NCBI RefSeq assembly: GCF_007671725.1 | Contig: NZ_VCNM01000001.1 | Location: 124,001 to 188,000 of the forward strand | Source of the DNA: Halorubrum depositum | GTDB lineage: Archaea > Halobacteriota > Halobacteria > Halobacteriales > Haloferacaceae | Length of the DNA: 64,000 nt | Reading direction: 5' to 3' | Part shown: piece by piece, positions 1-64,000 of the stretch | How positions within the stretch are numbered: the first letter of the stretch is position 1 | Layout of the letters: the number at the start of each line of letters is the position of its first letter | Translations under genes and position numbers: made by a program | The notes under the pieces: generated by a model | What the model was told of the DNA's origin: nothing | Databases searched by the model: none | Seen by the model: the letters and a program-made list of their open reading frames with translations, nothing else

Positions 1-470
1 GCCGCGTCGGCGACCGCGTCCGGGTCGAGCTCCCACTCCGGCGGCTCCAGCTCGACGCGGGTCACGTCGCCGAACGCGTCGGGAACGGCGTGGAGCGCCT
101 GGTACGTGGGTGTGACAACGACCGCGTGGGTGCCGGAGCCGATCGCGTCGGCGTCGTCCGCCCAGTCGTCGCTCGATCCCTCGCCGCCCACGCCGGCCTC
201 GTCGCCGAGCAGCGAGAGGAACGCGAGGAAGTTCGCCTCCTGCGTCCCGCAGGTGAACAGCACCTCGTCGGCGCTTCGGCCGTAGCGGTCGCCGACCGAC
301 GCGCGGAACTCGGGGTCACCGTTCGTCGGGATGACGTAGTCGAGCCGACCGGGGTCCAGATCGAACCGGCTCGCGTCGAGCGAGCGGATCCCGCTCTCGG
401 CCAACATGATGTCGGCCTCGTGCTCGTACTCCGCGAACCAGCGTTCGAGGCCGAACGGGTCGATGCGCAT
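1..470 (-). CDS. PLP-dependent aminotransferase class I/II, N-terminal part (cut by window edge)
   Basis: The first 156 residues of a minus-strand gene that runs off the left edge; the ATG is at 468-470. The N-terminus contains DPFGLERWFAEYEHEAD and the segment FTCGTQEANFLAFL, which fits the fold type I aminotransferase pattern in which a Thr/Gly-rich turn precedes helix alpha and contacts PLP phosphate. The catalytic lysine would lie beyond the window and cannot be seen. It is divergent from the AI-2E-type permease gene. A relative of aspartate/histidinol-phosphate aminotransferases is likely, but substrate cannot be read from this piece. Confidence 0.75.
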   Translation of the reverse strand, partial: MRIDPFGLERWFAEYEHEADIMLAESGIRSLDASRFDLDPGRLDYVIPTNGDPEFRASVGDRYGRSADEVLFTCGTQEANFLAFLSLLGDEAGVGGEGSSDDWADDADAIGSGTHAVVVTPTYQALHAVPDAFGDVTRVELEPPEWELDPDAVADA

Positions 471-609
471 ACCGGACGTGGGAGTGGCGCGAGGTTAGGT
501 GCTACGGTCCCTGACGGCGACGCGGGTCCCGGACCGCTCAGGCGGGGACAGCTCGGACGGCCAGTTCGGCCGTCGGAACGACTTTCATCCGCCGTCGAGA
601 CGTGACGGC

Positions 610-1629
610 ATGATACTCTCTCGCTCCCGGGTCCTCGGCGCGCTGCTCGTCGCGACGGCCGCGATAGCGGCGTTCGTGTTGGCCGAGGTGCTCCGAACCG
701 TCGTCTTCGCGGTCACCTTCGCGTACGTCCTCTATCCGCTTCGGCAGCGGCTCGTCGGCCGCGGACTGTCGCGGCGAGTCGCCAGCGCCGCGTCCACCGT
801 CGTCTCCTTCCTCGCCGCCGCGCTCCTCGTGATTCCGCTGTTGTACGTCCTCTACCGGCAGCGGTCGCGGCTGATCGACCTCCTCGGACAGATCCCCGAC
901 GTCCTCGTCGTGGAAGCGCTCGGCCTCCGGTTCCCGATCGAGGTGGCGCCGGTGGTGTCGGCCGTCCGGATCGCCCTCCGGGACCTCGCGCTCGCGCTCA
1001 CCGCCGCGGCGCCGCGGATCGCGCTCGAGCTCATCGTGTTCACGATCCTCGTGTACGGGCTCCTCCTCCGGCCGGACGCGGTCGGCACCGCCGTCTTCAA
1101 GGTCGTTCCCCCGGAGTACCGCGACATCCCGACGCGACTGCACGATCGAACGCGCACGACCCTGTACTCCATCTACATCCTCCAGGCGGCCACGGCCGCC
1201 GCGACCTTCGTGCTCGCGTTCGCCCTGTTTTCGATCCTCGGATACGAGTCACCGGCCCTGTTGGCCGTCATCGCGGGCGTCCTCCAGTTCGTCCCCGTCG
1301 TCGGACCCAGCGTGCTCGTCGTCACGCTCGGCGCGGGCGACCTCCTGCTCGGCGAGACGACGCGGGCGGTCCTCGTGGTCGTCTTCGGCCTCGGCGTCGT
1401 CTCCTTCGTCCCGGACGCGGTGATCCGGACGCAGCTCGCCGACTGGACGGGGAAGATATCCCCCGGCCTCTACCTCGTCGGCTTCGTCGGGGGCATCCTC
1501 ACCGTCGGGGCGGTCGGGATCATCGTCGGGCCGCTCGTCGTGTCGCTCCTGCTGGAGATCATCGAGCTGCTCTCCGAACACGAGGGGACGTCGATCCCTG
1601 CCGAGCCGGCGATCGACTCGACGGAGTGA
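610..1629 (+). CDS. AI-2E family transporter (PerM/UPF0118-type permease)
   Basis: A 339-residue polytopic membrane protein beginning MILSRSRVLGALLVATAAIA. Several long hydrophobic segments are visible: two near the N-terminus, one around residues 65-85, and a dense cluster in the C-terminal half. Length and layout match the AI-2E/PerM family, which is named after autoinducer-2 export but includes members that act as Na+/H+ antiporters or have no known substrate. The ATG at 610 is preferred over an upstream in-frame ATG at 499 because hydrophobic sequence starts directly after it and the extra 37 residues are low complexity. It is alone between two unrelated genes. A role in signalling is not supported here. 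Confidence 0.85.
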   Translation: MILSRSRVLGALLVATAAIAAFVLAEVLRTVVFAVTFAYVLYPLRQRLVGRGLSRRVASAASTVVSFLAAALLVIPLLYVLYRQRSRLIDLLGQIPDVLVVEALGLRFPIEVAPVVSAVRIALRDLALALTAAAPRIALELIVFTILVYGLLLRPDAVGTAVFKVVPPEYRDIPTRLHDRTRTTLYSIYILQAATAAATFVLAFALFSILGYESPALLAVIAGVLQFVPVVGPSVLVVTLGAGDLLLGETTRAVLVVVFGLGVVSFVPDAVIRTQLADWTGKISPGLYLVGFVGGILTVGAVGIIVGPLVVSLLLEIIELLSEHEGTSIPAEPAIDSTE

Positions 1630-1711
1630 CCGGAGACGGGGACGACCGGACCGGTCGGCGGCCGATTCACCGGCACGGCTTTCCCGCTCCCGACCCTCCC
1701 TCGGACAACCG

Positions 1712-3418
1712 ATGTCCCCGACGGACCCGCCGTCCCAGACGGACACGCCCGCCGCGCTCGCGGACGCGCCGCGCCTCTCGACGCGACGGCTCGACGACCT
1801 CGCGGAGCGCGTGCGTCGCTCGGCGCCAGCGTCCTCGCCCGCCTCGACGGATTCGCCCGGCGCGAGCGACCCGTCCGGTGGGAGCGGCGCGTCCGCCGAC
1901 GGCGCCACCATCGACGTGTTCGCCCCGGCGACGACCGAGCGTATCGGCTCGGTTCCGGCCTGCGACGGCGCCGACGTCGCCGCCGCGGTCGAGCGCGCGC
2001 GTGCGGCGCAGGCCGCGTGGGAGGAAACGCCCGCGACGGAGCGCGCCGCCGTCATCGACCGGTTCGGCGACCTCGTGCTCGACCACCGCGAGGAGCTCCT
2101 CGATCTCCTCCAGCTGGAGACCGGGAAGTCCCGTCGGACCGCGGTCGAGGAGCTGTTCGACGTGCCGACCGGCTGCGGCTACCTCGCGGACGAGGCGCCC
2201 GGCGTCCTCGCCGACGAGCGCCGTCGCGGGGTTGTCCCGGGGCTCACGACCGCGACGGTCACCTACGACCCGGTCGGCGTCGTCGGCGTCATCTCGCCGT
2301 GGAACTACCCGCTGACGCTGTCGATGGCGGACGCGCTCCCGGCGCTCGCCGCGGGCAACGCGGTCGTCTGCAAGCCGGACGAGAAGACGCCCTACGGGGC
2401 GCTCGTGCTCTCCGAACTGCTGGAGGTCGCCGGCCTCCCCGACGACCTCTTCCAGGTCGTCACGGGCGAGGGGTCGACGGTCGGGCCCGCGCTTATCGAC
2501 GCGGTCGACCACGTGGCGTTCACCGGGAGCACCGAGACGGGCCGGACCGTCGCCGAGCGCGCGGGCCGGAACCTGATCGGCTGCTCGCTGGAGCTCGGCG
2601 GCAACAACCCCCTCGTCGTCCTCGGCGACGCCGACGTCGACGAGGCGGCCCGCGGCGCGGTCGACGCCTGCTTCTCGAACGCCGGCCAGCTCTGCCTCTC
2701 CGCCGAGCGGCTCTACGTCGAGGAGTCCGCCTACGAGCCGTTCCTCGCCGCGTTCGTCCGGGAGACGGAGGCGCTCTCGCTCGGCACCGGCTACGACTAC
2801 GACGCCGACCTCGGTTCGCTGATCGACGCCGACCAGCTCGACCGCGTCCGGGACCACGTGGAGTCGGCCCGGGAGGCGGGTGCGACCGTCGAAACGGGCG
2901 GGACCCACCGGCCGGACGTGGCGCCGTACTGCTACGAGCCGACCGTCCTGACCGACGTCGAGCCGGACGCGACGGTCGCCTGCGAGGAGACGTTCGGCCC
3001 GGTCGCCGTCGTGACGCCGGTCCCGGACGCGGCCGCCGCGGTCGCCGCCGCCAACGACTCGCCGTACGGGCTCAACGCGAGCGTGTGGACCGCGGACCGC
3101 GAGCGCGGCGCGGCGGTCGCCCGCGAGATCGACTGCGGCACCGTCAACGTCAACGACGGCTTCCTCGCGACGTGGGGCGCGGTCGACGCTCCGATGGGCG
3201 GGTTCGGCGACTCGGGGCTCGGCCGCCGCCACGGCCCGGAGGGAATCCGGCGGTACGCCGAGTCGCGGACGATCGGCGTCTCCCGCGTCGGCCCGCTCGG
3301 CTTCCCCGACCGGATCCCGACCGACTGGTTCGTGCGCGGGGCATTCGCCGCGACCGCGCTCGGCCGGAAAGCGAGCCGGGGCGCGCGTCGGCTGAAAGAG
3401 CGGGTCGGGCTGAGATAG
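1712..3418 (+). CDS. NAD(P)+-dependent aldehyde dehydrogenase (succinate-semialdehyde dehydrogenase-like)
   Basis: A 568-residue ALDH superfamily enzyme oxidising an aldehyde to an acid. The cofactor-loop motif SPWNYP occurs near residue 195, the general-base glutamate lies in LELGGNNP (Glu about 294) and the catalytic cysteine in NAGQLCLSAERL (Cys about 328). The first 60 residues form a Ser/Pro/Gly-rich acidic stretch not needed by the family (usual length about 480-500), so the true start may lie further downstream, though none is clearly better. Haloarchaeal proteins of this type are usually named succinate-semialdehyde dehydrogenases; the substrate is inferred, not seen. It stands alone. 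Confidence 0.9.
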   Translation: MSPTDPPSQTDTPAALADAPRLSTRRLDDLAERVRRSAPASSPASTDSPGASDPSGGSGASADGATIDVFAPATTERIGSVPACDGADVAAAVERARAAQAAWEETPATERAAVIDRFGDLVLDHREELLDLLQLETGKSRRTAVEELFDVPTGCGYLADEAPGVLADERRRGVVPGLTTATVTYDPVGVVGVISPWNYPLTLSMADALPALAAGNAVVCKPDEKTPYGALVLSELLEVAGLPDDLFQVVTGEGSTVGPALIDAVDHVAFTGSTETGRTVAERAGRNLIGCSLELGGNNPLVVLGDADVDEAARGAVDACFSNAGQLCLSAERLYVEESAYEPFLAAFVRETEALSLGTGYDYDADLGSLIDADQLDRVRDHVESAREAGATVETGGTHRPDVAPYCYEPTVLTDVEPDATVACEETFGPVAVVTPVPDAAAAVAAANDSPYGLNASVWTADRERGAAVAREIDCGTVNVNDGFLATWGAVDAPMGGFGDSGLGRRHGPEGIRRYAESRTIGVSRVGPLGFPDRIPTDWFVRGAFAATALGRKASRGARRLKERVGLR

Positions 3419-3490
3419 CTCGGACGACGGCTGAGGGGGAGTCTCCCGGGCGACCTCCGGATTCAAGTCGGTCGCCCGCCACGTGAGACC

Positions 3491-4273
3491 ATGGCAGGAC
3501 CGGATCCCGCCGAACTGCGGCGGGTCGTCGACGCGTTCCCCGCGGCGGACGGCGCCGAATCGGTCGACTCCGACGCGACCGATCGCGTCGACGACCTCCT
3601 CGACGGGACGTACGGCAGACTGACGCGCGAGTGGTACCCCGAGCTCGGGAAGCTGACCGAGACGTACGCCGCGGGCGAGATCCTCCGCGAGGACGTGCTC
3701 GAACACGTCGAGGCGGTGCCGTCGTTCCGGCTCTCGGACGGCGCCGCGCCACTCCCGGAGAAGCGCCGGGCGCTCGCGGCGGCCGACGAGGCGGCCGACG
3801 AGGTTACCGAGGTCGCGGGGTGGTACGCGACCCTGCGGTCGATGCTCGACGACGACCCGGACGACCTGACGCGGGTCGAGCGGCTGCTCCACGGCTTCGG
3901 CTACGCCCTCGCGCACGGGCTCTTCCTCGGCGCGTCGTCGCCGAAGCGCGTCGTCCGGCGGCTCAGGCTGGCGTACCGGTCGGTGGGCGTCGACATCGAC
4001 GAGACCGAGAGCGAGGCGGGCGCGGAGCGGACGGAGTTCACCTGCCCGTACCGCGACGTGGGCGCGCGGATCTACGGCGAGAAGTGGGTGTGCCACGAGA
4101 AGCTCGACCGCGTCGACGACGGCTACGTGACGTACCTCGCGGAGCGGGGGATCGACTACCAGCGCCCGCGGGACTGCGACGGGAGCGAGCGGTGTTACTC
4201 CACGGTCGCGCGCGACGGGCCGGAGCTGTGGTGGCCGAAGACCGCCCCCGCCGCGGTGCGCGCCCGGTCGTGA
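3491..4273 (+). CDS. Conserved haloarchaeal protein of unknown function, Cys-rich C-terminus
   Basis: A 260-residue acidic protein that I do not recognise. The N-terminal two thirds look alpha-helical and contain a GWYATLRSML segment. The C-terminal 90 residues hold conserved-looking aromatic and cysteine positions (FTCPYR, WVCHEKLD, PRDCDGSERCYS), suggesting a small metal- or disulfide-stabilised domain. Its TGA overlaps the GTG start of the following methyltransferase (GTGA), so the two genes are probably translated together. The shared operon suggests a linked function, but nothing in the sequence identifies it. Confidence 0.7.
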   Translation: MAGPDPAELRRVVDAFPAADGAESVDSDATDRVDDLLDGTYGRLTREWYPELGKLTETYAAGEILREDVLEHVEAVPSFRLSDGAAPLPEKRRALAAADEAADEVTEVAGWYATLRSMLDDDPDDLTRVERLLHGFGYALAHGLFLGASSPKRVVRRLRLAYRSVGVDIDETESEAGAERTEFTCPYRDVGARIYGEKWVCHEKLDRVDDGYVTYLAERGIDYQRPRDCDGSERCYSTVARDGPELWWPKTAPAAVRARS

Positions 4274-5019
4274 CCCGGGACCGTCGGCGCCCGCGGTCGC
4301 GGTCGGCGGCGCGGACCGGCGAGACTCGCTCGGGCGGCGGCCCCTCCGCGGCGGCCGCCGACGAGTCCGCAGCGCACAGAATCCAGCGCGGCTACGCCGC
4401 GTGGGCGCGGACCTACGACTGGTTCGCGCGGGCGACCGCGTCGGTCGGCGGCGTGCGGGCGGGCTGCGTGCGGGCGCTCGACCTCGAACCCGGCGACACC
4501 GTCGTCGAGTTCGGCTGCGGGCCCGGCGTCAACGTCCCCGCCCTTCGAGAGGCCGTGGGCCCGACGGGACGCGTCGTCGGCGTCGACGTCACCGGCGCGA
4601 TGCTCGACCGGGCGCGAGGGCTGGCGGAGCGCCGAGGGTGGGAGAACGTCGCGTTCGTGCGGGGCGACGCGACCGATCCGCCGGTCCGGTCGGCCGACGC
4701 GGTGCTCGCGACGTTCGTCACGTCGCTGTTCTCCGACCCGTACGCGGTCGTGAGCGACTGGTGCGGGCTGGCCGACACGGTCGTCGTCGCGGCGTTCGCG
4801 CCGCGCGGGAGCCGCCCCGCGAACGCCGCGCTCTCGGCGTTCGCACGCATGAACGGTCGGCTGTTCGACCTGGACGCAGACGACCCCCTCGAACGGCTGG
4901 ACGCGCGGACGGCGGCCGCGCGGCGGGCGCTCGCGGACAACGCGGAGACGGTGACGGAGGCGCGGTACCTGTTCGGGACGATCGCGATGTACGCCGGACA
5001 CGGGCCCGTGGACGATTGA
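4270..5019 (+). CDS. Class I SAM-dependent methyltransferase
   Basis: A 249-residue protein with a GTG start overlapping the stop of the upstream gene. Motif I is VVEFGCGPGVNVP, followed by an acidic end of beta-2 (VVGVDVTGAML) and a further RGDA motif, the usual order of a Rossmann-fold methyltransferase of the UbiE/Methyltransf_11 type. The N-terminal region YAAWARTYDWF resembles the conserved YDxWA segment of UbiE-like enzymes. The C-terminal third is less typical and may bind the acceptor substrate. The substrate is unknown; translational coupling to the unknown Cys-rich protein suggests the pair acts together. Confidence 0.8.
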   Translation: MTRDRRRPRSRSAARTGETRSGGGPSAAAADESAAHRIQRGYAAWARTYDWFARATASVGGVRAGCVRALDLEPGDTVVEFGCGPGVNVPALREAVGPTGRVVGVDVTGAMLDRARGLAERRGWENVAFVRGDATDPPVRSADAVLATFVTSLFSDPYAVVSDWCGLADTVVVAAFAPRGSRPANAALSAFARMNGRLFDLDADDPLERLDARTAAARRALADNAETVTEARYLFGTIAMYAGHGPVDD

Positions 5020-5079
5020 GAGGCGCGAGCCGCGTGGCGGAACGCAACGTTTAGCGCGCCCCCGGACGCACGGTCGAGC

Positions 5080-5910
5080 ATGAGCTTCTTCGAGACGCTG
5101 GCGGCCCGGATCGAGTCGACGGACAGCGTCGTCTCGGTCGGCCTCGACCCGGACCCGAGCAGGCTCCCCGACTCCGTCGCCGACGCCGACCTGCCGCGGT
5201 GGGCGTTCAACCGCCGGATCATCGACGCCACCCACGAGCACGCCGCCTGCTACAAGCCGAACGCGGCGTTCTACGAGGACGCCGACGGCTGGCGCGCGCT
5301 CCGGGAGACGATCGCCTACGCCCACGGGAAGGACGTCCCCGTCCTCCTCGACGCCAAGCGCGCCGACATCGGGAACACCACCCGGCGGTACGCCGCGGCG
5401 CTCGACGATGCCGACGCGATCACGGTGAACCCGTACCTCGGCCGCGACTCCCTCCAGCCGTTCCTCGACCGAGCGGAGAAGGGCGTGTTCGTCCTCTGCC
5501 GAACCTCGAACCCGGGCGGGAGCGACCTCCAGGACCTCGAACTCGCCTCCGGCGAACCGCTCTACGAGCGCGTCGCGGCGCTCGCGGACGTGTGGAACGG
5601 AAACGGCAACGTCGGGCTCGTGGTCGGCGCGACCGCGCCCGAGGAGCTGGCCGAGGTCCGCGAGATCGTCCCGGAGATTCCCTTCCTCGTCCCCGGCGTG
5701 GGCGCGCAGGGCGGCGACGCGGAAGCCGCGGTCGAACACGGGCTGGCCGCCCGGCCGGACGCCGACGTCGACGTCGGCCTGGTCAACTCCTCACGCGGGA
5801 TCATCTTCGCCGGCGAGGAGTCGAGCCGCCCGGGCGACGAGGCGACGTACTTCGGCGCCGCGGGCGACGCGGCGAAGCGGCTCAAGAAGCGGCTGAACCG
5901 GTATCGATAG
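5080..5910 (+). CDS. pyrF: Orotidine 5'-phosphate decarboxylase
   Basis: A 276-residue enzyme for the last step of UMP synthesis. The catalytic motif DAKRADIGNTTRRYA is present, with the lysine and two aspartates of the charge network, plus an N-terminal VGLDPDPSRLP phosphate-site strand and ITVNPYLGRDSLQPF. Length and motif spelling place it with the larger group of OMP decarboxylases. A TATA-like box (cgtttagcg, about 5046-5054) lies 27 nt before the ATG, pointing to a leaderless transcript. It is a single gene, not in a pyrimidine operon. Confidence 0.95.
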   Translation: MSFFETLAARIESTDSVVSVGLDPDPSRLPDSVADADLPRWAFNRRIIDATHEHAACYKPNAAFYEDADGWRALRETIAYAHGKDVPVLLDAKRADIGNTTRRYAAALDDADAITVNPYLGRDSLQPFLDRAEKGVFVLCRTSNPGGSDLQDLELASGEPLYERVAALADVWNGNGNVGLVVGATAPEELAEVREIVPEIPFLVPGVGAQGGDAEAAVEHGLAARPDADVDVGLVNSSRGIIFAGEESSRPGDEATYFGAAGDAAKRLKKRLNRYR

Positions 5911-5943
5911 GGCGCTCGCGCCGGGTCGCCGTCGGCGTCTCCG

Positions 5944-6087
5944 CTACTGCTGGCGCCCCTGCAGACACGCCGTGCAGGCGCCAGCGCCGTCGTTCCAGTG
6001 GTCGTCGCAGACGGCGCGGCCGCACCGCGGGCAGCCGTGGCGCGCCTGTGCCGCCTCGCACACCTGACAGAGTCCGGCGACGCTCAT
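5944..6087 (-). CDS. Zinc-finger micro-protein with four CxxC/CxxH pairs
   Basis: A 47-residue protein with metal-ligand pairs C7xxC10, C19xxC22, C27xxH30 and C38xxC41, enough for two zinc ions, so a two-zinc ribbon or cross-brace fold is plausible. Small proteins like this are common in haloarchaea; some zinc micro-proteins of Haloferax volcanii affect biofilm formation and swarming, but I cannot equate this one with a named member. It is divergent from trmY, and one TTATCAG box near 6108-6116 sits about 25 nt from both starts. Confidence 0.75.
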   Translation of the reverse strand: MSVAGLCQVCEAAQARHGCPRCGRAVCDDHWNDGAGACTACLQGRQQ

Positions 6088-6103
6088 GCGCCGATCTCCG
6101 GTC

Positions 6104-6118
6104 GCGTGCCTTATCAGG
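6104..6118. promoter_or_regulatory. Shared TATA-like box between divergent micro-protein gene and trmY
   Basis: The gap of 51 bp between the two divergent ATGs contains a single AT-rich block, gccttatcag. It is 27-28 nt upstream of the trmY ATG on the plus strand and, read as ctgataagg, about 25 nt upstream of the micro-protein ATG on the minus strand. Both genes would thus be leaderless and could share or compete for TBP/TFB binding. Confidence 0.45.
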
Positions 6119-6138
6119 GTCCGGGTCGACCCGACCGT

Positions 6139-6771
6139 ATGCGCCAGTTCGTCGTCGTCGCCCACGAGGCGCCGACCGATCCGGACGCGGTCTCGCTGTC
6201 GGACCTGCCCGGCGCGGGCCGGCTCGACCTGCTCTGCCGGTGCGTCGCGACCGGCGTCTTCCTCTCGCACGGGATCCGCGACTCCGTGCGGGTCCACCTC
6301 GTCGTCGACGACGCGCTCACGGTCACCTTCGACGCCGACAGCCTCCGCCACCTCCACCCCGACGAGCGCAACGTCGCCGCCCGGGTTCGAGACGCACTCG
6401 CCGCGAAGCCCGACGCGATCGGGCACATGCCCGCCGACGTCTCACCGGGGGTCGAGCTCCGCCGGATGGGGCTCGAAGCGACGCTGGACCGGCTGCTGGA
6501 CTCGAACGGGACGGGCGGCGCCAGCGGCGGGGCCACCGACCCGACCCTCGTCCAGCTCCACGAAGACGGCGACCCCCTCGTCGACGCCGCGCCGCCCGAC
6601 GACCCGGTGTTCGTCCTCTCGGACCACCGCGACTTCACCGACGGGGAGGAGTCGCTGCTCGCCGAGCGCGCGGAGCGCCGCGTCCGCGTCGGCCCCGAAC
6701 TGCTCCACGCCGACCACGCCGTTTCGGTCGTCCACAACTGGCTCGACACCGATGGCTACGAGTCCTACTGA
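6139..6771 (+). CDS. trmY: tRNA (pseudouridine(54)-N(1))-methyltransferase
   Basis: A 210-residue SPOUT-class methyltransferase starting MRQFVVVAHEAPT. TrmY makes N1-methylpseudouridine at position 54 of archaeal tRNAs, replacing the m5U of bacteria. The C-terminal knot region FVLSDHRDFTDGEE followed by VRVGPELLHADHAVSVVHNWLD is the SAM-binding trefoil segment and is well preserved. Length is normal for the family. The ATG at 6139 follows a TATA-like box at the leaderless distance. The last 20 nt overlap the next gene, which is read in another frame. Confidence 0.93.
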   Translation: MRQFVVVAHEAPTDPDAVSLSDLPGAGRLDLLCRCVATGVFLSHGIRDSVRVHLVVDDALTVTFDADSLRHLHPDERNVAARVRDALAAKPDAIGHMPADVSPGVELRRMGLEATLDRLLDSNGTGGASGGATDPTLVQLHEDGDPLVDAAPPDDPVFVLSDHRDFTDGEESLLAERAERRVRVGPELLHADHAVSVVHNWLDTDGYESY

Positions 6772-7219
6772 CCGGCGGACCACGACCGCGCCCGCGACCG
6801 ACGACCGGTTCGCGGTCCCCCTGCGCGGGGTCGCCGTCGACCCCGAGACGCGCTGCGCTCACTGGGACGACCCCGTCGACGTGATCGCGCTCCGGTTCGG
6901 TTGCTGTGAGGCCTACTACCCCTGCGACGCCTGTCACGACGCCGCGGCGGATCACCCGGCCGAGCCGTGGCCTCGGGACCGCTTCGACGAGCCGGCGGTG
7001 CTCTGCGGGGTCTGCCGCGCGACCCTCTCGGCCCGCGAGTACCTCGACGGCGACGGAGAGGCGCAACGCGCCTCTGACAGTCGGGCGAAGCCCGACGACA
7101 GCGAGGGACACGGTCCCTCGGGCAACCGGGCTTCGCCCGGTGACGACGCCTGCCCGCGCTGCGGCGTCGAGTTCAACCCCGGCTGTCGCGAGCACCGCGA
7201 TCGGTACTTCGAGGCGTGA
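6752..7219 (+). CDS. CHY zinc finger protein with palindrome-bearing linker
   Basis: A 155-residue protein whose cysteines and histidines follow the CHY zinc-finger layout: RCAHW, CCEAYYPCDACHD, LCGVCRATLSAREYL, then DACPRCGVEFNPGCREHRDRYF. CHY fingers occur in ubiquitin ligases such as Pirh2; the role of the short archaeal stand-alone versions is not known. The odd part is residues about 102-130, a low-complexity linker between the last two zinc-binding segments. Its DNA (7057-7141) consists of four perfect palindromes in a row, each with a 3-nt loop. They keep the reading frame, so the protein remains whole. The gene overlaps the end of trmY by 20 nt. Confidence 0.8.
   Translation: MATSPTDRRTTTAPATDDRFAVPLRGVAVDPETRCAHWDDPVDVIALRFGCCEAYYPCDACHDAAADHPAEPWPRDRFDEPAVLCGVCRATLSAREYLDGDGEAQRASDSRAKPDDSEGHGPSGNRASPGDDACPRCGVEFNPGCREHRDRYFEA
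7057..7141 (+). repeat. Cluster of four triloop palindromes inside the CHY zinc finger gene
   Basis: Four back-to-back inverted repeats, each with a 3-nt loop: arms AGAGGCGC (7057-7064/7068-7075, loop AAC), GTCGGGC (7080-7086/7090-7096, loop GAA), CGAGGGAC (7102-7109/7113-7120, loop ACG) and ACCGGGC (7125-7131/7135-7141, loop TTC). They encode only a flexible linker. Palindromes of the same design occur in the elements at 15621 and 34214. Confidence 0.8.
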
Positions 7220-7314
7220 GCCGGTCGCTCGGCGGCGGATCGAGCCGGGGCCGAGCGGCCACCGTTTCCGGCATTCGGAAAGGTTAAAAGAACGAACGGC
7301 CTTCTGTCGAGTGC

Positions 7315-7387
7315 GGGCCGGTGGGGTAGCTTGGTATCCTTCGGCCTTCGGGTGGCCGTAACCACGATTCAAATTCGTGCCGGCCCA
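7315..7387 (+). tRNA. tRNA-Pro (anticodon CGG)
   Basis: Acceptor arms GGGCCGG (7315-7321) and CCGGCCC (7380-7386) pair fully, with discriminator A. The anticodon stem CGGCC/GGCCG closes the loop TTCGGGT, giving anticodon CGG. The T-arm CACGA/TCGTG closes TTCAAAT. No intron and no encoded CCA. A TATA-like ttaaaag lies near 7284-7290. Confidence 0.95.
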
Positions 7388-7567
7388 CTTCCCGCATCCG
7401 TTTTGAACCGCGTAGCGGCCCGTACCGCGTGAGACGGCGGCTCACCGGCAGGCGTGAGACGACGATGAGAGCGCTCCCCCGGCCACGGAGCCAACCGGGG
7501 AGGATCCGCAACTCCGAATCGCGCTTTTGACAACCTTCAAGTCCACCGCTGGCCGGGTGTAACACGA

Positions 7568-8269
7568 ATGAAGCTCTTCGCCTCGGCGTCGGACCGGCGG
7601 CGGGGGATCCTCGCGATCGTCGCCGTCGCGGTCGCCTTCGCCGGGCTCTACCTCTTCGTTCGGGAGTACGCCGCGTTCCTCACCGACGCCGAGGCCCTGC
7701 GGCTGTGGCTCCGGCAGTTCGGCGTGCTCGCGCCGCTCGTGTTCATCGCGATCCAGGCGCTTCAGGTGATCGTCGCGCCGATCCCGGGACAGGTCGTCGC
7801 CCTCGTCGCGGGGTACCTCTTCGGCCCACTCGCCGGCACGGTCTACAGCGTCACGGGCGTGCTCATCGGAAGCGCGATCGCGTTCTCGCTGTCGAAGCGC
7901 TACGGCCGGTCGTTCGTCGAGGACGTGATCCACGCGGACGTGATCGATCGGTTCGACGGGTTCGTCGACACGGTCGGGCTCCCGGGGCTGTTCGCGTTCG
8001 TGATCATCCCCGGGCTCCCGGACGACGCCATCTGTTTCCTGAGCGGGCTCACGAAGTGGAAGCTCCCGGCGTTCATGGGCGTCATCGCCGTCGGTCGACT
8101 CCCCGCGTACGTGCTCACGGTGTACGCCGGCGGCGAGCTCGCGAGCGGGCGGTTCCTCTCCGGGATCGCGCTCATCCTCGTCGTCGTCATCGCGTCTGTG
8201 GTCGGCTACTACAAGCAGGAGGCGATCCGCGACGTCATCGCTCGCGTCGAACCCCGGCTTCCCTTCTGA
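7568..8269 (+). CDS. VTT/TVP38-TMEM64 (DedA-like) membrane protein
   Basis: A 233-residue membrane protein with a first transmembrane helix at residues 14-34 and the family signature GYLFGPLAGTVYSVTGVLIG followed by FSLSKRYGR. This re-entrant GP-containing segment and the conserved arginine near GR define the VTT domain shared by DedA, TMEM41B/VMP1 and TVP38. Members are proposed lipid scramblases or transporters; the haloarchaeal function is not established. A second glycine-proline re-entrant segment appears at FVIIPGLPDDAICFLSG. It lies between tRNA-Pro and the GtrA gene as a single transcription unit. Confidence 0.88.
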   Translation: MKLFASASDRRRGILAIVAVAVAFAGLYLFVREYAAFLTDAEALRLWLRQFGVLAPLVFIAIQALQVIVAPIPGQVVALVAGYLFGPLAGTVYSVTGVLIGSAIAFSLSKRYGRSFVEDVIHADVIDRFDGFVDTVGLPGLFAFVIIPGLPDDAICFLSGLTKWKLPAFMGVIAVGRLPAYVLTVYAGGELASGRFLSGIALILVVVIASVVGYYKQEAIRDVIARVEPRLPF

Positions 8270-8282
8270 CCGCGGACCGGAG

Positions 8283-8705
8283 TCATCCCCACGTCCACTG
8301 CGAATCGAGCGCGAACCGGTAGAGCCCGCTGAGGAAGATGGCGACCGCGTTCGCGACGAGGTACATGACCTCGCCCCACTCCACGAGCGCGTAGAGGACG
8401 CCGAGCTGGATCGGGATCGCGGTGCCGCGGACGAGGTTCGTCTTCGCGAGCCCGGAGAGGTACTCCGCCGTGCCCGTGTTCTGGCTCGCCTCGAACGTCC
8501 ACGCGTTGTTGAACACGTACGACAGAATGATGGTGATCTCGATGGCGACCGTCGCGCCGATCAGGTAGTTGATCCCGGCGGCGTCGACGAACAGCCAGAG
8601 CAGCCCCATCTGGATCCCCGCGGTGAACGCGCCGACGACGACGAACCGGCGCATCTGAACGGCGATCGGTCCGCTGACGAGGTTGCGGAGGATCGCCCGG
8701 ACCAT
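8283..8705 (-). CDS. GtrA family membrane protein
   Basis: A 140-residue protein with four predicted transmembrane helices and the GtrA signature: FVVVGAFTAGIQMGLLWLFV, then FNNAWTFEA, and a C-terminal YRFALDSQWTWG resembling the usual (K)F..(R)xWVF end. GtrA-like proteins are associated with moving lipid-linked sugars across membranes. The start ATG overlaps the stop of the upstream sulfatase by one base, so the two are co-translated. The pairing suggests cell-surface glycan work, which is an inference. Confidence 0.85.
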   Translation of the reverse strand: MVRAILRNLVSGPIAVQMRRFVVVGAFTAGIQMGLLWLFVDAAGINYLIGATVAIEITIILSYVFNNAWTFEASQNTGTAEYLSGLAKTNLVRGTAIPIQLGVLYALVEWGEVMYLVANAVAIFLSGLYRFALDSQWTWG

Positions 8706-10213
8706 CACCGATAGCCGAGCGCCTCGAGCCGGGCCTCGAGGTCCTCGTCGACCTCGTCGTCCCCGGCGGCCTCCCCCTCCCGGTCGCGGAGCTCGGCGAC
8801 GTGGTCCGCGGCGATCGGCGCGAACCGCTCGACGACGGCCAGCTCCTCGTCGGTCGGGTCCGCGGACAGGTCCTCCTGCTGGGTGGGGTCCGAGGGGCGG
8901 TGGTACAGCTCCGTCTCCCCCGTGTCCGCGTTCTCGATGTACGTCCACTCCGCGTCGCGGACGCTCACGAGGAGGTCGCCGTCGGCCATCGACCGCGGGA
9001 TCGGCTGCTCGGTCACCTCCTCGCCCCGGACGGTCACGGAGACGACGGGGTCTCGGTCGGGATCGGCTTCGCCGTCGCCTCGGACCGCCGGCGCGACTGA
9101 CTCCCCGCGCCACTCCGGCGGCGACTCGACGCCGAGCAGGTCGGCCACGGTCGGCGGGATCGCGTCGAGCCCGACGTGCCTGGAGACGCGCCCGCCGTCC
9201 TCGCCGGGGACGTTCACGATGAGCGGAACGGAAATGAGCTCGTCGTACAGCTTCGGGTAGTGCGCGAGGTGGCCGTGCTCCTGGAACTCCTCGCCGTGGT
9301 CGCCCGCGACGACGATCGCGGTCTCGTCGGCGACACCGGCCGCCTCGAGGGCGTCGAGCAGCCGGCCCACGCTCGCGTCCACCTGCCGCACGGTCGCCTG
9401 GTACAGCGTCCGGAGGTCGCGGAGGGTCCGCTCGCCCACTTCGAGCCCGAGGCTCGTGCGGGTGTGCGCGTGGAGCATCCGGTGGGTCCCGACGAGCCCG
9501 TCGGACACCTCGCGGATGTACCGCGGCGCCGGAACGTACGGCGTGTGGGTGTCCATGTAGTGGGTCCACAGGAAGAAGGGGCCGTCCGTCTCGTCGATGA
9601 ACTCGGTGGCGGCGTCCTCGACGTCGAACATCCGCGAGGCGTCGAGGAAGGGTCGGTCGTCGCTCTGACCGCTGACCTTGGATTTGAGGCGCCGGAATGG
9701 CGAGGCCAGCAGCTGGATCCACGCCTCGACCGTCGGGTGCGCGGCGAGGTACCGGCTGTACCGGCTCGACCCGACGCTGGTGACGAACGGCTCGAACTCG
9801 TCGAACCCCTCGGGGTACCCCCAGTGAGACGTGAGGAAGCCGTTCGCGGCGTTGAAGCCGCCGGTCGCGATCCCGGCCTCCGAGAGCACCGAGGCGAGCG
9901 TCCGCGCGTCTTTTACCCCGATGTCGCCGTTCCGGGCGAAGACGGGCTCCGACGCGAGGATCGACGGGAACGAGAACGGCGTCCAGTTCCCGGTCGCGAA
10001 CGCCCGGTCGAACGTCGTTCCGTCGGCGGCGAGATCGGTGAGCACCGGCGAGATCCGATCGGCGTCGTACGGCGCGATCGCGTCGGCCCGCAGCGAATCG
10101 ATCGTGACGAGGACGACGTTAGAGACCTCGCGCTCCGATTCCGTCGTCGGCGACCCCGCCGCAGTGGACGACTCCGATTCCGTCTCGTCCGAGTGTGACG
10201 TGTCCGGTGCCAT
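8705..10213 (-). CDS. Sulfatase-family hydrolase/phosphotransferase without formylglycine cysteine
   Basis: A 502-residue alkaline-phosphatase-superfamily protein. The N-terminal metal motif is NVVLVTIDSLRADAI, the second metal site VVAGDHGEEFQEHG, and HYMDTHTPYVP is also typical. Where classical sulfatases carry C/S-x-P-S-R for formylglycine, this one reads WTPFSFPSILAS, with no cysteine. It is therefore more like phosphoglycerol transferases or phosphatases of the superfamily, with Ser/Thr as nucleophile. The first 40 residues are polar and there is no signal peptide or clear transmembrane helix, so a cytosolic location is likely. It is transcribed with the GtrA gene. Confidence 0.85.
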   Translation of the reverse strand: MAPDTSHSDETESESSTAAGSPTTESEREVSNVVLVTIDSLRADAIAPYDADRISPVLTDLAADGTTFDRAFATGNWTPFSFPSILASEPVFARNGDIGVKDARTLASVLSEAGIATGGFNAANGFLTSHWGYPEGFDEFEPFVTSVGSSRYSRYLAAHPTVEAWIQLLASPFRRLKSKVSGQSDDRPFLDASRMFDVEDAATEFIDETDGPFFLWTHYMDTHTPYVPAPRYIREVSDGLVGTHRMLHAHTRTSLGLEVGERTLRDLRTLYQATVRQVDASVGRLLDALEAAGVADETAIVVAGDHGEEFQEHGHLAHYPKLYDELISVPLIVNVPGEDGGRVSRHVGLDAIPPTVADLLGVESPPEWRGESVAPAVRGDGEADPDRDPVVSVTVRGEEVTEQPIPRSMADGDLLVSVRDAEWTYIENADTGETELYHRPSDPTQQEDLSADPTDEELAVVERFAPIAADHVAELRDREGEAAGDDEVDEDLEARLEALGYR

Positions 10214-10266
10214 GTTATGCTATGGGTACCTCAGACGCCGCGACGCCGCGAGACGGCCCGACCGGT

Positions 10267-10302
10267 CGTGTCCCGTCCCCTCGGCGATTGGAGCGGGACA
10301 CG
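10267..10302. repeat. Inverted repeat between sulfatase and hydrolase genes
   Basis: Arms CGTGTCCCG (10267-10275) and CGGGACACG (10294-10302) form a 9-bp stem around an 18-nt loop in the gap between two divergent genes. It could be an operator or a transcript hairpin; nothing decides between these. Confidence 0.4.
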
Positions 10303-10411
10303 GTTCTCTGACGAGGAGACGGGCCGGCGACCGACCCCCGCCTCTTCGAGCCGCGCGTCAGCAACACGAGTATACCCCAGAGAGCGCATGCCAGCGGCTT
10401 GAGGATTTCGA

Positions 10412-10453
10412 TCTCGGAGACGGCGGCGAGCATCTCGGAGACGGCGGCGAGCG
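10412..10453. repeat. 21-bp tandem duplication upstream of epoxide hydrolase-like gene
   Basis: The unit TCTCGGAGACGGCGGCGAGC is repeated head to tail with one base between units (10412-10432 and 10433-10453), ending 34 bp before the ATG at 10488. It covers the region where a promoter would be expected, so it may duplicate a protein-binding site or be replication slippage. Confidence 0.7.
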
Positions 10454-10487
10454 TAGCTATTTGCCGCGGGCGGGCGAAGTGGAACGC

Positions 10488-11444
10488 ATGACCGATGCGA
10501 CGACCGAGGCGGTCCGCGGCGTCGACGCCCTCGACGCCCACGTCCCGACTGACGAGATCCCCGAGTCGGTGCCGGCCGAGTCGCGAGCGGTCGAGACGAA
10601 CGGCGTCCGGCTCCACGTCGTCGAGGCGGGGCCGGAGGACGGGAAGCTGCTCGTCCTGCTCCACGGCTTCCCCGAGTTCTGGTACGGGTGGCACGAGGCG
10701 ATCGCGACGCTCGCCAACGCCGGGTACCGCGTGGTGGTCCCCGACCAGCGCGGGTACAACCTCTCTGAGAAGCCGCCGGCCGTGAGCGACTACCGGATCG
10801 GCGAGCTCGCCCGCGACGTCGTCGGCATCGTCGACGCGTACGGCCGAGAGACCGCCGCCGTCGCCGGCCACGACTGGGGCGCGGCGGTCGGGTGGTGGCT
10901 CGCGCTCCACCACGCCGACCGCGTCTCCGAGTTCGTCGCCGTCAACGTCCCGCACCCGACCGTCTTCAGGGAGACGCTCCGGAGCTCGTGGGACCAGCGG
11001 CTCAAGAGCTGGTATATGCTCGCGTTCCAGCTCCCGAAGCTCCCCGAGGCGGTCGCCAGCGCGGGGAACTGGCGGCTGGCCGTCCGCGGGCTCCGCGACT
11101 CCAGTACCCCCGGCACGTTCGGAGACGAGGACATTCGACGCTATCGCCGCGCGTGGAACCGCGAGGGCGCCTTCGAGGCGATGGTGAACTGGTACCGGGC
11201 GATCGTCCGGGACCGACCCGAGCCCGAGCGCACACGCGTCGAGGTTCCGACGCTGGTGATCTGGGGCGCGAAGGACCGGTTCCTCACCAAGCGGATGGCG
11301 GGCCGGAGCGTGGAGTACTGCGCGGACGGCCGGCTGTTGACCCTCGACGCCGCGACGCACTGGGCCGTCCACGAGGAGCCGCACCGGGTCGCGCAGGCGA
11401 TCGCCGACCACGCCGACCCGCTCCCGCCCGGCGCGCGCGAGTAG
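10488..11444 (+). CDS. Alpha/beta hydrolase, epoxide hydrolase-like
   Basis: A 318-residue alpha/beta hydrolase. The oxyanion segment is HGFPEFWYGWHE, the nucleophile elbow GHDWGAAVGWW supplies an aspartate, and the catalytic histidine is probably in THWAVHEEP. HGxP plus an Asp nucleophile in HDWGA is the pattern of soluble epoxide hydrolases and haloacetate dehalogenases; epoxide hydrolase is the better match because of the WYxA segment in the cap (LKSWYMLAFQ). It is divergent from the sulfatase, and a 21-bp tandem duplication lies just upstream. The natural substrate is unknown. Confidence 0.85.
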   Translation: MTDATTEAVRGVDALDAHVPTDEIPESVPAESRAVETNGVRLHVVEAGPEDGKLLVLLHGFPEFWYGWHEAIATLANAGYRVVVPDQRGYNLSEKPPAVSDYRIGELARDVVGIVDAYGRETAAVAGHDWGAAVGWWLALHHADRVSEFVAVNVPHPTVFRETLRSSWDQRLKSWYMLAFQLPKLPEAVASAGNWRLAVRGLRDSSTPGTFGDEDIRRYRRAWNREGAFEAMVNWYRAIVRDRPEPERTRVEVPTLVIWGAKDRFLTKRMAGRSVEYCADGRLLTLDAATHWAVHEEPHRVAQAIADHADPLPPGARE

Positions 11445-11503
11445 CCTCGCCGCGGGTCTTTTCCGCCACGTACCTTTTATATCGACGGCGACGACCGTCG
11501 GCC

Positions 11504-11830
11504 ATGACGCTCGACAGATACGCGGACGCCGTCGCCGACCTCGACCCCGCGGCGGGCGAGGTGGAGACCGCCGAGCTCGTCGTCACCGACGACGTGCTCG
11601 TCAAGGCGTTCGTCCTCGGTCCGGACGCCGCCGTCGACCCGCACGAACACGTCGACGCGACCAACGTCTTCCACGTCATCGAGGGAGAGCCGACGGTCGT
11701 CAGAGACGGGACCGCGGAGGCGCTCGCGGCGCCCGCGGTGGTCCTCAACGAGCGCGGCGCGGTCCACGGCGCCCGGAACGACACGGACGAGCGAGCCGTG
11801 CTCACGGCGAGCCTCTGCCCGCTCCCCTGA
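11504..11830 (+). CDS. Small cupin-domain protein
   Basis: A 108-residue single-domain cupin. Metal ligands can be seen in the first cupin motif (DPHEHVDATNVFHVIEGE) and in the second (GAVHGARND). A TATA-like box (cttttatat, about 11474-11482) is 26 nt from the ATG. Its stop overlaps the ATG of the rhodanese gene by one base, so the two proteins are made together. Such small cupins may be enzymes or sensors; no substrate can be assigned. Confidence 0.8.
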   Translation: MTLDRYADAVADLDPAAGEVETAELVVTDDVLVKAFVLGPDAAVDPHEHVDATNVFHVIEGEPTVVRDGTAEALAAPAVVLNERGAVHGARNDTDERAVLTASLCPLP

Positions 11831-12237
11831 TGGACGGCGAGATCGACCCCGAAGAGCTGGCGGCGCTCCTCGACGGCGAGGGTGAATACCCCCCGACCGA
11901 CCTCCGGATCGTCGACATCCGCGACCGGCGGGCGTTCGACCGCGGCCACCTTCCGGGAAGCGAGTGCGTCCCGTTCCCGGAGCTGACGACCCGCGTCGAG
12001 GAGCTGGCGGGCGCCTCGCGGATCGTCACCGTCTGCCCGCACGGGATCGCCAGCCGGCAGGCCGCCCAGCTGATCGGGAGCTACGCCGGCGTCGAGGACG
12101 CGCGCGTCGAGAGCCTCCGCGGCGGTATCGAGGGGTGGGAGCGCGAGGTCGGCGATCTGGCGACGACAGCGAGAGGGGACGACGACCCCGACGCGAGCGA
12201 CGGCGCGGCCGACGAGGGCCCCGAGGCCCCCTTCTGA
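11830..12237 (+). CDS. Rhodanese-like sulfurtransferase domain protein
   Basis: A 135-residue single rhodanese domain. The structural motif RDRRAFDRGHLPGS is followed by the active-site loop VCPHGIASRQAA, which holds the persulfide-forming cysteine and the cradle of amides behind it. The last 25 residues are an acidic tail. It is translationally coupled to the upstream cupin (overlap TGATG). Single rhodaneses move sulfane sulfur to acceptors or detoxify thiol compounds; the cupin partner suggests a small redox or thiol-modifying unit, which is an inference. Confidence 0.88.
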   Translation: MDGEIDPEELAALLDGEGEYPPTDLRIVDIRDRRAFDRGHLPGSECVPFPELTTRVEELAGASRIVTVCPHGIASRQAAQLIGSYAGVEDARVESLRGGIEGWEREVGDLATTARGDDDPDASDGAADEGPEAPF

Positions 12238-14451
12238 TCAGGGGTCGCGCCGACCGAACAGCCCGGCGGCAGCGCCGAGCGCGACCACGGCGGCGACGGG
12301 ACCGAACCCGGGGACGCCGTCGTCGGTGGCTCCGCCGAGGGGTCCGTCGCCCTCGACGGTGACGGTCGTCGACGCCTCGTCTGCCGGTCCGACGACGCTC
12401 ACGGTTACCGTCCGGTCGCCGCCGATCCCGCCGGACGACCCCCCGAGCGTGACGTTCCGGGCGACCGTCCCCTTGTCGTCGGCGTCGAGCCGGACCGGCG
12501 CCGTTCCGACCGTCTGGCCGTCGACGCGGAACTCGACGTCGCCGCCGGCGGGGAGTTTCGCGTCGTTCTCGACGGTCGCGACGACGCGAACCGACTCGCC
12601 CGCGGTCACGCGGTCCGCGCCGGTCGAGACGCCGCGGACCGACGGCGGCGCGGGCTCGGAGACGACGACGGTCATGCGCTCGCCGGCGATCCGGACCGCG
12701 TGTTCGCCCGGCTCCGCGAACGAGTGCTCGAAGCGCTCGGTCGTCTCCGCGCCCGCGTCGACCGTTCCGGACCGGGACTCGACGGCCTCGCCGTCGACGG
12801 TCAGCGCGAGGTCGTACTCGCCCGCGACGCCGCCCGTGTTGGCGACGTCGACCGCGACCGCGAGCGTCTCGCCCGCGACGAGTTCCACCGGGTCGCGGGC
12901 GACGGGGCGATCGCGGTACTCGCCGGTCGCGCGGACACCGTCGTCCGCGAGCGCGTAGCCGACCTGCGCCGGCGTCTCGCCGAACGCCTCGGCGTGGGCC
13001 GCGCGGTCCCACGTCTCCGCCGTCTCCCGCGTGGTCGTCAGGCGCTCGGCCTCGGCGCGGATCTCGGCCGCGGTCTCGGCGTCGGCCCCCTCGGCCGCGG
13101 CCGCCTCGACCGCGTCGAGGACGTCCTCGTTGGTGATCGGCCCGTCCGCGGCGTTCAGGTCGCGGAGGACCGTCGCGAGGGAGGCGCTCCCGCCGGTGGC
13201 GACGCGGAGGCGGCGGTCGATCTCGCCCGCGACGAGCGCGCCCTTCGTGTAGTCCGGGTTCCGCTCCCACGTGCCGGGGTCGGCGAGCACCGCCGAGGCG
13301 TCGGGATCGCGCTCGCCGCGCGCCAGGGTCCGCTCGAACGCCTCGAAGTCGGCGTCTCCGCGGTCCAGCGCGAACAGCGCGGCGTAGTAGGTCGCGCTCG
13401 CCTCGGTGATCCACCGGCCGCTCGCGTCGGCACGGTAGGCCTGCCGCGTGTGGACGTACTCGTGGGTCCACACGTCGTCGGCGGTGCCCGCCGGCTCGGT
13501 GTCCCGGACCCACACGTCGGCGTCGCCGATCTGGAGCCCGCGGACTCCCCACTCGGCGCCGTCGGTGGGCGCCGCCACCGCGAACACCGTCTCGTCGCGC
13601 GCGCCCACCTGCAGCGCGGTCGACGCCGACTCGAAGACGCCGAACACCTCCTCGGGAGTCGCCTCGAGGTCGGCCGCCGCGGGGACGATCAGCCGATAAC
13701 GCTGGCCGTCCGCCTCGCGGACGTGCTCTTCGTACGGGCCGATGAACGCCATCGCCTGGGAAGCGACTCCCTCGCCGTCGACGGCGTTCTCCCGCGTCAG
13801 CCGGACCTGTCCGTCGTACTGCCCGGTGTACGACCAGCTCGCGCTCGTCCGCGGCGTCCGGACCAACGCCCACTCGCCCGTGTCGACGAACCGGTAGGAG
13901 CCGCGGGCGCCGAGCGGCCCCGCCTCCTCGACGGTGTCGTTGGCGTCCGTCGCGTAGGTGAGCGAGGGGTTCCGCGTCTCCCCGTCCCACGCCCACGTCG
14001 ATCCATCGGTGCCGGCGTCGTCGGCCCGCTCGAAGCCGTCGGCCTCGACCGCGTCCCCGTTCGCGCTGAGCAGGGTCACCCGGAACTCCGTGACGCGGTC
14101 GGGCAGCTCCGCCCGCGTCGTGACGCCGACCGTCCCGGCTTCCTCGGTCGCGAACAGCTCGTTCCGCAGGCGGATCGCGTCAGAGTCGCCGACCTGGCTC
14201 GTCCCGGTGCCTCGCTCCCCGTCGGCGGCTCCGGCGGTCCCGGCGGTCTCGTCCCCGTCGAACGAGGCGGGGCCGACCGATCCGTGAAAGGTGGTCTCGC
14301 CCGCCGCACCGCGGTCGCCGCCCGCCGCGCCTCCGGCGACCCCCAGCGCGGCGACGAGCAGGACCGCGACGAGCGAGACGGCGAGGAGAGACCGAACCGC
14401 GGGATCCGAACCCGACCGTGTCATGGATCCATCACCGTGCGACGCCGACAT
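12238..14451 (-). CDS. Secreted HEXXH metallopeptidase-like protein with PGF-CTERM anchor
   Basis: A 737-residue exported protein. A hydrophobic signal segment (RSLLAVSLVAVLLVAALGVA) follows a short polar N-terminus. Near residue 328 the motif HEYVHTRQAY is followed about 20 residues later by WITEASATYYA, the HEXXH plus distant glutamate arrangement of gluzincin zinc peptidases. Two Ig-like or CARDB-like beta domains occupy roughly residues 530-700, and the C-terminus carries the PGF-CTERM signal (VPGFGP, hydrophobic helix, GRRDP) recognised by archaeosortase A for lipid anchoring. ATG 14451 is chosen; ATG 14424 also keeps the signal, and a GTG at 14580 is too far upstream. A TATA-like gtgtataac lies near 14592-14600. 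Confidence 0.82.
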   Translation of the reverse strand: MSASHGDGSMTRSGSDPAVRSLLAVSLVAVLLVAALGVAGGAAGGDRGAAGETTFHGSVGPASFDGDETAGTAGAADGERGTGTSQVGDSDAIRLRNELFATEEAGTVGVTTRAELPDRVTEFRVTLLSANGDAVEADGFERADDAGTDGSTWAWDGETRNPSLTYATDANDTVEEAGPLGARGSYRFVDTGEWALVRTPRTSASWSYTGQYDGQVRLTRENAVDGEGVASQAMAFIGPYEEHVREADGQRYRLIVPAAADLEATPEEVFGVFESASTALQVGARDETVFAVAAPTDGAEWGVRGLQIGDADVWVRDTEPAGTADDVWTHEYVHTRQAYRADASGRWITEASATYYAALFALDRGDADFEAFERTLARGERDPDASAVLADPGTWERNPDYTKGALVAGEIDRRLRVATGGSASLATVLRDLNAADGPITNEDVLDAVEAAAAEGADAETAAEIRAEAERLTTTRETAETWDRAAHAEAFGETPAQVGYALADDGVRATGEYRDRPVARDPVELVAGETLAVAVDVANTGGVAGEYDLALTVDGEAVESRSGTVDAGAETTERFEHSFAEPGEHAVRIAGERMTVVVSEPAPPSVRGVSTGADRVTAGESVRVVATVENDAKLPAGGDVEFRVDGQTVGTAPVRLDADDKGTVARNVTLGGSSGGIGGDRTVTVSVVGPADEASTTVTVEGDGPLGGATDDGVPGFGPVAAVVALGAAAGLFGRRDP

Positions 14452-14649
14452 ATGCCTGTTCCTCTCGGCGGCGGTCGACGAGAGCACGCGTCGCTCGGAA
14501 CTCCGGAACGGATCGAAAAAACGAACGCCGAGAGGGGGGAGAGGGAGCGTGTGACGTCCCTCCGTGAGGTAGTTTGTCACTGATCTTCATAGTTATACAC
14601 TCCCTATCACCGGGTCCGGTCGACCCCGCGCCCGTGTCGACGACTCGGG

Positions 14650-15558
14650 TCAGATCGCGTGGATCCGGGCGGTCCAGAAGTCGCTGAAGGCGTTCTCGAG
14701 CGCCGCCTTCGGCTTCCCGGTCGCGTCCGAGACGTCGGTGACGTCGGCGTGCTCGCGGACCTCGCCGAGGACGCTCCGCTCGCCGACGACGATCACGCGA
14801 TCGACGTCGCCCGCGTCGGCGACGGCGGCCAGTTCCCGGTTCGCCTTCTTCAGGTGGTCGTCGATCTGGCCCTCGCGGCGGCGCTCGAAGCGCCCCTGCG
14901 AGAAGCCGCCCTTCGAGTGGGCTCCCTTCACGTCGGAGGCGAACCCCTCGAAGGCGACGCGCTCGGTCCCCTCGTACGTGCCCATCGCGAACGTGTCCGA
15001 CCGGACCACGGCGAAGGCGAACCGGCCGGTCGGACGGAACCACGGCTCCTCCAGCCGGAAGGCGTCGTCCCACCGGTCGAAGGGCTCGGGCTCGATCGGC
15101 GGCGCGATCGCCGCGCTCACCGCGCCCGAGTCGTCGGCGAGGACGACCGCGGGCGCGGCCCGCCGGACCAGCCGAGTCCGGTCGCCGAACCACTCCGACA
15201 CGCTCGTCGGCACCGCGTCGTCGCTCGGGACGAACGCCGTGAGCAGCCCCTCCGGGTCGGCGCTCTCGACGGCCCGGAACCGGTCGAGGACGTCGCTCAG
15301 GCGCGCGCCGCGGGCGTCGCTCACGCGGCGGAACTCGACTGATTCCTCCCCGCCCTCCGCCCGGCTCAGCCGCTCCTCCAGCGACTCGATCCGGTGTTCG
15401 AGATCGTTGACGCGCTCCTCGGCGCGCTGGCGGTCGGCGACCGCATCGGACCGCCGCTCCTCCTCGGCCTCGGCGCGGCGTTCGAGGTGGCGCTTCTCCT
15501 CCTCCAACTCCGCGATCCGCTCTTTCAGCTCGGCGCGCCCGAGCAGCCTGTCGATCAT
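14650..15558 (-). CDS. Vms1/Ankzf1-like peptidyl-tRNA hydrolase/release factor homologue
   Basis: A 302-residue protein. Residues about 8-75 are a charged coiled coil (ELEEEKRHLERRAEAEEERR). The rest matches the eRF1-like Vms1 domain, with the loop GAHSKGGFSQGRFERRREGQ near residues 210-225, at the place corresponding to the peptide-releasing loop of Vms1, Ankzf1 and actinobacterial VLRF1. Those proteins release nascent chains from tRNA on split or stalled ribosomes. Whether this protein is active cannot be judged because the exact catalytic glutamine position is uncertain. The ATG at 15558 is preferred over a TTG two codons earlier; a TATA-like cttttagg is 28 nt away. Confidence 0.78.
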   Translation of the reverse strand: MIDRLLGRAELKERIAELEEEKRHLERRAEAEEERRSDAVADRQRAEERVNDLEHRIESLEERLSRAEGGEESVEFRRVSDARGARLSDVLDRFRAVESADPEGLLTAFVPSDDAVPTSVSEWFGDRTRLVRRAAPAVVLADDSGAVSAAIAPPIEPEPFDRWDDAFRLEEPWFRPTGRFAFAVVRSDTFAMGTYEGTERVAFEGFASDVKGAHSKGGFSQGRFERRREGQIDDHLKKANRELAAVADAGDVDRVIVVGERSVLGEVREHADVTDVSDATGKPKAALENAFSDFWTARIHAI

Positions 15559-15620
15559 ACCCAACCCGCGACCGCCGGCGACCTAAAAGGTGCGTCTGCG
15601 GCGAGGCGAATGAGGCTCTG

Positions 15621-16005
15621 TTTATAAATATTTGTTTACAAATAATCGCAGTGGCGCGCGCCTGCGAGCGCCCATCGGGCGCGAGTCAGCGCGCGCGAGG
15701 GAGGTCGCTGGCGCCGACGGCGCCAGCGACGAGGCTGGGGAGGCGTGAGGCGCGGGGCTGTGCGGTTGCGGGGTGGGACTCAAAGGGGCAGCCGCGAGGA
15801 CGGCGCAGGCGACGGAAGCACTACAGGGAGTGAGCGAAGCGAACGACCGAAGCGCGTGGTTCGAAACGGCTCCGCCGTTTCGTCATCACGAGACGCCTTT
15901 GGCGTCTCGAACGACAGCGAGCGTGCGCCGTCCTCGTGGCTGGGGCTTTGGAGGTGTTCAGCGTCGCTCACCGGCTGACTACTTATAAGGCATAGACGAC
16001 ACCGA
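15621..16005 (+). ncRNA. Candidate structured RNA element, copy 1 of 3
   Basis: This fills most of the 475-bp gap between the Vms1-like gene and the DUF5802-like gene. Parts in order: AT-rich promoter-like sequence (15621-15647); a two-part helix with outer arms GCGCGCGC (15654-15661/15689-15696) and inner arms GCGCCC/GGGCGC (15668-15682); a perfect 12-bp hairpin with arm GTCGCTGGCGCC (15704-15730, loop GAC); the core GAGGCTGGGGAGGCGTGAGG (15731-15750); and a long stem CAAAG, GGG internal loop, CAGCCGCGAGGACGGCGCA (15781-15807) paired with 15924-15950. Two triloop palindromes (15862-15882, 15889-15909) sit inside the stem's loop. It ends with TATAAG (15984) and ACGACACCGA (15996-16005). No protein is encoded. 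Confidence 0.65.
15862..15909 (+). repeat. Two triloop palindromes inside copy 1
   Basis: Arms CGAAACGGC (15862-15870/15874-15882, loop TCC) and CGAGACGCC (15889-15897/15901-15909, loop TTT) are perfect 9-bp palindromes. They lie 3' of the conserved GAGTGAGCG segment, whereas copy 2 has its pair 5' of it and copy 3 has none. They therefore look like later insertions. Confidence 0.75.
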
Positions 16006-16033
16006 TACGCAACACCAGATCCATCACGTCGTA

Positions 16034-16378
16034 CTACGCGTTCACGAACGGCTCCCACCCTTCCCACCGCAGCAGCGCCTCCGCCCGATCGGCGTCCGCC
16101 AGCAACACCTTCCTCCGGTCCGGGAGGGTCTCGTCCGCGAGCTCGTGGGGGAGCGCGAGCGTCCCGCTCGGCACGTCGTCGTCGCCGGCGACCGGGATGT
16201 GACCCGAGCCGACCTTCATCACGAGGGGCGCGTCGAGCCGCTCGATCCCCTCGCCGTCCGCGTAGAGCTGCTCGTTGACCTGCTCGTGGTCGGCCCGCCG
16301 GATGACGGCGCGGTCGCCGTCGTGGGGCTCGACGTACAGTTCCCCCAGATAGTAGCCGCTGGAAAATCGCTCGAACAT
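16034..16378 (-). CDS. Conserved haloarchaeal protein, DUF5802-like
   Basis: A 114-residue protein beginning MFERFSSGYYLGELYVEPHDGD, which I recognise as the start of a widespread haloarchaeal family annotated DUF5802 (from memory). No catalytic motif is evident; the fold is probably a small mixed alpha/beta domain. A clear TATA box (cttatatac on the minus strand, about 16407-16416) is 33 nt from this ATG, which supports it over the in-frame GTG at 16402. The 3' end points at ncRNA candidate copy 1. Function is unknown. Confidence 0.8.
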   Translation of the reverse strand: MFERFSSGYYLGELYVEPHDGDRAVIRRADHEQVNEQLYADGEGIERLDAPLVMKVGSGHIPVAGDDDVPSGTLALPHELADETLPDRRKVLLADADRAEALLRWEGWEPFVNA

Positions 16379-16484
16379 GCTATGCGTGACATCCTCTGCC
16401 ACGGTTGTATATAAGCGTTACCCGGAGCACGGTCGAAATTGATAATCGACACGCAGCGACGGTCGACCGAAAATAAATCGACGC

Positions 16485-17417
16485 CTACTCCCCGCCCGAC
16501 CGCCGCGCGACCTCGTGACGACCGAACCCGTACCGCAGTCTGTTCGCGAGCCGCCGCGAGAAGCGACCCTCGTTCCGCGAGTCGAACCGCTCCGCGAGCG
16601 CCTGATAGATGATCGGCACGGGGACCTCCTGTTCGAGCGCCTCCTCGACGGTCCACGTCCCGGTAGAGCCGCCGGCGACGTGATCGGCGACGTCGCCGAG
16701 GTCCGACCCCTCCTCGCGGAACGCCTCCTCGCAGAGCTCCAGCAGCCACGACCGGATGACGGCGCCGTTGTTCCACGTGCGCGCCACCGACTCCATGTCG
16801 AGGTCGTACCGGCCCTCGGCGAGCAGCTCGAACCCCTCGCCGTACGCCTGCATCAGCGCGTACTCCACGCCGTTGTGGACCATCTTCACGTAGTGGCCCG
16901 AGCCCGACTCGCCCATCCGGTCGTGGCCGTTCGGCCCGGTCGCGACCGCGTCGAAGACCGGGGTCATCGCCTCGTACGCCCACGCCGGCCCGCCGACCAT
17001 GAGCGAGAACCCCGCCTCGGCGCTGGCCGGCCCGCCCGACGTGCCGCAGTCGAGGTAGGCGGCGTCCGTCTCCTCGGCGCGCCGGACCGACTCGCGGAAC
17101 CGCGAGTTGCCGCCGTCGACGACCACGTCGTCGCCGTCGAGGTGCGGCTCCAGGTCCGCGAGGGTGGCGTCGACCGCGTCGCCGGCGGGCACCATGAGCC
17201 AGATGCGCTTGCCGCCCTCGGCGCTCTCGCCTCCGTCGGACCCGTCCAACCGATCGTAGAGGTCTTCGACCGAGTCCGCGGGCTCCGCGCCCGCCTCCGC
17301 CGCGGTCGCCGTCGCCTCGGCCGAGAGGTCGAACGCGACCACGTCGTGGCCCGCCTCCAGCGACCGGTTCACGACGATCTGCCCCATCCGCCCGAGTCCG
17401 ATGACGCCGAGTTCCAT
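16485..17417 (-). CDS. gnd: 6-phosphogluconate dehydrogenase (decarboxylating), short form
   Basis: A 310-residue oxidative pentose phosphate enzyme that turns 6-phosphogluconate into ribulose 5-phosphate and CO2. The nucleotide-binding motif is GVIGLGRMG. Substrate motifs VDGGNSRFRE, CGTSGGPASAEAGFSLMVGG and GSGHYVKMVHNGVEY (catalytic lysine in the last) are intact. Length matches the short, NAD+-preferring branch rather than the 470-residue form. In haloarchaea it is the known route to ribose phosphates, since a full non-oxidative pathway is lacking. It is a single gene, divergent from a cupin gene. Confidence 0.95.
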   Translation of the reverse strand: MELGVIGLGRMGQIVVNRSLEAGHDVVAFDLSAEATATAAEAGAEPADSVEDLYDRLDGSDGGESAEGGKRIWLMVPAGDAVDATLADLEPHLDGDDVVVDGGNSRFRESVRRAEETDAAYLDCGTSGGPASAEAGFSLMVGGPAWAYEAMTPVFDAVATGPNGHDRMGESGSGHYVKMVHNGVEYALMQAYGEGFELLAEGRYDLDMESVARTWNNGAVIRSWLLELCEEAFREEGSDLGDVADHVAGGSTGTWTVEEALEQEVPVPIIYQALAERFDSRNEGRFSRRLANRLRYGFGRHEVARRSGGE

Positions 17418-17536
17418 GCGCGAGGGGTGGCGACCGCCCGCCGTAGTGGTTCCGGTTCGACGGCCGTCTCCGCGCGCCCGTCACTGCGTTCGCGCGACCC
17501 CCCAACCGTTTTGCCCCTCCCCCGAGTGCCACGTCC

Positions 17537-18013
17537 ATGCCACGAGTTAACGAGAGCAAGCTCGACTGGACGGAGACGGACCGCGGCGAGACCCGGTTCC
17601 GCCGGAAGCAGCTCTCCGAGGCGGCCGGCGGCGAGGGGATCGGCTGCAGCCTCTACGAGCTCCCGGCCGGCGCGAAGTCGTGGCCGTACCACTACCACGC
17701 CGCCAACGAGGAGGCGATCTACGTCCTCGCGGGCGAGGCGACCCTGCGGCACGACGGCGAGACCGAGACCGTCGAGGCGGGCGACTACGTCGCGTTCGCG
17801 GCGGACGCGTCCGGCGCCCACCGCGTCGTCAACGAGGGCGACGAGCCGGTCCGGTACCTCGCGATGTCGACGATGACCGAACCGGACGTGACCGTCTACC
17901 CCGACTCGGACACCTTCGGCGTCTACGTCGGGTCCCCGCCGGGCGGCCGCGAGGAGCGCTCGCTGGAGGGGTACTACGAGATCGACGGCGACGTCGACTA
18001 CTGGGAGATGTGA
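17537..18013 (+). CDS. Cupin-domain protein (sugar-binding-type cupin)
   Basis: A 158-residue single cupin. Motif 1 reads PYHYHAANEEAIYVLAGEATL with His, His, Glu metal ligands, and motif 2 GDYVAFAADASGAHRVVN ends with the last His. The C-terminal part (DVTVYPDSDTFGVYVG) is typical of a cupin subgroup seen near sugar enzymes. A TATA-like cgttttgcc is 26 nt from the ATG. It is divergent from gnd with 119 bp between them, so co-regulation in sugar metabolism is possible but unproved. Confidence 0.85.
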   Translation: MPRVNESKLDWTETDRGETRFRRKQLSEAAGGEGIGCSLYELPAGAKSWPYHYHAANEEAIYVLAGEATLRHDGETETVEAGDYVAFAADASGAHRVVNEGDEPVRYLAMSTMTEPDVTVYPDSDTFGVYVGSPPGGREERSLEGYYEIDGDVDYWEM

Positions 18014-18189
18014 GGGTCGCCCTCGACTTCGATGCACCGGTCGGATGCACCGATTCCGACGACCTCGAACCGTTGATCGGCTACTTAACGTCGAAACGCA
18101 TGAAGAGATAGCGGGAGGGAGCGGGGCGCCGGAGCCTCTAGACGTATGTCCCGACACGACGGCAGAACGACGACCGCGGAGTGGGACCG

Positions 18190-18932
18190 ATGAGCCGGAC
18201 GCGACTGCGGCTCGACCTCCCGACCGACTCCTGGCTCGCGAGGCCTCGCGCTCCCGTCCGGACGCGGCGCTCCGCGTGACGGGGACCGTGGCCGCTGACG
18301 GGGGCGACGTCACCGCGCTGGCGGCGGGGGGCGACCGCGCCGGGATCGTCGAATCCCTCCGCGGTCGCGACCGCGTCGATCGGGTCGAGGTGGTCGAAGA
18401 CGAGGGAGCGGAGACGGTCGTTCGCGTGGCCGGGCCGCCGCCGTCGTACGTCGCGGCCGCGCGCCGTGCCGGCGTCCCGGTCGAGTCGCCCGTCGAGGTC
18501 GCGGACGGGTGCGCGACCCTCGTGGTGGCCGACGACCGCGAGCGGCTCTCCGCGTTCGGCCGCCGGCTCGCGGTCGCGGGCGCCACCGTCGAGTCGACCG
18601 GCGACGACGAGCCCGACCCGCTCCTCACCGAGGCCCAGCGCGACCTCGTCCGCGCCGCCGTCGAGGCGGGCTACTACGACACGCCGCGGGAGTGCACGCT
18701 CACCGAGCTCGCCGCCGACCGCGACATCGCCAAGTCCACCTGCAGCGAGACGCTCCACCGCGCCGAGGGACAGGTGATGCGGCGGTTCGTCGAGGACGGA
18801 TTCGGTGCGGTCGCTCCCGCCGACGCCGGGACCGAGAGGTCGGTCTCGTCGATCGACGAGATCGCCGACGGGGGAGAGGACGACGCGCCCCGCGGCTCCG
18901 AGGCGTCGGGCGTGACGGCGACGGAACCGTAG
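18190..18932 (+). CDS. Bat-type helix-turn-helix regulator, interrupted by a -1 frameshift
   Basis: The C-terminal half has the bacterio-opsin-activator HTH: LTEAQRDLVRAAVEAGYYDT, TLTELAADRDIAKSTCSETL and HRAEGQVMRRFVED. The family N-terminus (MSRTRLRLDLPTDSWLA) is read from ATG 18190, but that frame stops at 18279. The next expected residues (EASRSRPDAALRVTG) occur only in the frame beginning at 18240. One base appears to be missing near 18238-18240 (GCGAGG where GCGGAGG would restore a 247-residue protein). The gene is thus a fresh pseudogene, recoded, or a sequencing error. A gene caller would report only the downstream frame, 18045-18932, with an artificial start. A tacttaac TATA-like box lies near 18082. 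Confidence 0.65.
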
Positions 18933-18960
18933 CCGGCGAGGGGGGAACGCTCGGCTCCCC

Positions 18961-20391
18961 TTACTCCCCGTCGAGCGCCTGCCACGAGAGCCGCGGGTTC
19001 CGCGCGGCCGAGACCTGGTCGATGCGGCCCGCGGCGGTCCGGTTCGGCGCCGCGTCGAGCGCCTCGTCGGTGTCGGCGTACGCGAGGTCGAACGCCTCCG
19101 CGAGGTCGTCGAGCGAGGACTGCCCTTCGATCTCGGTCGGCTCCGTCAGCATCGCCTCCGGGACCATCTCGGGCCACTTCGTCGTCGGCGGGTGGACGCC
19201 GAAATCGAGCATGCGCTTGGCGACGTCGGCGGCGTCGCGCTCGCCCGCCGTCGCCGCGAACTCGTGGTGGAAGGGGCCGTGCGGCACGTCGAGGTCGATC
19301 CGCTCGGCGAGGTAGTTCGCGTTCAACACGGCCTTCGCGGCCGCGTCCGCGAGCCCCTCGTCGCCGAGGCGGGCGATGTACGCGTACGCCTTGATCAGGA
19401 CGAGCCAGTTGCCGGTGAATCCGTGCACCTTCCCGATCGTGCGCTCCGGCTCGAATCCCTCGTACCCGCTGGCGTTCTCGTTCTCGCGGACCTGCGGCGC
19501 CGGGAGGAACTCGGCCAGCTCGTCGACGACGCCGACCGGGCCGGCACCGGGCCCGCCGCCGCCGTGGGGCGTCGCGAACGTCTTGTGGACGTTGTAATGC
19601 ATCACGTCGAACCCCATGTCGCCGGGGCGGCCGCGGCCGAGCAGGGCGTTGAGGTTCGCGCCGTCGTAGTAGAGCAGCCCGCCCGCGTCGTGGACGATGT
19701 CGGCGATCTCCGCGATGTCGCGCTCGAAGAGCCCGACCGTGTTCGGGTTGGTCAACATCAGGGCGGCCGTGTCGTCGCCGACGGCCGCCTCCAGCGCCTC
19801 GACGTCGACGCGCCCGTCGTCGCCGGAGGGGAGCTCGACCACGTCGTAGCCGGCGGTCGCGGCGGTCGCGAAGTTCGTCCCGTGCGCCGAGGCCGGGATC
19901 ACGACCTCGGAGCGGTCGTTGCCGTGGTGCTCGTGGTACGCCTTCGCGACGAGGATCCCCGTGAGCTCGCCGGCCGCGCCCGCCGGCGGCTGGAGCGTCA
20001 CGGCGTCCATCCCGCCGATCTCCGCGAGGAACTCCTGGAGCCGGTACTGGAGCTCTAAGTTCCCCTGCGTCGACCGCTCGGAGCGGTCCGGGTGGACCGC
20101 CGCGTTCGGGTCGGCGGCGACGTCCTCCGTGAACTTCGGGTTGTACTTCATGGTGCAGCTCCCGAGCGGGTACGGCCCGGAGTCGATCGCCCAGTTCATC
20201 TGCGAGAGCCGGGTGTAGTGGCGGGCGATCTCCGGCTCAGAGGGCGACGGTAAGGTGAGCTCGTCCCGAGTCAGGTCGTCCGGCAGCGGCGAGTCGTCCG
20301 TCACGTCGACGGTCGCCTCCCCCTTCTCCGAGAGCAGCGGCTCACGGACGTCCTCGGTCTCGCGCTCGTAGTTGGCCTGGTCGTGGATCAC
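18961..20391 (-). CDS. gcvPB: Glycine dehydrogenase (decarboxylating), subunit 2
   Basis: A 476-residue half of the split P-protein that decarboxylates glycine and passes aminomethyl to the lipoyl arm of GcvH. The PLP lysine is in MHYNVHKTFATPHGGGGPG. Other P-protein marks are SCTMKYNPKF and the AHGTNFATA segment. The GTG start at 20391 directly abuts the gcvPA stop, so translation is coupled. The two-subunit form is the usual one in archaea and many bacteria. Confidence 0.95.
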   Translation of the reverse strand: MIHDQANYERETEDVREPLLSEKGEATVDVTDDSPLPDDLTRDELTLPSPSEPEIARHYTRLSQMNWAIDSGPYPLGSCTMKYNPKFTEDVAADPNAAVHPDRSERSTQGNLELQYRLQEFLAEIGGMDAVTLQPPAGAAGELTGILVAKAYHEHHGNDRSEVVIPASAHGTNFATAATAGYDVVELPSGDDGRVDVEALEAAVGDDTAALMLTNPNTVGLFERDIAEIADIVHDAGGLLYYDGANLNALLGRGRPGDMGFDVMHYNVHKTFATPHGGGGPGAGPVGVVDELAEFLPAPQVRENENASGYEGFEPERTIGKVHGFTGNWLVLIKAYAYIARLGDEGLADAAAKAVLNANYLAERIDLDVPHGPFHHEFAATAGERDAADVAKRMLDFGVHPPTTKWPEMVPEAMLTEPTEIEGQSSLDDLAEAFDLAYADTDEALDAAPNRTAAGRIDQVSAARNPRLSWQALDGE

Positions 20392-21720
20392 TCAGATCAC
20401 CTCCTCGAACGCCGCGACGAGGTCGTCGGCTCGCCCGGCGTTCAGGTCGGTCACGCACACCTGCAGGAGGTGCTCGCCGACGACGTGGACCGCGAACCCC
20501 TCGGCCTCCAGGTCCTCGGCGATCGCCGCGGCCGGCTGGTCGACGCGCACGGCGAACTCCCGGACGTGGTGTCGGTCGTGGACCGGCGCGACGGCGCCCT
20601 TCAACCCGTCTATCCGGTCGGCGAGGGCGGCCGCCTCGCGGACGCAGTCGTTCGCGAGGTCGACGAGCCCGTCCGGCCCGAGCGACGCGGCGTGGATCGC
20701 CGCGCGGAGCGCCACCCACGCCTGATTCGTGCAGATGTTGGAGGTCGCCCGCTCCTTCCGGATGTGCTGTTCGCGGGTCTGGAGCGTGAGGGTGTACGCG
20801 CGGTCGCCGCCGGCGTCCTCGCTCGCGCCGACGAGCCGCCCCGGAACCTGCCGGAGGAACTCGTCGCTACAGGCGAAGATCCCGAGCCCCATCCCGTAGG
20901 CGGTCGGGAGCCCGAGGACGCTCGCCTCGCCGACGACGACGTCGGCGCCGACGCTCGCCGGCTCCTCGAGAACCGCCAGCGACACCACGTCCGACCCGAG
21001 GACGAACAGCGCGTCGCTCTCGGCCGCGAGGTCGCCGACCGCCCCGAGGCGCTCCTCGATACAGCCGCGGACCGTCGGGTTCTCGGCGTACACCATGACG
21101 ACGTCGTCGCCGACGCGGTCGGCGATGGCGTCGACGTCGGCGTTGCCGTCGGCCATCGGGTACCGCTCGACGGTGAGACCGGCGCCGGCGCAGTAGTTCG
21201 CGAGCACCTCGCGTTTCCCCTCGCGGAGCTGCTCGGGGACGAGGACGGTGTCGCCCGAGGTCGACCGGACGCGGTCCGCGAGCGTCGCCGCCTCGCCGAG
21301 CGCGGTCGCGGCGTCGTACATCGAGCAGTTCGCGACCGGGAGCCCGGTGAGCTCCACCAGCATCGACTGGTACTCGAACAGCGCCTGGAGGAACCCCTGC
21401 GAGATCTCCGGCTGGTACTGGGTGTAGCTCGTGAGGAACTCCGCGCGGTCCGAGAGGTGGTCGACGACGCTCGGCACGTAGTGGCCGTAGTGGCCCCGGC
21501 CGAGGAACTCGGTCAGGTCGTCGTTCCGCCCGAAGATCCGCGAACACTCCGCGCGGATCTCCCGCTCCGTCCGCGGCTCGATCCCGAACTCGCCGTCGAA
21601 GGCGACTTCGTCGGGGATGTCGAACAGCGCCTCCTCGTCGTCGACGCCGATCGCCGAGAGCATCTCGGCGGTCTCGGCGTCCGTGTGGGGCGCGTACGGG
21701 GTGCCGTCCGCCCCGCTCAT
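20392..21720 (-). CDS. gcvPA: Glycine dehydrogenase (decarboxylating), subunit 1
   Basis: A 442-residue partner of GcvPB. It begins with [18 protein letters not shown] and includes [18 protein letters not shown] and [14 protein letters not shown], the well-known P-protein N-domain motifs that shape the active site at the subunit interface. It follows gcvH by 172 bp and is followed without a gap by gcvPB. No gcvT is adjacent, so the aminomethyltransferase of this complex must be encoded elsewhere. Confidence 0.95.
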
Positions 21721-21892
21721 CGGTCCGCTCCCGCACGCCGATTTGATCCCGCGCGTCGGCCCGCTCCCGCGCGTCCGCCGTCGCTCTGTCGTCCGGTTCC
21801 GGGTCGTCCGTCGAGTGGTGAGGTGGTCATGGTCGTGTGTCCGCTGGTTGGTCCCGCGTCCGGGGATCGGTTCGGTACGTCGTGCGCGTTCG

Positions 21893-22276
21893 CTACGCGA
21901 TCTGCGCGTCGTACTCGTCGGCGTCGAGGAGCCCCTCGGCCTCCCCGCCCTCGGCCGGGTCGACCTCGAGCAGCCACCCGTCGCCGTACGGGTCCTCGTT
22001 GACGAGCTCCGGCCGGTCGAACAGGTCCTCGTTGACGGCGACGACCTCGCCCGAGACGGGAGCGTACAGGTCCGAGACGGCCTTGATCGACTCGACGACG
22101 CCGAAGGCTTCGCCGGCGGTCACCTCGTCGCCGACCTCGGGGAGCTCGACGAAGACGACGTCGCCGAGCTCGTCCTGCGCGAAGTCGGAGACGCCGACCC
22201 GGACGGTGTCGCCGCCGGTCGTGGTCCACTCGTGCGATTCCAGGTACCGCAACTCGTCGGGAATTTCGAAGCTCAT
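21893..22276 (-). CDS. gcvH: Glycine cleavage system H protein (lipoyl carrier)
   Basis: A 127-residue lipoyl protein that shuttles the aminomethyl group between P, T and L proteins. The lipoylated lysine is Lys65 in [18 protein letters not shown]. The start at 22276 gives the standard [18 protein letters not shown]-terminus; an in-frame ATG at 22414 would add 46 non-homologous residues. The nearest good TATA-like box (cttttattt, 22447-22456) is about 170 nt upstream, so the mRNA probably has a long leader that contains an inverted repeat. Confidence 0.94.
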
Positions 22277-22456
22277 AGGTGAAAGGGGTCGTCGTGGGAC
22301 GCTCGGCCGGACCGGCGGGATCCGGTCGACGCGCACCGCCGGGCCGCGCGGCGCCGACGGGCCGGTCCCCGCGAGGCGTCGACCGGCGGAACCCTCGGCC
22401 GAGAGATGGTCCACGACACGTGTGATCCTCCCTTCCCGCGAGGGGAAATAAAAGGT
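22277..22456 (-). promoter_or_regulatory. Long gcvH leader with inverted repeat and distal TATA box
   Basis: From the TATA-like box at 22447-22456, transcription would start near 22425, leaving about 150 nt before the gcvH ATG, unusual in a genome where most starts are leaderless. The leader has arms CCGGTCGACGC (22322-22332) and GCGTCGACCGG (22376-22386), an 11-bp helix closing a GC-rich 43-nt loop. It may regulate the glycine cleavage operon. I see no match to the bacterial glycine riboswitch. Confidence 0.4.
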
Positions 22457-22543
22457 ATGTTCGCGGCCACCGCGCCGTCGTCTCGCCGGTCCGCTCGTCC
22501 GCAGCGCGGCGAGGCGCGGCGGGGCGCGATCTCCTCGGACCGG

Positions 22544-23521
22544 CTAGGACCACCGGTCGAGCCCGGTCTGGACCTGCGACTCCCTGATGCGTTCGAACCC
22601 GCGCTCGACCTCGTCGGCCGCGACGCCCCACTCGTCGACGACGTACGAGCGGGCGGCCGCCACGTCGGGGTTCACGTCGGCGTCGACGTCGACGTCGGCC
22701 GCCGGCGGGTCCATGAACAGCTCGCGGATCTCGGCGGCGTTCGGGATCTCGGCACCGCGCGCGTCGAGGACGCCCCAGAGGTCGCCGTGCTCTTTCACCG
22801 CCTTCACCGCGGTCTTCGGCCCGACGCCGTGAACGCCCTCGTTGAAGTCGGTGCCGCAGAGCATCGCGACGTCGATCAGCCCCTGCCGGTCCAGTTCGAG
22901 CTCGTCGAGCGTCGCCGCGAGCTCCATCAGCTCCGGGTCGCCTTTGCTCGTGAGCTGGCGGAGCGTCGTCGGGGCACCGAACAGCAGCGTGTCGTAGTCC
23001 TCGCTGCCGGCGTGGTCCACGGTCCCCGTCGCGGCCATGTGGGCGCACTGCGCCTCCCCCTCGGCCGGGGCCTCGACGATCGGCACGTCGAGCAGGCGGA
23101 GCAGCTCGCGGGTCGTCTCCTGAATCGTGTCGGTGAGCCGCTGGGTGCGGGCCTCCAGCCGGGCGGCCTCCACCGTATCCCCGCGCTCCTCGGCCGCGGC
23201 CCGCCGCTCCTCGGCGCGCTCGCGCTTCTCGCGCCGGTCCGCGACCTCGTCGGCCTTCAGGTCGGTGACCGCCCCGTCGAACACCATCACCGGGATCAGG
23301 TCGTGCTCGAAGAACTTGGGGAGCCCCTGGACGACGCCGATCAGGTTCGCGACCTCGACGCCGTCGGCGGTGGTGTACTTCTCCTCGGACGTCCACTTCA
23401 CCGTCGTCGTGAGGTACCGATACAGCCAGTTGTGCGCGTCGACGGCGACGACGCTCCCCTCTATCTCCTCGAAGGCGACGTCCCGGATCGCCGCGAGAGC
23501 GCGCAAGTCCGCGTTTCCCAT
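22544..23521 (-). CDS. fen: Flap endonuclease 1
   Basis: A 325-residue structure-specific nuclease that removes 5' flaps during Okazaki fragment maturation and repair. The XPG-N ([36 protein letters not shown]) and XPG-I ([24 protein letters not shown]) regions carry the acidic metal ligands, and a helix-hairpin-helix follows ([18 protein letters not shown]). The C-terminal QTGLDRWS resembles a PCNA-interacting peptide. It starts with the usual MGN, whose processed glycine contacts DNA. A TATA-like ggtttaag is about 30 nt upstream. Confidence 0.95.
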
Positions 23522-23682
23522 TACGCATTTGCTGGGCGCCGCGGCTCTTAAACCATCGACTCGCGCGGCGGTGGCCCTATTTCGGGGCCGGCGCGCGCCG
23601 GTCTCCGTGCGCCGAGCCGCCGTCCCGCGCTGCCGGCTTGTGGGGCGTTTATGTGCGTCAGTCGACTAGGATTCGGTAGCGA

Positions 23683-24342
23683 ATGGTCTCGCCGTTCGAG
23701 GTGTTGCGGATCGACGAAGACGCCGACGAGGCCGCCGTCGAGCGCGCCTACCGCGATCGGGTGAAGGAGGCGCATCCGGACCAGGGGGGGACGCTCGAGG
23801 AGTTCCAGCTCGTCAGGCGCGCCTACCGCGAGCTCGACGAGCGGAGCCGAAACGGGAACGGGAGCGACGGCGCGGTTGCCGCCGCCGACGTCGACCTGAC
23901 GGACGACGAGGGCGAGGCCGCCGAGGTGGAGCCGGCGCGCGTCGAGTTCCTCGATTACGACGCGCTCGCCGACTACGGCTGGTCGCTCGACGACGACGCC
24001 CTCTTCCGGAAGGCGTCGCACGCCGACCTCGGCGCGGCCGAGCACGGTCGCCTGCTCGTCCGGCCGGACGAGAGCCTGCTCGAAGCGGCCGAAAATCGCG
24101 GATTCGGCTGGCCGTTCTCCTGTCGCGGCGGCGCCTGCGCGAACTGCGCGGTGTACCTCGTCGAGGGCGAGCTCTCGCAGCCGGCCAACCACATCATGCC
24201 CGACGAGCTCGCCGAGGAGGGGTTCCGCCTCTCGTGTAACGGCTACCCGCTGAGCGACGAGCTGAAGGTCGTGTTCAACGTGAAACACCTCGCCGAGCTC
24301 GACGACCTCATCCTGCCGCCGGGACCGTTTACGCGGCGGTGA
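23683..24342 (+). CDS. J-domain fused to a halophilic 2Fe-2S ferredoxin
   Basis: A 219-residue fusion. Residues 1-55 form a DnaJ-type J-domain with the Hsp70-stimulating motif HPD at 31-33. After an acidic linker, residues about 90-219 match haloarchaeal plant-type ferredoxin, with cluster cysteines C147, C152, C155 and C185 (CRGGACANC and FRLSCNG) and the C-terminal VFNVKHLAELDDLILPP. A classic haloarchaeal ferredoxin has the same core but an acidic N-terminal insertion instead of a J-domain. The fusion suggests Hsp70-assisted Fe-S loading or a chaperone tuned by redox state, which is an inference. Confidence 0.88.
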   Translation: MVSPFEVLRIDEDADEAAVERAYRDRVKEAHPDQGGTLEEFQLVRRAYRELDERSRNGNGSDGAVAAADVDLTDDEGEAAEVEPARVEFLDYDALADYGWSLDDDALFRKASHADLGAAEHGRLLVRPDESLLEAAENRGFGWPFSCRGGACANCAVYLVEGELSQPANHIMPDELAEEGFRLSCNGYPLSDELKVVFNVKHLAELDDLILPPGPFTRR

Positions 24343-24465
24343 TCGAACGCGAAAGCCGCTTCGCCCCGGGAACGAGCCGTTCGGAGCCTGAAGACAGTGA
24401 ATTTCGGTGCCGACCAATCATCCCCAAAGATAGTTATATATGTGATTGTTGATTTGTCGTCTGAT

Positions 24466-25020
24466 ATGAGTTCGAGTGAGGTGACACTTCGGAGCACGGT
24501 CGGCGGGATCTCGGTGGAGGGACAGCTCCACACGCTCAGCGTCTGGTTCATCCTCGCGTTGCGTCTGATGATCGGCTTGGCGTTCTTCCAGAGCGGCCTC
24601 GATAAGGTCCTGAGCGGGGAGTTCAGCGCGTCCGGCTACCTCCTGAACGCCCCGGCCGGGAACGGGAGTCCGGCCGCCGGGCTGTTCGCCGCGATGGGCG
24701 AGACCGCGTGGTTCGTCGAGTTCGTGAACGTCGCGGTGCCGTGGGGAGAGCTCCTCATCGGGCTCGGCGTGATCGTCGGCCTGCTCACGCGGCTCGCCGC
24801 GTTCTGGGGCGCGTTCATGATGCTCCTCTTCTATCTCGGGAACTGGGACATCTCGCACGGCTACATCAACGGCGACTTCGCGTACATGCTCGTGTTCCTC
24901 TCGGTCGCCGCCTTCGGTGCCGGGCGCGTCCTCGGCCTCGACTCGTACGTCGAACAGTACGAGGTCGGCGGGCAGCCGCTCGTCGAGCGGTACCCCTGGA
25001 CGCGCTACCTCCTCGGCTGA
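24466..25020 (+). CDS. DoxX family membrane protein
   Basis: A 184-residue membrane protein with four hydrophobic helices, beginning after a polar stretch (WFILALRLMIGLAFFQSGLDKV). The RLMIGLxFFxxGxxK pattern and GELLIGLGVIVGLLTRLAAFWGA are standard for DoxX. DoxD/DoxX-type proteins include a subunit of thiosulfate:quinone oxidoreductase, but most homologues have no known reaction. ATG 24466 is chosen because a strong TATA box (agttatatatg, about 24433-24443) lies 28 nt upstream. Confidence 0.88.
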   Translation: MSSSEVTLRSTVGGISVEGQLHTLSVWFILALRLMIGLAFFQSGLDKVLSGEFSASGYLLNAPAGNGSPAAGLFAAMGETAWFVEFVNVAVPWGELLIGLGVIVGLLTRLAAFWGAFMMLLFYLGNWDISHGYINGDFAYMLVFLSVAAFGAGRVLGLDSYVEQYEVGGQPLVERYPWTRYLLG

Positions 25021-25135
25021 CCGCCGCCTTCGGCCGAGTCGACTTGAAAACCAGAGCCGTCCGCAGAATTCGATCCCTCGGGAGCCACCTCGTCACTCCG
25101 CGAAAGCGCGCCGACCGCGTCCCCGTCGGGGTCTC

Positions 25136-27304
25136 TTAGAACTCCTCTGCGACGGCGGCGACGACGGCGTCCTCCACGGCGTCGCGCTCGCCCGAGAGGA
25201 ACTCGATCTTGCCCTCGCGGAGCCCGGCCGTGGTGACGTCGGCGCCGGGCGCGAGCTCGGCCGCGCGCTCGGCCACGTCGCGGACGGAGACCGCCTCGCT
25301 CGTCCGGACGTACAGCTCGTCGGTGCCGATGCCGACGGTCGCGTGCGCCTCGCCGTTCGCACGCCGACGGTGGAGGTCGTCGAGCAGGAGCGGCGTCGGC
25401 GGGAAGTCGTAGCGGTGGGTGTAGCCGTCGGTGTCGAGCACGTCGAACTCGACGCCGTCGACCGCCTCGGTGACGACGTTGGCGGTCGCGGTCTCGACTT
25501 CGGTCTCCAGCTTCTCGCGGAACTGCTCGGAGACGTGCGCGGCGAGGTTGCCGCCGTCCTCGAAGAGGAGGTCGGCGACGAGCTCGCGCTTGTCCTGGTA
25601 CGACTGGTAGTACGCCTCCAGCGCGACGGCCTCGCGGAGCTCCGCGACGCGCTCGACGTCGTAGCCCGCGTCGCGGGCGAGGTCGACGTAGCGGTCGGGG
25701 GTCTCGGCCCAGTAGCTCACGGCCGGGAGGTGCCGCAGGTCCGCGCGGACCTCGTCGTTGATCGCGGACGCCAGCGAGGCGACCAGCGCGCCCGTCGAGA
25801 GGTCGCCCTCGATCGACTCGATCTCCGGCGAGACGAGTGTGTCGACGGCCTCGCGTGTCTCGGGGTCGGCGACCTCGGCGTCGACGACGACCGCGTCCAC
25901 GCCGTAGACGGAGAGCAGGTCGATGCCGTCCGCGGACTCGACCGTCGAACCGGTGCCGACGAGGAGGAACAGCGGGAGCTTCTCGTCGTGGCGGTCGCGG
26001 TCCTGCAGCATGCGGGTCGCGTCGTTCGTCGCCGCGTCCATCCCGTACACCGGGTCGTCGAGCGGGCGGCGGGTGAAGTAGTGGTACTCGGCGTCGCTCT
26101 TGGCGTGCTCGTCGCGGATCAGCGGGAGCACGGCGCGCTCGACCGCCGCGCCGGCGACGTAGCCGTCGGCGGTGGCGGGGTGGCGCACGACGATCGGGCG
26201 CGATTCGAGGACCGCGCGGCGGACCGCCTCCGCGGCATCGAGCAGCCCGTCGGCGAGCTGCGCGACCGTCTCGTCGCCCGCGAGCGGCTGGAGCCCCTCG
26301 GGGCGCGCCTCGTCCGTGAGCGCCTCCGCGAGCCGGCGGCGGACCGCCTCGGCCTCCTCGCTCTCGAGGAGGACGAGCGCCTCGGACTCGACCTGCACGT
26401 CGCCCCGATGGCTCTCGACCTCGCCGTCGATCCGGACCGCGTCGCCGACCTCGACGTTCGGGTACGCGCGGACGCCCGGCTCGACGAACGCCGCCACGTC
26501 GACGACGCCGGTCTCGTCGCGCACCTCGAAGACGGTGGGGCCGCCCGTCTGCCGGACGCCGACGACCTCGCCGTCGATCCGGACCGCGTCACCGACGGCC
26601 TCGGAGAGTCCGCCGATCTCGACGCGCTCGCGGTCGTCGTCGAGCTCGTCCGGCTCGTCGGTTCCGGCGTCATCGTCGGTCTCGGACTCCGCGTCGACCG
26701 CGTCGGGCTCGGGCTCGTCGGCCTCGAATCCCTTCGCCGCGTCGACCGCTTCCGTCTCGTCCGCTTCGCTTTCGTCGTCCTCGACCGTCTCGGCAGTCGC
26801 CTCACTCTCCTCGTCCTCGGCTACTTCGCCCTCGTCGGCCGCTTCCTCCTCGGCCGCCTCGTCGGACTCCGTCTCGTCGGCCGCGTCCCCGTCGTCCGTC
26901 TCCTCGTCTTCCGCGTCCTCGTCCGGCAGGTACTCGGTGTCGCCGTCCTGGACGAGCACGCCGCGGAACTCGCGGTCGGCCTGTCGGATCGACCACGCGA
27001 GGTCGATGTTCCCGTTGTCGCGGACGCCCTTCACCTGGACGAACACCTCGTCGCCCGGCTCCCAGTCGAGGCTGTCGAGCCGGCGGTCGAGCTCGGACCG
27101 GTGGAGCAGCCCGGTCACGCCCGGGGAGAGGTCGACGAACACGCCGAACTCGGCGTAGCCGTCGACGACGCCGCGGTAGAACCGGTCGGACACGAGCTGG
27201 TCGGGGGAGTTCCCGCGGAAGTCGAACACAACGTCCTCCTGGTGCGGGTCGCAGATGCGCCCGCCGCCGTCGACGTCGACGCCACAGATGATACAGGATC
27301 CCAT
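25136..27304 (-). CDS. Multidomain DHH/RecJ-like protein: zinc ribbon, S1, acidic linker, OB fold, DHH-like
   Basis: A 722-residue protein. Domain order: zinc ribbon at residues 1-21 (ligands C4, C7, C18, H21); S1 RNA-binding domain about 45-110 (YRGVVDGYAEFGVFVDLSPG); a roughly 100-residue Asp/Glu-rich linker; an OB fold about 225-300 (VRIDGEVVGVRQTGGPTVFEVRDETGVVDVAAF, given as positions); then a RecJ/DHH-DHHA1-like region to the end. DHH enzymes are Mn-dependent exonucleases or phosphoesterases, but the diagnostic DHH triplet is not seen here, so activity is doubtful. DHH-family proteins of this build are common in haloarchaea and are assigned to RNA or DNA processing. The gene is single and leaderless. 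Confidence 0.8.
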   Translation of the reverse strand: MGSCIICGVDVDGGGRICDPHQEDVVFDFRGNSPDQLVSDRFYRGVVDGYAEFGVFVDLSPGVTGLLHRSELDRRLDSLDWEPGDEVFVQVKGVRDNGNIDLAWSIRQADREFRGVLVQDGDTEYLPDEDAEDEETDDGDAADETESDEAAEEEAADEGEVAEDEESEATAETVEDDESEADETEAVDAAKGFEADEPEPDAVDAESETDDDAGTDEPDELDDDRERVEIGGLSEAVGDAVRIDGEVVGVRQTGGPTVFEVRDETGVVDVAAFVEPGVRAYPNVEVGDAVRIDGEVESHRGDVQVESEALVLLESEEAEAVRRRLAEALTDEARPEGLQPLAGDETVAQLADGLLDAAEAVRRAVLESRPIVVRHPATADGYVAGAAVERAVLPLIRDEHAKSDAEYHYFTRRPLDDPVYGMDAATNDATRMLQDRDRHDEKLPLFLLVGTGSTVESADGIDLLSVYGVDAVVVDAEVADPETREAVDTLVSPEIESIEGDLSTGALVASLASAINDEVRADLRHLPAVSYWAETPDRYVDLARDAGYDVERVAELREAVALEAYYQSYQDKRELVADLLFEDGGNLAAHVSEQFREKLETEVETATANVVTEAVDGVEFDVLDTDGYTHRYDFPPTPLLLDDLHRRRANGEAHATVGIGTDELYVRTSEAVSVRDVAERAAELAPGADVTTAGLREGKIEFLSGERDAVEDAVVAAVAEEF

Positions 27305-27399
27305 TTGAGTACACCGAGAGCCTCGGGCCTAAAACGGTTGTCGAAAGCCTCGCGGGAGCCTCTCGACGGAAACGCCCGCCGCGGCGACCGCCGGACGGA

Positions 27400-28014
27400 T
27401 TACGCGAACAGCGTTCGAGCCGACGCGATCACGCGGTAGCCGACGCCGTAGCCGAGCAGCGCGGGCGGGATCGCGGCGACGAGCGTGCGCGGCCACGAGG
27501 TCCCGTGGACGACCCGGAAGCCGATCAGCAGCAGGGCCGCCGCGTACGCGCCGCAGGCGATCCGCAGCGCCGGGACCGGCGGCCCGGCGAGCGCCATCGG
27601 CGAACTGGCGTACGCGACGACCTGCACGGTCTCGCTGACCCCGCCGCGGTCCCGTAGCGAGAGCCCGCCGTCGATCTCGACGCTGGCGAGGATGACGCTC
27701 ACCGTCGCGACAGCCGCGGTCAGGTGGAGCCCGACCGGGGCCGCGAGCGCGATCACGACGAGGAAGGCGACGAACGCGGAGACCGGCACCGAGGCGACCA
27801 CTCCGGGGACTGCGGCGGGGTCCGCGACCATCCAGCCGAGCGCGAACGCGCCGGCGACGGCGACGGCGAACGTCAGCGCGGGCGCCTGGTCGCCGGGCGC
27901 CACGCCGTTCGCGAAGAGGCGACGCGGCCGGACGAGGGCCTCGACCCAGGCGCGAGCGAGCCCGCGCGGTCCCCGCGCTCGCCCGCCGACCGGGTCCTCG
28001 GTCCAGTGTGTCAC
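27400..28014 (-). CDS. Yip1-family membrane protein
   Basis: A 204-residue integral membrane protein. The start is a GTG giving MTHWTEDPVGGR, then RGLARAWVEALVRPRRLF and FANGVAPGDQAPALTFA, the conserved opening of haloarchaeal Yip1-domain proteins. Five hydrophobic helices follow. A TATA-like cgttatccc sits 25 nt before the GTG, supporting it over an upstream in-frame ATG (28095). Yip1 proteins in eukaryotes act in vesicle traffic; in archaea the role is unknown. Confidence 0.82.
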   Translation of the reverse strand: MTHWTEDPVGGRARGPRGLARAWVEALVRPRRLFANGVAPGDQAPALTFAVAVAGAFALGWMVADPAAVPGVVASVPVSAFVAFLVVIALAAPVGLHLTAAVATVSVILASVEIDGGLSLRDRGGVSETVQVVAYASSPMALAGPPVPALRIACGAYAAALLLIGFRVVHGTSWPRTLVAAIPPALLGYGVGYRVIASARTLFA

Positions 28015-28218
28015 GCCCGCCCTTCGTCCGGGTGGGATAACGGGGTTCCGGTTCGGGAGCGGTCCGCGCGGCTCCCGGCGCCCGCGGGCGGTCATCGAGG
28101 AGGGGATCGCGGCCGAGGCGCCGCCGCTCGGGCGAGGTCGGCGTCGGCATCCGCCCGTTCTCCCGTCTGATAAGCGGCGGGTAAACCCTTATACCGGGGC
28201 GCGCGGAGCGGTAGCCGA

Positions 28219-28695
28219 ATGCGCGCCTTCCGGAGCGACGAACGGGGGTTCACCCCGATAGCCGGCACGGGGCTGCTCGTCGGCGTCGTCGTCCTCCTGC
28301 TGGCGATCGTGGGTGCCGCGATGTTCGGCCTGATCGACGGGGTCGCGCCGCCGGACGCGGAGTTCCAGGTCGAGCGGGATGGCGGCGACCTCGTCGTCGT
28401 CGCCGCCGGCCCCGAGCCCGTCCCGGCCGAGGAGCTGTACGTCCGCGGCGAGGACCCCGACGGCGAGGTCGAGTTCGGCGCGTGGCCCGGCGACGGGGTC
28501 GTCGAGCCCGGCGACCGCGTGGTCGTCCCGAACGCGACCGGGAACGAGCAGTTCGACGTGGTGTGGGAGCCGGTGGCGTTCGACACCCGCGAGACGCTCG
28601 GCAGCTACGACGGCGAGGATTCGGCGATAAGCGAGTGGGCCGAGGAGGGCGGGGCCGGCGCGGACCCGCTCGGCGGCGGTGGCGGCGGGTTCTGA
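28219..28695 (+). CDS. Type IV pilin-like protein
   Basis: A 158-residue protein with a class III signal-like N-terminus: a short charged leader (MRAFRSDERG) followed by FTPIAGTG and a 20-residue hydrophobic helix. This fits processing by the prepilin peptidase PibD after the charged leader and the haloarchaeal pilin N-terminal domain. The rest is acidic beta-rich sequence with a Gly-rich end. TATA-like cccttatacc lies 28 nt upstream. It stands alone, so it may be a minor pilin or a secreted pseudopilin. Confidence 0.78.
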   Translation: MRAFRSDERGFTPIAGTGLLVGVVVLLLAIVGAAMFGLIDGVAPPDAEFQVERDGGDLVVVAAGPEPVPAEELYVRGEDPDGEVEFGAWPGDGVVEPGDRVVVPNATGNEQFDVVWEPVAFDTRETLGSYDGEDSAISEWAEEGGAGADPLGGGGGGF

Positions 28696-28730
28696 CGGAC
28701 ACGGAGACGAATCGAGCCGAGCCGCGCTCG

Positions 28731-29888
28731 CTACTCCACCGACACCCACTCGCCGCGCTCGTCGGAGCGCTCGATCGCGTCGAGCGTCTTCTGGACCTCG
28801 TACCCCTCCGCGAACGACGGGGAGAACTCGCCGCCCTCGGCGACCGCCGAGAGGAACTCGTAGTTCTCGTGGACGAAGGTGTGCTCCCACCCGATGACGT
28901 GTCCGGGGGGCCACCACCGGTCGACGTACGGGTCCGTCTCGTCGGTGACGAGCACCGTCTGGTAGCCGCGGTCGCCCTCGCGGAGCACCTCCAGCTCGTT
29001 GAGCCGCTCCAAGGAGAACTTCAGGCTCCCCTTCGAGCCGTGGACCTCGACCGCGTGGTCGTTCTTATGGCCGGTCGCGAACCGGCTCGCCTCGAACGTC
29101 CCGATCGCCCCCGACTCGTAGGCGACCTGCGCGGAGTAGGCGTCGTCGACGGTCACGTCGCGGTACTCCGCCACGTCGCGCTCACCGCCGTCGTTCCCGC
29201 CCTCGCCGTCCTCGTAGACGGGCCGCTCGTCGACGAACGTCTTCAGGTGGCCGGAGAGCCGGTCGATCCCGCCGACCTCGTCGCCGACGAGGAAGTCGGC
29301 GAGGTCGATCGTGTGCGCGCCGAGGTCACCGAGCGCGCCGGAGCCCGCCATCTCGGAGTCCATCCGCCACGCCCACGGCGCGTCGGGGTCCGCGAGCCAG
29401 TCCTGGAGGTATCGCCCGCGGATCTGTCGGATCTCGCCGAGTTCGCCGTCCTCGATCAGGCCCTTCGCGTAGCGGATCGCCGGGACGAATCGATAGTTGA
29501 ACGCGGTCCCCGCGGGGACGTCGGCGTCGGCGGCGGCGTCGCGCATGGCCGCCGCCTCGTCCAGCGTCGGCGCGAGCGGCTTCTCGCAGAGGACCGGGAC
29601 GCCCGCCTCGAGGGCCGCGATCGACGGCTCCGCGTGGACGTGGTTCGGCCCGAGGTTGTAGAAGACGTCCACCTCGTCGAGGGCGTCCTCCCAGTCGGTC
29701 GCGGTGTGCGCGAAGCCGAACCGCTCCGCGGCCTCGGCGAGCGCCTCCTCGTCGCGCCCGACGAGCGTATGTCGCTCGACCGCGGGCGCGTCCGGGAAGA
29801 ACATCGGGAGTCTCGCCAGCGCGTTCGCGTGCGCCTTGCCCATGAACCGATACCCCAGCACGCCGATCTTGAGTGGCTCTCGTGTCAT
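28731..29888 (-). CDS. Gfo/Idh/MocA family sugar oxidoreductase
   Basis: A 385-residue NAD(P)-dependent dehydrogenase. The N-terminal Rossmann motif is KIGVLGYRFMGKAHANAL, the central conserved motif CEKPLAPTLDEA carries the catalytic lysine, and GDLGAHTIDLADFLVG fits the substrate-side histidine and aspartate. The family oxidises sugars and inositols. It lies 19 bp after the sugar-isomerase-like gene on the same strand, so the two very likely form an operon. The substrate is unknown; inositol or a deoxy-sugar are candidates by family habit only. Confidence 0.9.
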   Translation of the reverse strand: MTREPLKIGVLGYRFMGKAHANALARLPMFFPDAPAVERHTLVGRDEEALAEAAERFGFAHTATDWEDALDEVDVFYNLGPNHVHAEPSIAALEAGVPVLCEKPLAPTLDEAAAMRDAAADADVPAGTAFNYRFVPAIRYAKGLIEDGELGEIRQIRGRYLQDWLADPDAPWAWRMDSEMAGSGALGDLGAHTIDLADFLVGDEVGGIDRLSGHLKTFVDERPVYEDGEGGNDGGERDVAEYRDVTVDDAYSAQVAYESGAIGTFEASRFATGHKNDHAVEVHGSKGSLKFSLERLNELEVLREGDRGYQTVLVTDETDPYVDRWWPPGHVIGWEHTFVHENYEFLSAVAEGGEFSPSFAEGYEVQKTLDAIERSDERGEWVSVE

Positions 29889-29907
29889 CGTGATCTCGCC
29901 CTCCGTC

Positions 29908-30879
29908 TTACTCCGCCCAGTAGGCGTCGCCCGGTCGCGTCTCGAAGACGGCGCGGTCGAGCACGTCGACCGCCTTCTCTAACCCCTCGCGCGAGGAGGT
30001 GAGCGAGTCCTCGTGTTCGATCGAGAGCGCGCCCTCGTAGCCGACCATCCGGAGCGTCGAGACGACGTCCTTCCAGTGGCCCTCGTCGTGGCCGTAGCCG
30101 ATCGAGCGGAACAGCCACGAGCGGTCGGGTTCCTCGGTGTAGCTCGTCGTGTCGAGCACGCCCTTCACGCGAGCCATGGAGTCGTACACCTTCGTGTCCT
30201 TCGCGTGGAAGTGGTGGATCGCGTCGTGATCGCCCAGAAAGCGGATCGCCTCCGTCACGTCGATCCCCTGCCAGTAGAGGTGCGACGGGTCGAAGTTGGC
30301 GCCGATCCGCTCGTTCGTCGCCTCGCGCAGCGCGAGCATCCCGGTCGGCTCGTAGACGAGCATGTTCGGGTGCATCTCGATGGCGACGTCGACCCCGTGA
30401 TGCTCGGCGTGCTGCGCGAGGTCCTCCCAGTACGGGATCGCGACCTCGTCCCACTGGTACTCGTGGGCGTCGGCGTGCTCGCTCGGCCACGGCGCCGTGA
30501 CCCAGTTCGGCGTCGAGTCGCCGGGCGCGCCCGCGGGGAGTCCGGAGAAGCAGGTGACGGTGCCGACGCCCAGCAGGTCGGCCAGCTCGATCGCCTCCCG
30601 GAGCTCGCGGTCGGCCTCGGCCGCCCGCTCCTCGTCGGGATGGAGCGGGTTGTTGTGGGTCGCCAGCGCCGAGACCCGGAGGCCGTGCTCGTCGAGGAGC
30701 CCGAGCAGCTCCTCGCGCGCGCCCTCGTCTGCGAGGTGGGCCTCGCGGTCGACGTGGTCCTCGCCCGGCCACCCCCCGACGCCCAGTTCGACCGCGTTGA
30801 CCCCGATGGAGTCGAGATACGCGGCCGCGTCCTCGATCGATTCACCGCCCAACGGAACGGTCAGTACGCCGATGTCCAT
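29908..30879 (-). CDS. Sugar phosphate isomerase/epimerase (xylose isomerase-like TIM barrel)
   Basis: A 323-residue AP-endonuclease-2-fold protein. It starts MDIGVLTVPLGGESIEDAA, then VNAVELGVGGWPG, and has metal-ligand segments VAIEMHPNMLVYEP, ANFDPSHLYWQG, IHHFHAKDTKV and LSIEHEDSL, all as expected for sugar isomerases and epimerases of this fold. It is the first gene of a two-gene operon with a Gfo/Idh/MocA dehydrogenase, a pairing common in catabolism of inositols and rare sugars. A TATA-like tttattcg (about 30902-30909) is 27 nt upstream, within a region shared with the divergent pspA gene. Confidence 0.9.
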   Translation of the reverse strand: MDIGVLTVPLGGESIEDAAAYLDSIGVNAVELGVGGWPGEDHVDREAHLADEGAREELLGLLDEHGLRVSALATHNNPLHPDEERAAEADRELREAIELADLLGVGTVTCFSGLPAGAPGDSTPNWVTAPWPSEHADAHEYQWDEVAIPYWEDLAQHAEHHGVDVAIEMHPNMLVYEPTGMLALREATNERIGANFDPSHLYWQGIDVTEAIRFLGDHDAIHHFHAKDTKVYDSMARVKGVLDTTSYTEEPDRSWLFRSIGYGHDEGHWKDVVSTLRMVGYEGALSIEHEDSLTSSREGLEKAVDVLDRAVFETRPGDAYWAE

Positions 30880-31045
30880 GCGCGAAAATAGTACAACACC
30901 TCGAATAAATCTTCAGGTAGTGACGGTAGAGACGGGTCTGTGACCGAGTCCCGCTCCCGTTCCGGGCGGTTTCGGCCCCGTTTCGGCCCGACGCAAGGCC
31001 GCGAACCACATGAGGTTTTAACGGGTGGAACGCGTATGACGGACT

Positions 31046-31924
31046 ATGGGAATCCTCTCGCGCGCCTCCTACGTCATCCGCTCGAAGGTGAACGCCCTCC
31101 TGAACCGGGCGGAGGATCCGACGGAGTCGCTCGACTACTCGTACGAACAGATGCGCGACGAGCTCCAGGACGTCAAACAGGGGATCGCCGACCTGACGAC
31201 CCAGAAGAAGCGCCTGGAGATCCAGAAGCGCAAGCTCGAGGAGAACGTCGAGAAGCACAACCGACAGGCCCGCGAGGCGGTCCAGCAGGACCGCGACGAC
31301 CTCGCGCGGAAGGCCCTCGAGAAGAAGAAGTCGAAGATGACCCAGATCGAGGAGCTGGAGGGGCAGATCGCGAAGCTGAACGACACCCAAGATCAGCTCG
31401 TCGAGAAGAAGAACAAGCTCCAGAACCGCATCGAGGAGTTCCGCACGAAGAAGGAGACGATGAAGGCCCGCTACGAGGCCGCGGAGGCGTCCTCTCGCGT
31501 CTCGGAGGCGATGACCGGCGTCGGCGACGAGATGGAGGACGTGAGCCGGTCGATCGAGCGCGCCGAGGAGCGCACCGAGGAGATGGAGGCGCGCGCGGAG
31601 GCGATGGACGAGCTGGAGGAGTCCGGCGCCTTCGAGGACGCGCTCTCCGACAAGGACAGCATCGACCGCGAGCTGGAGAGCCTCTCGACGGACAGCGAGG
31701 TCGACGCCGAGCTGGAGACGCTCAAGGGCGAGCTCGGGAAGGGCGAACCCGCGAGCGACGACGCCGACGCCAGCACCGACGAGGAGATCGACGCGGAGCT
31801 CGCCGACATCGAGAGCGAGATGGACGAGGAGGACCTCGAGGCCGACCTCGATGGTGACGCCGACGAGGAGGTTGACGTAGAGCTAGAGGAGTCCGAGGTC
31901 GACGCGGACGAGCCGCGGAACTGA
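31046..31924 (+). CDS. pspA: PspA/IM30 family membrane-stress protein
   Basis: A 292-residue, almost wholly helical protein: MGILSRASYVIRSKVNALLNRAEDP is the amphipathic membrane-binding helix, followed by the PspA coiled-coil hairpin (residues about 25-190) and a very acidic tail of about 80 residues beyond normal PspA length (about 220). PspA/IM30 proteins assemble into ESCRT-III-like rings on damaged membranes. TATA-like gaggttttaacg is 28 nt upstream. The tail may reflect salt adaptation. Confidence 0.9.
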   Translation: MGILSRASYVIRSKVNALLNRAEDPTESLDYSYEQMRDELQDVKQGIADLTTQKKRLEIQKRKLEENVEKHNRQAREAVQQDRDDLARKALEKKKSKMTQIEELEGQIAKLNDTQDQLVEKKNKLQNRIEEFRTKKETMKARYEAAEASSRVSEAMTGVGDEMEDVSRSIERAEERTEEMEARAEAMDELEESGAFEDALSDKDSIDRELESLSTDSEVDAELETLKGELGKGEPASDDADASTDEEIDAELADIESEMDEEDLEADLDGDADEEVDVELEESEVDADEPRN

Positions 31925-31972
31925 CGTCGCGTCTCCGCGTTCCAGTCCCCGATTTCGTTCCGCTTCCGTCTC

Positions 31973-33019
31973 TTACTCCGACAGCAGCCGCGCTCCGGTC
32001 CCCGCCCGTTCCTGCCCTCCGAGTCGGATCTCTCCGCCTTCCATTCCGGTCCCGTCGTACGGGTCCTCCGCGAGCAGCAGCGAGCCGTCGAGGTCGGCGT
32101 AATCGAGGAGCGGCGCGAGCTGCGCGGCCGCCGCGATCGACGCGTTCGACTCGATCATGCAGCCGCACATCACTTCCAGCCCGTGGGCGCGCGCCGCGGC
32201 GATCATCCGCCGCGCCTCCGGCAGGCCGCCGGTCTTCATCAGCTTCAGGTTCGCGATGTCGCAGCGGTCGGCGACCGCGGGGACGTCTTCGAGCGTCACG
32301 CACGACTCGTCGGCGGCGATCGGGAGCGCGGAGCGCTCGTAGACGAACCGGAGGCCCTCGGGGTCCTCGGCGGGCACCGGCTGCTCGACGAACTCCACGT
32401 CGCGGCCGGCGAGCCACTCGCTCTTCTCGACCGCTTCGCGGGGGGTCCACGCCTCGTTCGCGTCGACGCGGAGCCGGGCGTCGGGAGCGGCCTCCCGCAC
32501 CGCGTCGATCAGCTCGCGGTCCCGGTCGGTCCCGAGCTTGATCTTGAGGATCGGGTAGCCGGCGTCGACCGCCGCCGCGGCCTTCTCGCGCACGCGCTCC
32601 GTCTCGTCGAGCCCGATCGTGTAGGAGGTCGCCGGCGCGGTCGACGGGTCGAGGCCCCACAGCCGATACAGCGGGACGCCGAGCCGCTTCGCGGCGAGGT
32701 CGTGGACGGCGATCGAGACGGCGGCCCGGGCGGCCGGGTTGTCGCCGATCGCGGCCGCCATCTCCGACTCGATCTCGCGGATCGCGTGCGGATCATCGAC
32801 CGCCTCGACGACCGCGAGGAGGTCCGGGAGCACCGCTTCGACGGTGGCGGCCGTCTCGCCGTAGTGGGCCGCGGGGGCGGCCCCGCCGACGCCGGTCATC
32901 CCGGCGTCGTCCGCGATCCGGACGATCACGTTCTCGGCCTCGGTCTGCGTGCCGCGCGAGATCGTGAACGGGTCCTCGAGGGGGAGCGAGACCCGCTCGA
33001 ACTCGGTCTCGAGGCTCAT
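31973..33019 (-). CDS. Enolase-superfamily racemase/epimerase, DgcA-like (dipeptide epimerase family)
   Basis: A 348-residue muconate lactonizing enzyme-type protein. Catalytic residues of the dipeptide epimerase subgroup are visible: the lysine pair motif YPILKIKLGT, metal ligands in LRVDANEAW, VEFVEQP and IAADESC, and the second-base lysine in IANLKLMKTGG. Its ATG overlaps the stop of the DUF1611 gene by 4 nt. In marine bacteria such a pair (DgcN and DgcA) degrades D-glutamate: DgcN acetylates it and DgcA racemises N-acetyl-D-glutamate. By that context this is probably N-acetyl-D-glutamate racemase rather than an L-Ala-D/L-Glu epimerase. Confidence 0.85.
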   Translation of the reverse strand: MSLETEFERVSLPLEDPFTISRGTQTEAENVIVRIADDAGMTGVGGAAPAAHYGETAATVEAVLPDLLAVVEAVDDPHAIREIESEMAAAIGDNPAARAAVSIAVHDLAAKRLGVPLYRLWGLDPSTAPATSYTIGLDETERVREKAAAAVDAGYPILKIKLGTDRDRELIDAVREAAPDARLRVDANEAWTPREAVEKSEWLAGRDVEFVEQPVPAEDPEGLRFVYERSALPIAADESCVTLEDVPAVADRCDIANLKLMKTGGLPEARRMIAAARAHGLEVMCGCMIESNASIAAAAQLAPLLDYADLDGSLLLAEDPYDGTGMEGGEIRLGGQERAGTGARLLSE

Positions 33020-34107
33020 TCGTCGCCGGTCTCCCCGTCGGCGGCCGCGATCTCTCCGCCGAGCCCGGCCGCGACGATCCCGTCGACGATCGCGTCGGCG
33101 CCGTCCCTGACGGGGTCGGCGGCTGGCACCCCGACCTCCGCCGCGAATCCGGCGACGGCGTCGGCGGCCGCGCCGTCGTCGGCGACGTCCTTCGTGTTGA
33201 GCGCGCCGGCGACGACGCTCGCCTCGCGGACGGGGGCCGCGAGCCCCTCGTAGAGGCCGATGTAGTCGGCGAGCGGCGGGAGCGAGAAGGATTCGTAGCC
33301 GTGAATCGCCTCGCGACCCGCCGCGTGACAGAGGACGAGCCCGTCCGCCATCGAGCCGTGGAGGATACCGCAGGTGACCGCCGAGTAGGCGGGGTGAATG
33401 ATGCTCCCCTGTCCCTCGACGACGAGGAGGTCGTGGTCGTCGCCGATCTCGACGAGCATGTCCTCGACCGCGCCGGCCGTGAAGTCGGAGACGACGCGGT
33501 CGATCGGGTTCCCCCAGCCGGCGATCATGATCCCGGTTTGCCCGGTCGGGACGAACGCCGCGTCGATCCCGCGCTCGCGGGCGGCGGCGACGATCTCCAG
33601 CGAGGCGGTCATCTTCCCGACCGAGCAGTCGGTGCCGACCGTACACACCACGTCGGCGTCGACGTCGCCCGAGGCGCCCGTCGCCACCGTCAGGTCGTCG
33701 TCGGGCTCGCGCACGTCGACGAGGTCGACGCCGTGCTCGGCGGCCAGCGCGGCGAGCTCCTCGTCCTCGTTGAGGAAGTAGTGGAGCCCGCTCACGACGT
33801 CGCAGCCGGCCTCGATCGCGGCCTCGACGTCGCCGCGCCACGACTCGTCGAAGCCGCCGCCGATCGGCGCGATCCCGATGTAGAGGGCGTCGACGTCGCC
33901 GTCGGCGGCCGCGTACGCCTCGTCGAACGACTCGACGATCGGCGCGTCCGCGAGGTCCGGCGCGTGGTCGGCGACGCGGTCGCCGGCGCGGTCGCGGTCG
34001 AGAACGGCGCGCACGTCCTGGTCGCCGTAGCGCATCACGCCGAGCGCGGTCTTCGCGCGGTCGGGGAACTTCTCGTGGGCGAGGATGACGATCCGTTCGT
34101 CGCTCAT
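33016..34107 (-). CDS. DUF1611 P-loop protein, DgcN-like (D-glutamate N-acetyltransferase)
   Basis: A 363-residue DUF1611 protein. An N-terminal Rossmann-like half (YIGIAPIGGGFDESW, SGLHYFLNED) is joined to a P-loop half with TVGTDCSVGKMTASLE and PTGQTGIMIAGWG, LLVVEGQGSIIHPAYS. DgcN, the characterised bacterial member, acetylates D-glutamate. The neighbour is the racemase of the same pathway and overlaps it by four bases, which strongly favours that role. TATA-like cttttaag is 27 nt from the ATG. The 5' end borders ncRNA candidate copy 2, transcribed away from it. Confidence 0.85.
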   Translation of the reverse strand: MSDERIVILAHEKFPDRAKTALGVMRYGDQDVRAVLDRDRAGDRVADHAPDLADAPIVESFDEAYAAADGDVDALYIGIAPIGGGFDESWRGDVEAAIEAGCDVVSGLHYFLNEDEELAALAAEHGVDLVDVREPDDDLTVATGASGDVDADVVCTVGTDCSVGKMTASLEIVAAARERGIDAAFVPTGQTGIMIAGWGNPIDRVVSDFTAGAVEDMLVEIGDDHDLLVVEGQGSIIHPAYSAVTCGILHGSMADGLVLCHAAGREAIHGYESFSLPPLADYIGLYEGLAAPVREASVVAGALNTKDVADDGAAADAVAGFAAEVGVPAADPVRDGADAIVDGIVAAGLGGEIAAADGETGDE

Positions 34108-34213
34108 GTCCGAGCGCTCGCCCCGGGCGGGCTTAAAAGAGTCGGGCGCCCGACGACCGGTCGGCTCGGTCGCGACACTCTCACCGAGCGTGAGTCGAAC
34201 GCACGCCGTGACA

Positions 34214-34609
34214 TATTATAAACGAACTGCGGTGGCGCGTGCCTGCGAGCGCCCGGTTGGGCGCGAGTCAGCACGCGCGAGAGAGCTCGGTCGTCCGGAG
34301 CAACGCGGAGGACGACCGACGAGGCTGGGGAGGTGTGAGGCTGCGGTCGCTGTGCGGGGCGGGATCCAAAGGGGCAGTCGCGAGGACGGCGCAGGCGTTC
34401 ACGAGAGCGGAGCTCTCGTGAGCCAATCAGAACGCTTCGCGTTCTGATGACGACGTAAGCACTGCAGGGAGTGAACGAAGTGAACGACCGAAGCGCACAG
34501 CGAGCGTGCGCCGTCCTCGCGGTTGGGGCTTTGAACGAGTTCTCCGTCGATCTCTCCTCGACTACGTATAGCCGAACGACGAGGGCTTCGTATAAGAGAA
34601 CGACACCGA
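34214..34609 (+). ncRNA. Candidate structured RNA element, copy 2 of 3
   Basis: It occupies the 519-bp gap between the DgcN-like and DUF5785-like genes. TATA-like TATTATAAACGAAC (34214-34227) is followed by a two-part helix (outer GCGCGTGC with GCACGCGC, inner GCGCCC with GGGCGC), a hairpin with perfect 10-bp arms TCGGTCGTCC (34287-34296) and GGACGACCGA (34310-34319), the core GAGGCTGGGGAGGTGTGAGG (34321-34340), and the long stem CAAAG, GGG, CAGTCGCGAGGACGGCGCA (34367-34393) paired with 34507-34533 through two G-U pairs. Two triloop palindromes lie inside the loop. It ends with TATAAG (34591) and ACGACACCGA (34600-34609). No protein is encoded. Confidence 0.65.
34399..34448 (+). repeat. Two triloop palindromes inside copy 2
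   Basis: Arms TCACGAGAGC (34399-34408/34412-34421, loop GGA) and ATCAGAACGC (34426-34435/34439-34448, loop TTC) are perfect 10-bp palindromes. They lie 5' of the conserved GAGTGAACGAAGTGAACGAC segment, opposite to the position of the pair in copy 1, and have unrelated sequence. Confidence 0.75.
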
Positions 34610-34626
34610 GATCCAAAACCGCGTAT

Positions 34627-34944
34627 TCAGGCGCTGCCGTCGACGAACTGGTCGGCCCCCTCGTAGAACCAGTAGCCGTTCTCGCGCATCGCGCGGCCGA
34701 GCTCTTGGTGGAACTCGACGAAGTCGGCGAACTCCTCCTTCTCGACGCCCTCGAAGATCTCCGCGACGGAGACGACCGTCTCGAAGTCGATCCGGATCGG
34801 GTGGTCGCCGTACTGCTCGACGTACTCCGCGGCCGTCAGCGGGAAGTCCTCCGCCTCGTCGATCTTCTTCGCGAGCACGGCGTGGCCGTACTGCCGCCTG
34901 CCCTCGCTGCCCTGCTCGCCGTCGGGGTCGTGTGGCCAGTCCAT
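34627..34944 (-). CDS. Conserved haloarchaeal protein, DUF5785-like
   Basis: A 105-residue acidic protein starting MDWPHDPDGEQGSEGRRQYG and containing AVLAKKIDEAEDFPLTAAEY and HPIRIDFETVVSVAEIFE. I recognise it from memory as the DUF5785 family, found across haloarchaea and of unknown function. The fold looks alpha-helical with no cysteines. Its 3' end faces ncRNA candidate copy 2, 94 bp past that element's long stem. Confidence 0.8.
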   Translation of the reverse strand: MDWPHDPDGEQGSEGRRQYGHAVLAKKIDEAEDFPLTAAEYVEQYGDHPIRIDFETVVSVAEIFEGVEKEEFADFVEFHQELGRAMRENGYWFYEGADQFVDGSA

Positions 34945-35095
34945 ACCCCCCGTTTACCGTGCCGCAGGAAAGTCGTTGCGCTCCCCGGGCGCCGGTTCGA
35001 TCCCCCGACGGCCCCACCTCAGACCACCGACACGGAGGTCCCCGCGCCCGGCCCCGAGTCTTCGACGCGTGCAGGGCCCTCCGATCACCAAGTAA

Positions 35096-35192
35096 CTGAA
35101 GATTAATTGAATTGTACTATAATTTATTAACCATATCAATAACGGAAAAACATTTAGAATGTCTGCGATGTTGTGTTACGTTGGATCACATC
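35096..35192 (+). promoter_or_regulatory. AT-rich promoter region of the FdhA-like gene
   Basis: The roughly 75 bp from 35096 are much richer in A and T than the surrounding genes and contain several TATA-like words (ctataatttattaacc near 35117-35132). The ATG at 35193 is about 65 nt further on, so this gene seems to have a leader, unlike most here. No clear palindromic operator is seen. Confidence 0.5.
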
Positions 35193-36362
35193 ATGAAGGC
35201 TGTCGTTTATCAAGGCCCGTACGACGTGGCCGTAGAAGAAGTAGATGACCCGGAGATAGAACACCCGAACGACGTCGTCGTCGACATCACGACGTCGTGC
35301 ATCTGCGGCTCCGACCTGCACATGTACGAGGGTCGGACCGCGGCCGAAGAGGGGATCGTGTTCGGCCACGAGAACATGGGGATCGTCTCCGAAGTCGGCG
35401 AGGCCGTTTCGACCCTAGAGGAGGGCGACCGCGTGGTGATGCCCTTCAACGTCTCCTGCGGCTTCTGTCAGAACTGCGAGGAGGGGTACACCGGCTTCTG
35501 TACCAACGTCAATCCCGGCTTCGCGGGCGGCGCGTACGGCTACGTCGCCATGGGGCCGTATCCGGGCGGACAGGCGGAGAAGCTGCGCGTCCCGTACGCC
35601 GACCACAACGCGCTGAAACTGCCCGAGGGACGCGAACACGAGGACGCGTTCTCGCTGCTCGCGGACATCTTCCCGACTGGGTGGCACGGCACGGAGCTGG
35701 CGAACCTCCAGCCCGGCGAGTCCGTCGCCATCTTCGGGGCGGGCCCGGTCGGCCTGATGGCCGCCTACAGCGCGAAGATCAAGGGGGCCGCAGAGATCTA
35801 CGTCGTCGACCAGGTCCCGAGCCGGTTAGAGCTGGCCGAGGACCACTGCGACGCCACCCCGATCGACTTCTCCGAGGGCGACCCGGTGGACCAGATCATC
35901 GAAGAGCACGGCGGAATGGTCGACAAGGGCGTCGACGCGGTCGGCTATCAGGCGACCGACCCGGACGACGTCGACACCGAATCCGAGGACTACTCCTACC
36001 AGCCGGCCAAAGAGAATCCGGCGGTCGTGATCAACAGCCTCATTCGCGTGGTCCGACCGACGGGCCAGCTCGGCATCCCCGGCCTCTACGTGCCGGAGGA
36101 CCCGGGCGCGCCCGACGACATGGCCGCGCAGGGCCGTCTCGGCATCGACTTCGGGAAGTTCTTCGAGAAGGGACTCAAGTGCGGCACGGGCCAGTGTAAC
36201 GTGAAGGAGTACAACCGGTACCTCCGTGACATGATCATCGAGGGGCGCGCGGACCCGAGCTGGGTCGTCTCCCACCGCGTCAACCTCGACGAGGCGCCCG
36301 AGATGTACGAGGCGTTCGACGCCCGCGAGGAGGGCGTCACGAAGGTCCTACTCGAACCCTGA
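35193..36362 (+). CDS. Zinc-dependent dehydrogenase, glutathione-independent formaldehyde dehydrogenase-like
   Basis: A 389-residue medium-chain dehydrogenase. Catalytic zinc ligands are C38 (CICGSDLH), H59 and E60 (FGHENMG), and the structural zinc site is CGFCQNCEEGYTGFC. The Rossmann motif is IFGAGPVGLMAAYSAKIKGA. The extended substrate region (FCTNVNPGF, GAYGYVAMGPYPGGQAE, DIFPTGWHGTELA) and length match Pseudomonas-type glutathione-independent formaldehyde dehydrogenase. In-frame sequence upstream reaches 35112 but is not conserved-looking. It may detoxify formaldehyde or oxidise other aldehydes and alcohols. Confidence 0.9.
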   Translation: MKAVVYQGPYDVAVEEVDDPEIEHPNDVVVDITTSCICGSDLHMYEGRTAAEEGIVFGHENMGIVSEVGEAVSTLEEGDRVVMPFNVSCGFCQNCEEGYTGFCTNVNPGFAGGAYGYVAMGPYPGGQAEKLRVPYADHNALKLPEGREHEDAFSLLADIFPTGWHGTELANLQPGESVAIFGAGPVGLMAAYSAKIKGAAEIYVVDQVPSRLELAEDHCDATPIDFSEGDPVDQIIEEHGGMVDKGVDAVGYQATDPDDVDTESEDYSYQPAKENPAVVINSLIRVVRPTGQLGIPGLYVPEDPGAPDDMAAQGRLGIDFGKFFEKGLKCGTGQCNVKEYNRYLRDMIIEGRADPSWVVSHRVNLDEAPEMYEAFDAREEGVTKVLLEP

Positions 36363-36398
36363 GTCGCCGAGGCGCGGCCTCGCCGCCGTCGTTCCGAC

Positions 36399-36403
36399 TT
36401 TTT
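36399..36403 (+). terminator. T-run after the FdhA-like gene
   Basis: Five thymidines 37 nt past the stop in otherwise GC-rich DNA fit an archaeal oligo-T terminator. Only weak symmetry surrounds it. Confidence 0.3.
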
Positions 36404-36419
36404 CGAACGTCTCCGACCG

Positions 36420-36635
36420 TCAGGCCCGGAGCCACGCCTTTGGATGCTCGTCTCGGAGGTGCGATTGGTACCGCCCGATCAGCTCCGGGTAGCCGTCGGC
36501 GACGCAGTGCCAGCCGCAGTGCTCGCAGGTGCGTTCGACCGCCTCGTCCCCGCCCTGTACGTGTCCGCCGCGCCTGTACGTGACCATGAGTGTCTCGTCG
36601 CGGTCGATACCGCGTCGATAGGTACCGTACGCCAC
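36420..36635 (-). CDS. C2H2-type zinc-finger micro-protein
   Basis: A 71-residue protein with C37, C40, H59 and H64 (CEHCGWHC, then HLRDEHP), a C2H2 zinc-finger spacing seen in many haloarchaeal small proteins that may bind DNA. The start shown is a GTG; an ATG at 36587 would remove 16 residues and is also possible. It lies between the FdhA-like gene (convergent) and another small cysteine protein (divergent). No target is known. Confidence 0.6.
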   Translation of the reverse strand: MAYGTYRRGIDRDETLMVTYRRGGHVQGGDEAVERTCEHCGWHCVADGYPELIGRYQSHLRDEHPKAWLRA

Positions 36636-36749
36636 GAGCGGGCTTCACTCTGTCGGCGCTCGCGACTCGTGTTCCCCGTCGGCGTGGAGAGGGACCCCAC
36701 CGCCCGCACCGCCGAAACCCGTATGTCAGTCCCGCGCGTTGCGACCCGT

Positions 36750-36902
36750 ATGTGTAAGTACTGCAACTGGGCGTTCCACGACGGGTGGGGCGAGCTGCTG
36801 AAGTACGACGACGTCTACCAGTCGGCGGTCGGCGCCGAGACCGAGTCCACCCACGGGTTCCACGAGGACTGGGACGACCTGCAGGCCGAGCTGGGGATCT
36901 GA
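36750..36902 (+). CDS. Small CxxC protein of unknown function
   Basis: A 50-residue protein starting MCKYCNWAFHDGWGELL with C2, C5 and H10 as possible metal ligands. An in-frame ATG at 36723 would add nine residues; the shorter form is preferred because the cysteines then follow the initiator, as in related small proteins. It is convergent with the CobW-type GTPase gene, from which it is separated by one base. Function is unknown. Confidence 0.5.
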   Translation: MCKYCNWAFHDGWGELLKYDDVYQSAVGAETESTHGFHEDWDDLQAELGI

Positions 36903-36903
36903 G

Positions 36904-38034
36904 TCAGAGCGGGAAGGCGTCGACGGCCGACGCCGCGTCGCCGGCAGGCGCGGCCAGCTCGTCGAGCTCTCGCCGGATCCGCGCCTCGTCCATCTCGCTG
37001 CCGATGAACACGAGCCGCGTGCGCCGGTCGTCGTCCGGCCCCCACTCGCCGATCGGCCCGGCCTGCACCGAGGGGCCGGCCTGACTCACCCCGATGACCT
37101 CGTCGGTCCCCGCGACGTTCGCGACTCCCTTCGCCCGCACGACGGCGCCGTCCCAGTCGTCGAGCCACGCCGCGAACGGCTCGGGGTCGAGGGCCTCCGC
37201 GGAGCGGTAGACGAACGAGTCGACGCCGTGGGCCGCGGCGGCGCCCTCCGCGTGGTCGTGGCCGTGTCCCTCGCCCGCCCCGCCCACCTCGCCGTGGCCG
37301 TCGGCCTCGCTCTCCGCGATCGCGCGCTTCCACCCGGGCGACCGCGTGGCCGTCTCGAAGTCGAACAGCCCCGTGTCGAGCACGTCGCCGGGATCGACCT
37401 CGGAGTAGCTCGTCCGGATCCGCTTCGCCCGCGGGCCGAGGCGATCGGCGACCGACTCGATCTCGTCGAGCACGTCGTCGGGGACCATGTCCGTCTTGTT
37501 CAACACGAGCACGTCGCAGAACTCGATCCCCTCGACGAGCACGTCCGCGAGCGGGCGGTCGGCCGCCGGCTCGCCGTCGCCCGGGAGCGACTCGCCCGCG
37601 TCGAACTCCTTCCAGAAGCCGTACGTGTCGAGGACCGTCACCATCGTGTCGAGCCGGAAGCGCTCGGTGGGGTCGATATCGGAGTCGTCGGTCCCCTCCG
37701 TGAACGCCCGCGCGACCGGGATCGGCTCGGAGATCCCCGACGACTCCACGAGGAGGTAGTCGAACTCCCGCGACTCCGCGAGCGCCGCGGCCTCGCTCAG
37801 CAGATCGTCCTGGAGCCGACAGCAGATACAGCCGTTCGAGAGGTCGACGATCCCCTCCTCGTCGTTCTCGCGCGCGACGAGCTCGGCGTCGACGTTCACC
37901 TCGCCCATGTCGTTTAAGATGACGGCGATCCGCCTGTCGCCCGGGTTCGCGAGCAGGTGGTTCACCATGGTCGTCTTCCCGGCGCCGAGGTACCCGCTGA
38001 GGACGGTGACGGGGATCCGGTCGTCGTCGATCAT
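36904..38034 (-). CDS. CobW/COG0523 family GTP-binding metallochaperone
   Basis: A 376-residue G3E GTPase. Walker A is SGYLGAGKTTMVNHLL, the metal motif CICC occurs in NGCICCRLQDDLL, Walker B is YLLVESSGISEP, and the guanine motif is LNKTD. A histidine-rich loop (HGEVGGAGEGHGHDHAEG) lies before the C-terminal CobW_C domain, suggesting zinc or cobalt handling. It may supply metal to enzymes under limitation. TATA-like tttcatactg is about 25-30 nt upstream. It is divergent from the lipoprotein gene. Confidence 0.9.
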   Translation of the reverse strand: MIDDDRIPVTVLSGYLGAGKTTMVNHLLANPGDRRIAVILNDMGEVNVDAELVARENDEEGIVDLSNGCICCRLQDDLLSEAAALAESREFDYLLVESSGISEPIPVARAFTEGTDDSDIDPTERFRLDTMVTVLDTYGFWKEFDAGESLPGDGEPAADRPLADVLVEGIEFCDVLVLNKTDMVPDDVLDEIESVADRLGPRAKRIRTSYSEVDPGDVLDTGLFDFETATRSPGWKRAIAESEADGHGEVGGAGEGHGHDHAEGAAAAHGVDSFVYRSAEALDPEPFAAWLDDWDGAVVRAKGVANVAGTDEVIGVSQAGPSVQAGPIGEWGPDDDRRTRLVFIGSEMDEARIRRELDELAAPAGDAASAVDAFPL

Positions 38035-38174
38035 GTGTGTTACCACGAGACGTGCTACCAGTATGAAACGATCGATCGGTGGGAGCGTCACCGACGCCGA
38101 CGGCGCCGTCGACCGGGCGAACGAGGGCCCCGAGTCCCACAAAGCATTCCCCGACGGCCGGACCGTTTCCGCGC

Positions 38175-38642
38175 ATGCGCCGCAGAGCCCTCCTCTCGAC
38201 CGCGGCCGCCGTCTCGACTGCCCCGCTCGCGGGCTGTCCCGTATCGCCGTGGGGCGAGATCCCCGAGACCGTCGACGGCGCCGAGGTGACGCTCCGGCGC
38301 GAGCACACCGGGGAGTTCGAATTCGAGGAGCCGAGTCCGCACGACGACGCCGTCTTGATCCGCGCGGTCGACGCCGATCCGCCACGCCTCACCGTCAGGG
38401 GACGGCTGCTCGACGGGTCGCGAGAGTGCTATCAGGTCGACCTGATCGAGGCGACACTCGACGACGACCGCCTGCTGCTCCGACTGACCACGGAGGACGA
38501 CCCGGACTGGGACGGTGATCCGTGCTCCGATATCGGCCAAACGCATCCCTACGAGGTCGCCGTCGCGTTCATCGAGGCGTCGGTTCCCGAGCGTGTCGAG
38601 GTCCGCCACGGCGACGAGACGGTGCTCGACGAGGAGGTGTAA
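38175..38642 (+). CDS. Putative lipoprotein of unknown function
   Basis: A 155-residue protein with MRRRALLSTAAAVSTAPLAG followed by the lipobox cysteine (C21). The twin-arginine-like MRRR and hydrophobic Ala-rich stretch suggest export, probably by Tat, and lipid anchoring outside the cell. Two further cysteines (ECYQV, DPCSD) may form a disulfide. The mature part is beta-rich and acidic. No family is recognised. Confidence 0.7.
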   Translation: MRRRALLSTAAAVSTAPLAGCPVSPWGEIPETVDGAEVTLRREHTGEFEFEEPSPHDDAVLIRAVDADPPRLTVRGRLLDGSRECYQVDLIEATLDDDRLLLRLTTEDDPDWDGDPCSDIGQTHPYEVAVAFIEASVPERVEVRHGDETVLDEEV

Positions 38643-38666
38643 TCCGCGGGCGGTTCCGGACGCGGG

Positions 38667-39005
38667 TCAGCGCTCGATCCCGCCCTGCTCTTTGATTTTC
38701 ATGATGTGCCGGACGTTCAGGTAGATCTCCTCGGGCGATGTCTGCTCCTCTGAATCGTACAGGTCCGACACTCGGTAGAGGATCGCCGAGAGCTGCTTGC
38801 TCTCGGAGCTGTCGCCGCGCACGTCGGCGGCGACCTCGCGGAGGAATTCCCGGACCTCGTCGTCGTCCGGGAACTCCCCGGCGGCCGCGGCCGCGGCCGA
38901 CTCCGGGACGACCGGATCGACGCCGGCCGCGTCGAGGGGGTCGGCGGGGTCGCGGCTCTCGGTCGGCTGGTCGCCATCTCCGTCGCCTCCACGCTCCCCG
39001 CTCAT
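38667..39005 (-). CDS. Conserved haloarchaeal protein downstream of mrp
   Basis: A 112-residue protein with a disordered, acidic first 45 residues and a conserved-looking helical C-terminal half (VREFLREVAADVRG, LSAILYRVSDLYD, YLNVRHIMKIKEQGGIER). It overlaps the end of the Mrp gene by 4 nt, so it is translated with it and may assist Fe-S cluster carriage. I do not recognise a named family. Confidence 0.65.
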   Translation of the reverse strand: MSGERGGDGDGDQPTESRDPADPLDAAGVDPVVPESAAAAAAGEFPDDDEVREFLREVAADVRGDSSESKQLSAILYRVSDLYDSEEQTSPEEIYLNVRHIMKIKEQGGIER

Positions 39006-40054
39006 CGCCCCTCGCTCACCCCGCGGCGGCGCACGACGCCGGCGTTGTTCGCGACGTTCTCCACGATCACGCGGAACGCGTCGGCGGTCTCGCCCTCACC
39101 GAGTACCACCGGCTCGCCCTCGTCGCCGCCTGTCCGGACCGCGGGGTCGAGCGGGACGCCGCCGAGGAAGGGGAGCTCGTGCTCCTGTGCCAGCGCCTTC
39201 CCGCCGCCGGAGCCGAAGATCTCGTGGAAGCCGCCGCAGTCCGGACAGCGGAAGCCGGCCATGTTCTCGGCGATCCCGAGCACGTTCGTGTCGTGTTTGC
39301 CGAACATCCGAAGCCCCTTCACCGCGTCGTCGAGCGCGACCTCCTGCGGGGTCGTGACGATCACGGCGCCCGTCAGCGGGAGCGTCTGGAGGATGGTGAG
39401 CTGGGTGTCGCCGGTCCCCGGCGGCAGGTCCATGATCAGGTAGTCGAGCTCGCCCCACTCGACGTCCTCGACGAGCTGCGTGATGATCTTGTGGACCATC
39501 GGCCCGCGCCAGATGACCGGGTCGTCCTCGCCGGTGAGGAAATCCATGCTCATCAGCTTCACGCCGAACCGCTCGGGCGGAACGATGGTCTCCCCGTCGG
39601 TCTGCGGGCGCTCCTCGGCCGACACCATCCGCGGGACGTTCGGCCCGTACACGTCGGCGTCGAAGAGCCCGACGCGCGCGCCGAGCTCCGAGAGCCCCGC
39701 GGCGACGTTGACGGCCATCGTCGACTTCCCGACGCCGCCCTTCCCGGAGGCGACTGCGATCACGTTCTTCACGCCCGGGAGCACCTGCTCGTCAGCGTCC
39801 AGCTCGTCCGGGACCGACGCCGAGAGCTCCACGTCGAACTCGGTGTCGGCGAGCGTCGCCCGCACGTCCTCGGCGATCGCCGACTCGTGCGGCGAGAAGG
39901 GCGCGCCGAGCGCGAGCGACACGCGGACCGTCCCCCCGTCGCCGTCCCCCTCCTCGACGGTGACGTCGTTCACCAGCCCGAGCGAGACGATGTCGCCCCC
40001 GAGGTCGGGGTCCTGCACGTCCGCGAGCCGCTCCCGCACGTCCGCTTCGTTCAT
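39002..40054 (-). CDS. mrp: Mrp/NBP35-type Fe-S cluster carrier ATPase with N-terminal MIP18 domain
   Basis: A 350-residue protein. Residues 1-85 form a MIP18/SufT-like domain (RERLADVQDPDLGGDIVSLGLV). The ParA-like domain follows with SGKGGVGKSTMAVNVA, DADVYGPN, DLPPGTGDTQLT and the bridging-cluster pair CPDC. Mrp proteins pass 4Fe-4S clusters to apo-proteins as a dimer. The fused MIP18 domain is usual for bacterial and haloarchaeal Mrp. A TATA-like cttattcg is 27 nt from the ATG. Confidence 0.93.
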   Translation of the reverse strand: MNEADVRERLADVQDPDLGGDIVSLGLVNDVTVEEGDGDGGTVRVSLALGAPFSPHESAIAEDVRATLADTEFDVELSASVPDELDADEQVLPGVKNVIAVASGKGGVGKSTMAVNVAAGLSELGARVGLFDADVYGPNVPRMVSAEERPQTDGETIVPPERFGVKLMSMDFLTGEDDPVIWRGPMVHKIITQLVEDVEWGELDYLIMDLPPGTGDTQLTILQTLPLTGAVIVTTPQEVALDDAVKGLRMFGKHDTNVLGIAENMAGFRCPDCGGFHEIFGSGGGKALAQEHELPFLGGVPLDPAVRTGGDEGEPVVLGEGETADAFRVIVENVANNAGVVRRRGVSEGR

Positions 40055-40122
40055 GCCCGGAGGGAGGGCGGTGGGGCGAATAAGGGTTCGGTACCCGTCT
40101 CCGACGCGATGGCGGCCGCCCC

Positions 40123-40950
40123 TCAGTCGATGCGAGTCCCCGCGTCCTCCCCCCGGAGAAACGGCGCCAATCCCTCGGCGCCGAACACGTGAGCCGGGGC
40201 GTCGAGCGCCAGGAGCTCCCGGACCTTCGCGGCCATCCCGCCGGAGACGTCGGTCGCGTCGCTCGCGCCGAGCGCGTCGGCGACCGACTCGAAGTCATCG
40301 ATCGCGGGGATCACGTCGCCGTCGGCGTCGAGGACGCCCGGCACGGTCGAACAGACGCCGACCCGCTGCGCGCCGAGGCCGGTCGCGAGCTCGACGACCA
40401 GCTCGTCGCCGGAGACGACCGTGACGCCCGCACCCGCGGTCGCGACGCCGTCGCCGTGGAGCACCGGCACGAACCCCTCGTCGAGCAGCGTCGCCGTCGA
40501 CGAGAGCGGGAGGTCGAGGTCGCCGTCGGGCCCCTCGGGACGGGCCGACAGCGACAGGGGATGGACGGGCACCGCGGGGACGCCGCGCTCGTGAAGTCGG
40601 TCGAGCACCGCGCGGTTCAGCGACGTCATCGCGCCGTGAACGTCCATCACCGCCGCCGGGTCGTGAGTCCCCGCGGTCGTCGACACGCCGTGCTCGCTGG
40701 CGTGGTGGTGGCCGAAGCTCCCGCCGCCGTGGACGACGACGAGCCGCCCGACCGGCCCGTCGGCGAGGGCGTCGGCGACCGCGTCGCAGGCGGCCGCGAG
40801 CGCGTCGTCGTCGAGCGTCTCGGGCCGGTCCTTCTCCGTGATCAGGCTCCCGCCGAGCTTGAGCACGACGGGGGGCGCCGGGGAAGGTGCGTCGCGATCG
40901 ACGTCGGCCGCGGCGCCGGAGTCGGAGACGCCGTCACGGCCGCCCGTCAC
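40123..40950 (-). CDS. ipk: Isopentenyl phosphate kinase
   Basis: A 275-residue amino acid kinase-fold enzyme that phosphorylates isopentenyl phosphate to IPP, the last step of the archaeal mevalonate pathway branch. Characteristic parts: VLKLGGSLITEKDRPETL, VVHGGGSFGHHHASEHG (with the catalytic histidine), and DVSGGMAAKVRELLAL. It starts with an ATG that overlaps the mevalonate kinase stop by 4 nt, so both kinases are co-translated. Confidence 0.94.
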   Translation of the reverse strand: MTGGRDGVSDSGAAADVDRDAPSPAPPVVLKLGGSLITEKDRPETLDDDALAAACDAVADALADGPVGRLVVVHGGGSFGHHHASEHGVSTTAGTHDPAAVMDVHGAMTSLNRAVLDRLHERGVPAVPVHPLSLSARPEGPDGDLDLPLSSTATLLDEGFVPVLHGDGVATAGAGVTVVSGDELVVELATGLGAQRVGVCSTVPGVLDADGDVIPAIDDFESVADALGASDATDVSGGMAAKVRELLALDAPAHVFGAEGLAPFLRGEDAGTRID

Positions 40951-41963
40951 GGTTCCACCACCCGGACGCCCTCCGTCGCCAGCTCGGCGCGGAACGCTTC
41001 CTCACAGCCCTGCGTGAACGAGAGCGCGGTCTCCGTCGCGTCGCTCTCGTCGAGGGCGACGATGCAGCCGCCGCCGCCCGCGCCGGTGAGCTTCGCGCCG
41101 TGCGCGCCCGCGTCTCGGGCGGCCCACACCATCGCGTCGAGCGAGCGCGCCGAGACGCCGAGCGCCGAGAGCAGCCCGTGGTTGAAGTCCATCAGCTCGC
41201 CGAGTTCCGCGAGCAGCTCCGACGACGGCTCCGCGTCGGACTCGGCCTCCGCGAGCATCCCCTCCCCGGTCCGGACGAGGTCGCCGATCGACTCGACGGC
41301 GTCCGCCGCGAAGCCGTACTCCTCGCGGAGCTCGCCGACGCCGGCCACGAGCTCGCCGGTGTCGCCGGCGCCGCCGTCGAAGCCGACGACGAACGGCAGG
41401 TTCGGCGTCTCGATCGGCTCGCAGTCGTCGCCCTCGACGCGGACCGCCCCGCCCATCGTCGAGCAGAAGGTGTCGGCGCGGGAGGCCTGCCCGTCCTGCA
41501 CCTCGTGCTCGGCGCGGTACGCGCGGTCGGCCAGCTCGCGCCGGTCGAGCGGCTCCCCGAGCGCCCGCGTCGCGGCGTCGATGCCGGCGACGACGACGGC
41601 CGCGGAGGAGCCGAGCCCCGCCCCGAGCGGGATGTCGCTCTCGACGGTGATGTCGAAGCCGGCGTCCGGCGCGTCGGCCGCGTCCCGGGCCTGCCGCACG
41701 GCGGCGTCGACGTAGCCCATCGCGGCCTCGACCAGCGGCGTCGGCACGTCCACGTCGGGGTGATCCCCGGTGCCGCCGGAGTACTCCACCGTGAACCCGT
41801 CCAGCGAGAGGTCCTCGGCCGCGACGCGGACGTGGTCGTCGGCCCGCGGCTCGGCGGTCACCGTTGCGCGTCGCTCGATCGCGGCCGGCACGGCCGGCTC
41901 GCCGTAGACGACGGCGTGTTCGCCGAAGAGGTACACCTTCCCCGGCGCTTCACAGACGGTCAT
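40947..41963 (-). CDS. mvk: Mevalonate kinase
   Basis: A 338-residue GHMP kinase that phosphorylates mevalonate for isoprenoid ether lipid synthesis. Motif 1 is APGKVYLFGEHAVVYGEP, the ATP loop IPLGAGLGSSAAVVVAG, and motif 3 AHGAKLTGAGGGGCIVA. In most euryarchaea it follows rps2 in the same cluster; here the two are separated by three plus-strand genes. A TATA-like ctgtatgcc is about 27 nt before the ATG at 41963, so it now has its own promoter. Confidence 0.95.
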   Translation of the reverse strand: MTVCEAPGKVYLFGEHAVVYGEPAVPAAIERRATVTAEPRADDHVRVAAEDLSLDGFTVEYSGGTGDHPDVDVPTPLVEAAMGYVDAAVRQARDAADAPDAGFDITVESDIPLGAGLGSSAAVVVAGIDAATRALGEPLDRRELADRAYRAEHEVQDGQASRADTFCSTMGGAVRVEGDDCEPIETPNLPFVVGFDGGAGDTGELVAGVGELREEYGFAADAVESIGDLVRTGEGMLAEAESDAEPSSELLAELGELMDFNHGLLSALGVSARSLDAMVWAARDAGAHGAKLTGAGGGGCIVALDESDATETALSFTQGCEEAFRAELATEGVRVVEP

Positions 41964-42093
41964 ACGAACCCCCTCTCTCCGGGGGCATACAGGCGTTGCG
42001 CTTGTCGGGTCGCCGTCGACGCCCCGCGAACGCGGGACGGCGAGGGTCTCCGCTCCCGCCACCTTTTCACCGTCGGCCGCCGTCGTGCGCGCC

Positions 42094-42642
42094 ATGACGA
42101 CGCTCCCGTCACTTTTGACCCGGTCGTTCGCGAACTTCGTCGAAGGGGTGGCGGTCGCGATCCCGCGGCTGCTCTCGGGGCTGATCTTCCTCGCACTGGC
42201 GTACGTGACGGTGCGGATCGTCCTCTCGCTCGTCCGCTCTTCGATCGAGCGGATCTACATCGGCGATCGCGAGCTCGTGGGCGATCTCATCGTCACGCTC
42301 GTGGCGATCTTCCTGTGGTTCGGCGTCGCGTTGACGTTCCTGAAAGTCGTCGGGATGGGCGACATCGCGGCGAGCCTCGGCACCGCCGTCGGCTTCATCG
42401 CGCTGGGCGTCTCCTACGCGCTCTCCGAGATGATCGAGGACACGGTCGCGGGCGTCTACCTCCTCCGCGACCCCGACTTCAACCCGGGATACCGCGTTGA
42501 GGCGAAGGGCGTGACCGGAACGGTCGCCGCGATCGAGCTCCGGAAGACCCGGATCGACACGGACGCCGGCGACCGGATCGTGATGGCGAACCGGGAGATA
42601 GAGTCGCGCTGGACTCACGACGTGCCGGACCAAGAGTCCTGA
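42094..42642 (+). CDS. Small MscS-related membrane protein
   Basis: A 182-residue protein with three transmembrane helices and the pore-lining MscS-like helix GDIAASLGTAVGFIALGVSYALSEMIEDTVAG (given by its key Gly/Ala pattern), followed by a short beta domain (YRVEAKGVTGTVAAIELRKTRI). It lacks the full C-terminal cage of MscS and is truncated after the beta domain, as many haloarchaeal MscS-like proteins are. ATG 42094 is preferred over 42085 because a TATA-like box (ccttttcac, 42062) lies at the leaderless distance. Confidence 0.8.
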   Translation: MTTLPSLLTRSFANFVEGVAVAIPRLLSGLIFLALAYVTVRIVLSLVRSSIERIYIGDRELVGDLIVTLVAIFLWFGVALTFLKVVGMGDIAASLGTAVGFIALGVSYALSEMIEDTVAGVYLLRDPDFNPGYRVEAKGVTGTVAAIELRKTRIDTDAGDRIVMANREIESRWTHDVPDQES

Positions 42643-42833
42643 TCTCGCGGCCCGAGCGCGTAGATGCTGTTCAGATAGCCCCGTACTCTGTACGCCGTAT
42701 ACAGCTGGGTGGATCAGGCTTACGAACTATCTGCAACTCTAGTGATTTTTCGAAATCGTCGTCGAGCGTATCCGACTGATCGATTGTCACTCTAGGGATC
42801 AGAATTATGTAGCCAGTCTTGCATGTCCTTTTC

Positions 42834-43022
42834 ATGGATCAGTCACTCAGAAATAACGATAATCGTGCCACGTCATCTGTAATCGGGATCGTACTGCTCG
42901 TCGGGATCACCGTCCTTTTGGCGACGACTGTAGGTGTCTTTGCACTCGGATTAGGGCTATCCGAAACCGTCTGTAACGCGAACCTTGGTGCAGCTCAGTC
43001 AGTAGTCGAACCTGTATGTTAG
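42834..43022 (+). CDS. Pilin N-terminal-type mini-protein (possibly truncated)
   Basis: A 62-residue protein with NNDNRATSSVIGIVLLVGIT, the haloarchaeal type IV pilin N-terminal domain (charged leader, cleavage site, hydrophobic helix), but only about 20 residues follow before the stop. Normal pilins are 120 residues or more. Its DNA (about 42650-43060) is visibly poorer in GC than the neighbours, as in recently acquired DNA. TATA-like gaattatgt is 28 nt upstream. It is either a truncated pilin gene or a real minor subunit. Confidence 0.65.
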   Translation: MDQSLRNNDNRATSSVIGIVLLVGITVLLATTVGVFALGLGLSETVCNANLGAAQSVVEPVC

Positions 43023-43070
43023 TATGTAACGGGCCAAATACTTATCAATTCAGTCTGAGAAATCCGCGCC

Positions 43071-43421
43071 ATGTCATCTCAAGAGGACGTGAGCGCCGGA
43101 GAGACGGTCGACGGAGACACGACCCTCGCCGCCCTCTCGCACGCGTCGGCGCTGGTCGCTTCGTTCCTGGGACCGCTGCTGTTCTTAGTGCTCGCGGACG
43201 ACGACGACGAACTCGTCAAGCGGAACGCGAAGAACTCGCTCAACTTCCAGATCGTCGTCCTCGTCGCGATGATCGTCTCCGGGCTGCTGACGGTCGTGCT
43301 CGTCGGCTTCCTGCTCCTCCCGCTGATCGGACTGATCGACCTCGTGTTGGTTCTGATGGCCACGCTGAAGGCCAACGAGGGGCAGGTCTACTCGTACCCG
43401 TACACGCCGGACATCCTCTGA
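43071..43421 (+). CDS. DUF4870/Tic20-like membrane protein
   Basis: A 116-residue membrane protein: polar N-terminus, then ALSHASALVASFLGPLLFLVLA, VKRNAKNSLNFQI and two more hydrophobic helices ending KANEGQVYSYPYTPDIL. This is the DUF4870 pattern (three helices, conserved A-x-N-F-Q). The function of the family is unknown. TATA-like atacttatc is 28 nt upstream. It is convergent with rps2. Confidence 0.85.
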   Translation: MSSQEDVSAGETVDGDTTLAALSHASALVASFLGPLLFLVLADDDDELVKRNAKNSLNFQIVVLVAMIVSGLLTVVLVGFLLLPLIGLIDLVLVLMATLKANEGQVYSYPYTPDIL

Positions 43422-43514
43422 GGGCCGCGGAGGGGCTATTTTCACACGGCGGCGACGGCGGCGGCTCCGCGGTGTCGAAGCGTCGGAAAAGTCGAACTCG
43501 ACGTCGAAGACCGG

Positions 43515-44315
43515 TTACAGCTCGTCCTCGAAGTCGTCGAGGGCGAAGACCGTGTCGGCGCCGCGGCGGTCGAGCGTCTCGTTGGCGAGCAGCCAGTAGA
43601 CGACCGACAGCGCGCGTCGACCCTTGTTGTTCGTCGGGATGACCAGGTCGACGTTCGACAGCTGGTTGTTGGAGTCGCACATCGCGATGACCGGGATGCC
43701 GACGGTGATGGCCTCCTTGACGGCCTGCGCGTCGCCGATCGGGTCGGTCACCACGACGACGTCCGGCTCGATGTAGCCGGCGTAGTCGGGGTTCGTCAGC
43801 GTGCCGGGGATGAAACGCCCCGTGCGGGCGCGGGCGCCGATGGCGTCCGCGAACTTCTCGGCCGGGAACCGGCCGTACTGCCGCGAGGACGTGACGAGGA
43901 TCTGCTCGGGGTCGTAGTTGGAGAGGAAGTCCGCGGCAGTCCGGATGCGCTGGTCCGTCGTGCTCACGTCGAGCACGTACAGGCCGTCGTCGCGGACGCG
44001 GTGGATGAACCGCTCCATGTCCGCCGTCTTCTGCTGGGTCCCGATGTGGACACCGGCGGAGAGGTAGTCCTCGACGGGGATCAGCAGGTCGACGTCGTCG
44101 TCGGGCATGACGTCGTCGTCGAACGGGGAGGCCTCCTCCTCGTCCGCGGCGTCGTCGGCCTCGTCGTCTTCGATCTCGGCGTCAGCGGACGCCTCCTCGG
44201 CGGCCGCGTCGGCGGTCGGTTCCTCGGTCGTGTCGGTCTCCTCCTCGACCGCCGCGTCGACCGCCTCGGTCTCCGCGTCGTCGTCGAGTTCGACCGCGTC
44301 GTTGTCTTCGCTCAT
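43515..44315 (-). CDS. rps2: 30S ribosomal protein S2
   Basis: A 266-residue small-subunit protein. The S2 core starts near residue 70 ([20 protein letters not shown]) and includes [38 protein letters not shown] and [24 protein letters not shown]. The N-terminal 70 residues are a strongly acidic extension typical of haloarchaeal S2. It is the last gene of the S13-to-S2 cluster, 16 bp after eno. Confidence 0.96.
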
Positions 44316-44331
44316 GCGTGGTGTGGGCCCG

Positions 44332-45534
44332 TCATACCGCGTCGTCCGCGATGCGGACCAGTTCGTTCAGCTTGGCGGTGCGCTCGCCGCCGACCGTGCC
44401 GGTCTTGATGAACCCGGCGTCGGTCGCCACGGCGAGGTGTGCGATGGTGGTGTCCTCCGTCTCGCCCGAGCGGTGCGAGATGACCGTCTCGTACCCGTTG
44501 CGGGCGGCGAGCTCGACCGCGTCGAACGCGTCCGACAGCGTCCCGATCTGGTTCGGCTTGATCAGGATGCTGTTGGCCGCGCCGACGTCGATCCCCTCGC
44601 GGAGCCGCTCGACGTTGGTGACGAACAGGTCGTCGCCGCAGATCAGCGTCCGGTCGCCGACCCGGTCGGTCAGCTCCGCGAACGCCTCGTAGTCGTTCTC
44701 GTCGAGGGGGTCCTCGACGTACGCGAGGTCGTACTCGTCGACGAGGCCGGCGACGTACTCGACCTGCTCGTCGGTCGTCTTGGTCTCGTCGCCGTAGACG
44801 TACGACTCGCTGTCGTCGTCGTACAGCTCGGCGGCGGCCATGTCGAGGCCGAAGCGGATCTCGAAGCCCACTTCGTCCTCGACCAGCTCGACCGCCTCCT
44901 CGACGACCTCGAACGCCTCCGCGTCCGAGATCGGGGGCGCCCACGCGCCCTCGTCGCCCTTCGCGGCCGGCACGCCGCGCTCGTCGAGCACGTCCGCGAC
45001 CGCCGCGTGGACCGCGGCGTTCGCGAAGACGGCCTCCGAGACGCTAGGCGCGCCGACTGGCGCGGCGAGGAACTCCTGGATGTGGGTCGCCTCCTTGGCG
45101 TGCTCCCCGCCGCCGACGACGTTGCCGAGCGGGATCGGGAAGTTGTCGCCGCGGAACGCGCCCCCGAGGTGTTGATACAGCGGCGCGCCGAGCACGTCGG
45201 CGGCGGCCTTCGCGGCCGCCATCGAGATGGCGACGGCGCTGTTGGCGCCGATGGCCGAGAAGTCGTCCGTGCCGTCGGCCGCGCGGAGCGCGCCGTCGAC
45301 GGCGCGCTGGTCGCCGGCGTACAGGCCCTCCAGCCGGGGAACGGCGTGTTCCCGAGCCTTCGCGATCGACTCGCTTGCGGGGAGTTCGATCGCCTCGTAC
45401 TCGCCGGTGGACGCCCCGCTGGGCGCCGCCCCGCGGCCGAAGCCGCCGGACTCGGTGAGGACGTCGGCCTCGACGGTCGGGTTCCCCCGCGAGTCGAGCA
45501 CGCGACGCAGCGAGACGCCGGTGATGCGGGTCAT
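44332..45534 (-). CDS. eno: Enolase (phosphopyruvate hydratase)
   Basis: A 400-residue glycolytic enzyme converting 2-phosphoglycerate to phosphoenolpyruvate. Recognisable motifs: [13 protein letters not shown], the loop [24 protein letters not shown], and the catalytic block [13 protein letters not shown] with [16 protein letters not shown]. It overlaps the rpoK stop by one base and lies in the ribosomal cluster, a placement conserved in euryarchaea. Confidence 0.97.
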
Positions 45535-45713
45535 CAGTTGGACTCCCTCCGGACCGTGAACGGGAGCGCGCCCGCGTCGTACTCCTCCGCGGCGACGAGG
45601 ATGGGCTCCGTCTGGTCCGTGTCGATCAGCACGGGCGCCCCGTACGACACCTGCAGCGCTCGCGCGCCGAGGATGCGTGCCTTCTCGTATCGATTGTATC
45701 GCTGTGTTGACAT
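45534..45713 (-). CDS. rpoK: DNA-directed RNA polymerase subunit K
   Basis: A 59-residue Rpb6/omega homologue: [20 protein letters not shown] is the conserved helix, then [11 protein letters not shown] and the C-terminal [10 protein letters not shown]. It assists assembly of the polymerase around the largest subunit. It is too short for many ORF filters. It starts 2 nt after the rpoN stop, and its own stop overlaps the eno ATG (TGATG). Confidence 0.95.
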
Positions 45714-45715
45714 TG

Positions 45716-45910
45716 TTACTGGTACGGCGAGACGACGTCGACGAGGTCGCGATGGCTGACCATCATCCGGCGGCAGCAGTGCCGGTCGACCCCGAGCTCG
45801 TCGAGCACGTCGCCCGGGTCCTCGTCGCCGTCGCGGGCGCGCTGCTTGAACTCCTCCCAGTGTTCACCGATGACGTTGCCGCACGTGAAACACCGGACGG
45901 GGATCATCAT
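45716..45910 (-). CDS. rpoN: DNA-directed RNA polymerase subunit N
   Basis: A 64-residue Rpb10 homologue with the zinc-bundle motif CFTCGN near the N-terminus and a cysteine pair CC later ([12 protein letters not shown]), all four ligands present. It stabilises the RpoD/RpoL platform. Two adjacent ATGs (45910, 45907) are possible; the first is used. Confidence 0.96.
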
Positions 45911-45922
45911 GACTGGATCACC

Positions 45923-46321
45923 TCAGCGGTAGGACTTCTGGTAGCGGGCACGCGCGCCGGGTCCGCCCCACTTCTTGGGTTCGGACTGGCGCACGTCGTT
46001 GACCAGCAGCGTGCGATCGAAGTTCATGTACGCGTCGCGCAGCTCGGCGTCGCCGAGGTGCTGGACGAGACCGCGCGCGATGGCGGTCCGCGTCGCGTCG
46101 GCCTGGCCGCTGAAGCCGCCGCCCTCGACGTTGATGTCGATGTCGACGCCGTCGCGGAGCTCCTCGCCCGCGATGCGGAACGGCTCGAGCATCTTGAGCC
46201 GCGCCTGTTCCGGTTCGACCAGCTCGACTGGCTGGGAGTTGATGCGAACGCGACCCTCGCCGTCGCGCACGGTGGCGCGGGCGACGGCCGTCTTCTTCTT
46301 GCCTGAGGTGTTAGTTACCAT
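45923..46321 (-). CDS. rps9: 30S ribosomal protein S9
   Basis: A 132-residue S9 protein with the expected [21 protein letters not shown] opening (given in pieces), internal [20 protein letters not shown] and the basic tail [13 protein letters not shown] that reaches the ribosomal P site. Its ATG overlaps the rpl13 stop by a few bases. It is in the S13-S2 cluster. Confidence 0.96.
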
Positions 46322-46764
46322 GTGACGTTGGCTCCCAGAGACTCGGAGATCTCCCCGAGCGTCGTGAACTTGATGTTCGAGAGGCGGTCGAGCGAGGTGC
46401 CGTCGAGGACGACGGTCTCGGCGTCCTCGTCGCGCTCGTAGGGGTTACCCACGTAGACGCGGACGTTCGAGAACGCCTCGCGGCCGTCCTCGGTCTTGTA
46501 CGGCAGCATGCCGCGGATGGCGCGCTTGAAGATGCGGTCGGGGCGCTTGGGGTAGTACGGCCCGCTGTCGGAGCCGAGCTCCGCGCGGGTGTGGTACGTC
46601 TCCATCGTCGCCTCCTCGTTGCCGGTGATGACCGCGCGCTCGGCGTTGACGACGGCGACCGTCTCGCCGTCGAGGACGCGCTGGGCGACCTTCGACGAGA
46701 CGCGACCGAGGATGCAGTCGCGGGCGTCGACGACGACGTCCGCGTCGATCTTCGCGAGACTCAT
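46315..46764 (-). CDS. rpl13: 50S ribosomal protein L13
   Basis: A 149-residue L13 protein. The opening [20 protein letters not shown] and internal [10 protein letters not shown] and [19 protein letters not shown] are standard. Its ATG overlaps the end of rpl18e by 4 nt (46761-46764), showing translational coupling. Confidence 0.96.
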
Positions 46765-47114
46765 CGGATCACCCTGACGTTGCTCCCTTCGGGGTTCTGT
46801 TCAACGAACTGTTCAAGCGACACCGCTTCGCCGGCCTGGTCGATCTTCGTGCGGGCGGTTCCCGAGAAGTCGACGGCGGCGACGGTGACGTTCTTTTCGA
46901 GCACACCGCTGCCCAGCACCTTGCCGGGGACGACGACCGTCTCGTCTTCCTGCGCGTATCGTTCGATACGGCCCAGGTTGACCTCAGCGTGCGTGCGCCG
47001 TGGCTTCTCCAGTCGGTCGGCGACGTCCTGCCACACGTTGGCACCGGAGTCGCGCGAGACCGACTTCAGATCGGCGATGAGGTTCTGTAGTTTCGGATTC
47101 GTCTTGCTACTCAT
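46761..47114 (-). CDS. rpl18e: 50S ribosomal protein L18e
   Basis: A 117-residue archaeal/eukaryal L18e with [20 protein letters not shown], then [15 protein letters not shown] and [15 protein letters not shown]. It has a clear Shine-Dalgarno sequence before the ATG, uncommon in this window and expected since it follows a tRNA gene inside the transcript. It opens the second half of the cluster. Confidence 0.96.
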
Positions 47115-47120
47115 AGCTGT

Positions 47121-47128
47121 CCCTCCTG
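47121..47128 (-). promoter_or_regulatory. Shine-Dalgarno sequence of rpl18e
   Basis: AGGAGGGA on the minus strand ends six bases before the rpl18e ATG and matches the 16S rRNA tail well. It identifies rpl18e as read from an internal position of a longer transcript, after tRNA-Leu. Confidence 0.75.
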
Positions 47129-47154
47129 AAGCGGAGAGTTAGTGAAAACGGAGT

Positions 47155-47239
47155 GCAGGGAGCAGGATTTGAACCTGCGGACCTCTACAGGACAGCGCCC
47201 TGAACGCTGCGCCGTTGGCCTGACTTGGCTATCCCTGCG
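47155..47239 (-). tRNA. tRNA-Leu (anticodon CAG)
   Basis: Acceptor arms GCAGGGA (5' end at 47239) and TCCCTGC pair fully, with discriminator A at 47155. The anticodon stem CAGCG/CGCTG closes loop TTCAGGG, giving CAG. A long variable arm marks a class II tRNA, and the T-arm contains GGTTCAAATCC. It lies between rpoD and rpl18e, as in other haloarchaea. Confidence 0.95.
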
Positions 47240-47315
47240 TGCACTCCTGCGTAACCCGGCTCCCTTCAAACCACTTTCGGTCCCGCCGTCGGAACGGCCC
47301 GACTCGGGTCCGGCG

Positions 47316-47338
47316 CGATCCGACGCGGCGTCGGATCG
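47316..47338. repeat. Triloop palindrome between rpoD and tRNA-Leu
   Basis: Perfect 10-bp arms CGATCCGACG (47316-47325) and CGTCGGATCG (47329-47338) enclose loop CGG. The design equals that of the palindromes in the ncRNA candidates and the CHY gene. It could act as a processing or stop signal between rpoD and the tRNA. Confidence 0.6.
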
Positions 47339-47405
47339 GGACGCGGCGCCGCGGCTCCGTGCAGGGGCGAGCGCCGGCCGCGTGGTCTGAAGGTCCGTCA
47401 TTACG

Positions 47406-48158
47406 TTAGACCGCGACTTTCGTCTGTAGTTCGTCCGCGCGCTCCTCGATGGAGTCGATCGCGCGGAGCAGCAGTTCCTCGACGCTGAACGACCCGTCCG
47501 TCTCGATGTGGAAGACGAACGCGCCGGGGACGTCCTCGATCGCGACCTCCTTCCCGGGGAACCGCTCCGAGAGGTCGTTGTCGAACTCGTCGGTGAGCTC
47601 TATCGAACCGTCGGGCGTCTCGATGACGCCGCGGAGGATCCGCGGCTCGTCGTCGTCGAACTCGCCGAGGTCGCCCTCGACCGAGACGCGCTGGAGGTGG
47701 CGGTAGCCGACGGAGACGCCGCCCTGGTGTTTGGCGTGCTCCTTGCCGGTGTTCAGCACCGCGTCCGCTTCGAACTCCAGCCGCTGTCCCTCCTTCAGCT
47801 CGATGATCGGCACGTTCTCGTCGGCGACGCCGACGAGCGGGTCGGCGCTCTCGATGTCGCCGGAGTACGCCGTCGCCGGTCCCTCGACGTCGAGCGCGAG
47901 GGTGACCTCGTCGCCGACCTCGAAGTCGTCGAGCGGCGTCGTCAGGGGCACCAGCCCCAGCCGGAGGCCGATCATCTCGTCGAACATGACGGAGGAGTTC
48001 TCGACGAACCGGACGGTGTCGATCGAGAACGTCGGGACGTCGGCGATCATCGCGCGGCGGATGCCGTTCGCGAACGCCGGCGTGAGCCCGCGGATCAGCA
48101 CCCGCGCGCTGCGTTCGTCCCGTTCGACGTACTGGACGTCGAATTCGTCTTCCGTCAT
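47406..48158 (-). CDS. rpoD: DNA-directed RNA polymerase subunit D
   Basis: A 250-residue Rpb3/alpha homologue, part of the D-L-N-P assembly platform. Motifs: [23 protein letters not shown] (conserved dimerisation helix region, given by position at residues 20-42), [22 protein letters not shown]. There is no cysteine at all, so the Fe-S clusters found in some archaeal RpoD proteins are absent, as is known for haloarchaea. ATG 48158 is one base after the rps11 stop; the longer upstream frame is not conserved. Confidence 0.96.
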
Positions 48159-48159
48159 G

Positions 48160-48549
48160 TCAGACTCGCTTGTTCTTTGGCGCCTTCGTCCCGTCGTGCG
48201 GGATGGGCGTGACGTCCTCGATCCGGCCGATCTCGACGCCCGCACGCGAGAGCGCGCGGATCGTCGCCTGCGCACCGGGTCCGGTGGACTTGTTGAGGTT
48301 GCCGCCGGGGCCGCGCACGCGAACGTGCACGCCCTCTAAGCCGGCGTCCTTGACGCGCTCGGCGACGACCTCCGCCATCTGCATGGCGGCGTACGGCGAC
48401 GCCTCGTCGCGGTTCTGCTTCACCACGGTGCCGCCGGACGACTTGGCGATCGTCTCGGCGCCCGTCTCGTCGGTGACCGTGATGAGCGTGTTGTTGAACG
48501 ACGCGTACACGTGGGCGATGCCCCACTTTCCGTCCTCGGATTCACTCAT
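48160..48549 (-). CDS. rps11: 30S ribosomal protein S11
   Basis: A 129-residue S11 with [22 protein letters not shown], then [20 protein letters not shown] and the basic end GCRPRRV-like [17 protein letters not shown]. It lies on the small-subunit platform. A GGAG-like Shine-Dalgarno word precedes the ATG. It is 6 nt after rps4. Confidence 0.96.
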
Positions 48550-48555
48550 GGTTGG

Positions 48556-49083
48556 TTACTCCTGTGACTCCGCGCGCTCGGGGTGGAGATCGTCCGCGAG
48601 CGGGCTCGTCTCGTCGAAGGCGATGGCGCCCTCGTCGTCCACGTCGACCTTCACCGAGGGGCGCGTGACGCGCGCGCCGTTGACGGTGATGTGGCCGTGG
48701 ACGATGAACTGGCGGGCCTGCTGGGTCGAGGACGCGAACCCCTGCCGGTAGGCGACCGTCTGGAGACGGCGCTCGAGCAGGTCGGTCACGTCCAGCGAGA
48801 GGACCGCGGAGATGTCGTCGTTGTCGCCGAGGATGCCGATGCGGCGAAGTCGCGAGACGAACTCCGCGCCGGCCTCCTGGGCGGCGTCGACGTCGCCCTG
48901 GGCCTCGCCGAGCAGGCGACGCGCCTCGCGTCGCATGCTGCGCAGCTCGGACTGGGCGCGCCAGAACTCCTCTTTGTTCTTCAGGCCGTACCGCGAGAGG
49001 AGATCGGACTCCTCGGCGATGCGCTCGCCCTGGTACGGGTGGTTCGGCGTCTCGTAGCCCTTCGTGTTCTTGCCGGTGCTCAT
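48556..49083 (-). CDS. rps4: 30S ribosomal protein S4
   Basis: A 175-residue S4 with the archaeal opening [19 protein letters not shown], the S4 RNA-binding domain ([39 protein letters not shown]) and an acidic tail. It overlaps the rps13 stop by 4 nt. Confidence 0.96.
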
Positions 49084-49604
49084 TCGTCGTCACCCGCCGC
49101 TTCTTCCTCCGCCATCTCCTCGCGGATCTCCTCGACGTTGACGCCGATGGTGCCCTCGGACCGCCCCGTGGACTTCGTGCGCTGGCCGCGTACCTTCTGG
49201 CCGCGCTTGTGGCGAACGCCCTTGTACGATTCGATGACCTTCATCCGGTTGATGTCGTGGCGACGCTTCTCGCTGACGTCGGTGCCGACGAGGTGCGTCG
49301 TCTCTCCGGAGTAGAAGTCGTTCTGTCTGTTCGTCATCCACGACGGGACGTGGTCTTCGAGGTTCTCGGCGATGTCGACCACCGCGTCGATGTCGCCCTC
49401 GTCGAGGAGACCGAACGTGGCGTTGCGGTCCACGTCGGCCTTCTCGGCGACCAGCCGCGCCGTGCGCGTGCCGATGCCGTCGAGTTCGGACAGGCTTCGC
49501 TCGACCGTCTTCGTCCCGTCGAGGTCCGCGCCCCCGATCCGGACGAAGTACTGGAGGTCTTCCTCCTCCTCCGGTGAGTCGTCCTGTGATTCTTCCGTGC
49601 TCAT
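49080..49604 (-). CDS. rps13: 30S ribosomal protein S13
   Basis: A 174-residue S13, the first protein gene of the cluster. Motifs: [59 protein letters not shown]. Short acidic extensions flank the core. tRNA-Ser lies 58 bp upstream, so tRNA and mRNA are probably one transcript. Confidence 0.96.
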
Positions 49605-49662
49605 GTGTTGGTTGTGGTGAGCCCTACCGGCGCGAATCCGGCGGTGCTCGGTCCGTTCGAGC

Positions 49663-49748
49663 GTTGCGGCGGGGATTCGAACCCCGGAGGCAGTGACGCC
49701 ACAGAGTTAGCAACCCTGCGCCTTGGGCCAGGCTTGGCTACCGCAACT
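49663..49748 (-). tRNA. tRNA-Ser (anticodon GCT)
   Basis: Acceptor arms GTTGCGG (5' end at 49748) and CCGCAAC (49670-49664), discriminator G at 49663 as required for serine. The anticodon stem CAGGG/CTCTG closes TTGCTAA, giving GCT. A long variable arm (class II) and the T-arm CGGGG-TTCGAAT-CCCCG are present. It leads the ribosomal cluster. Confidence 0.95.
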
Positions 49749-49824
49749 CGCGTCGTATCGTCGCCCTCGTGGACTCGGGACCCGGCGCCCCTGCAGTTCG
49801 TGCATCCGTACGGTCCCGCTTTCG

Positions 49825-49840
49825 CTACTTAAACATCACG
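49825..49840 (-). promoter_or_regulatory. Promoter of the tRNA-Ser/ribosomal protein cluster
   Basis: A TATA-like gtttaagtag on the minus strand stands about 80 nt before the mature tRNA-Ser end in otherwise GC-rich DNA, the only good candidate for the cluster's promoter. A start near 49805 would leave a tRNA 5' leader of about 55 nt. Confidence 0.5.
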
Positions 49841-50015
49841 GAAGGGCGGAGCGAATGCGCCCGGTTCGCACGGGTGTGAGGGGTTGTCACGGGAGGACGG
49901 GGATCCGCGTCGCGGGTGAACCGGAATCCGTCGAACCCGACGGTCCGCGGATCTCGCTTCCGCGAGGGGTTCCGTTTGGCGTACTGTTTAGTGGGTGCCG
50001 CGGGTGGACCGATCC

Positions 50016-51056
50016 ATGAAGGCCGTCCAGTTCGGTTCCCACGGCGACCGCGACGTGATCGAGTACGGCGACTTCCCGGACCCGGAGCCCGACCGCGGCG
50101 AGGTCGTCGTCGACGTTAAGGCGGGCGCGCTGAATCACCTCGATATCTGGACGCGTCGCGGGATGCCCGGTATCGACCTGGAGATGCCCCACATCCCCGG
50201 CAGCGACGCGGCCGGCGTCGTCGAGTCGGTCGGAGAGGGCGTGACGCGGTTCGAGCCCGGCGACCGCGTCGCCGTGAGCGCGGGCGTCTCCTGCGGCGAG
50301 TGCGAGTTCTGCCGCCACGGCGAGGAGTCGCTGTGCCCCTCGTTCCACATCATCGGGGAGCACGTCCGAGGCGTCCACGCCGAGAAGGCCGCCGTCCCCG
50401 CCGAGAACCTCGTCCCCGTCCCCGCGGGCGTCGACTGGGAGGTCGCCGGCTCCGCCTCGCTCGTCTTCCAGACCGCGTGGCGGATGCTCCAGACCCGCGC
50501 GGACGTCGAGGCGGGCGAGAAGGTCCTCGTGCTCGGCGCCTCCGGCGGCGTCGGCCACGCCGCCGTCCAGATCGCCGACCACGCGGGCTGTGAGGTGTTC
50601 GCGACAGCCTCCAGCGAGGAGAAGCTCGCGCACGCCGAGTCGTGCGGCGCCGACCACGTCATCGACTACGAGGCGAACGACTTCGCCGAGGAGGTCGCCG
50701 AGATCACCGGCCGCCGCGGCGTCGACGTCGTCGTCGACCACGTCGGCGCGGCGACGTACCCGGACTCGCTGAAGTCGATGGCGAAGGGCGGCCGCCTCGT
50801 CACCTGCGGCGCGACCACCGGCCCGAACCCCGACGCGGGGCTCAACCGCATCTTCTGGAACCAGCTCTCCGTCATCGGATCCACGATGGCGACGCCCGGC
50901 GAGGTCGACGACGTCCTCGAACTCGTCTGGGACGGCACCTTCGAACCGTACGTCCGGGAGACGCTCCCGATGAGCGAGGCCGCGCGCGCCCACGAGATGA
51001 TCGAGAACCGTGAGGGCTTTGGCAAGGTAGTAGTTAAACCGGATAGTGAGCTCTGA
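50016..51056 (+). CDS. Zinc-binding dehydrogenase / quinone oxidoreductase-like
   Basis: A 346-residue medium-chain dehydrogenase. The structural zinc site CGECEFCRHGEESLC is complete and the Rossmann motif is VLVLGASGGVGHAAVQIADHAG. The usual catalytic-zinc cysteine is replaced (ALNHLDIWTRRG), so it may not use a catalytic zinc, as in quinone oxidoreductases or crotonyl-CoA-type reductases. ATG 50016 is chosen, with a TATA-like ctgtttag about 30 nt upstream. It overlaps the next gene by 11 nt. Confidence 0.88.
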   Translation: MKAVQFGSHGDRDVIEYGDFPDPEPDRGEVVVDVKAGALNHLDIWTRRGMPGIDLEMPHIPGSDAAGVVESVGEGVTRFEPGDRVAVSAGVSCGECEFCRHGEESLCPSFHIIGEHVRGVHAEKAAVPAENLVPVPAGVDWEVAGSASLVFQTAWRMLQTRADVEAGEKVLVLGASGGVGHAAVQIADHAGCEVFATASSEEKLAHAESCGADHVIDYEANDFAEEVAEITGRRGVDVVVDHVGAATYPDSLKSMAKGGRLVTCGATTGPNPDAGLNRIFWNQLSVIGSTMATPGEVDDVLELVWDGTFEPYVRETLPMSEAARAHEMIENREGFGKVVVKPDSEL

Positions 51057-51411
51057 GACCGACGCTGACGGGGGCACGGGCGGCTACGTTCACGTCCCTG
51101 ACTCCGATACCGGCGCCGAGAGCGACGGCGCCGCCGGCACCGCCGACCCCGCCGCGTCGGACCCGGGATCGGGCAAACCGGGGACCGACGGGCCGACCGC
51201 CGACGGCTTCGGCCGAAGGGGATGGGCGCTGACGGCCGTGCTGTTCCTCTGCGCCATCGTCATCCCCGGGGTCATCTACCTCTACCCGTACGCCGCCGGC
51301 TGGTTTGGGCTGCCGTTCTTCGCGACGTACCTCGCGCTCCCACTCGTCCCGGCCGTCCTCCTCGGGCTGGTCGCCGTCTGGTCGATGACCGCGGCGACGC
51401 GGGACCGGTAA
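51046..51411 (+). CDS. Small two-helix membrane protein
   Basis: A 121-residue protein with GTG start overlapping the end of the dehydrogenase gene. The first 60 residues are disordered and rich in Gly, Asp, Ser and Pro; two transmembrane helices follow ([20 protein letters not shown] and the [17 protein letters not shown] segment). Haloarchaea have many such proteins. Function is unknown. Confidence 0.75.
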
Positions 51412-51518
51412 CGGGGAGCCGCCGACAAGCCATCCGCCGCCGCCGAGTCACCCGCGGACTGCGACGCCCGCGAGCGCCGAACGACAACCGTTTTGAACGA
51501 CACCCGCGCAGTAGCGAT

Positions 51519-52097
51519 ATGTTGATCACCGTCTCCGGCCCGCCTGGCAGCGGGAAGAGCACGAACGCCGCGGGGCTCGCCGATCGGCTCGGGATGGAAC
51601 ACGTCTCCGGCGGCGACATCTTCCGCGAGATGGCGGCCGAACGCGACATGACGCCGGTCGAGTTCAACGAGTTCGCGGAGGAGGACCCGCAGTTCGACCG
51701 CAAGCTCGACCGGCGCCTCCGCGAGATCGCCACGACCCGCGACGAGCTCGTCCTGGAGTCACGGCTCGCCGGGTGGCTCGCCGCCGAGCACGCCGACTTC
51801 CGCTTCTGGTTCGACGCCCCGCTCTCGGTCCGCGCCGAGCGGATCGCCGACCGGGAGGAGAAGCCCGTCGACCGGGCGCGGGCCGAGACGGAGCGGCGCG
51901 AGGAGTCCGAGCGCAAGCGGTACCGCGAGCTCTACGGCGTCGACATCGACGACCTCTCCATCTACGACGCCGCGTACAACACCGCTCGCTGGGGCCCCGA
52001 CCGCTTCCTCGATGCGCTCGTCGCCACCGTCGACGCGTACGACCCCGCGGCCGACGAGGGAAAGGCGCCCATCGAGGGCGTCACCTACGACTTCTGA
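51519..52097 (+). CDS. cmk: (d)CMP kinase
   Basis: A 192-residue archaeal cytidylate kinase. Walker A is [16 protein letters not shown], followed by [12 protein letters not shown] and [12 protein letters not shown], the CMP-binding segments, and a lid with [17 protein letters not shown]. It phosphorylates CMP and dCMP. A TATA-like cgttttgaac is 27 nt before the ATG. It lies 24 bp before cbf5, the usual archaeal neighbour, so they form an operon. Confidence 0.94.
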
Positions 52098-52121
52098 GCC
52101 GCGACCGCACGCTATCTCTCA

Positions 52122-53093
52122 ATGACCGACACAGACGACGACGCTCCCGCGCCCGCTGACGACCCGCTCCGAGCCCCGCCCGACGAGCGCTCGATCCCCG
52201 AGCTGCTCCGGTTCGGCGTCGTCAACGTCGACAAGCCCGCCGGCCCGTCTTCCCACCAGCTCTCCGCGTGGGTGCGCGACGCGATCAACGACGCCCTCGA
52301 CGCGCTCGATCCCGAGGGCGAGCCGATCGACGGCGTCGCTCACGCCGGCACCCTCGACCCGAAGGTCACCGGCTGTCTGCCGACGCTCACCGGGGACGCG
52401 ACCCGGGCGGCCCAGGTCTTCCTGGAGGGGAGCAAGGAGTACGTCTCGGTCCTCGAGCTCCACGGGTCGCCTCCGGGCGACTTCCGCGAGGTGGTCGGCG
52501 AGTTCGAGGCGGAGATCTACCAGAAGCCGCCGCGGAAGAGCGCCGTTACCCGCCGGCTCCGGACCCGGACGATCCACGACCTCGACGTGCTCGAAGTCCG
52601 GGAGCGGCAGGCCTTGCTCCGGATCCGGTGTGAGTCGGGGACGTACGTCCGAAAGCTGTGTCACGACGTCGGCCTGGCGACCGGCGTGGGCGCTCACATG
52701 GGGCATCTTCGCCGGACCGCCACCGACCCGTTCGACGACGGCGACCTCCACGCGCTGCAGGACCTCGTCGACGGGCTCGCGTGGGCGCGAGAGGGCGACG
52801 AGTCGCTGCTCCGCGAGGTCGTCCGGCCGGCGGAGGAGGCGCTGGTGCACCTCCCGTCGGTCACGGTCGCCCCCTCGGCCGCGCGCAACGTGGCCACCGG
52901 GGCGCCCGTCTACGCTCCCGGCGTCATCGACGCGGACGCGGGGGCGACCTTCGATGCGACGCCGGAAAGCGACGACCCGCCGCTCGTCGCCTGCCACACC
53001 CCCGACGGCGTTGCGGTCTGTCTCGGCCGGCTCGTCGGCGACCCGGACGCCGAGTCGGGCGTCGTCGTCTCGCTGGAACGGGTCCTCGTCTGA
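52122..53093 (+). CDS. cbf5: RNA-guided pseudouridine synthase Cbf5/TruB
   Basis: A 323-residue catalytic subunit of the H/ACA ribonucleoprotein; it also modifies tRNA without a guide. The opening VVNVDKPAGPSSHQLSAWV and the catalytic aspartate in HAGTLDPKVTGCLP are clear, as are GSKEYVSVLELH, PPRKSAVTRRLRTR and GTYVRKLCHDVG. The C-terminal 80 residues fit a PUA domain. It is downstream of cmk. Confidence 0.95.
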   Translation: MTDTDDDAPAPADDPLRAPPDERSIPELLRFGVVNVDKPAGPSSHQLSAWVRDAINDALDALDPEGEPIDGVAHAGTLDPKVTGCLPTLTGDATRAAQVFLEGSKEYVSVLELHGSPPGDFREVVGEFEAEIYQKPPRKSAVTRRLRTRTIHDLDVLEVRERQALLRIRCESGTYVRKLCHDVGLATGVGAHMGHLRRTATDPFDDGDLHALQDLVDGLAWAREGDESLLREVVRPAEEALVHLPSVTVAPSAARNVATGAPVYAPGVIDADAGATFDATPESDDPPLVACHTPDGVAVCLGRLVGDPDAESGVVVSLERVLV

Positions 53094-53168
53094 GGGGGTC
53101 GCGGCCGGGCGGCGAGGTGTGAAACGAAGTCCTTAATTACCGGACTCTCGTTTTTTCGGATGCAGACG

Positions 53169-53239
53169 GGGACCGTGGGGTAGTGGTATCCTATGCGGAT
53201 GGGGTCCGTATGACCTGAGTTCGACTCTCAGCGGTCCCA
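53169..53239 (+). tRNA. tRNA-Pro (anticodon GGG)
   Basis: Acceptor arms GGGACCG (53169-53175) and CGGTCCC (53232-53238), discriminator A. The anticodon stem TGCGG/CCGTA closes loop ATGGGGT, giving GGG. The T-arm CTGAG/CTCAG closes TTCGACT. No intron. A TATA-like ccttaattacc (53132-53142) is at the expected distance. With the CGG tRNA at 7315 it covers two proline codon sets. Confidence 0.95.
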
Positions 53240-53288
53240 CTTCGACTTCTCAAACAGTTAGCGCCGCCGCAGTCGACGAAGGTCGTCC

Positions 53289-53924
53289 TCAGACCCCTTC
53301 GACGAGCCGCTCCAGCTGTTCGGGCGGCACCGCGCCCCTGGCCGTGCGCCCGTCGTACCTGAACGTCGGGACGCCGCCGATCGTGGCGTCTCGCGCCTCG
53401 GTGAACGCCGTCCGAAGCCGGTCGCGCCGCGCCTCGTCGGCGACCGCGCTCCGTATCTCGTCGCCGTCCATCCCGACGGCCTCGGCGAGGTCGGCCAGCA
53501 CGTCGACGTCGCCGACGTCCCGCCCGTCGACCCAGAGCGCTTCGAATATCGCCTCGTCGAAGTCGAGCCAGCGGTCGGGGCGCTCCTCGCTCACGTACAG
53601 CGAGGCGACCTGCGCGTCGAACGAGTCCACGCGCTCGGGGAGGTCGTCGAGGTCGAGCATCTCGTCGGCGCCGAACCGATCGCGCAGGCGGTCCACGTCG
53701 CGTCGGACCCGCTCGAAGTACTCCTCGTGTCTCCCGTCGTCGATCGAGTGGATGATCTCGCCGTCGGGCCCGCGCTTGTGGCCGCGGAGGTCGTACGGGT
53801 GCCAGTCGATATCGAGCTCGCGCTCTCGCGTCTCCTGGTACGCCGCCAGCGACCGGCGACCGAGGTAACAGAACGGGCAGACGTAGTCCGAGTAGACCGC
53901 GATCCGCTCGTCGCGTTCCTCCAT
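53289..53924 (-). CDS. DsbA-family thiol oxidoreductase (FrnE-like)
   Basis: A 211-residue thioredoxin-fold protein with active site C16-P-F-C19 (YSDYVCPFCYLGRRSL), a helical insertion, and the cis-proline loop GGVPTFRYDGR. It has no signal peptide, so it is cytosolic, as FrnE is in Deinococcus. Likely roles are disulfide exchange or redox defence. TATA-like cccttatcag is 29 nt upstream. It is divergent from rfcL. Confidence 0.9.
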   Translation of the reverse strand: MEERDERIAVYSDYVCPFCYLGRRSLAAYQETRERELDIDWHPYDLRGHKRGPDGEIIHSIDDGRHEEYFERVRRDVDRLRDRFGADEMLDLDDLPERVDSFDAQVASLYVSEERPDRWLDFDEAIFEALWVDGRDVGDVDVLADLAEAVGMDGDEIRSAVADEARRDRLRTAFTEARDATIGGVPTFRYDGRTARGAVPPEQLERLVEGV

Positions 53925-54008
53925 GGCGAGTCGGTACGGTCGCCCGCCTGATAAGGGATCGAACGCGCCTCCGGAACCACTAAACGCCGCACCGACCTAC
54001 CGCCGGTA

Positions 54009-55526
54009 ATGGCCGACTGGACGGAGAAGTACCGCCCGAGCACCCTTTCGGAGGTCCGCGGCAACGACAAGGCCCGCGACGCGTTCGCTGAGTGGGCGCG
54101 CTCGTGGGACGACCACCGCGAGGCCGTCGTGCTCCACGGGAGCCCGGGCGTCGGGAAGACGAGCGCGGCCCACGCGCTGGCGAGCGACATGGGCTGGGAG
54201 ACGGTCGAACTGAACGCGTCCGACCAGCGCACCGCCGACGTCATCGAGCGCTTCGCGGGGCGGGCCGCCCGCAACGCCACCCTCGGCGGGAGCGCGGCCG
54301 GCGGCGGCGCGACCGGCGGCGACACGGCCTCCCGCCAGCTCGTCGTCCTCGACGAGGCCGACAACATCCACGGCAACTACGACCGCGGCGGCGCCTCGGC
54401 GATCACGAAGCTCGTCAAGGAGTCGGGCCAGCCGATCGTCCTGATCGCCAACGACTACTACGACATGGCGCGCGGGCTTCGCGACGCCACCCAAGAGATC
54501 GAGTTCCGCGACGTCTCCGCGCGCTCCATCGTCCCCGTCCTCCGGGACGTCTGCCGGAAGGAGGGGATCGAGTTCGAGTCGGACGCCTTAGAGCGGATCG
54601 CCGAGCGCAACCGCGGCGACCTCCGCGGCGCGATCAACGACCTGCAGGCGGCGACGGAGGGGCGAGATTCGATCGCGGTCGAGGACGTTGTCACGGGCGA
54701 CCGCGACAAGGCGCTCGGGCTGTTCCCGTTCCTCGACGCGGTCCTCAAAGAGGAGTCGGCGGAGGAGGCGCTGCAGTCGGCGTACGCCGTCGACGAGACG
54801 CCCGACGACCTCACGAAGTGGATCGAGAACAACGTCCTCGACGTGTACGAGCCGGCCGAGGCGGTCCGGGCGTACGACTTCCTCGCGAACGCCGACGTGT
54901 GGCTCGGCCGCGTGCGCGCCACGCAGAACTACACCTACTGGCGCTACGCGACCGACAACGCGGCCGCCGGGGTCGCCGCCGCCCGCGACGGGGAGAAAGG
55001 CGGGTGGACGCGGTACGGCCGCCCGCAGTTCTGGAGCTCCTCGGACGCGACCGCCGACGAGGTGGTCGGGCAGATCGCGGCCAGGAGCGGCTGCAGCGTC
55101 GCGACCGCCCGACGCGAGGTGCTCCCCTTCCTGGAGACGGTCACGCACCACTGCAAGCCGCGCGAGCTGACGGTGGCGATGGCGGCCGCCTACGACCTCG
55201 ACGAGGCGGGCGTCGCCTTCGTCACCGGCTCCGGCGAGTCCACCAACAAGGTCGCGTCGATCGTGGAGGACGCGCAGGCGCTCCGGGAGGAGCGGATGGA
55301 GGACCACGCCGAGGGCGCGTTCGCCGGCGGCACGCGGTCGGCGGAGGGGCTCGACGCGGACGGGACGGGTGGTGCCGACGGCGGCGACGAGTCGGATTCG
55401 GACGCGAGCGGCGGGACCGCGGACGCGGCCGGAAGCGACGCCGCCGACCCGGACGCAGGCGATCCGGACGCCGCAGACGGGAACGGAGAGGACGACGGAC
55501 AGGCCGGGCTGAGCGACTTCTTCTGA
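54009..55526 (+). CDS. rfcL: Replication factor C large subunit
   Basis: A 505-residue clamp-loader ATPase. MADWTEKYRPSTLSEVRGN is the RFC box, Walker A is GSPGVGKTSAAHAL, Walker B LVVLDEADNIHGN; collar-domain helices follow. The last 90 residues are a Gly/Asp-rich acidic linker ending in QAGLSDFF, a PCNA-interacting peptide. TATA-like cactaaacg is 27 nt upstream. Confidence 0.95.
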   Translation: MADWTEKYRPSTLSEVRGNDKARDAFAEWARSWDDHREAVVLHGSPGVGKTSAAHALASDMGWETVELNASDQRTADVIERFAGRAARNATLGGSAAGGGATGGDTASRQLVVLDEADNIHGNYDRGGASAITKLVKESGQPIVLIANDYYDMARGLRDATQEIEFRDVSARSIVPVLRDVCRKEGIEFESDALERIAERNRGDLRGAINDLQAATEGRDSIAVEDVVTGDRDKALGLFPFLDAVLKEESAEEALQSAYAVDETPDDLTKWIENNVLDVYEPAEAVRAYDFLANADVWLGRVRATQNYTYWRYATDNAAAGVAAARDGEKGGWTRYGRPQFWSSSDATADEVVGQIAARSGCSVATARREVLPFLETVTHHCKPRELTVAMAAAYDLDEAGVAFVTGSGESTNKVASIVEDAQALREERMEDHAEGAFAGGTRSAEGLDADGTGGADGGDESDSDASGGTADAAGSDAADPDAGDPDAADGNGEDDGQAGLSDFF

Positions 55527-55549
55527 GGTCCCCGCCGTCGCCCGCGGTG

Positions 55550-56665
55550 CTACGTCGTCGGCGAGCCGCCGGACTCGGTGGCGAGGCTCCCGCGACCCGG
55601 CCCCGTCGAGTCGACCTCGTCGACGCTCTCGACGCCCGCGAACTCGAAGCGCGCGCCGCCCGCCCGGCCCTCGGTCGCGGACACCGACCAGCCGTGTGCC
55701 TCGGCGATCCGCTCGACTATCGCGAGCCCGAAGCCGGTGCCGTCCGCCGCGGTCGTCCGCCCGGGCTCGAACACCGACTCCCGCTCCGCGGGGTCGATCC
55801 CCGGGCCGTCGTCCGCGACGTAGAACCCGTTCGGCAGCGCGCCGACGAAGACCCGGAGTGACGCGTCCGCCGGCCCGCCGCGTCGACTCGACGCGTCACC
55901 GGCGTCCGTGTCGTCCCCGCCCGACACCTCGCCGGGAGAGCAGCCGTCTGACGCCCCGTGTTCGATCGCGTTGCGGAAGAGGTTCTCCAGGGCCTGCCGG
56001 AGTCGACTTCGATCGCACTCGACCGTCGGGAGCGCCCCCTCGACGACGAGCGCGGTCTCGGGGCCGGCTCCGACCGTGCGCCACGCGGCGTCGACGACCG
56101 ACCGGAGATCGACCGTCTCGGTCCCCTCGACGATGCGCCCCTCGCGGGCGAGCGCCAGGAGGTCGGCGGTGAGGTCGTCCATCCAGTCCAGGGCGTCGCG
56201 AGCGCGGTCGAGCCGCTCGTCGGCCGCCTCGCCGTCGAACTCCCTCGCCAGTTCGACGTTGCCGACGGCGACCGAGAGCGGATTCCGGAGGTCGTGGGAG
56301 ACGACGCCGGCGAACTCCTCCAAGCGCTCGCGCTGCCGCTCCAGTCTGCGGCGGCGCTCGTCCTCCTCGCCTGCGGGGAGGAGGTAACCGACCACGTCGC
56401 CGCTCTCGTCGCGACGCCCGCGCTCCCGGACCCACGTGGGACCGTCGTCGACCGCGAGGCGGTAGGTGACGTCGACATCGTCGTCGTCGAGCGCCGATCG
56501 GAGGCGCTCGCGGTCCTCCTCGACCGTGGCCTCCATCCAGTCGTTCCGGGGGAGAGCGTCGACGTCCAGCCGCGGCTCGCCGGCGGCTTCGACGACGAAC
56601 CGATCCGGATCGCCGTCCGGCCGTCGGTAGGCGACGCCCGGTCGACGCTCCATCTGCGGTAACAC
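55550..56665 (-). CDS. Sensor histidine kinase with PAS-like input domain
   Basis: A 371-residue soluble kinase. Residues about 1-100 look like a PAS domain, followed by a short coiled coil (DERRRRLERQRERLEEF), the H-box VVSHDLRNPLSVAVGN (phospho-accepting His), the N-box LENLFRNAIEHG, and ATP-lid motifs DDGPGI and GTGFGLAIVERIAEAHGW. No transmembrane helix. Haloarchaea have many orphan kinases of this build. A TATA-like tttaatatac is 27 nt before a GTG at 56665; the ATG at 56653 is an alternative start. Confidence 0.88.
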   Translation of the reverse strand: MLPQMERRPGVAYRRPDGDPDRFVVEAAGEPRLDVDALPRNDWMEATVEEDRERLRSALDDDDVDVTYRLAVDDGPTWVRERGRRDESGDVVGYLLPAGEEDERRRRLERQRERLEEFAGVVSHDLRNPLSVAVGNVELAREFDGEAADERLDRARDALDWMDDLTADLLALAREGRIVEGTETVDLRSVVDAAWRTVGAGPETALVVEGALPTVECDRSRLRQALENLFRNAIEHGASDGCSPGEVSGGDDTDAGDASSRRGGPADASLRVFVGALPNGFYVADDGPGIDPAERESVFEPGRTTAADGTGFGLAIVERIAEAHGWSVSATEGRAGGARFEFAGVESVDEVDSTGPGRGSLATESGGSPTT

Positions 56666-56952
56666 GTACCGATCGCTATCCTGTAGTATATTAAACCTTA
56701 TCTATCTATCAGTTGTCTGACGTTCAGTATCAACTAGATTCGACGTGAAATCAAGGCTCAAGAGAGCGAAAAGAGTAGTTCGAGTCGAGAGACCGACTTT
56801 TGCGATCGGTACCGATATATTCGTATCACGAACCGAATACGTGTCTGACGGCGTGTACCGGGGTGATCCGGGCCCACCCGAGACGGCGCGCGAACTCCGA
56901 GGCGATCCGAGGTCGGGGGGGTTTTACCTCGCTCCGTCTCCTCGGCTCGGCC
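56666..56952. promoter_or_regulatory. Divergent AT-richer intergenic region between kinase and dehydrogenase
   Basis: This 287-bp gap holds the minus-strand TATA-like box of the kinase (56687-56696) and, near 56917, a ttttacc box 30 nt before the dehydrogenase ATG. Between them, about 56680-56830 is clearly lower in GC than the genes on both sides, with words such as tatatattcgta. No palindrome above 8 bp was recognised. Confidence 0.45.
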
Positions 56953-58029
56953 ATGCGTGCGGCGATCCTTCGCGAGTACGGCGAACCGCTGGCGGTCCGC
57001 GACGTCCCCGCCCCGGACCCCGGACCGGACCAGGCCGTGGTCCGCGTGGCGGCCTGCGGCGTCTGTCGGAGCGACTGGCACGCCTGGATGGGCCACGGAG
57101 AGTGGGCCGACGACCGCGTCCCGCGCGGACAGGTGCTCGGCCACGAGCCCGCGGGCGAGGTGGTCGCAGTCGGACGGTCGGTCGAGCGCTTCGCGCCCGG
57201 CGACCGGGTCGTCGTCCCCTTCTCGCTCGGCGACGGCACCTGCCCGTACTGTCGCCGAGGCGCCGGCAACGTCTGCGCCGACGGGCGCGCGCTCGGCTTC
57301 GAGGCCGCCGCGCCGGGGGCGTTCGCGGAGCGGGTCGCCGTCCCCGCCGCCGACTACAACCTCGTCGAGCGCCCGCCGTGGCTCGACGCGCCCGCCGCGG
57401 CCGCGCTCGGCTGTCGGTACATGACCGCTTACCACGCGCTCGCGGAACGGGCCGGCCTCGGAGGCGGCGACGCCCTCGCGGTCCACGGCTGCGGGGGCGT
57501 CGGCCTCTCCGCGGTCCAGCTCGGCGACGCCCTCGGCGCCCGGGTCGTCGCCGTCGACGTCGACGACGACGCGCTCGACCTCGCGAGCGACCTCGGCGCC
57601 GACGATGTCGTGAACCCGAGTAACGTCCCGGACGGCGAGTCCGTCCCGGACCGAGTCAGAGACTTCACCGACGGCGGCGCCGACGTCTCGATGGACGCGC
57701 TCGGGATCGCCGAGACCTGCCGCAACTCGGTCCGGTCCGTGCGACCTCGCGGGACCCACGTGCAGGTGGGCCTGACCACCGAGGCCGAGCGCGGCGAGGT
57801 GTCGCTGCCGACCGACTGGATGACCCGCTGGGAGGTGTCGTTCGTCGGCTCTCGGGGCATGCCGCCGACGAGCTACGAGGACCTGTTCGCGCTGATCGAG
57901 GCGACCGACGTCGACCCCGGCGCGCTCGTGAGCGACGAGATTGCCCTCTCGGCGGTCTCTGACCGACTCGCCGCGCTGGGCGAGTACGACGTGCACGGCG
58001 TCGAGGTCGTCACCGAGTTCGAGGGGTGA
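56953..58029 (+). CDS. Zinc-dependent alcohol dehydrogenase
   Basis: A 358-residue medium-chain dehydrogenase. The catalytic zinc cysteine is C38 (CGVCRSDWHAW), with GHEPAGEV as the His-Glu segment. The structural zinc loop GTCPYCRRGAGNVC has three of the usual four cysteines; the first (normally CGxC) is missing. NAD motif HGCGGVGLSAVQLGDALGA. Such enzymes reduce or oxidise a wide range of alcohols. ATG 56953 is chosen over upstream in-frame codons because the protein then begins with the family start MRAAILREYG. Confidence 0.9.
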   Translation: MRAAILREYGEPLAVRDVPAPDPGPDQAVVRVAACGVCRSDWHAWMGHGEWADDRVPRGQVLGHEPAGEVVAVGRSVERFAPGDRVVVPFSLGDGTCPYCRRGAGNVCADGRALGFEAAAPGAFAERVAVPAADYNLVERPPWLDAPAAAALGCRYMTAYHALAERAGLGGGDALAVHGCGGVGLSAVQLGDALGARVVAVDVDDDALDLASDLGADDVVNPSNVPDGESVPDRVRDFTDGGADVSMDALGIAETCRNSVRSVRPRGTHVQVGLTTEAERGEVSLPTDWMTRWEVSFVGSRGMPPTSYEDLFALIEATDVDPGALVSDEIALSAVSDRLAALGEYDVHGVEVVTEFEG

Positions 58030-58128
58030 CCGGTTACGTACTCTGTCCGGGAACTGGGAGAAAATAAAACTTCTTTGAGGCTACTGCTATTTCCGAAGAT
58101 TCATTATCATATCAATTTAGTGTTAATT

Positions 58129-58389
58129 ATGGACAATCGAGGTGACATATCTCCGGGAGCAATTTACGGTGCAATAATCACTCTCGTAACTGCAGCGGTA
58201 GTGGGGATGATCGGCCTCAGGCTCCTCTCACCATTTGCAACACGTTGTGATGATTCAGGTGTTTTCACCGATGCATGTAACAAACTCACACTATCTCTTG
58301 GAGATACAATAGCTGATCTCGTGGGTCCACTTGGGTTGATGATTCTACTTGTATCACTCCTACTCGTCATCGCATCACAGGGCAGGTAA
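58129..58389 (+). CDS. Small two-helix membrane protein in a low-GC patch
   Basis: An 86-residue protein (MDNRGDISPGAIYGAIITLV...) with two hydrophobic helices separated by a loop with two cysteines (RCDDSGVFTDAC), which could form an external disulfide. Its DNA and flanks (about 58040-58550) are much lower in GC than neighbours, and codon choice is unlike the rest of the window. This suggests recent transfer, perhaps from a virus or plasmid. No family recognised. Confidence 0.6.
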   Translation: MDNRGDISPGAIYGAIITLVTAAVVGMIGLRLLSPFATRCDDSGVFTDACNKLTLSLGDTIADLVGPLGLMILLVSLLLVIASQGR

Positions 58390-58486
58390 GTCGAATACTT
58401 CCTTTCCGAAAATTGGATGAGTGTCCGACAGAATCGCTTCGAACCCGAGATTATCACGCCGAGAACCCCCGGCTGTACCCTTCCCT

Positions 58487-58545
58487 CCAATTGAGGCGCT
58501 TCCCAGCCGCGATGAGGGCCTGACCCCATGACACGTCTCAATTGG
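58487..58545. repeat. Inverted repeat at the right edge of the low-GC patch
   Basis: CCAATTGAG (58487-58495) and CTCAATTGG (58537-58545) are perfect 9-bp inverted copies 41 bp apart, at the point where the low-GC DNA gives way to the ABC transporter operon. They may form a terminator or mark a junction. No matching repeat is seen at the left edge. Confidence 0.4.
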
Positions 58546-58569
58546 GAATGACAATCGACGAATTGCTCT

Positions 58570-59496
58570 TCACTCCTCCCGCTCGGCGCCGAGCCCGGGG
58601 ATCGCGACGCCTTCCTCGACGCGAGCCATCAGCTTCGACGCGGTGAGCACGAGGGCGAGGTACGTCACGCCGGTCACGATAAAGATGAGCGTGTACCGGA
58701 ACGTCTCGGAGGCGATCCGGTCGGCTCGGTAGTACAGCTCCGGGACGGTGATGAACGCCGCCAGCGACGAGTACTTGATCAGGTAGACGAACTCGTTGGT
58801 CCACGACGGGATCGCGTAGCGGAGCCCCTGCGGCAGCACCACGTAGTAGATCGTCTCCAGCTTCGAGAGCCCGATCGCGCGGCCGGCGGTGATCTGGCCC
58901 TCCTCGACGCTCTCTAAGGCGCCGCGGATGTACTCCGCCTGGTAGGCGGCGCCGTTGAGCGTGAACCCGAGGATCGCCACCCACACCACGTTCCGCGGGA
59001 AGACGCCTGAGAGCGCCCCGGGGACGTAGCTCGCGAGGTTGAGCCCGTAGTAGAGCACGAACAGCTGGGCCAACAGCGGCGTGCCGCGCAAGAGCTCCGT
59101 GTACCCGAGCGAGAGCCACGAGGAGAACCGACCGTACACGCGGGCCACCGCCAGCGGGACGGCGATGAAGAAGCCCAAGACGAGGCTCACGCCGGTGATC
59201 ACGACCGTGAGCCACGTCCCCCGCGCGAGCTCCGGGGTGAGCTCGACCACGAACGCGGCGTCCGCCGCGTACGCCGCGAGCCCGGGGAGGGCGGCGACCG
59301 CCGCCTCCACGGTCCCCGCCGGCACGAGCGGGTCGCCGACCGGGACGAGGACGCCGCCGAGCCACCGGTTGACCCAGCTGACGACGAGCCAGCCCCAGAA
59401 CAGCGCGCCGGCGGCGAGGAGGAGGAGCCGGCCGACCGAGCGGTCGGACTCCGCGACGCGTTCCCGGACCGTCGCGGGTCTCGTCGCGCTCGCCAT
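58570..59496 (-). CDS. Polar amino acid ABC transporter, permease (second)
   Basis: A 308-residue permease of the HisM/GlnP type. After an N-terminal helix and an inserted extracellular loop, the core contains ELARGTWLTVVITGVSLVLG and the EAA-like coupling motif QITAGRAIGLSKLETIYYVVLPQGLRYAIP (key residues G-x3-AIGL and LPQ). It overlaps the ATPase stop by one base. The inserted loop of about 50 residues is longer than in bacterial homologues. Confidence 0.92.
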   Translation of the reverse strand: MASATRPATVRERVAESDRSVGRLLLLAAGALFWGWLVVSWVNRWLGGVLVPVGDPLVPAGTVEAAVAALPGLAAYAADAAFVVELTPELARGTWLTVVITGVSLVLGFFIAVPLAVARVYGRFSSWLSLGYTELLRGTPLLAQLFVLYYGLNLASYVPGALSGVFPRNVVWVAILGFTLNGAAYQAEYIRGALESVEEGQITAGRAIGLSKLETIYYVVLPQGLRYAIPSWTNEFVYLIKYSSLAAFITVPELYYRADRIASETFRYTLIFIVTGVTYLALVLTASKLMARVEEGVAIPGLGAEREE

Positions 59497-60242
59497 CAGT
59501 CGTGACTCGCGATGCGTTCGAGGAAGCGGCCGGTCCGCTCCTTCTCGGGTCGTTCGAACAGCTGTTCGGGCGGCCCGCGCTCGATCACGTGGCCCTCGTC
59601 GAGGAACACGATCTCGTCGGCGACGGCCCGGGCGAAGCTCATCTCGTGGGTGACGACGAGCATCGTCATCCCCTCGTCGACGAGCCCGTGCATCACCTCC
59701 AACACCTCGCCGATGAGCTCCGGGTCCAGCGCGCTCGTCGGCTCGTCGAACAGCATGAGCTTCGGCTCCATCGCCAGCGCGCGGGCGATGCCGACGCGCT
59801 GCTGTTGCCCCCCGGACAGCTCCGCGGGGTAGGAGTCGAGCTGGTCGGCAAGCCCGACGCGCTCGAGCTGCTCTTCCGCCCGCTCGAGGGCGTCGGCCTC
59901 CGGGAGGCCGAGCACCCGACGCGGGCCGAGCGCGACGTTGCCGCGCGCGGTCAGGTGCGCGAACAGGTTGAACCCCTGGAACACCATCCCGACCTCTCGG
60001 CGGAGCTCGTCGATGTCGAGGTCGGGCGAGAGCACCTCCTGTCCGTCGAGCCGGATCGACCCCTCCTGCGCCTCCGCGAGCCGGTTGACGCAGCGCAGCA
60101 TCGTCGACTTGCCCGAGCCGGACGGGCCGATGAGGACGGTGACGTCGCCCCGGTCCATCTCGAAGGAGACGTCGTGGAGCACTTGCTCGTCGCCGTACCA
60201 CTTCGAGACGTCGGTCACCCGGAGGAAGTCGCCGTCACTCAC
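59496..60242 (-). CDS. Polar amino acid ABC transporter, ATP-binding protein
   Basis: A 248-residue ATPase of the HisP/GlnQ type with Walker A IGPSGSGKSTMLRCVN, Q-loop VFQGFNLFAHLT, signature LSGGQQQRVGIARAL, Walker B LMLFDEPTSALDPE and the switch histidine in VVTHEMSFA. The start is GTG, overlapping the upstream permease stop by 4 nt. It powers uptake with the two permeases of this operon. Confidence 0.95.
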   Translation of the reverse strand: MSDGDFLRVTDVSKWYGDEQVLHDVSFEMDRGDVTVLIGPSGSGKSTMLRCVNRLAEAQEGSIRLDGQEVLSPDLDIDELRREVGMVFQGFNLFAHLTARGNVALGPRRVLGLPEADALERAEEQLERVGLADQLDSYPAELSGGQQQRVGIARALAMEPKLMLFDEPTSALDPELIGEVLEVMHGLVDEGMTMLVVTHEMSFARAVADEIVFLDEGHVIERGPPEQLFERPEKERTGRFLERIASHD

Positions 60243-61024
60243 GCCGACTCACCCTCCGGGATGGCGTAGCGGCCGCCGAGGTAATCGAGCGCGCGGTTCG
60301 TCGTGAACGTGAGGACGAAGTAGATTGCACTGATGAAGAGGATGACTTCGAGCACCGCGGTCGTCTGCTCAGAGAACAGGTCGTACCCCCGAGTCAGGAG
60401 CTCCGCGAGCCCGATCGCGAAGACGATGCTGGTGTCTTTCAACACGATGGTGAACTCGTTTTGGAACCCCGGGATCGACCGACGCAGGGCCTGCGGGACG
60501 ACGACGTACCGGACCGCCTCGAACCGCGAGAGCCCGATCGAGCGACCGGCCTCCAGCTGGCCGGCGTCGACGCTCGACAGCGCCGCCCGGAAGATCTGCG
60601 ACTGGTAGGCGGCGCTGCGGAGGCCGAGCCCGAGTATCCCGGCGGTGACCGCCGAGGAGATCGAGGCGACTCCGAGGTTGATCTGCGGAACCCCGACGAC
60701 GAAGTACATCACGATGAGGATCACGACGATCGGCGTTCCCCGGAGGACGATCCCCACGACGCTGACGACCCGTTTGAGGTAGCCGTCGCCGTACACCTCG
60801 ACCGCGCCCGCCGGGAAGCCGACGAGGAAGCCGAGGAGGATCGACGCGACGGTGAGCCCGATCGTCAGCAGGGCGCCGACGCCGAGGTAGTCCGCGTTCC
60901 TGAGGACGAACTCCCAGTCGGCGGCCTCGCCGACGAAGGCGGGACCGGCCCTGACGACCGGCTGGGCGGGCGCGACGCCGAGGCTCTCGACCGACGCGAG
61001 CGCGAGCGTCCCCGCGACCGACAT
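60239..61024 (-). CDS. Polar amino acid ABC transporter, permease (first)
   Basis: A 261-residue HisQ/GlnP-type permease with GALLTIGLTVASILLGFLVG, RGTPIVVILIVMYFV, and the coupling motif QLEAGRSIGLSRFEAVRYVV(VPQ). It follows the substrate-binding gene by one base. With the other permease it forms the heterodimeric channel. Confidence 0.93.
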   Translation of the reverse strand: MSVAGTLALASVESLGVAPAQPVVRAGPAFVGEAADWEFVLRNADYLGVGALLTIGLTVASILLGFLVGFPAGAVEVYGDGYLKRVVSVVGIVLRGTPIVVILIVMYFVVGVPQINLGVASISSAVTAGILGLGLRSAAYQSQIFRAALSSVDAGQLEAGRSIGLSRFEAVRYVVVPQALRRSIPGFQNEFTIVLKDTSIVFAIGLAELLTRGYDLFSEQTTAVLEVILFISAIYFVLTFTTNRALDYLGGRYAIPEGESA

Positions 61025-61025
61025 C

Positions 61026-61829
61026 CTACTCCTGCCCGAACCAGGTGCTGGTTATCTCCTCGTACGTGCCGTCCTCGCGGACCGTCGCGAGACCGTCGTT
61101 CAGCGCCGACTGGAACTCGGACTCGCCCTGGCGGAGGCCGAAGCCGAACCGCTCGCCGGTCTCCTCGACGAACGCGATCGTCACGTCGCGGTTGGCCGCG
61201 AACGTCTCGGCGACCGGGTTGTCGACGACGACGGCGTCGATGTTGCCGTTTTCGAGGTCCTCGACCGCGAGGACGTAGCTCCCGTACGTGCTGGCGTCGT
61301 CCTCGCCGATGATCCCCGGCTCGACGAGGTTCGACTGCACCTGGTCGGCGCCGGTCGTCCCCGACTGCGCGCCCACGCTGACGCCCTCGAAGTCCTCCCA
61401 GCCCGACGGCTGGAAGTCGCCGCCCTCGCGCACGAGGATCGCCTGGTCCGACTCCCAGTAGGGGTCGGAGAAGGCGATCGTCTCCCGGCGTTCGTCGTTG
61501 ATCGTCATCGCCGCCGCGATGACGTCGATCTCCTCGTTCTGCGTGAGCGCCGGGATGAGCGAGCTGAACTCGAAGGTGGCCCACTCGCCGATCTCGTACT
61601 CGGTCTCTTCGACGACCGCCTCGAGCAGGTCGATGTCGAACCCGACGAGCTCGCCGTCCTGCTGCATCTCGAACGGCGGGAACCCCGGCGCGGTACCGGG
61701 CGTGATCGTGGTGCCGCTCCCGCCGTCGCCGAGGCACCCGGCGACGCCGGACAGCCCGACGGCGCTGGCGCCGCCGGTCAGCTTCAGGTACGTCCGACGA
61801 CTCACGTCGGTTTCCGTGCGATATGGCAT
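61026..61829 (-). CDS. Polar amino acid ABC transporter, substrate-binding lipoprotein
   Basis: A 267-residue exported protein. The N-terminus has a Tat signal (SRRTYLKLTGGASAVGLSG) ending in a lipobox VAGC, so it is anchored outside the membrane. The mature part is a family 3 binding fold: PGFPPFEMQQDGELVGFDID, GEWATFEFSSLIPALTQNE, AAAMTINDERRETIAFSDPY. This spelling fits amino acids such as glutamine, arginine or cystine. It is first in the operon. Confidence 0.93.
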   Translation of the reverse strand: MPYRTETDVSRRTYLKLTGGASAVGLSGVAGCLGDGGSGTTITPGTAPGFPPFEMQQDGELVGFDIDLLEAVVEETEYEIGEWATFEFSSLIPALTQNEEIDVIAAAMTINDERRETIAFSDPYWESDQAILVREGGDFQPSGWEDFEGVSVGAQSGTTGADQVQSNLVEPGIIGEDDASTYGSYVLAVEDLENGNIDAVVVDNPVAETFAANRDVTIAFVEETGERFGFGLRQGESEFQSALNDGLATVREDGTYEEITSTWFGQE

Positions 61830-61950
61830 ACGGGTGGGAGAACGGGGACTGATTTCAACCTTTCCTCCGCGGACGGGCGTCTCGCCGGTCGTCGTCCGAA
61901 TCTCACCCGATCGATCCGGCGAATCGAAGAGGGGCCCGCCGTCGGTCGTG

Positions 61951-62844
61951 TCAGTCGCCGCCGATCGGCTCGGTGGCGGGTCCGGCGCCGTCGGCGTCGC
62001 GGGCGACCCACGCCGCGCCCGCGGCGAGCGCGGCCGCGACGCCGAGCGCGACGAGGTTAATGCGTGCCCAGCCCGCGGTGTACAACACGAGATCGCGACC
62101 TAACAGCAGCGTCACGACGAGCGCGGCCATCGCGCCGGCGGCGAGCAGGCGGACCCTCCCGGCCGCGGAGGCGCTCACGTCCGCGTAGCCCGACCGGACC
62201 GCCTCGGTGGCGAACGCGACCGTCGCGACGAGCCCGAGGTGGCCCGCGAGCCCGGTGACGTAGAAGCCGGCCTGCGCGCCCGGCGAGTAGGTGACGAACG
62301 GGACCGCCCGCGAGAAGACCGCGCTGGCGACGATTCCGGCGAGGCCGACGGTCGCCGCGATCCGGAGGAGCCGCGCCGACCCCCGGCCGCCGCCCCAGAT
62401 GGTCGCCAGCCCGAGCAGCGTGAAGATCGTCAGCGCGACGATCAGGTGGGCCGCGTGCGTCGAGACGGTGTAGCCGCCGGGGACGAGCCCGCCGACCGTG
62501 ACGGTGATCGCGCCGACGGTGATCTGCAGCGGGAGGATCGCGACCGCGAGGGTGGCCGCGAGCCGCGTCCGGCGGTCGAAGCTCCCGAGCCACGTCCAGC
62601 CCGCGGTCCCGATGATGAGGAACCCGGTCACCATCGCCCACGCGCGGTGGAACCACTCGATGAAGTCCGGGTTGATCGTCAGCGCGGGGATCAGCTGGTC
62701 GGAGCAAAGCGGCCACTGGGCCTCGCAGGCCAGCCCGGAGCCGGTCGCCGCGGTGTAGACGCCGAGCGCGAACAGCGTCAGCGTCATCCCCGTCGTCGCC
62801 GCCGCGTATCGCCTGAAGGTCAGCCACGCGGGCCGAAGACTCAT
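61951..62844 (-). CDS. ctaA: Heme A synthase (CtaA/Cox15 family)
   Basis: A 297-residue protein with eight transmembrane helices that oxidises heme O to heme A for terminal oxidases. Each half has conserved histidines: EWFHRAWAMVTGF and VSTHAAHLIVAL in the first, GLAGHLGLVATVAF in the second. A cysteine pair (ACEAQWPLCSD) lies in the first external loop, as in Bacillus CtaA. TATA-like gtctaagtg is 26 nt upstream. Copy 3 of the ncRNA candidate lies upstream, oriented away. Confidence 0.92.
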   Translation of the reverse strand: MSLRPAWLTFRRYAAATTGMTLTLFALGVYTAATGSGLACEAQWPLCSDQLIPALTINPDFIEWFHRAWAMVTGFLIIGTAGWTWLGSFDRRTRLAATLAVAILPLQITVGAITVTVGGLVPGGYTVSTHAAHLIVALTIFTLLGLATIWGGGRGSARLLRIAATVGLAGIVASAVFSRAVPFVTYSPGAQAGFYVTGLAGHLGLVATVAFATEAVRSGYADVSASAAGRVRLLAAGAMAALVVTLLLGRDLVLYTAGWARINLVALGVAAALAAGAAWVARDADGAGPATEPIGGD

Positions 62845-62952
62845 TAGCCGAGTTCGGGCGCGAGCGCACTTAGACCGTTCGGACGCTCCACACGAGCGGG
62901 AACGAGACCGAACGAAGAGGACGGGTGTCACGACCGCCCGACTGCGCCGACT

Positions 62953-63333
62953 TCTTATAAACGAACGGCGCGGTGCCGTGCGGTGGCGCACGCCGTGAGC
63001 GGGCCGAAGGCCCGCGAACGACCGTGCGAGGGACGCGGTGAGCGCTCGAAGAGCGCGAACCGCGAGGCTGGGGTGGTGTGAGGTGCTGTGCGGAGCGGTG
63101 TGGGGTGGGACTCAAAGGGGCAGTCGCGACGACGAAGGCGGCCGAAGTAAGCACCGCAGCGAGTGAGCGGAGCGAACGAGCGAGGAGCGCACCGAGGCCC
63201 CCGAGTCGTCGCGACTGGGGCTTTGGAGGCGGTCACCACGCTGTCAACGAGTGGTTATAAGGAAGTGGCTGGACTCGGCGGCCGTCCGTCGAGCCGTCGC
63301 CAGCGACAGCTTATAAGCAACCGACGACACCGA
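62953..63333 (+). ncRNA. Candidate structured RNA element, copy 3 of 3
   Basis: It fills most of the 514-bp gap between ctaA and the next gene. CTTATAAACGAAC (62953-62965) is a TATA-like start. The first helix has outer arms CGCACG/CGTGCG and inner arms GCGGGCC/GGCCCGC (loop GAA). The second hairpin has outer CGCGGT/ACCGCG and inner GCGCTC/GAGCGC (63034-63064, loop GAA). The core is GAGGCTGGGGTGGTGTGAGG (63064-63083). The long stem CAAAG, GGG, CAGTCGCGACGAC (63113-63133) pairs with 63205-63225. This copy lacks the inserted triloop palindromes. It ends with TATAAG (63312) and ACGACACCGA (63324-63333). Confidence 0.65.
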
Positions 63334-63358
63334 CAGAACCGCGGTCCCGATAAACGTC

Positions 63359-63814
63359 CTATCCCGATAATTCGCGCTTCGCTCGCCGCGCCCGCTCGGA
63401 CATCTCCTCGTTGCCCTCGACGTCCGCGAGGGTCTCGACGGCCTCCAGGTTCCGCACCGCGTCGTCGAGGAACGAGAGCACGTCGCCGGTGTAGGCGTAC
63501 ACCATGTAGTCGTCCGTCATCACGTCCACGATCGCCTGCGGGCCGAGCCCCTCGGCGCGGAGCTCCAACACGTACCGCATGAACTTCTCCTCGGGACAGC
63601 CGCAGTAAGGGTTCGCCTGACAGTCGCAGTCGAGGAAGTCCTCGGCGAAGTCGAGGATCCGGTCGCGGGTCGTGGAGTCGAGCTTCGAGAGGCCGTCACC
63701 GGTGAACAGCATGTCGAGGGTCGCGCCGGCGAACGCGCCTTTCGGGACGTTCGTCTCCAGCTGGGAGGCGAGCTGCCGGTGGTTCTTCACGTAGATCTTG
63801 TCGGTGAACGCCAC
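63359..63814 (-). CDS. Conserved haloarchaeal protein with CxC/CxC cluster (DUF5814-like?)
   Basis: A 151-residue protein starting MAFTDKIYVKNHRQLASQLE. It contains DFLDCDCQANPYCGCPEEKF, a cysteine cluster that may bind zinc, and LRAEGLGPQAIVDVMTDDYM. I recall related sequence associated with haloarchaeal helicase-like proteins and the name DUF5814, but cannot confirm it. TATA-like gcttttactg is about 30 nt upstream. Its 3' end faces ncRNA candidate copy 3. Confidence 0.7.
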   Translation of the reverse strand: MAFTDKIYVKNHRQLASQLETNVPKGAFAGATLDMLFTGDGLSKLDSTTRDRILDFAEDFLDCDCQANPYCGCPEEKFMRYVLELRAEGLGPQAIVDVMTDDYMVYAYTGDVLSFLDDAVRNLEAVETLADVEGNEEMSERARRAKRELSG

Positions 63815-63974
63815 GGGTACCGCGAGATACGCCGGCTGGCAGTAAAAGCGGCGTGGTCGCTGTCGCCGTCCGCGGGACGTCCGTCCGAGACCGAGCGCGC
63901 CCGACCACCGCCCCGGGGCGAGTGCGGTCGATCGCCGAACGGCACCGGGTCACACGCCCGTCCGGGAGTCGTAA

Positions 63975-63992
63975 CGGTTATTTATCAAAGCG
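63975..63992 (+). promoter_or_regulatory. TATA-like box at the right edge
   Basis: The word ggttatttatcaaag is a good haloarchaeal TATA-like element in GC-rich DNA and probably serves a plus-strand gene starting just beyond the window. Confidence 0.35.
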
Positions 63993-64000
63993 GGATAGAT

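Follow-up and report, generated by a model that had tools for sequence, protein, structure and literature searches.

Introduction

Bacterial dispersed repeats such as BOX and REP/BIME are modular and intergenic, form stable RNA folds and carry variable numbers of sub-units, while the large structured RNA classes OLE, ROOL, GOLLD and HEARO have elaborate conserved folds, with functions that were unknown at discovery. The element described here was found in a window of 64,000 nucleotides (the whole stretch of DNA analyzed) from Halorubrum depositum. Similarly to BOX and REP/BIME, it is a modular intergenic repeat with a stable RNA fold and a variable sub-unit number; unlike them, it spans a whole archaeal order, has its own promoter-like box, and keeps its fold among paralogs that differ by approximately 25%. 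With the large RNA classes it shares an elaborate conserved fold, whereas it matches no Rfam model and reaches up to approximately 100 copies per genome, against one or a few in those classes.

Palindrome-associated transposable elements (PATEs) and SMRs are known from haloarchaea (PMC3119063) and, like the element, are dispersed, non-coding, palindromic and too short to encode a transposase, with small elements inserted in palindromes. The element stands apart from them through its near-invariant core and a fold of several covarying parts, through a TATA box in a set position, through a G-U excess on one strand, and through sites that are kept between species. The sense-overlapping RNAs, or omegaRNAs, of IS1341-type TnpB genes, reported in work cited in PMC10544981, are likewise haloarchaeal RNAs linked with palindromes; the copies in the window differ from them in standing alone, without an adjacent tnpB. 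No phage record matched the element, and a connection with the PATE of the Halorubrum virus HRTV-DL1 (PMC10544981) was rejected for this reason. Rfam 15 yielded no match to the element at the gathering threshold, and at E<10 nothing beyond chance-level hits that did not exceed 14 bits (two copies, searched at a permissive threshold), and no published description of the family was found in the open-licence literature, although a subscription paper may exist. An earlier interpretation of this DNA, made without database searches (hereafter the sequence-only reading), knew of no named RNA family with these parts, and neither Rfam, phage records nor the literature contradicted it. A known transposon family, which would have refuted it, was not matched either, but MITE- and PATE-like features leave a mobile origin possible. 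Dispersed modular folded repeats are thus already known; an order-wide archaeal one combining a promoter-like box, a covarying fold and module exchange appears to be new.

Results and Discussion

Anatomy of the element

The sequence-only reading had placed three elements, with the same order of parts, at 15621-16005, 34214-34609 and 62953-63333. Both places and order held: the window contains three instances of the 20-nt core, with 0-1 mismatches each, where chance would give 0.01, and a covariance model matched copy 1 at 15648-15958 (187 bits), copy 2 at 34229-34541 (184 bits) and copy 3 at 62980-63233 (206 bits), all on the forward (+) strand. The elements had, however, been equated with the whole gaps (385, 396 and 381 bp), and the element proper is shorter, the model match covering approximately 250-310 bp.

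In copy 1, the TATA-like boxes TTTATAAAT and TTTACAAATA lie 5' of the element (15621-15644; sequence and family-wide upstream TATA enrichment), followed by the conserved GCAGTGGCG and hairpin P1, with a tandem-GA inner loop, and then GCGAGGGA (15648-15703; sequence, covariation and model match). The exchangeable hairpin P2, formed by GTCGCTGGCGCC and GGCGCCAGCGAC (15704-15730; sequence and comparison of copies), precedes the near-invariant core GAGGCTGGGGAGGCGTGAGG (15731-15750; core search and invariance among copies), a G-rich linker of variable length (15751-15780) and the long stem CAAAG-GGG-CAG...CTG-GGG-CTTTG (15781-15950; sequence, covariation and model match), within which alignment with copies lacking it delimits an inserted double-hairpin module (15857-15915). 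The 3' tail GGAGGTGTTC with a positioned TTATAA closes the copy (15951-15988), and was defined, as the linker, by sequence and comparison of copies. Copy 2 begins with the TATA-like box TATTATAAA (34214-34222; sequence and upstream TATA enrichment) and continues with GCGGTGGCG and hairpins P1 and P2 (34229-34320; sequence and model match), the core GAGGCTGGGGAGGTGTGAGG (34321-34340; core search), the long stem (34367-34533; sequence, alignment and model match) with a double hairpin inserted at approximately 34399-34452, and a tail with the TATA-like GTATAAG (34534-34596; sequence). In copy 3, a TTATAA box (62955-62960; sequence and enrichment), kept in the sister copies L404 and L405, is followed by GCGGTGGCG and hairpins P1 and P2 (62980-63063; sequence and model match), a block swapped as a unit in L405, the core GAGGCTGGGGTGGTGTGAGG (63064-63083; core search), the long stem CAAAG...CTTTG (63113-63225; sequence and model match, with a compensatory pair change in L405), and a tail with a degenerate second tail unit and TTATAAG boxes (63226-63317; sequence and sister comparison). 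Double hairpins are therefore inserted in the long stem of two of the three window copies (copies 1 and 2); such modules recur inside element hairpins elsewhere (L092, L093 and L125), and call to mind the small mobile repeats of Haloquadratum, whose targets are palindromes.

Side-by-side comparison of 32 copies and an alignment of 27 defined the general anatomy. A Halorubrum copy is a unit of approximately 250 nt that starts with a TATA box, then GCGGTGGCG, then the two-part hairpin P1, whose inner loop consists of tandem G-A mismatches, and then GCGAGGGA; hairpin P2 comes next, is interchangeable, and varies in sequence from copy to copy. Located 3' of P2, the G-rich core GAGGCTGGGGAGGYGTGAGG (consensus GAGG(C/T)TGGGGAGG(C/T)GTGAGG) is near-invariant, most of its positions being 98-100% identical in 220 copies. 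A G-rich linker of variable length leads to the long stem, which opens with CAAAGGGGCAG, closes with CTGGGGCTTTG and, towards its tip, alternates 2-bp helices with G-A mismatches; its interior differs in 182 of 183 copies. The tail GGAGGTGTTC follows, with a TATA-like box approximately 41 nt downstream of the start of TGGGGCTTTG, and some copies hold two to five tail units.

Several further observations concern single parts. The tail unit of approximately 57 bp (GAGCGRCTGGGGCTTTGGAGGTGTTC...TTATAAGC) is repeated three to five times in tandem 3' of the long stem in L128, L135 and L127, most units carrying a TATA-like box. The inside of the long stem is inverted between unchanged outer arms in L133, as read directly, and in L202 and L186, as judged from overlapping opposite-strand model matches. 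The invariant G-runs of the core (core and linker, e.g., 63064-63117) would suit a two-quartet RNA G-quadruplex, a structure to which the molar potassium inside haloarchaeal cells should lend great stability. GTGGGACTGAAAG appears to resemble haloarchaeal CRISPR repeats, presumably by chance. Pairing of the GGAGGTG found in core and tail with the anti-Shine-Dalgarno sequence was considered and rejected by eye, as the tail variants GGCGGTG and GGTGGTG break it.

Copy number and distribution

The family is far larger than the three copies originally proposed, a figure that is wrong approximately 20-fold for the genome. Searching the Halorubrum depositum genome at the DNA level added some 40 places to the three in the window, and a covariance model derived from 27 of its copies gave 78 matches, which are spread over three contigs and both strands and of which approximately 59 exceed 100 bits; the genome thus holds roughly 60-80 copies, and a sister genome gives 84 model matches. 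Extending the model search to other haloarchaeal genomes, as had been suggested as a check, recovered many members: matches were present in 118 of 148 sampled genomes of the family and in 159 of 194 of the class, whereas in a sample of the phylum every match lay within the same order and no member was found outside it. Copies number from 1 to about 100 per genome, with up to 95-99 matches in single genomes outside Halorubrum. Other genera have the same 5' domain and core (GGCGCGYGC, GCGAGGGAYGA, CGGCTGGGGAGG, GGGTGGGACTGAAAGGGGC), and in some genera the long stem occurs alone or in inverted pairs with matching ends. In L255, L267, L275 and L259, from other genera, the inverted long-stem pairs or ends share inverted termini (AACCAGAAAGCCCC or CACCTCGAAAGCCCC), in a MITE-like manner. 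Few plasmids matched the Halorubrum form of the element, and some copies are partly deleted (L120, L132, L414).

This distribution bears on the main rival to a family of RNA genes, namely a mobile element of a non-autonomous kind (MITE-, PATE- or REP-like), relying on a transposase that is supplied in trans, e.g., of the IS200/IS605 type, and that would recognize the hairpins in single-stranded DNA. We hold this explanation to be possible, if rather unlikely. It would account for a high and variable copy number and for the inverted pairs of long-stem units with matching ends (AACCAGAAAGCCCC / GGGGGCTTTCTGGTT) in other genera; in Haloquadratum, moreover, PATEs are common, and their near-terminal palindromes serve as targets for small inserts (PMC3119063). 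Against it, no transposase was found, by Pfam domains, among the six genes flanking the window copies, and in the plasmid neighborhoods that were read an IS200/IS605 tnpA lay near one copy only. No terminal inverted repeats were noticed on reading the ends of Halorubrum copies, which was not a systematic test, and inverted ends were seen only in the paired long-stem units of other genera. A core that is invariant over dozens of species is not what a mobile element would lead one to expect either.

A covarying fold on one strand

Hairpins that differ in sequence and still pair perfectly had been taken as covariation, the mark of a selected fold, and large further samples agree with that view. 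RNAalifold, applied to 27 copies of the genome, returned 52 pairs, 31 of which show double-sided changes. In an alignment of 96 copies, made up of the three in the window and 93 that come from named genomes of the order (Halorubrum for the most part), 97.4% of 4221 cells are paired, 39 of the 52 pairs have double changes, and covariation amounts to 0.290, as compared to 0.107 +/- 0.003 in shuffled alignments, none of 500 shuffles reaching the observed value in any measure; sliding the partners by 1-3 columns lowered pairing to 30-43%. Sixty copies from other genera and plasmids gave similar values (94.4% paired, 44 of 52 pairs with double changes, covariation of 0.369 vs 0.103). Both the 96- and the 60-copy alignments were fitted to the model, which favors the structure and inflates the effect size somewhat; the double changes, however, are real letters. 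G-U pairs outnumber A-C mismatches by 125:4, 337:36 and 137:27, and the strand downstream of the TATA box is therefore the one that folds, as a single strand.

The asymmetry fits an RNA, but would equally fit single-stranded DNA handled by a transposase, since top-strand hairpins of a mobile element could also favor G-T over A-C. It fits much less well with a site acting at the DNA level (a cruciform, a chromosome-organizing or a recombination site), in which the complementarity of the arms would stem from template switching rather than from selection on RNA. Almost perfectly complementary arms, an inner stem that is sometimes inverted and copies scattered over replicons would agree with such a site; neither a double-stranded site nor arm correction, though, predicts a ratio of 125:4 on one strand, and the conserved unpaired core and the TATA box would be left unexplained, which makes this explanation most improbable. 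Altogether, selection on a single-strand, RNA-like fold is strongly supported by covariation across dozens of species together with the excess of G-U over A-C.

The upstream TATA box and neighboring genes

A strict TATA motif was present in a 24-nt upstream window in 20 of 35 copies from the genome and in 58 of 162 other copies, as compared to 0 and 2 in a control window. The strict motif is thus limited to about a third to a half of the copies; the box lies within a narrow range of distances and is kept between sister species while the surrounding bases change. The sequence-only reading regarded the elements as probably transcribed, and this positioned and conserved box supports the proposal only indirectly, in the absence of transcript data. 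A TATA box that stays in place speaks against a mobile element, and the upstream enrichment of the motif favors the RNA over the single-stranded DNA interpretation. Of the properties by which a stand-alone non-coding RNA gene may be recognized, the element has a selected RNA secondary structure and, judged from sequence alone, a promoter of its own; transcription itself is inferred.

Regarding genomic context, 15 of 36 copies from the genome are flanked by converging genes and 6 by diverging ones, while 10 point the same way as both neighbors and 5 the opposite way to both, with neighboring genes called by a simple GC3 rule. A leader or riboswitch is ruled out by these mixed orientations, which also argue against a 3'-end element (a transcription terminator, or a processing or stability element) of the preceding gene. 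For the latter it can be said that the upstream gene runs in the same direction in 25 of the 36 copies; in the remaining 11, including all three in the window, it points away, and the TATA box stands between gene and element, whose fold is far more elaborate than that of a terminator, so that we give this possibility very little weight. The downstream gene is on the opposite strand in 20 of the 36 copies. Four of the six genes flanking the window copies have Pfam domains (a VLRF1 release-factor-like protein, DUF5802, DUF1611 and DUF5814) and two have none. Overall, the copies are not tied to any fixed neighboring gene.

Stable sites and exchanged hairpins

Many species carry the element at the site of window copy 1, and seven lack it there. 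In the sister genome G162, whose flanking sequences are 90-97% identical, 26 of the 36 copies occur at shared sites. At the 15 of these sites with both flanks matched, the elements themselves are only 72-93% identical, which is near the value for unrelated copies within the genome (about 75%); the mean identity of orthologs also took in seven weak pairs of L055 matched on one flank. Whole hairpins have been exchanged within conserved sites, so that orthologs resemble each other hardly more than paralogs do: in alignments with the sister genome, entire hairpins are swapped, both versions fold, and the TATA box stays. Copy 3 illustrates this course of events most clearly. It is nearly unchanged in G139 (about 96% identical), while in G165 (about 91%; L405) P1 and P2 have been replaced, with GCGGTGGCG and GAGGCTGGGG as the exact limits of the exchange, and the long stem is the same except for one G-C pair that has become C-G, with changes on both arms; in G151 the site is empty, with a 67-bp gap between matched flanks. 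Identical P2 hairpins also occur at different loci and in different species. Taken with the shared sites and the swapped hairpins, this indicates that sites are stable and that modules appear to move by recombination.

Empty sites at the positions of two window copies are again what a mobile element would produce. The near-identical copies that recent bursts of MITEs leave behind were not seen, however, as paralogs within the genome are only about 75% identical and so many sites are common to the sister species. Comparison of full and empty sites disclosed no target-site duplication, and the flanks are too diverged for a sharp boundary to be defined.

A related region on plasmids

A conserved non-coding region of approximately 480 nt, matching 162 haloarchaeal plasmids, ends at its 3' side in the same long stem, has no Rfam match at E<1, and possibly represents a separate large RNA of plasmids. 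In all nine such records opened (plasmid loci L315-L323) it lies beside a divergent gene for an OB-fold protein of approximately 290 aa, which matches 199 plasmids and whose OB part resembles archaeal SSB structures. The Halorubrum depositum genome has such a pair of plasmid-type region and OB-fold gene on contig C4 (L417). In addition, an ordinary copy (L016 / L418; C3:80594-80859) is divergent, by reading of the sequence, to a replication factor A-like gene and its partner, an arrangement that matches the one on the plasmids; given some 45 or more sites, this neighbor can be due to chance. The OB-fold association suggests where a single-strand-binding partner might be sought, but does not show that there is one. 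One could speculate on an order-wide ribonucleoprotein system of dozens of redundant RNA genes with exchangeable hairpins, in which the invariant G-rich core and the 3' stem would bind a single-strand-binding protein (OB-fold/RPA-like), with single-stranded DNA or R-loops as the site of action, the plasmid RNA and OB-fold gene being its mobile counterpart; as a specific proposal, we consider this improbable.

Proposed explanation

On balance, the element is probably a multicopy family of stand-alone non-coding RNA genes, each transcribed from a promoter of its own, which selection on fold and core maintains, recombination shuffles, and which most likely act in trans. RNA polymerase would start at the TATA box just 5' of P1 and produce an RNA of approximately 250 nt, predicted to fold into P1, the interchangeable P2, a single-stranded G-rich core and linker, and the long 3' stem. 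Fold and core are under selection and most likely bind a protein, a partner that is inferred, while recombination among copies would keep swapping whole hairpins. Action in trans, presumably as part of a ribonucleoprotein encoded by many redundant genes, is likewise an inference, and the most likely one because the copies are not tied to a neighboring gene. The RNA-gene interpretation is weakened by features that suit a mobile element, namely the variable copy number (1 to approximately 100), absent sites, partial deletions and inverted inner stems, as well as by the limited share of copies with a strict TATA motif and by the lack of a known protein partner. Both could also be true in succession, a former mobile element now being under selection at the RNA level.

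Conclusions

The family, which occurs in most of the haloarchaeal genomes sampled and is apparently unnamed, would rank, if transcribed, with the most abundant families of structured RNA known from archaea. An RNA structure that is kept despite the exchange of whole hairpins between sister species offers a case for studying the evolution of RNA genes by recombination, and the family can be put to the test directly in Halorubrum species that are in culture, some of them accessible to genetic manipulation.

Follow-up and report, generated by a model that had tools for sequence, protein, structure and literature searches.

The window analysed here is a stretch of 64,000 nucleotides from the genome of Halorubrum depositum (3.18 Mb, five contigs; G000 in the comparisons below), within which perfect palindromes occur in adjacent pairs, termed double-hairpin elements (DHEs), in two of three copies of an RNA element and in one protein gene. 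The features concerned are the following.

6752-7219, + strand: CHY zinc-finger protein gene (zf-CHY, E 1.3e-11), the second host
7055-7099, + strand: class C DHE no. 1, 45 nt, in frame, with hairpins at 7057-7075 and 7080-7096
7100-7144, + strand: class C DHE no. 2, 45 nt, in frame, composed of AG, hairpin 7102-7120, GGCA, hairpin 7125-7141 and GAC
15648-15962, + strand: RNA element copy 1 (host), 3' domain at 15781-15950, matched by the model R1 and showing covariation
15857-15914, + strand: class B DHE, 58 nt, composed of TGGTT, hairpin 1, TCATCA, hairpin 2 and AACGA
15862-15882, + strand: hairpin 1 of the class B DHE, arms of 9 bp, loop TCC
15889-15909, + strand: hairpin 2 of the class B DHE, arms of 9 bp, loop TTT
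34229-34545, + strand: RNA element copy 2 (host)
34397-34451, + strand: class A DHE, 55 nt, GT-TCACGAGAGC gga GCTCTCGTGA-GCCA-ATCAGAACGC ttc GCGTTCTGAT-GAC
62980-63237, + strand: RNA element copy 3, empty, its 3' domain without a double-hairpin insert

The palindromes of the preliminary description were recovered with the coordinates and loops given there. Both perfect 9-bp palindromes of copy 1 lie 3' of the conserved GAGTGAGCG segment (at 15828), and the two perfect 10-bp palindromes of copy 2 (34399-34421, loop GGA; 34426-34448, loop TTC) both lie 5' of GAGTGAACG (at 34469). All four have the 3-nt loop that had been noted, and inspection of the 3' domain of copy 3 likewise bore out the statement that this copy is without palindromes. 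As regards tRNAs in the window (7315-7388 and 47153-47238), ARAGORN predicted four, of which the Rfam gathering score recovered only two.

The host element, approximately 310 nt long with a 5' and a 3' domain, is predicted from its sequence to be a covarying RNA family. Across 27 copies, 99.2% of cells were paired, two-sided change was found in 19 of 31 pairs, and 101 cells carried two-sided changes compared with 24 in shuffles; none of 500 shuffles reached any of the measures, slid controls collapsed, and the structure of the RNA is strongly supported. The GAGTGAGCG segment corresponds to a short helix of this RNA with tandem G-A pairs and a triloop (non-standard pairs assigned by eye), and the arms of the RNA's own hairpins vary with compensation. 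The host RNA did not match any Rfam family at the gathering score, nor did copy 1 in a permissive scan. R1, a model of the 3' domain, recognised 60 places in the genome of the window (E <= 0.001, 150 candidates scored), and had matches in 38 of 60 genomes of the family and in 89 of 116 genomes (36 of 45 genera) of the class, where copy numbers are floors because the candidates scored per genome were limited to at most 60 and 31, respectively. The 3' domain spans 104-123 nt in most RNA copies; nine of the 60 places span more than 150 nt, and those read hold twin hairpins.

Several further forms of variation were observed in the RNA. In some species (G094, G073, G085 and G083), its tail (GCGGCTGGGGCTTTGGAGGTGTTC..TTTATAAGCGA, ~57 nt; window positions 15942-16000, loci L351-L380) forms a tandem array of up to about four units, with a TATA-like TTTATAA or similar in each unit. 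At the copy-1 locus of two genomes (L371 in G079 and L375 in G070), the RNA has collapsed through an apparent deletion between two TGGGG motifs, with GAGGCTGGGG joined to CTTTGG. Another type of insert, CCCGCGAGC..CAGCCCGC..AGCAGGAACG, occurs in L046, L369 and L370, and two variable hairpins in the 5' domain (alignment A2) seem to reuse a limited set of arms.

The hairpin pair as a unit

Triloop palindromes are in excess, and the excess extends to pairs. Within a 464-kb sample (20 segments of 20 kb from the genome of the window, plus the window itself; one first-order Markov control), 21 triloop palindromes with arms of at least 9 bp were observed against 4 in the control, compared with 130 against 92 for the other twelve loop sizes together, an excess which is in part due to the RNA's own hairpins, which are themselves mostly triloops (159/215). 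Pairs of hairpins with the same loop size (arms of at least 7 bp, gap of at most 14) numbered nine for loop 3 and three for all twelve other sizes together. Among 120 named loci (930 kb) picked for holding the RNA element, loop 3 gave 72 palindromes with arms of at least 9 bp against 13.5 in the control, and every other loop size gave 14-36 against 12.5-26.5; adjacent perfect hairpin pairs numbered 46 with loop 3 and 0-3 for each other size in the 0-10 range. Neither an absence of excess nor an equal frequency of other loop sizes, either of which was to count against the preliminary description, was found, and loop 3 was favoured.

The unit is the hairpin pair, and a single palindrome is half of it. 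The earlier conception of the palindromes as separate units did not hold, as they come as twins with fixed linkers, with an adjoining partner in 330 of 338 cassette hairpins. An autonomous relative was sought in the form of cassette hairpins without a twin, yielding 8 of 338; by eye, the partner of seven of these is decayed or interrupted, and for one (L134) no clear partner was visible. A DHE is 45-66 nt long, with ends uncertain by 1-3 nt; between a short 5' tag and a 3' tag lie two perfect hairpins, separated by a linker of 4-6 nt and each with a 3-nt loop. The loop was of this length in 377 of 384 cassette hairpins (the remaining 7 being exceptions); among the matches listed outside the genus for class B (150 listed, 17 of them imperfect), it differed from 3 nt in 15 of the 133 perfect first hairpins.

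Three classes were distinguished by their grammar, namely GT..hairpin..GCCA..hairpin..GAC for class A, TGGTT..hairpin..TCATCA..hairpin..AACGA for class B, and AG..hairpin..TGGCA or GGCA..hairpin..GAC for class C. A scan for adjacent triloop hairpins across all loci fetched by that point gave 158 distinct pairs, and a catalogue under the stricter grammar contained 162 DHEs (106 of class C, 32 of class B and 24 of class A), the class A and B portion being subject to some bias, since exact hairpin-1 patterns had served to fetch many of the loci. The arms of class A were identical for hairpin 1 in 24/24 and for hairpin 2, which was absent from the search pattern, in 23/24, with the linker GCCA in 24/24 and with 8 and 12 different loops, respectively. 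In class B, 30 of 32 elements had the linker TCATCA, and the arms were few, some serving either position. Class C had the linkers TGGCA, GGCA, GACA, TTGCA and others, and recurring arms GAGGGACC, GAGGCGC, CGTGGCGC, GCGAGAGC and GAGAATC, and GCCGGCGGC, GCCGGCGC, ACCGGGC and GTCGGGC. Overall, the arms amount to approximately 20 recurring cassettes, and it is the loops that vary. The proposal that any arm sequence is tolerated was therefore wrong; its companion, that the shape is kept, agrees with the constant 3-nt loop and perfect arms.

The loops themselves are restricted, with 300 of 324 being R-N-A or TNY, where R is purine and Y pyrimidine (GNA 137, TNC 104, ANA 42, TNT 17, other 24). GNA loops give unusually stable DNA mini-hairpins, and a sheared pair can close an R-N-A loop or its complement. 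Loops are found alongside their complements (GAA 75 and TTC 53; GGA 40 and TCC 27; GTA 15 and TAC 22), and flips of the sequence between hairpin arms are known from plastid DNA, according to work cited in PMC5910586.

Three observations lie beside this classification. A fourth twin-hairpin type (TTCCCGCGAGCAACGCGAGCGGGAA-GA-CGGGAGACnnnGTCTCCCG) was present in L136 and L093, a further insertion of ~115 nt occupies the tip or second hairpin of a DHE in L057 (784-1060), and L208 and L283 have, after 1501, an AT-rich insertion with TAGTGATAG at the tip or second hairpin of a DHE.

Distribution and occupied sites

DHE hairpins were dispersed across the 39 genus genomes, with the class C second hairpin in 36 (419 matches, both strands), the class A first hairpin in 27 and the class B hairpin in 28. 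Beyond the genus, 9 of 79 genomes of the family, from 3 of 28 genera, had class C, and class B was detected across the class in 105 of 194 genomes, representing 45 of the 65 genera sampled. Class B was also present on plasmids in Natribaculum, Haladaptatus, Halomontanus and Halolamina; reversed-pattern controls gave no matches in the 39 genus genomes or in the 194 class genomes. R1 matched in 4 of 20 fetched class B loci (L424, L425, L428 and L432) and in the plasmid locus L414. Several other class B loci adjoin palindromes resembling IS605-type ends, and those beside class B copies in other genera are putative IS605-like ends. Among viral contigs, the class A pattern had no matches and the class C pattern matched three contigs as single hairpins only, with no DHE.

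Most RNA copies are without a DHE, and the class B element of copy 1 is missing from most RNA paralogues and most orthologous copies. Empty and filled sites could be paired at the copy-1 locus, whose neighbouring gene (14650-15564) is present in all 39 genus genomes; of the 39 loci, 30 were read, and R1 recognised the RNA in 19 of these. By eye, seven of the 19 RNA copies contained intact DHEs in differing sets (B in G000; A, B and C in G066; three C in G092; A and C in G086; B in G077; C in G095; C in G078), ten had none visible, including G064 (partly masked) and G062 (another type of insert), and two were degenerate (G013 and G063). The cleanest case of gain or loss is the pair G086 and G073, in which 189 of 203 aligned bases are identical (93%) and the only two long gaps correspond to a class A element of 55 nt and a class C element of 49 nt. 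Their junctions are GGAGGC/..GAC/GACG and CACGGC/..GAC/TGGGG, where a possible target duplication amounts to one base (C) at most. The comparison of empty with filled sites that had been proposed between strains was thus possible between species, although the orthologous RNA copies have diverged in their stems and conversion by a paralogue could mimic gain or loss at the locus.

Across RNA copies, class C was inserted at at least 11 positions, in both orientations and with clean empty sites, and was the only class shown at many RNA positions (in Halorubrum); classes A and B each occupied one position in the Halorubrum RNA copies read. The suggestion that the palindromes extend the loop of the large stem stands as one case of insertion and fails as a general description, given the many RNA positions and the protein genes occupied by class C.

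The four triloop hairpins at 7057-7141 are two tandem class C DHEs within the CHY gene. Interpretation of this cluster as an RNA near the tRNA-Pro was rejected, the sequence being coding; a permissive Rfam scan of it gave weak matches far below the thresholds of the families. The segment between two conserved CHY motifs was readable in 28 of 30 orthologous loci (G087 and G065 being not readable by motif), was open in all 28, and forms a ladder of lengths, with short rungs of 15 nt (5 loci) and 18 nt (8), middle rungs of 60 nt (4) and 66 nt (1), and long rungs of 102 nt (1), 105 nt (5), 147 nt (1) and 150 nt (3). The steps are of 45 nt, and the units, which differ in arm type, are stacked on or nested in one another, although the ladder could include tandem duplication.

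Other coding hosts with the same kind of peptide were three histidine kinases, a DUF7095 protein and a DEAD-box helicase, based on a reading of the element rows together with the CHY ladder; some RNA-borne copies are labelled as open reading frames because spurious open frames overlie them. The insert site of the histidine kinases adjoins the presumed N-box. Inserts in verified coding hosts had only lengths that are multiples of three, 45 or 66 nt allowing for boundary ambiguity; in the length table, automatic choices of boundary or pairing gave three CHY DHEs a length of 46 nt and another three one of 43 nt. Class C in RNA (n=75) measured 49 nt in 42 cases, 47 nt in 16 and 45 nt in 6. A pair of triloop hairpins with other arms, in a long CoA synthetase-like open frame (L311, 18194-18238), is possibly another coding DHE.

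Possible movement and alternative explanations

Most probably, the palindromes described in the RNA copies are the two halves of a dispersed, non-coding and mobile-looking double-hairpin element. The copies have precise ends, a target duplication of at most one base, many sites and both orientations, are inserted in other DHEs, and turn over between close species. A possible course of events is that the copies spread as DNA, the DHE being a passive element moved in trans by an enzyme supplied elsewhere in the cell, and that this enzyme would recognise the twin hairpins, probably as single strands, which would account for the lack of target duplication and, in classes A and C, of terminal inverted repeats. 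Surviving insertions would be those at sites tolerating an extra pair of hairpins, such as structured-RNA junctions, other elements' palindromic ends and, probably, disordered loops of proteins. The loop would be constrained in shape (R-N-A or its complement) and free in sequence, with both complementary readings occurring. Since class A hairpin 2, which the search pattern left unfixed, keeps its arms and varies its loops, the loop appears to be altered during or after movement. A link to IS200 or RAYT enzymes was considered and is unsupported, as the IS200-type Y1 transposase (PF01797) had no matches in the genome of the window and, although present in 32 of 39 genus genomes, was absent from the DHE-rich G057, G063 and G084 and showed no correlation with class C counts (Spearman -0.11, p 0.51; 39 genomes). 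A helper enzyme may have been present in the past.

Several explanations without a mobile double-hairpin unit were weighed against these data. Chance palindromes would be expected at 70% GC, where palindromes of all loop sizes are abundant in the window, but the excess specific to loop 3 and to pairs, together with the empty reversed-pattern controls, leaves this explanation a negligible probability. It is very improbable that the hairpins are expansion helices, grown by the RNA when template switching or slippage occurs at palindromes. Triloops do predominate among the RNA's own hairpins, whose arms vary with compensation, but this reading is already contradicted by the sequence common to unrelated sites, where the same twins turn up with the same linkers and ends, at many positions, in either orientation and in protein genes, and by the 45-nt steps of the CHY ladder. 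Spread solely through homologous recombination and gene conversion between host copies could explain classes A and B, each being at a single position in the Halorubrum RNA copies read, but it does not accommodate the many RNA positions and both orientations of class C, nor its presence in other DHEs and in unrelated protein genes, and is considered quite unlikely as the sole route.

Two alternatives invoke known families of elements. REP elements have a 5' GTAG-type tag, and in BIMEs the REP hairpins are paired. Such elements, served by a RAYT transposase, would be twin hairpins that are short, dispersed and without target duplication, as DHEs are, but no GTAG-type tag was seen at the ends of classes A, B and C, the Y1 family is absent from the genome of the window, and many DHEs lie within coding and RNA genes, such that this origin is decidedly improbable. 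Terminal-only PATEs, remnants of IS605-type transposons in which two near-terminal palindromes were fused and which are moved by an IS200-type TnpA, are unlikely, despite the presumably IS605-like ends adjoining class B copies in other genera. Haloquadratum has 52-bp elements of this kind, without target duplication and with palindromes near both ends, but a terminal region of 20-50 bp lies beyond the PATE palindrome (PMC3119063), compared with 2-5 nt beyond the hairpins in all three DHE classes, and the absence and lack of correlation of the Y1 transposase stand against them.

Returning to the mobile double-hairpin element, a broader version can be put forward tentatively, as a possibility short of a firm expectation, in which DHEs would form a superfamily of minimal transposable units of two triloop hairpins across the class Halobacteria, moved by a DNA mechanism, as yet undescribed, that recognises hairpins and reproduces arms, linker and ends unchanged while the three loop bases are redrawn or flipped, and in this way remodelling a multi-copy RNA and adding 15-codon steps to proteins. 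Should DHEs prove mobile, they would rank with the smallest transposable units described so far, and with their clean empty sites, subfamilies and ladders differing by species, the mechanism can be tested in archaea that grow in culture. DHEs account for odd in-frame protein inserts, such as those after the presumed N-box of some haloarchaeal histidine kinases, and indicate that a multi-copy RNA can gain helices through invasion rather than point change. Among the titles and abstract openings of the open-access literature searched, no description of twin-triloop elements in haloarchaea was found.

Relation to known elements

Paquin, Laforest and Lang (2000) reportedly described double-hairpin elements of fungal mitochondrial DNA, consisting of two tandem hairpins and proposed to be mobile. 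DHEs share with them the two tandem hairpins as a unit and a short, gene-free and dispersed nature, and insertion polymorphism between relatives was found likewise (the copy-1 locus, the pair G086 and G073, and the CHY ladder). Unlike the fungal elements, DHEs reside in archaeal chromosomes, are GC-rich, have a loop that is almost always 3 nt, and occur in structured RNA and in frame in proteins.

Other systems overlap in part. REP and BIME elements are small dispersed hairpins as well (PMC12306157), but are extragenic with other tags, and a Y1-type partner was not found in the genome of the window. DHEs nest and insert in both orientations, as do the selfish, nested short palindromic repeats of Volvox organelle DNA, which differ in being AT-rich with hairpin loops of 3-5 nt and a conserved loop sequence (PMC2670323). 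MITEs are distinguished by the DHE target duplication of at most one base and by the AG..GAC ends of class C. The SMRs of Haloquadratum are described in PMC3119063 as 80-110 bp long with terminal inverted repeats, SMR-A entering the palindromes of other elements and the mobiliser being unknown; among DHEs, class B has GGTTCGA/TCGAACGA, and the ends of classes A and C are not inverted repeats. Like PATEs and SMRs, DHEs are haloarchaeal, gene-free, palindromic and without target duplication, and like PATEs they have palindromes near both ends; the passages of that source compared here give neither a fixed 3-nt loop nor an in-frame location in genes for either.

Rickettsia palindromic elements are approximately 150 bp long, encode a conserved peptide and lie in frame in unrelated protein genes, according to PMC10969869. 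DHEs resemble them in being in frame in unrelated genes (CHY, histidine kinases, DUF7095 and helicase) and differ from that description in their length of 45-66 nt, two small hairpins and stacked ladders. DHEs lack one defining feature each of PATEs, MITEs and Rickettsia palindromic elements, and are therefore placed in the double-hairpin kind, as a variant of it. In form, they are closest to the mitochondrial double-hairpin elements, although descent from the fungal ones is unlikely; their habit most resembles that of the Rickettsia palindromic elements, and their setting that of the Haloquadratum PATEs and SMRs.
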